Assembly: GCA_003162995.1 (NCBI GenBank)
Contig: PLUZ01000384.1
Coordinates: 11,557-21,869 of the forward strand
DNA: 10,313 nt
Direction: 5' to 3'
Source of the DNA: Methylocapsa sp.
GTDB taxonomy: Bacteria > Pseudomonadota > Alphaproteobacteria > Rhizobiales > Beijerinckiaceae
A model generated the notes under the pieces. The model ran no database searches. It had not been told where the DNA came from and saw only the letters and a list, made by a program, of their open reading frames with translations. Positions 1 through 10,313 of the stretch are shown one piece after another. Position 1 is the first letter of the stretch. Each line of letters starts with the position of its first letter. The position numbers were made by a program, and so were the translations under genes.

Positions 1-294
1 TTCTATCCACAAGGTATTCACAGCTTTGAGCCGTTCTGCGGCTGGAAGCTTCACGTCGCAGAGCCCGAATGCCGTTTGCTTATGCGGTAAGGTGACATTC
101 GCGCCAACGAAACCATGCAAGTCGAGATTGCCCACAAAATCTGGAAAATCGGCTGGCGCGACCGCCGCCAATTCGTAAGACCCTGCAACCTTGAGGCTCT
201 CCAGCCAAAAGCGGTGGATCAGCGGCGAGCGCGAATGCGCAACCGGCCAGCCGATGACACAAGCTCTTGGTTCGCTGTGCGGCAAAGACGTCAC
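1..294 (-). CDS. aroE: Shikimate dehydrogenase, N-terminal part (runs off window start)
   Basis: Reduces 3-dehydroshikimate to shikimate with NADPH in the cytoplasmic chorismate pathway. Only the first 98 residues are in the window. Seen: the substrate-binding motif SRSP (residues 21-24), then GANVTLPHK (64-72), whose Lys72 matches the family's catalytic lysine, and Asn93 in AVNTL, which matches the substrate-binding asparagine. The NADP-binding domain lies beyond the edge. The start is GTG at 294-292, which overlaps the maf stop as GTGA and so suggests translational coupling. No ATG competes upstream of the conserved VIGWPVAHS block. The position after the PPDK regulator and maf matches the origin-proximal gene order of many alphaproteobacteria. 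The identification is secure; only the C-terminal integrity is unknown. Confidence 0.93.
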   Translation of the reverse strand, partial: MTSLPHSEPRACVIGWPVAHSRSPLIHRFWLESLKVAGSYELAAVAPADFPDFVGNLDLHGFVGANVTLPHKQTAFGLCDVKLPAAERLKAVNTLWIE

Positions 295-908
295 GAAAGA
301 AGGCTTCCTTCCTCGCGCAGGAATTGCAAAAGCGGCAGAAGCGGGAGCCCTAGGATCGTCGTATGGTCGCCCTCGATCGCATCGAATAGATGAATGCCGA
401 GACCCTCCAGCTGATAGGCTCCGGCGCTACTCAAAAGTGAATCCCCTGCTTGTGCCATATAGGTTTCGATGAATGCCGGGGAAAACTTCCGGCAGCTAAG
501 CCGTGCCACGCAAACGGTTTCGAACAGAATGGTATTTTCGCGCGCGACACAACACCCCGAATAAAGCTCATGGGTCCTGCCGGACAAGGCTGCAAGTTGC
601 GCCGCCGCTGCCGCCCGGTCCGCTGGTTTGCCAAGGACGCGGCCTTCGAGGCAAAGCGTCTGATCAGCGCCGATCACGAGCCGGCCCGGCCTTTGAGCGC
701 CGGCTTGCAAAGCCTTGGCGCGCGAAAGATGCAACGCGACAGTGCGAGCCCCTGCCCCCGAGGCCAAAAGCGGAGCCTCGATCGCGCGTTCATCGATCGC
801 CGCTGCACATGTTTCGAAAGGGATGCCGGCGGCTGCGAGGAGTCTCTGCCGGGCGGCGCTCTTTGACGCGAGAAGGAGCGGGGCCACGCCACGCCAAAGC
901 TCAGTCAT
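291..908 (-). CDS. maf: Maf-like nucleoside triphosphate pyrophosphatase
   Basis: 205 residues, the usual Maf length. Maf/YceF proteins hydrolyse non-canonical or modified nucleoside triphosphates to monophosphate and pyrophosphate, acting as cytoplasmic house-cleaning enzymes; which nucleotide this one prefers cannot be told here. Seen: the N-terminal phosphate-binding motif [13 protein letters not shown] (11-23), the motif GADQTL with its catalytic-type Asp, then GAYQLEGLG and [11 protein letters not shown] near the C-terminus. SAAR replaces the commoner SPRR of the first motif, which I take as lineage variation because Ser and Arg remain. The ATG overlaps the upstream stop as ATGA, and the gene's own stop overlaps the aroE GTG. 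There is no clear Shine-Dalgarno sequence, so translation is probably coupled to the gene upstream. Confidence 0.93.
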
Positions 909-1771
909 GAGGAGGCTATGAACTTCAGCTGGTGAACCTTGTAGAGATCGATGACCGCTGCCGCGGTTTCCTCAATCGAGCGGTGCGTCACATCGATCAC
1001 CGGCCAGCCATGCAGGGCACATAGCTTGCGCGCCCTCTTGACTTCATCCGCGACCAGAAGCCGGTCGACATAAGGGGAATCCGTATTCGCATTCAAGGCA
1101 ATAAGGCGGTTCTCGCGAATCTGGACGATCCGTTCCGGCGAAGCCAGGAGCCCGACAACGAGAGGTTTTCGTAATGCCAGGACCTGCTCCGGCAAGGGGA
1201 CATCCGGCACCAAAGGAATGTTTGCTGTTTTGATGCCTCGATTGGCGAGATAAATACTCGTCGGCGTTTTCGAGGACCGGCTCACGCCCAACAAAACCAC
1301 GTCAGCCGCTTCAAAATTTTCGGTTTGCTGCCCGTCGTCATGCATCATCGTGAAGTTCAAGGCTTCAATGCGCCTGAAATAATCCGCGTTGAGCATGTGC
1401 TGGGCACCCGGGCGTTGCCGCGTCGACGTTCCAATGTAGGACTGAAACAAGTCCAAAATCGGCTGCAAAACCGAAAGGCAGGGCACGCCCATCTCTTTAC
1501 AGGCCACTTCGAGGTCCCTGGCCAACTCCTGATCAACCAAAGTAAACAAAACGATTCCTGGCGCCAACTCGATTTCCGCGATCGCTCTATGGAGTAGCCC
1601 CTTGCTGCGCACGAGGGGGTAAACATGCTCGATCGACGACACACCTTCATATTGCGCCGCGGCAGCGCGACTTGCCGCGATCAGGGTCTCCCCTGTCGAG
1701 TCGGAAACAAGATGCAGATGGAAGAAGTGCCGCCCCACGATTTTCGGTACCTCGCCGGGGTTTCGCCGCAA
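905..1771 (-). CDS. Pyruvate, phosphate dikinase regulatory protein (PPSR/DUF299 family)
   Basis: Bifunctional ADP-dependent kinase and Pi-dependent pyrophosphorylase that switches pyruvate phosphate dikinase (or PEP synthase) off and on through a regulatory Thr, controlling pyruvate-PEP exchange in the cytoplasm. Seen: the family opening [14 protein letters not shown] (from residue 17), the block [13 protein letters not shown] (136-148) and the P-loop GVSRSSKT (162-169). Length is 288 from TTG at 1771, the only in-frame start before the upstream stop. An internal GTG at 1738 (277 residues) has GAGG 11 bases ahead and begins closer to the conserved block, so it may be the true start. This is the RP001-type gene that flanks the replication origin opposite hemE in Caulobacter and Rickettsia. 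It leads the maf-aroE operon and is transcribed away from the gap. Confidence 0.92.
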
Positions 1772-1772
1772 C

Positions 1773-1868
1773 CATGATCGCTCTAAATCGAAGCGCTCAT
1801 AGTCCCTATCTGTTTGTTTTGTCGCATGATCTTAACCCAAAAGTCTGCAACTTTTTGGATCATGCTCT
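1773..1868. repeat. Dispersed palindromic repeat, copy A
   Basis: A 96-base element closely related to 6275-6373. Ungapped over the first 80 bases, 58 match, with blocks such as CATGATCGCT, TTTGTTTTGT and TCTGCAACT shared. Its core (1824-1865) folds as an imperfect hairpin: GCATGAT pairs with ATCATGC, and CCAAAAGT pairs with ACTTTTTGG with one bulged T. The pattern resembles the abundant intergenic palindromes of rhizobial genomes that read GCATGATC ... GGATCATGC; that link is from memory, not from a search. It lies directly upstream of the minus-strand PPDK regulator gene. Confidence 0.75.
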
Positions 1869-2005
1869 CACTTCAAGGGACAGAAGGGGAGAAAAGTGAA
1901 TAACCGGTGCCCCGCCCCGCCATCAACCATTTTATGGGAAAAACGAAGAAGATTCGTCCACCGGCATTGATGGCTTAGTAATAAAATGGCAACCACTGTG
2001 AATGG

Positions 2006-2014
2006 AGGGGATAG
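2006..2014 (-). promoter_or_regulatory. DnaA-box-like element 1
   Basis: Reads CTATCCCCT on the minus strand, 6 of 9 with TTATCCACA. On its own this is weak. It matters because it differs by one base from the element at 2051-2059 in the same candidate origin. Confidence 0.3.
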
Positions 2015-2050
2015 CGACCTTTCCTTTGAATTCAATTCCCGCCAACTTGG

Positions 2051-2059
2051 CTATCCTCT
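2051..2059 (+). promoter_or_regulatory. DnaA-box-like element 2
   Basis: Reads CTATCCTCT on the plus strand, 6 of 9 with TTATCCACA. It overlaps the left arm (2052-2061) of a perfect 10-base inverted repeat whose right arm carries element 3. Confidence 0.35.
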
Positions 2060-2067
2060 TTCAACAA

Positions 2068-2082
2068 TTAACGAAAAGTTAA
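2068..2082. promoter_or_regulatory. CtrA-type binding box (perfect TTAA-N7-TTAA)
   Basis: TTAA, seven bases (CGAAAAG), TTAA: an exact match to the CtrA consensus of alphaproteobacteria. In Caulobacter such boxes in the origin let CtrA repress replication initiation, and CtrA also controls promoters. Here the box lies in the hemE-side half of the candidate origin, between the arms of the 2052/2122 inverted repeat, and touches the base of the hairpin at 2081-2106. Confidence 0.6.
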
Positions 2083-2106
2083 CGCGCCTCTTGCTGAGGC
2101 GGCGTT
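2081..2106. repeat. Hairpin in the origin region/hemE upstream region
   Basis: AACGC-GCCTC, loop TTGCT, GAGGC-G-GCGTT: ten base pairs with one bulged G. There is no T run after it on either strand, and no gene ends nearby, so it is not a convincing intrinsic terminator. It could be a structured origin element or lie in a long hemE leader. Confidence 0.6.
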
Positions 2107-2114
2107 GTTCATAA

Positions 2115-2123
2115 AGAGGATAA
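2115..2123 (-). promoter_or_regulatory. DnaA-box-like element 3
   Basis: Reads TTATCCTCT on the minus strand, 7 of 9 with TTATCCACA, the best DnaA-like match in the gap outside the dispersed repeat. It overlaps the right arm (2113-2122) of the 10-base inverted repeat. Confidence 0.4.
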
Positions 2124-2186
2124 GCAGGAAACCCGAAGCTAGCTTGTGTGGAGCGGCGAATAAGCCTAATTCGCTTGCTAATCAGA

Positions 2187-2201
2187 CTAAGACCTATTTA
2201 A
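2187..2201. promoter_or_regulatory. Second CtrA-type box (CTAA-N7-TTAA)
   Basis: CTAA, seven bases (GACCTAT), TTAA: 7 of 8 defined positions of the CtrA consensus with correct spacing. It lies inside the AT-rich stretch 35-50 bases before hemE, where a hemE promoter would be expected. In Caulobacter a CtrA box likewise overlaps the hemE promoter in the origin. Confidence 0.45.
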
Positions 2202-2235
2202 GAAAGATTCTTAGATTTTATAGAGGGTTTTGGAT

Positions 2236-3291
2236 TTGGAAGGCCTGGCACATGTCCAAACAAAACCCTTCCTTAAAGTCTTTGACGGCGAGGCCTGTAT
2301 TCCGCCGCCTGTCTGGCTGATGCGGCAAGCTGGCCGTTATCTGCCGGAATATCAGGCCATCCGCGCCACAGCTCCTTCTTTCCTCGATTTTTGCTACACA
2401 CCAGCACTCGCGGCGGAAGCAACACTGCAACCTGTGCGGCGCTTCGGATTCGATGCGGCAATTCTGTTCAGCGATATTCTGGTTGTTCCGGACGCGCTTG
2501 GCCAAAAAGTCAGTTTTGAGCCAAGCGAAGGGCCGAAACTCGATCCTCTTGTGACACCCGAGGCTTTCGGCAAGCTGAACGAAAAGATCGACCGCAATCG
2601 GCTTTCCCCGGTTTTCGAGACAATCGAGCGGGTCAAACAAAACCTGCCGGGTGAAACCGCTCTGATCGGCTTTTGCGGCGCTCCTTGGACAGTTGCTTGC
2701 TATATGATCGCCGGCAAAAGCACGCCTGACCAAGCGGCAGCACGTCTTTTTGCCTATAGTCACCGCGATCTGTTTCAACGCCTCATCGACCGGCTTGTCC
2801 AAGCGTCGATCGATTATCTTTCCTGGCAGATTGATGCTGGTGTCGAGGCTGTGCAAATCTTCGACACTTGGGCGGGGGTCCTGCCTTTCGCCGAGTTTGA
2901 GCGTTGGTGTACGGCTCCGGTCGCGGCAATCATTGCCGGGCTACGCCTTCGCCATAAGGATGCCCGCGTCATCGGCTTTCCGAAAGGAGCGGGGCAGCAT
3001 TTAAAAGATTATGTGGCGAGCACACGCGTCGATGCGCTTTCGCTCGACAGCACGATTGATCCGCAATGGGCCGCGAAAACCTTCGATCGGGGGTTGGTGT
3101 TGCAAGGCAATCTCGATCCCCTGGCACTTGCCGCCGGCGGCGCCGCGCTGGAAACGGGGATGCACGGAATTCTTTCGGCTTTTCGCGGAAGGCCGCATAT
3201 TTTTAATCTTGGCCACGGCATTCTGCCCCAGACCCCGGTGCATCATGTCACGCTTATGCTTGATTTGCTTCGCCGAGGCGCGACTGAATGA
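2236..3291 (+). CDS. hemE: Uroporphyrinogen decarboxylase
   Basis: Removes four carboxyl groups from uroporphyrinogen III to give coproporphyrinogen III in cytoplasmic heme synthesis. Seen (from TTG 2236, 351 residues, normal length): the first signature PPVWLMRQAGRYLPEY with RQAGR at 30-34, Asp80 in FSDILV matching the catalytic aspartate, the second signature GFCGAPWT (145-152), and GHGI near the end. The start is uncertain. The frame is open only from 2224, and offers TTG 2230 or TTG 2236; 2236 has AGAGGG 8 bases ahead. ATG 2252 has a stronger GGAAGG 8 bases ahead but is one frame off, and a one-base change near 2258-2268 would give an ordinary HemE N-terminus. The stop overlaps hemJ as ATGA. 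The gene sits beside the candidate origin, with a CtrA-type box upstream. Confidence 0.95.
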   Translation: MEGLAHVQTKPFLKVFDGEACIPPPVWLMRQAGRYLPEYQAIRATAPSFLDFCYTPALAAEATLQPVRRFGFDAAILFSDILVVPDALGQKVSFEPSEGPKLDPLVTPEAFGKLNEKIDRNRLSPVFETIERVKQNLPGETALIGFCGAPWTVACYMIAGKSTPDQAAARLFAYSHRDLFQRLIDRLVQASIDYLSWQIDAGVEAVQIFDTWAGVLPFAEFERWCTAPVAAIIAGLRLRHKDARVIGFPKGAGQHLKDYVASTRVDALSLDSTIDPQWAAKTFDRGLVLQGNLDPLALAAGGAALETGMHGILSAFRGRPHIFNLGHGILPQTPVHHVTLMLDLLRRGATE

Positions 3292-3719
3292 GCAATGCCT
3301 ATCTCTGGATCAAGGTTCTCCATATCCTGGCGGTAATCTCCTGGATGGCTGGGATGCTCTATCTGCCGCGTCTCTTTGTGTATCATGCCGAAGCGCCGCG
3401 GGGCTCAGCGCAAGCGCTGACTTTCGCCGTGATGGAACGCAGGCTCATGCGGGCAATCATGCTGCCCGCCGTGCTCGTGACTTGGGCAAGCGGCCTTACC
3501 CTTGCGATAGAGGCCGGTTTTCTGCATGAGGGCTGGTTCCATGCAAAATTTACTCTTGTGATTGGTCTCAGCGCGTTGCATGGATATTTCGCGAAGGTTC
3601 GGAAGGATTTGGCGGAAGAGACAAACCGGCATGACCCACGTTTTTTCCGGATTGTGAATGAGGTTCCCACAATTCTAATGGCTGGAATCGTTTTTCTCGT
3701 CGTTTTCAAACCATTTTGA
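3288..3719 (+). CDS. hemJ: Protoporphyrinogen IX oxidase HemJ (CopD/UPF0093 family membrane protein)
   Basis: 143 residues, typical of HemJ, which oxidises protoporphyrinogen IX to protoporphyrin IX in the inner membrane of bacteria lacking HemG and HemY. Seen: four hydrophobic segments (about 7-27, 55-75, 86-101 and 126-141), His12 in KVLHI, the motif MLYLPRLFVYH (23-33), ERRLMR (50-55), and FHAKF with His85 and Lys87. These are the family's conserved positions, including those proposed to bind heme b. The ATG overlaps the hemE stop, so the two heme-pathway steps are probably translated together. About 130 bases separate it from the rho leader. Confidence 0.9.
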   Translation: MSNAYLWIKVLHILAVISWMAGMLYLPRLFVYHAEAPRGSAQALTFAVMERRLMRAIMLPAVLVTWASGLTLAIEAGFLHEGWFHAKFTLVIGLSALHGYFAKVRKDLAEETNRHDPRFFRIVNEVPTILMAGIVFLVVFKPF

Positions 3720-3751
3720 TTATAAAAAAACTCGTTATAAAATCATTTGGC

Positions 3752-3780
3752 TTGTCAAAATCATCAAATCGATCTATTTA
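3752..3780 (+). promoter_or_regulatory. Probable sigma70 promoter for rho
   Basis: TTGTCA (3752-3757), a 17-base spacer, then TATTTA (3775-3780), in an AT-rich patch just after hemJ. It predicts a leader of about 145 bases before the rho ATG. The leader contains a 6-base-pair GC-rich hairpin (3850-3867, CCGGTC/GACCGG). Rho genes are often autoregulated through their leaders, but nothing here proves that. Confidence 0.5.
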
Positions 3781-3933
3781 TATGACATCCCCTCGCATGA
3801 ACTCATATAGTTCTGGTGCTGCTCGCGCGCCGCGTTAAGAGCGTCTGCACCGGTCTTGCCGGACCGGATTGCGCCATTCCCTTTCTCTTTCGCGCGGCCA
3901 GATTTGTGCTGCCCTTCCAAGGACTTCATCCCA

Positions 3934-5202
3934 ATGCAGGAAATCAAACTGCAGGACTTGAAGCTTAAGTCGCCGACCGAACTGCTTGCCTTCGCGGAAG
4001 AACACGAAGTCGAGAACGCTTCGATCATGCGCAAACAAGAGCTCATGTTTGCAATTCTCAAGCAATTGGCAAGCCGAGAGATCGAGATTGTCGGTGCGGG
4101 TGTCATCGAGGTCTTGCAGGACGGCTTCGGTTTCTTGCGATCCCCCGACGCGAATTACTTGGCTGGACCCGACGACATTTATGTCTCGCCTTCCCAGATT
4201 CGCCGTTTCGGCTTGCGCACCGGCGACACCGTGGAAGGCTTGATCCGCAGCCCCAAGGAAGGCGAGCGTTATTTCGCGCTGCTTAAGGTTAATACGATCA
4301 ATTTCGAGGACCCGGAAAAAATCCGGCATAAGGTTCATTTCGACAATCTGACGCCGCTTTATCCCGACGAGAGGTTAAAGCTCGAGGTGGCGGATCCGAC
4401 CAAAAAAGATCTCTCCGCGCGCGTTATTGATATTGTGGCGCCGATCGGCAAGGGCCAGCGCGCCTTGATCGTCGCGCCGCCGCGCACCGGCAAGACGGTG
4501 CTGTTGCAAAATATCGCGCAATCGGTCACCGCCAATCATCCAGAATGCTATCTGATCGTGTTGTTGATCGACGAGCGGCCGGAAGAAGTCACCGATATGC
4601 AGAGATCGGTCAGCGGCGAGGTGGTCTCGTCAACCTTTGACGAGCCTGCCGTGCGCCATGTCCAGGTCGCGGAAATGGTTATCGAGAAGGCCAAGCGTCT
4701 TGTCGAACATGGCCGCGATGTCGTGATTCTTCTCGACTCCATCACAAGGCTCGGCCGTGCCTACAATACGGTTGTTCCTTCCTCCGGCAAGGTGCTGACC
4801 GGCGGCGTCGACGCCAATGCCTTGCAGCGGCCAAAACGGTTCTTTGGCGCTGCGCGCAATATCGAGGAGGGTGGTTCGCTGACGATTATCGCGACCGCGC
4901 TCATCGATACCGGTTCACGCATGGACGAAGTGATCTTCGAGGAATTCAAGGGCACCGGCAACTCGGAAATTATTCTTGACCGGAAGGTCGCCGATAAGCG
5001 GACCTTCCCATCGATCGACATCACTCGCTCGGGCACCCGCAAGGAAGAATTACTGGTGCCGCCGGACATCTTGAAGAAAATGTATGTGCTGCGCCGAATC
5101 CTCAACCCAATGGGCACGGTCGATGCCATCGAATTCCTGCTTGGAAAATTGCGGGAAACGCCGAAGGGCAATGCGACCTTCTTCGAATCCATGAATACGT
5201 GA
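3934..5202 (+). CDS. rho: Transcription termination factor Rho
   Basis: Hexameric RNA-dependent ATPase/translocase that ends transcription. 422 residues, the usual alphaproteobacterial length. Seen: an N-terminal helical domain (1-48), a cold-shock-like RNA-binding domain with GFGFLRS (64-70), the Walker A motif APPRTGKT (181-188), the Walker B stretch VVILLD (263-268), the Q-loop region [12 protein letters not shown] (289-300) and the R-loop region [12 protein letters not shown] (340-351). All key residues are present. The start is ATG 3934, with AAGGA 10 bases ahead; the frame is open upstream to TTG 3856, but that extension is not Rho-like. It has its own likely promoter. The stop directly abuts the stop of convergent galE, leaving no room for a terminator. 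Confidence 0.98.
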
Positions 5203-6234
5203 TCAGACCACGCTGCGCCGCGCGGAATTCACATAGGGCAAGTTTTCCGAGGCTGGTTTGTTGTGCAAGCGGCGTTCCCAATCGAGTGCCTGGGCCACGA
5301 TTGTCGCAAGATCATTGTACCTCGGCGTCCAGCTGAGTGCAGATTTAATGCGCTCGGCGCTCGCGACGAGCGAGGCAGGATCGCCAGCGCGGCGGCCGGA
5401 AATGTGCACATTGAAATCGACGCCGGACACTTGTTTCACGACATCGACGACTTCGAATACTGAGAAGCCCTTGCCATAGCCGCAATTGCAAATAAGGCTC
5501 TCGCCGCCGTTACGGAGGTAATCGAGCGCCAGGAGATGCCCGTCGACGAGATCCGTGACCTGGATATAGTCGCGGATACAGGTTCCGTCCCTGGTCGGGT
5601 AATCGGCGCCATAGACTTCGAGACCAGGGCGGAAACCAAGCGCTGCCTGCACCGCGACTTTGATGAGATGGGTTGCTTTCGGCGTCGATTGACCGAGACG
5701 TCCCTTGGGGTCAGCGCCGGCGACGTTGAAATACCGCAATACCACATAATTGAGCCCGTGCGCCCTGCCGGTATCTTGCAGCATCCATTCGGTCATCAAT
5801 TTAGAGCGCCCATAAGGATTTATCGGCGCAGGCGGAAGCGATTCGCTGATGGGACTTTGTTCGGGTTCGCCATAGACCGCAGCAGTCGAGGAGAATATAA
5901 AATGCTTGATCTTATGGCGCACCGCGCATTCAAGCAGGTTGCGCGCTTTTGAGGTGTTGTTGAGATAATAGCGCAAGGGATCGGCGACCGATTCAGGCAC
6001 CACGATCTTGGCTGCAAAATGCGCGATGGCGTCGATTTTATGCTCGCTGAGAATGTTATCCAGGAGTGCCACATCGCCAAAATCACCGACAATGAGTTTC
6101 GCTGGGTGCTGCACAGCGGAACGAAAGCCGGTCGACAAATCATCGAGAACGACAACCTTTTCGCCGGCGTCGAGAAGTGCCAGCACCATATGGCCGCCGA
6201 TATAGCCCGCACCTCCAGTTACCAGAACCGCCAT
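5203..6234 (-). CDS. galE: UDP-glucose 4-epimerase
   Basis: Interconverts UDP-glucose and UDP-galactose using bound NAD; in the cytoplasm it supplies galactose for surface polysaccharide or allows galactose use. 343 residues, normal for GalE. Seen: the NAD-binding motif GGAGYIG (7-13), SSTAAVYG (115-122) with the catalytic-type Ser/Thr, and Tyr141-x-x-x-Lys145 in NPYGRSK, followed by RYFNVAGAD. The ATG at 6234 is chosen because GGAG lies 7 bases ahead and the protein then begins MAVLVTGGAG; the 10-residue extension to GTG 6264 is unlikely. A dispersed repeat (6275-6373) lies upstream. No other sugar gene is nearby, so the pathway cannot be fixed. Many relatives have mnmE after rho instead. 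Confidence 0.95.
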   Translation of the reverse strand: MAVLVTGGAGYIGGHMVLALLDAGEKVVVLDDLSTGFRSAVQHPAKLIVGDFGDVALLDNILSEHKIDAIAHFAAKIVVPESVADPLRYYLNNTSKARNLLECAVRHKIKHFIFSSTAAVYGEPEQSPISESLPPAPINPYGRSKLMTEWMLQDTGRAHGLNYVVLRYFNVAGADPKGRLGQSTPKATHLIKVAVQAALGFRPGLEVYGADYPTRDGTCIRDYIQVTDLVDGHLLALDYLRNGGESLICNCGYGKGFSVFEVVDVVKQVSGVDFNVHISGRRAGDPASLVASAERIKSALSWTPRYNDLATIVAQALDWERRLHNKPASENLPYVNSARRSVV

Positions 6235-6241
6235 GCTGTCA

Positions 6242-6245
6242 CTCC
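6242..6245 (-). promoter_or_regulatory. Ribosome binding site that fixes the galE start
   Basis: GGAG on the minus strand, 7 bases before ATG 6234. It supports this ATG over the in-frame GTG at 6264. Confidence 0.7.
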
Positions 6246-6274
6246 GGAATGGAACCCACTTCACGAGCCTAAAA

Positions 6275-6373
6275 CATGATCGCTTCAGTTTGACTCGCTC
6301 ACGATCTCAGTCTCTTTGTTTTGTCGTATGATTTCATCTAAATAATCTGCAACTTTTCAGGATCCTGTGCTCT
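6275..6373. repeat. Dispersed palindromic repeat, copy B
   Basis: A 99-base element matching copy A (1773-1868), with perfect blocks CATGATCGCT and TTTGTTTTGT, the block TCTGCAACTTTT, and a degenerate right arm. The palindrome is decayed (GTATGATT against GGATCCTGTGC). It lies directly upstream of minus-strand galE in the same orientation that copy A has to its own gene. Confidence 0.72.
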
Positions 6374-6425
6374 AGCGCACCTTAGTGGAAAGAACTCTGA
6401 CATAATTTATTCATGCGGCGCTTCA

Positions 6426-6453
6426 ATGCGACGGCATAGCCGTCCAATCGCAT
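6426..6453. repeat. Hairpin 1 in the galE upstream gap
   Basis: ATGCG-ACGGC, loop ATA, GCCGT, a five-base bulge CCAAT, then CGCAT: ten base pairs in all. The inner GACGGC-ATA-GCCGTC part is perfect. There is no T run beside it, and both adjacent genes point away, so it is not an expected terminator. Confidence 0.6.
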
Positions 6454-6473
6454 GGGTTTCCACCTAAACGTGT

Positions 6474-6497
6474 CGGCGCCTTAGAGGAAAGGCGCCG
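6474..6497. repeat. Hairpin 2 in the galE upstream gap
   Basis: CGGCGCC, a 10-base loop, GGCGCCG: seven perfect GC base pairs, 20 bases after hairpin 1. There is no T run on either strand. The pair could be part of a structured RNA or a second dispersed repeat; the sequence alone does not decide. Confidence 0.6.
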
Positions 6498-6815
6498 GTG
6501 GGTAGCGCGGCATTACCAAATTTTCATCTTCGTTCAACCCTGAATAATTCACCTTTAAAGAAAGAAAATGACATCGACGTTAACGTACGTCTCTCGTGAC
6601 CATTCGTAACAGCCGCCTCTGCAATCATGAACTCCAATAGGAATAACGAATTCTATTGATGTATTTTTTTGACTTTATCAAAACAACCGGCAAACTTTCA
6701 GGCTCCTCCTGCTTTGCAGCGGGGCATAATGTTGTTTGGAAGAGGATAGATCCGAATGCGAATTGATGAAAGATGATAAAAATGGAGAAATGGCTATCAT
6801 TTATTCGGCCGAACC

Positions 6816-7031
6816 ATGACCGCGACTATTCGCCGCTCTAAGAGAGGTGTGTATCTGGCCGAAATCGCCAGCAATGCCATCGGCGGCACGCGCGGAATGC
6901 TGAAACGGTCCGTTGCTCGAGCAGGATCACAAAAAGTTGCGGACTTTTTCGATGAGCACATGCGCCAACTCTTTGATCTCGAGCGAGTCCTTATCGATCA
7001 CGTGAGTCCATATGGAGGGCAAGCGCTCTAA
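6816..7031 (+). CDS. Hypothetical 71-residue protein
   Basis: I do not recognise this protein. The frame runs from ATG 6816 to TAA 7031 and is open upstream only to a stop at 6777. The product has a basic N-terminus (TIRRSKRG), a central Ala/Gly/Arg-rich part and a likely C-terminal helix (residues 42-63). It has no signal peptide, membrane segment or Cys/His motif. There is no Shine-Dalgarno sequence before the ATG, but a 17-codon frame (6766-6819) ends in an ATGA overlap with it, so coupled translation is possible. It converges on the alpha-E gene with only 8 bases between stops. It could be real and lineage-restricted, or a chance ORF; its length in a gap lacking other coding frames is the only argument for it. 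Confidence 0.42.
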   Translation: MTATIRRSKRGVYLAEIASNAIGGTRGMLKRSVARAGSQKVADFFDEHMRQLFDLERVLIDHVSPYGGQAL

Positions 7032-7039
7032 TGGCACCG

Positions 7040-7999
7040 TCAGTGCAAAAGATATTGTTCGCTAATCGTTTCACCGAGCCGGTCATTGTCCTCGACAAAG
7101 GCGGTGATGAATTCGTGCAGGCCAATCTTGAAAATTTCATTCGTCGTCGCGTGTTCGAGACGTGCTAGCACGTCACGCGCCTGGGTTTGCGAGGGGCCCA
7201 CGCGGCCGTATGCATCGCCAATCGCGTCGAGGAAACGGACGATATTGTCGTAGCAGGCGATCAAGGAGCGCGGCATTTCTTTCTTTAGGATAAGGAGGTC
7301 GGCGATGAGCCAGGGTTTCACGCTCTCGCGATAGACCCAATGGTAGGCGGTCAGCGACGAGACCGCGCGCAGGATCGCGGTCCATTGGAAATAATCGACC
7401 GATCCGCCGACTGCTTCATGTTCCGGCAAAAGCACGTGATATTTCACGTCGAGGATGCGGGCGGTGTTATCCGCCCGCTCGATATAAAGGCCGGCCCGCG
7501 AGAACCAATAGGCATCGTTGCGCAACATGGTGCGGTCGACCGAGCCGTCGTAGTCGAGCGAAGTCTTTTTCACGAATTCGAAGAAACGCGAGAGTTCTTC
7601 GCGATCGTAGCGGCTGGAACCATTATTGCTCGTCTCAAAGCGCCCGAGTTCGATCCAGGCGCCATTGATCGCTTCCCACATTTCGGCGGTCAGCGCGGTG
7701 CGTACCGCCCGCGCATTGGCCCTTGCGAATTTGATGCAATTGCGGATCGAGGAAGGATTGTCTGGCGCGAAGGCTAGGTAATCGACGACGCTGGCTTCCT
7801 CCGCGGCGCCGCGTGTCGCGCGAAAACCCTGTGCCGCGCCCGACGATTCAAGCGCGCTTTCCCATTCGGTGCCGGTCCCGGAATAGCTCGTGGGCAAGGT
7901 GGCGAGGCGTTGTGCCGCCTTGATGATACGGGCGAGAAAATCGGCGCGCTCCACATAGCGCGCGAGCCAATAGAGGTTGTCCGCCGTGCGGGAAAGCAT
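7040..7999 (-). CDS. Alpha-E domain protein (DUF403)
   Basis: 319 residues, almost wholly helical, matching the alpha-E (DUF403) family, usually near 310-320 residues. Seen: the N-terminal hallmark MLSRTADNLYWLARYVERAD, a second related motif WFSRAGLYIERADNTARILD in the middle, many conserved Trp/Arg/Glu positions, and the C-terminal EFITAFVEDNDRLGETISEQY. Members sit beside circularly permuted ATP-grasp proteins, as here, and comparative genomics places them in a predicted peptide-ligase/amidoligase system; the biochemical role is unproven. ATG 7999 is chosen over TTG 8002 because AGAGG lies 6 bases ahead. That site overlaps the stop of the 48-codon ORF before it. The transglutaminase-like partner gene often found next is absent downstream. 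Confidence 0.92.
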   Translation of the reverse strand: MLSRTADNLYWLARYVERADFLARIIKAAQRLATLPTSYSGTGTEWESALESSGAAQGFRATRGAAEEASVVDYLAFAPDNPSSIRNCIKFARANARAVRTALTAEMWEAINGAWIELGRFETSNNGSSRYDREELSRFFEFVKKTSLDYDGSVDRTMLRNDAYWFSRAGLYIERADNTARILDVKYHVLLPEHEAVGGSVDYFQWTAILRAVSSLTAYHWVYRESVKPWLIADLLILKKEMPRSLIACYDNIVRFLDAIGDAYGRVGPSQTQARDVLARLEHATTNEIFKIGLHEFITAFVEDNDRLGETISEQYLLH

Positions 8000-8008
8000 C
8001 AAACGCCT

Positions 8009-8155
8009 CTAAAGCACGATTAAGCGAAAGGGACCACCGGTTGCGCGTTGAAGATCTTGCGGCAACGGAGACATCGGATCAAGGGACGCCGGCGGCGACC
8101 CAGCCTGACTCTCCAACGGACCGGCTTTGCGGGAAGCGATACGCGGATTCGTCAT
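8009..8155 (-). CDS. Possible 48-residue ORF between the ATP-grasp and alpha-E genes
   Basis: An ATG-to-TAG frame (ATG 8155, TAG 8011-8009) that fills over half of the 275-base gap between the two operon genes. The product starts MTNPRIASRK and is rich in Pro, Ser and Gln, with no recognised domain, signal peptide or membrane segment. It is preceded only by the weak purine tract GAGAAAGA. Its stop overlaps the AGAGG ribosome-binding site of the alpha-E gene and ends 9 bases before that ATG, an arrangement that would couple translation of the two. It could be a small protein, a leader that feeds ribosomes to alpha-E, or chance. No homologue is known to me. Confidence 0.33.
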   Translation of the reverse strand: MTNPRIASRKAGPLESQAGSPPASLDPMSPLPQDLQRATGGPFRLIVL

Positions 8156-8274
8156 AACGTCTTTCTCAAATCGGGAGTTTCAAGCAGACGACGGTAAATC
8201 CGAAGGGAAGATTCAATGATCACTTTCCGCAACCAGCGGTGAAAAAGCAAGTCCGGGTGTGCAGCGTTTCAAAA

Positions 8275-9816
8275 TCATATCATGTGGTTTTGGCCTCGCG
8301 GTGCCGGAATTTCGTCAAAGATCGAATCCTCGACGATCCAGGTGTCCTTGGTGCCGCCGCCCTGGCTCGAATTCACCACGAGCGATTTTTCCTTCAAAGC
8401 GACCCTTGTCAATCCGCCTGGCACGACCCGCATGCCGTTCGCGCCGATGAGAACGAAGGGCCGCAAATCGACATGACGCGGAGCGATACCAGCGTCGCAA
8501 AGCGTAGGCGTCGTCGAGAGCGCGAGCGTCGGCTGGGCGATGAAATTGTCCGGATCGTGGGCAAGTTTCGCCGCGAAAACCTCGCGTTCGGCAACTGACG
8601 CATGCGGCCCGACAAGCATGCCGTACCCGCCCGAACCATTGACTTCCTTCACGACGAGCTCGGAAAGATGCGCTTGCACATAGCGCAATGCGCTGGGCTC
8701 GCGGCAGCGCCAGGTCGGCACATTGTTCAGAAGAGCCCTTTCGCCAAGATAAAAATCGATGATCTCGGGCACATAGGTATAGATCGCCTTGTCATCGGCG
8801 ATGCCGGTGCCGACGGCATTGGTAATCGTCACATTGCCCGCCCGGTAGGCGTCCATCAAGCCGGCGACTCCGATGATCGAATCCGCTCTGAACACCTGCG
8901 GATCGAGGAAACTGTCGTCGATCCGCCGGTAGATGACATCGACCCTTTTCTCTCCCTGCGTGGTGCGCATATAGACGATGCGGTCTTCGACAAGGAGATC
9001 GCTGCCCTCGACCAGCTCGACACCAAGCTTATCCGCCAGGAAGGAATGCTCGTAATAGGCGGAATTGAACCGGCCCGGCGTCAACACCACAATGGTTGGC
9101 TCGGCCGTGGCTGCTGGCGGCGCCAGCGAACGCAAAGCGGCGAGAAGGACATCGGGATAATTCTCGACTGGGGCGACGCGATGGTCGGCGAAAAGATCCG
9201 GCGCGACGCGCATCATGACCTCGCGATTCTCCAGCATATAGGAGACGCCGGAAGGAGTGCGCACATTGTCTTCGAGCACGTAGAAATCGTCCTCGCCGGT
9301 GCGGACGACATCGATGCCGGCGATATGAACGTAAATATCGTGCGGAACCCGCCAGCCAACCATTTCCGGCCGGAATTCGGCATTGCGCGACACAAGATCG
9401 GCCGGGATGCGCCCTGCCTTAACAATCTCCTGGGCGCCATAGATGTCGGCAAGGAACAAGTTCAGAGCTTTCACCCTTTGCATGAGGCCCGCCTCGAGGC
9501 GGGTCCATTCCGAGCGTAACATCATGCGTGGAATGATATCGAAAGGGATTAACCGCTCGGTTCCATCTCCCTCGCCATAGACCGCGAAGGTGATGCCAAT
9601 CCGGCGGAACAAAAGCTCGGCTTGCGCGCGGCGCGCGGCAAGCAGCCCGGCCGGTGTCGCAGCGAGCCAGCTCGCGATCTTGCCGTAGACGGGCCGGATC
9701 GCGCCGTCCGCCAGGGTCATTTCATCGAAACAAGATACCTCGGGCAATTGTCCGCACTCCCTTTCAGCCGAGGAATTTGTGGCCGCATGGCTTTGTCCGG
9801 AAATTTGCTCTTGCAT
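8275..9816 (-). CDS. Circularly permuted ATP-grasp type 2 protein (DUF404/DUF407, COG2308)
   Basis: Predicted ATP-dependent carboxylate-amine/thiol ligase; the family's substrates are unknown. Up to 513 residues. Seen: the opening FDEMTLADGAIRPVY (30-44), LEDNVRTPSG (181-190), AYRAGNVTITNAVGTGIADD (323-342), the ATP-grasp stretch VVKEVNGSGGYGM (388-400), RHVDLRPF (447-454), and GGLTRVALKEKSLVVNSSQG (467-486). Key acidic, Lys and Gly-rich positions look intact. The start is uncertain. ATG 9816 has no Shine-Dalgarno, whereas TTG 9747 has GGGAG 9 bases ahead and gives 490 residues, nearer the usual size, with the conserved opening kept. It is the first gene of an operon with the alpha-E gene. 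A degenerate dispersed repeat lies upstream. Confidence 0.93.
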   Translation of the reverse strand: MQEQISGQSHAATNSSAERECGQLPEVSCFDEMTLADGAIRPVYGKIASWLAATPAGLLAARRAQAELLFRRIGITFAVYGEGDGTERLIPFDIIPRMMLRSEWTRLEAGLMQRVKALNLFLADIYGAQEIVKAGRIPADLVSRNAEFRPEMVGWRVPHDIYVHIAGIDVVRTGEDDFYVLEDNVRTPSGVSYMLENREVMMRVAPDLFADHRVAPVENYPDVLLAALRSLAPPAATAEPTIVVLTPGRFNSAYYEHSFLADKLGVELVEGSDLLVEDRIVYMRTTQGEKRVDVIYRRIDDSFLDPQVFRADSIIGVAGLMDAYRAGNVTITNAVGTGIADDKAIYTYVPEIIDFYLGERALLNNVPTWRCREPSALRYVQAHLSELVVKEVNGSGGYGMLVGPHASVAEREVFAAKLAHDPDNFIAQPTLALSTTPTLCDAGIAPRHVDLRPFVLIGANGMRVVPGGLTRVALKEKSLVVNSSQGGGTKDTWIVEDSIFDEIPAPRGQNHMI

Positions 9817-9842
9817 GGGCCAAGCGAATATTCGGGAATTTC

Positions 9843-9903
9843 TATCTCTTTTAGGTTTGCTGACAGAACCTATTCAAAAATCTACAACGATTTAGGTCGT
9901 GCT
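9843..9903. repeat. Dispersed palindromic repeat, degenerate copy C
   Basis: Bases 9875-9903 match 22 of 29 positions of the right half of copy A, from CAAAA through TCTnCAAC to the final TGCT. TATCT followed by TTT sits at nearly the same distance upstream in both. Orientation is the same as copies A and B, and it again lies upstream of a minus-strand gene. The palindromic arms are largely lost. Confidence 0.5.
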
Positions 9904-10082
9904 TAAGCGGCCGAGGGTACGAGGCAACGAGCACCGCCCCTTTTGCGGGGTGCGTCCGCGATGACTGGCGCGCAACAATCTTAGAAGCACATACTATGCC
10001 AGATCGCGGCGGGAATGTCAGGAATTCCGAAGGGCGGGCTCGATTCCCATTGGCGCTCTTGCGGGAGATCGCAACGCACCAT

Positions 10083-10313
10083 TCATCGCACGGCGGCGGC
10101 GCCAAGCCAGATCGCGGTTTCGGGATAGGAAAGAAGGCCGGCGCCGGCGAGCGCGATGCCATAAGGAATGCCGGTGCTGGGCTCGTGCAGACGCGCGACC
10201 CATTGGCGTGCCAAGAGAACACCCGGCAAAGGCCATTTTCGAATCCCGATGATCAAGAGAGTGAGCAGACCGCCGAGAACGCTGGCGGAAAGCGCGTAAT
10301 CTCCAACATGATC
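10083..10313 (-). CDS. cpaA: Prepilin peptidase, CpaA/TadV type, C-terminal part (runs off window end)
   Basis: Only the last 76 residues are present. A24-family aspartic peptidases of this type cleave the leader from Flp-type prepilins at the inner membrane. Seen: a hydrophobic segment (about residues 7-24), a basic linker (IRKWPLP), the stretch QWVARLH and then GIPYGIALAGAG (48-59), followed by a final hydrophobic segment and stop. GIPYGIALA after RLH is typical of the CpaA C-terminus. The catalytic Asp residues lie beyond the window, so activity cannot be judged. A gap of 267 bases separates its stop from the ATP-grasp ATG, and no other pilus gene is visible. The gene symbol is a family-level assignment. 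Confidence 0.75.
   Translation of the reverse strand, partial: DHVGDYALSASVLGGLLTLLIIGIRKWPLPGVLLARQWVARLHEPSTGIPYGIALAGAGLLSYPETAIWLGAAAVR

What the first reader, a model, noticed from the sequence alone, without database searches (positions are those of the whole stretch)
1772..2229. Candidate chromosomal replication origin
The gap is flanked by hemE and the PPDK-regulator (RP001/DUF299) gene, the pair that brackets the mapped chromosomal origins of Caulobacter crescentus and Sinorhizobium meliloti and the predicted one of Rickettsia. The maf-aroE continuation on one side and rho on the other fit the same neighbourhood. The gap has CtrA-type boxes, DnaA-like elements, GANTC sites, inverted repeats and a 72% AT stretch next to hemE. 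No perfect DnaA box is visible, so this origin may use diverged sites.
Basis: partly seen in the sequence, partly recalled or inferred. Interest (0 to 1): 0.8.

Follow-up and report, generated by a model that had tools for sequence, protein, structure and literature searches.

The report
Chromosome replication origin beside hemE
This gap is very probably the place where this alphaproteobacterium starts copying its chromosome, an origin of the Caulobacter kind, and it carries a conserved binding site for the cell-cycle regulator CtrA that turns up in many related origins.

Summary
The window's genome is a 584-contig draft, so I tested relatives. In five single-contig relatives the GC-skew minimum falls at this gap (at the gap in a 400 kb zoom of one; within 1/20 of the chromosome in four), with dnaA over 1.2 Mb away in three. 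In five relatives parS-type sites lie 10-58 kb from it. Divergent hemE/ppsR is kept in 15 of 15 genus genomes, and five of the gap's six most conserved 9-mers are DnaA-box-like. The window has no perfect DnaA box, as stated.

Corrections: the large hairpin (1824-1865) is a dispersed repeat (35 pattern matches in this genome); GANTC is not enriched; there is one exact CtrA box.

Addition: that box (TTAA-N7-TTAA, 2068-2082) is conserved in place. Of 69 distinct alphaproteobacterial hemE-ppsR gaps, 27 hold it; other half-site spacings occur in 0-4 each; 26 of 31 sites lie 140-260 bp before hemE. CtrA boxes at oriC therefore look common, although S. meliloti and Brucella are reported to lack CtrA binding there. 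Binding is untested. A new member of a known kind.

The parts
1866..2229 (.). candidate oriC proper: the part of the hemE-ppsR gap that aligns with the relatives' gaps
   Evidence: alignment of 15 genus members plus G023; skew minimum at or near this gap in five single-contig relatives
905..1771 (-). ppsR, PPDK regulator (Kinase-PPPase, DUF299/COG1806), left flank
   Evidence: PF03618, 300 bits; beside hemE in 15 of 15 genus genomes
2230..3291 (+). hemE, uroporphyrinogen decarboxylase, right flank
   Evidence: PF01208, 375 bits
2068..2082 (.). CtrA box TTAACGAAAAGTTAA (TTAA-N7-TTAA, exact)
   Evidence: exact at the same aligned place in 8 of 16 gaps; 27 of 69 gaps hold one somewhere
1895..1903 (-). 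DnaA-like box TTATTCACT (1 mismatch to TTATNCACA); most conserved 9-mer of the gap (0.88)
1954..1965 (+). DnaA-like (weak) element TCGTCCACCGGC; consensus of the 16 gaps here TCATCCACA
1997..2005 (-). DnaA-like box CCATTCACA (2 mismatches); TGTG core kept in all 16 aligned gaps
2106..2114 (-). diverged DnaA-like box TTATGAACA (1 mismatch); consensus of the 16 gaps here is TGTGAATAA, a perfect match
2115..2123 (-). DnaA-like box TTATCCTCT (2 mismatches); several relatives have GTGGATAAG or CGGATAAG
2144..2152 (-). DnaA-like (weak) element TTGTGTGGA; relatives such as ATTGTGGAAA or CTTGTGCGAA
2163..2171 (+). conserved element AGCCTAATT, not a clear DnaA box, binding protein unknown
   Evidence: conservation 0.83
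2180..2229 (.). AT-rich stretch (72% AT) next to hemE, presumed unwinding region
   Evidence: unwinding role inferred
2206..2210 (.). GATTC (GANTC) in the conserved AAGATTCTT (conservation 0.76)
1951..1955 (.). second GANTC site, not conserved by eye in the alignment
1824..1865 (.). dispersed palindromic repeat GCATGATC...GATCATGC, an insert in this species' gap and not part of the origin
   Evidence: 35 pattern matches in G000, 3-54 in six relatives; hairpin z -3.4; in none of the other 26 gaps

Best explanation
The gap is the oriC of the main chromosome of a Hyphomicrobiales bacterium close to Methylocapsa. DnaA, made from a distant gene, binds an array of weak, diverged DnaA boxes on both sides of a CtrA box, melts the AT-rich stretch next to hemE, and loads the replisome. 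Phosphorylated CtrA bound at 2068-2082 probably hinders DnaA assembly and/or sets transcription of hemE, as in Caulobacter. Shown here by sequence: position of the origin in relatives, conserved gene order, conserved boxes, CtrA box at a conserved place and spacing. Inferred: DnaA and CtrA binding, the unwinding site, repression by CtrA, and that the window's own species behaves as its relatives do.
For: GC skew: in G001, of 20 stretches of 20 kb around the chromosome, 10 of 11 from 0.31 to 2.40 Mb are negative and 6 of 6 from 2.59 to 3.65 Mb positive, and 20 contiguous stretches put the cumulative minimum at 2,594,700, inside the gap (left mean -0.0126, right +0.0093). Two-arm fits in G010, G008, G009 and G023 put the origin at boundary 0, 1, 0 and 19 of 20, where 0 is the gap. 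dnaA is 1.97 Mb (G001), 1.27 Mb (G008) and about 1.5 Mb (G009) away. The two nearest parS-type palindromes lie 10-58 kb from the gap in G008, G009, G011, G014 and G023. hemE and ppsR are divergent neighbours in 15 of 15 genus genomes and in 27 of the first 30 hemE loci. Five of the six most conserved 9-mers of the gap are DnaA-like (1895, 1996, 2116, 1957, 2144; the sixth, 2163, is not clearly so); 4 of 2000 letter-permuted motifs have as many <=2-mismatch sites in the consensus. CtrA (422 bits, over the NCBIfam cut-off of 350) and GcrA are encoded in the window's genome. Its DnaA matches chain 1j1v_A (E 6.8e-23; E. coli domain IV by recall) and keeps GGRDHTTV.
Against: The window's own genome could not be tested for skew (584 contigs), and local skew over the window is flat. 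Skew resolution in four relatives is about 1/20 of the chromosome, and in G010 and G023 dnaA is about 60 and 168 kb from the gap, so those two do not separate the candidates. In the G001 zoom a shallower second dip lies near 2.71 Mb. The gap is not unique by motif: in about 130 kb of the same genome 0.7% of overlapping windows have as high a DnaA-box score; in G001 and G010 the gap has only one site with <=1 mismatch, as 9% and 8% of windows do; and in G001 another place (L072, about 180 kb from the gap) has as high a score and also an exact CtrA box. The exact IHF consensus WATCAN5WTR is absent. No dif-like site was found with an E. coli-type pattern (0 of 7 genomes).
Confidence: 0.92

Rival explanations
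1. The gap is only a divergent promoter region for hemE and ppsR; the CtrA box and DnaA-like sites regulate transcription, and the true origin is elsewhere within some tens of kb.
For: Divergent genes need promoters here; CtrA and DnaA are also transcription regulators; the skew in four of five genomes cannot place the origin better than about 1/20 of a chromosome; motif counts alone do not single out the gap.
Against: In the G001 zoom the cumulative minimum falls at the gap. No sigma-70 type promoter was matched in 1700-2300 (a weak test). Several DnaA-like boxes are kept across the genus. The same gap is the mapped origin in Caulobacter (PMC1914354, passages).
Confidence: 0.06
2. The origin is beside dnaA, as in many bacteria, and hemE synteny is incidental.
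For: dnaA lies about 60 kb (G010) and 168 kb (G023) from the gap, so in these two the skew alone cannot choose.
Against: In G001, G008 and G009 dnaA is 1.3-2.0 Mb from the gap; the half-against-half skew contrast at the boundary nearest dnaA is -0.006 (G008) and 0.000 (G009) against +0.023 and +0.026 at the gap; in G001 the sampled stretches on both sides of dnaA are negative.
Confidence: 0.02
3. The TTAA-N7-TTAA site is a binding site of another regulator or a by-product of AT-rich sequence, with no CtrA role at the origin.
For: No binding data; 42 of 69 gaps lack an exact site; the gaps are related by descent; AT-rich windows of the same genome hold exact sites at 4-8%; the S. meliloti origin has no CtrA motif and is not bound (PMC4433202, passages), and Brucella CtrA does not bind its origin (PMC2877005, passages).
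Against: 27 of 69 gaps at N7 against 0-4 at each of the twenty other spacings from N0 to N20; 0-3 for each of the other fifteen palindromic tetramers at N7; among all sixteen A/T-only tetramers the next is AAAA with 12; 26 of 31 sites lie 140-260 bp before the hemE match against 9.5 if uniform, an interval chosen after seeing the positions. The spacer is less conserved than the halves. CtrA is encoded.
Confidence: 0.15

Closest known systems
Caulobacter crescentus Cori (between hemE and CC0001/COG1806)
   Same: Same flanking genes, similar size (404 bp in PMC1914354 Table 1, seen as a passage), low-affinity DnaA boxes (PMC4468827, passages), TTAA-N7-TTAA CtrA box, AT-rich stretch.
   Different: One exact CtrA box rather than five; no exact IHF consensus; a species-specific dispersed repeat inserted on the ppsR side. 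The two sequences were not aligned here.
Sinorhizobium meliloti and Brucella chromosomal origins (order Hyphomicrobiales, by recall)
   Same: Same order; hemE neighbourhood for S. meliloti (recalled, not seen in a call).
   Different: S. [quoted passage not shown] Brucella CtrA does not bind its origin; here a CtrA box is conserved.
Rickettsia and Wolbachia predicted origins (hemE-COG1806 or hemE-COG1253)
   Same: hemE flank, predicted DnaA and CtrA boxes (PMC1914354, passages); so CtrA boxes had been predicted in origins outside Caulobacter.
   Different: That paper calls GC skew insufficient for several alphaproteobacteria; here skew and parS-type sites of relatives agree.
Methylocystis sp. 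SC2 predicted oriC (PMC3794950)
   Same: A methanotroph (same order by recall) with an oriC predicted away from its dnaA genes (passages).
   Different: There GC skew showed no clear inversion and the region was called by Ori-Finder; here the skew of relatives is clear.
Hyphomonas neptunium origin
   Same: CtrA ChIP signal next to the chromosomal origin (PMC7200025, passages): experimental precedent outside Caulobacter.
   Different: Different lineage; no binding data here.

Membership tests
hemE-type (Caulobacter-like) alphaproteobacterial oriC | intergenic gap between hemE and the COG1806/DUF299 gene | tested here: met
hemE-type (Caulobacter-like) alphaproteobacterial oriC | replication origin by strand asymmetry (cumulative GC-skew minimum) | tested here: met
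   met in five single-contig relatives; not testable in the window's own draft genome
hemE-type (Caulobacter-like) alphaproteobacterial oriC | cluster of DnaA boxes | tested here: met
   weak boxes only: none perfect, two with <=1 mismatch, eight with <=2; conserved elements in the genus; the cluster is not unique in the genome by score
hemE-type (Caulobacter-like) alphaproteobacterial oriC | CtrA boxes TTAA-N7-TTAA (in some members only) | tested here: met
   one exact, position conserved
hemE-type (Caulobacter-like) alphaproteobacterial oriC | AT content above genome average, AT-rich stretch | tested here: met
   gap GC 0.445; 72% AT in 2180-2229; most 500-base windows of the window sequence have GC 0.50-0.63
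hemE-type (Caulobacter-like) alphaproteobacterial oriC | IHF site (accessory) | tested here: inconclusive
   exact WATCAN5WTR absent; one 1-mismatch match to a related consensus
hemE-type (Caulobacter-like) alphaproteobacterial oriC | autonomous replication / marker-frequency peak | not testable with these tools
   needs experiment
dnaA-adjacent oriC | skew minimum beside dnaA | tested here: not met
   G001, G008, G009: dnaA 1.3-2.0 Mb from the gap where the minimum falls; G010 and G023 cannot tell

The most novel reading that the evidence does not exclude
A CtrA box at a preferred place (about 140-260 bp before hemE) is a common and probably old part of the alphaproteobacterial hemE-type origin, kept in several families of Hyphomicrobiales and in other alphaproteobacterial lineages. 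Direct CtrA control of replication start would then be widespread, with S. meliloti and Brucella as losses, rather than a Caulobacter speciality.
Probability: 0.5. Interest if true: 0.6.

Novelty: new member of a known kind. Interest (0 to 1): 0.42.

Why it matters
It places the origin for a genus near Methylocapsa, where a published prediction for another methanotroph (Methylocystis SC2) had no clear skew support. It also gives a sequence-level case, with spacing, letter and position controls, that CtrA boxes belong to many alphaproteobacterial origins, against a review statement that they are not seen beyond Caulobacter and possibly Rickettsia. That can be tested directly by ChIP in culturable relatives.

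Tried and rejected
Rejected as origin features: the hairpin 1824-1865 (dispersed repeat) and the GANTC count (chance level). Led nowhere: Rfam over the window (0 matches), tRNA scan (0), sigma-70 promoter scan (0 found; the same scan lists 4 terminator-like sites against 1.0 in shuffles, not followed up), E. coli-type dif pattern with up to 3 mismatches (0 of 7 genomes). A generic DnaA-box cluster score does not single out the gap; in G001 the 9 windows listed there 'with CtrA exact too' are one other place, L072, about 180 kb from the gap. The idea that diverged boxes reflect a changed DnaA: the signature GGRDHTTV is kept, so I do not favour it. parS-type sites could not be used as a marker in G000, G001 and G010, because a dispersed palindrome with the same core is spread over those genomes.

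Rows dropped before counts: L021, L028 and L029 have no ppsR match within the 1.5 kb flank held. In one search, 28 of 90 loci lacked a match to one of the two genes in the DNA held, and 6 of 62 were not divergent within 2 kb. In one search, 5 of 20 had no ppsR in the stretch fetched (one, L255, does hold an exact CtrA box but is not counted; L257 is only 124 bases). Gaps run from the first residue of ppsR aligned to the first of hemE aligned, so their ends and the distances to hemE are off by up to some tens of bases. The 69 gaps are related by descent and are not independent events.

Full report
What is there. The window is G000:C142:11557-21869 of a 4.36 Mb draft in 584 contigs. Its genes are aroE (fragment), maf and ppsR on the minus strand, then hemE, a UPF0093 gene and rho on the plus strand. 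The gap between ppsR and hemE is 1772-2229. The organism is therefore close to Methylocapsa; the genus name for the window itself is inferred.

Is it the origin? The draft could not be tested for skew, and skew within the window is flat, so I used relatives. In G001 (one contig, 4.15 Mb) 20 samples of 20 kb give negative GC skew in 10 of 11 stretches from 0.31 to 2.40 Mb (the exception is +0.007 at 1.55 Mb) and positive skew in 6 of 6 from 2.59 to 3.65 Mb; the other three (3.84, 4.04 and 0.10 Mb) are -0.004, +0.007 and +0.006. Twenty contiguous 20 kb stretches around hemE put the cumulative minimum at 2,594,700, inside the gap; a shallower dip lies near 2.71 Mb. Two-arm fits to 20 samples each in G010, G008, G009 and G023, laid out so that boundary 0 is the gap, choose boundaries 0, 1, 0 and 19 (R2 0.71, 0.58, 0.51, 0.72). 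dnaA lies at 0.41 Mb in G001 (hemE 2.59 Mb), 4.53 Mb in G008 (hemE 0.56 of 5.24 Mb) and 0.9 kb in G009 (hemE 2.77 of 4.31 Mb), far from the minimum in these three; in G010 and G023 it is about 60 and 168 kb from the gap and cannot be told apart by skew.

Independent marker. The palindrome TGTTTCACGTGAAACA (recalled as the parS consensus) occurs, with up to 2 mismatches, at two places in G008, G009 and G014, three in G023 and six in G011. The two nearest sites are 10 and 12 kb (G008), 12 and 15 kb (G014), 11 and 13 kb (G023), 12 and 14 kb (G011) and 56 and 58 kb (G009) from the gap. The other four sites of G011 lie 28 kb and more away and the third of G023 243 kb away. In G000, G001 and G010 the core belongs to a dispersed palindrome and is no use as a marker.

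Conservation. hemE and ppsR are divergent neighbours in 15 of 15 genus genomes and in 27 of the 30 hemE loci first fetched. In the alignment of 16 gaps (15 genus members and G023) the six most conserved 9-mers are AGTGAATAA (1895), CTGTGAATG (1996), AGCCTAATT (2163), GAGGATAAG (2116), TCCACCGGC (1957) and TTGTGTGGA (2144); apart from the one at 2163 they read in several relatives as better DnaA boxes, such as AGTGGATAA, CTGTGGATG, GTGGATAAG and TTGTGGAAA. In the majority consensus 12 sites are within 2 mismatches of TTATNCACA and are more conserved than the rest (0.693 against 0.597, p 0.004); 4 of 2000 letter-permuted motifs have as many. The rank correlation over all positions is weak (rho -0.10, p 0.053). 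By count of <=1-mismatch sites the gaps of G009 and G023 (4 each) exceed all background windows, those of G000 and G008 (2 each) exceed all but 1.1% and 0.7%, but those of G001 and G010 (1 each) are matched by 9% and 8%. DnaA of the window's genome keeps the GGRDHTTV signature, so weak boxes rather than a changed DnaA are the likelier reading; Caulobacter's origin also has low-affinity boxes (PMC4468827, passages).

CtrA box. 2068-2082 is an exact TTAA-N7-TTAA. It is exact at the same aligned place in 8 of 16 gaps (G000, G001, G010, G014, G002, G007, G009, G023) and one letter off in G006 and G008; the other six lack it. The spacer is less conserved (0.58) than the halves (0.78, 0.72). Windows with an exact site make up 0.05-0.36% of the background in six genomes, 0-8% of the AT-rich background. 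In 56 gaps from the genus, family, order and named genome contigs, 21 have an exact site against 0.96 expected from dinucleotide shuffles. In a further 15 gaps, 14 from other families of the order and one from the window's family, fetched after that result was seen, 6 have it and no other spacing from N3 to N12 exceeds 1. Together, without two duplicates, 27 of 69 gaps hold it; each of the twenty other spacings from N0 to N20 occurs in 0-4 gaps, each of the fifteen other palindromic tetramers at N7 in 0-3, and among the other A/T-only tetramers the highest are AAAA (12) and TTTT (8). 26 of 31 sites lie 140-260 bp before the hemE match against 9.5 if uniform; this interval was chosen after seeing the positions. 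CtrA and GcrA are encoded in the window's genome.

Published background. Caulobacter's origin lies between hemE and COG1806 with five CtrA sites, and CtrA boxes were predicted in Wolbachia, Rickettsia and other origins (PMC1914354, passages). [quoted passage not shown] S. meliloti's origin lacks CtrA motifs and binding (PMC4433202, passages), and Brucella CtrA does not bind the origin (PMC2877005, passages). CtrA binds next to the origin of Hyphomonas neptunium (PMC7200025, passages). Ori-Finder 2022 marks CtrA sites in predicted origins in general, even in a genome without CtrA (PMC10225481, passages). I saw no survey of CtrA boxes in Hyphomicrobiales origins in the listings; most subscription papers are not in that library, and of the listed papers I saw passages of eight only.

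How it most likely works. Shown: location in relatives, conserved boxes, CtrA-box place and spacing. Inferred: DnaA nucleates on the better boxes (such as 1895), spreads over weak ones, and unwinds the AT-rich stretch at 2180-2229; CtrA~P on 2068-2082 blocks this or sets transcription of hemE. A purely transcriptional role of the CtrA box is not excluded.

Verdict. An ordinary, well-supported alphaproteobacterial origin, with a broader CtrA signal that deserves an experiment.

Noticed in passing
G000, G001, G004, G006, G010, G012 genome-wide (e.g. L033:1271, L040:17603, L238:2303): A dispersed palindrome of about 42 bp, consensus AATCGTACCAAA..GTTTCACGTGAAAC..TTTGGTACGATT in 15 copies aligned (14 of G001, 1 of G000), holds the core of the chromosomal partition site parS (consensus recalled). 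Pattern counts with up to 3 mismatches: 33, 63, 28, 44, 16 and 48 in these six genomes, 0-1 in the other ten of 16 examined. Whether ParB binds it is unknown.
   Followed up: partly
window 1824-1865; G000 and relatives genome-wide: A second dispersed palindrome of the GCATGATCTTATCCAAAAAGTCTGCAACTTTTTGGGATCATGC type: 35 pattern matches in G000, 21 in G006, 54 in G023, 3-18 in four others; some matches of this loose pattern look unrelated.
   Followed up: partly
G001:C1:412243: In G001 dnaA sits almost opposite the origin, near the presumed terminus (skew changes from plus to minus between about 0.1 and 0.3 Mb), although in G010 it is about 60 kb from the origin.
   Followed up: no
L072:50-640 (G001, about 2.775 Mb): A place about 180 kb from the G001 origin has an exact TTAA-N7-TTAA and a DnaA-box score at least as high as the origin gap; which gene it precedes was not looked at.
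   Followed up: no
L162, L164, L166, L176, L183, L209: In these more distant alphaproteobacteria (L183 and L209 Micavibrio-like by isolate name or title) ppsR begins 3.8-4.6 kb from hemE, so other DNA lies between the two flanks.
   Followed up: no
G031:C6: 27 DnaA-domain matches, one strong and the rest weak and many identical in score, which suggests many copies of an IstB-like transposon ATPase (name recalled). L021 of G031 is also one of the three loci without ppsR beside hemE.
   Followed up: no
window 2163-2171: AGCCTAATT is among the three most conserved 9-mers of the gap and is not a clear DnaA box; its binding protein is unknown.
   Followed up: no
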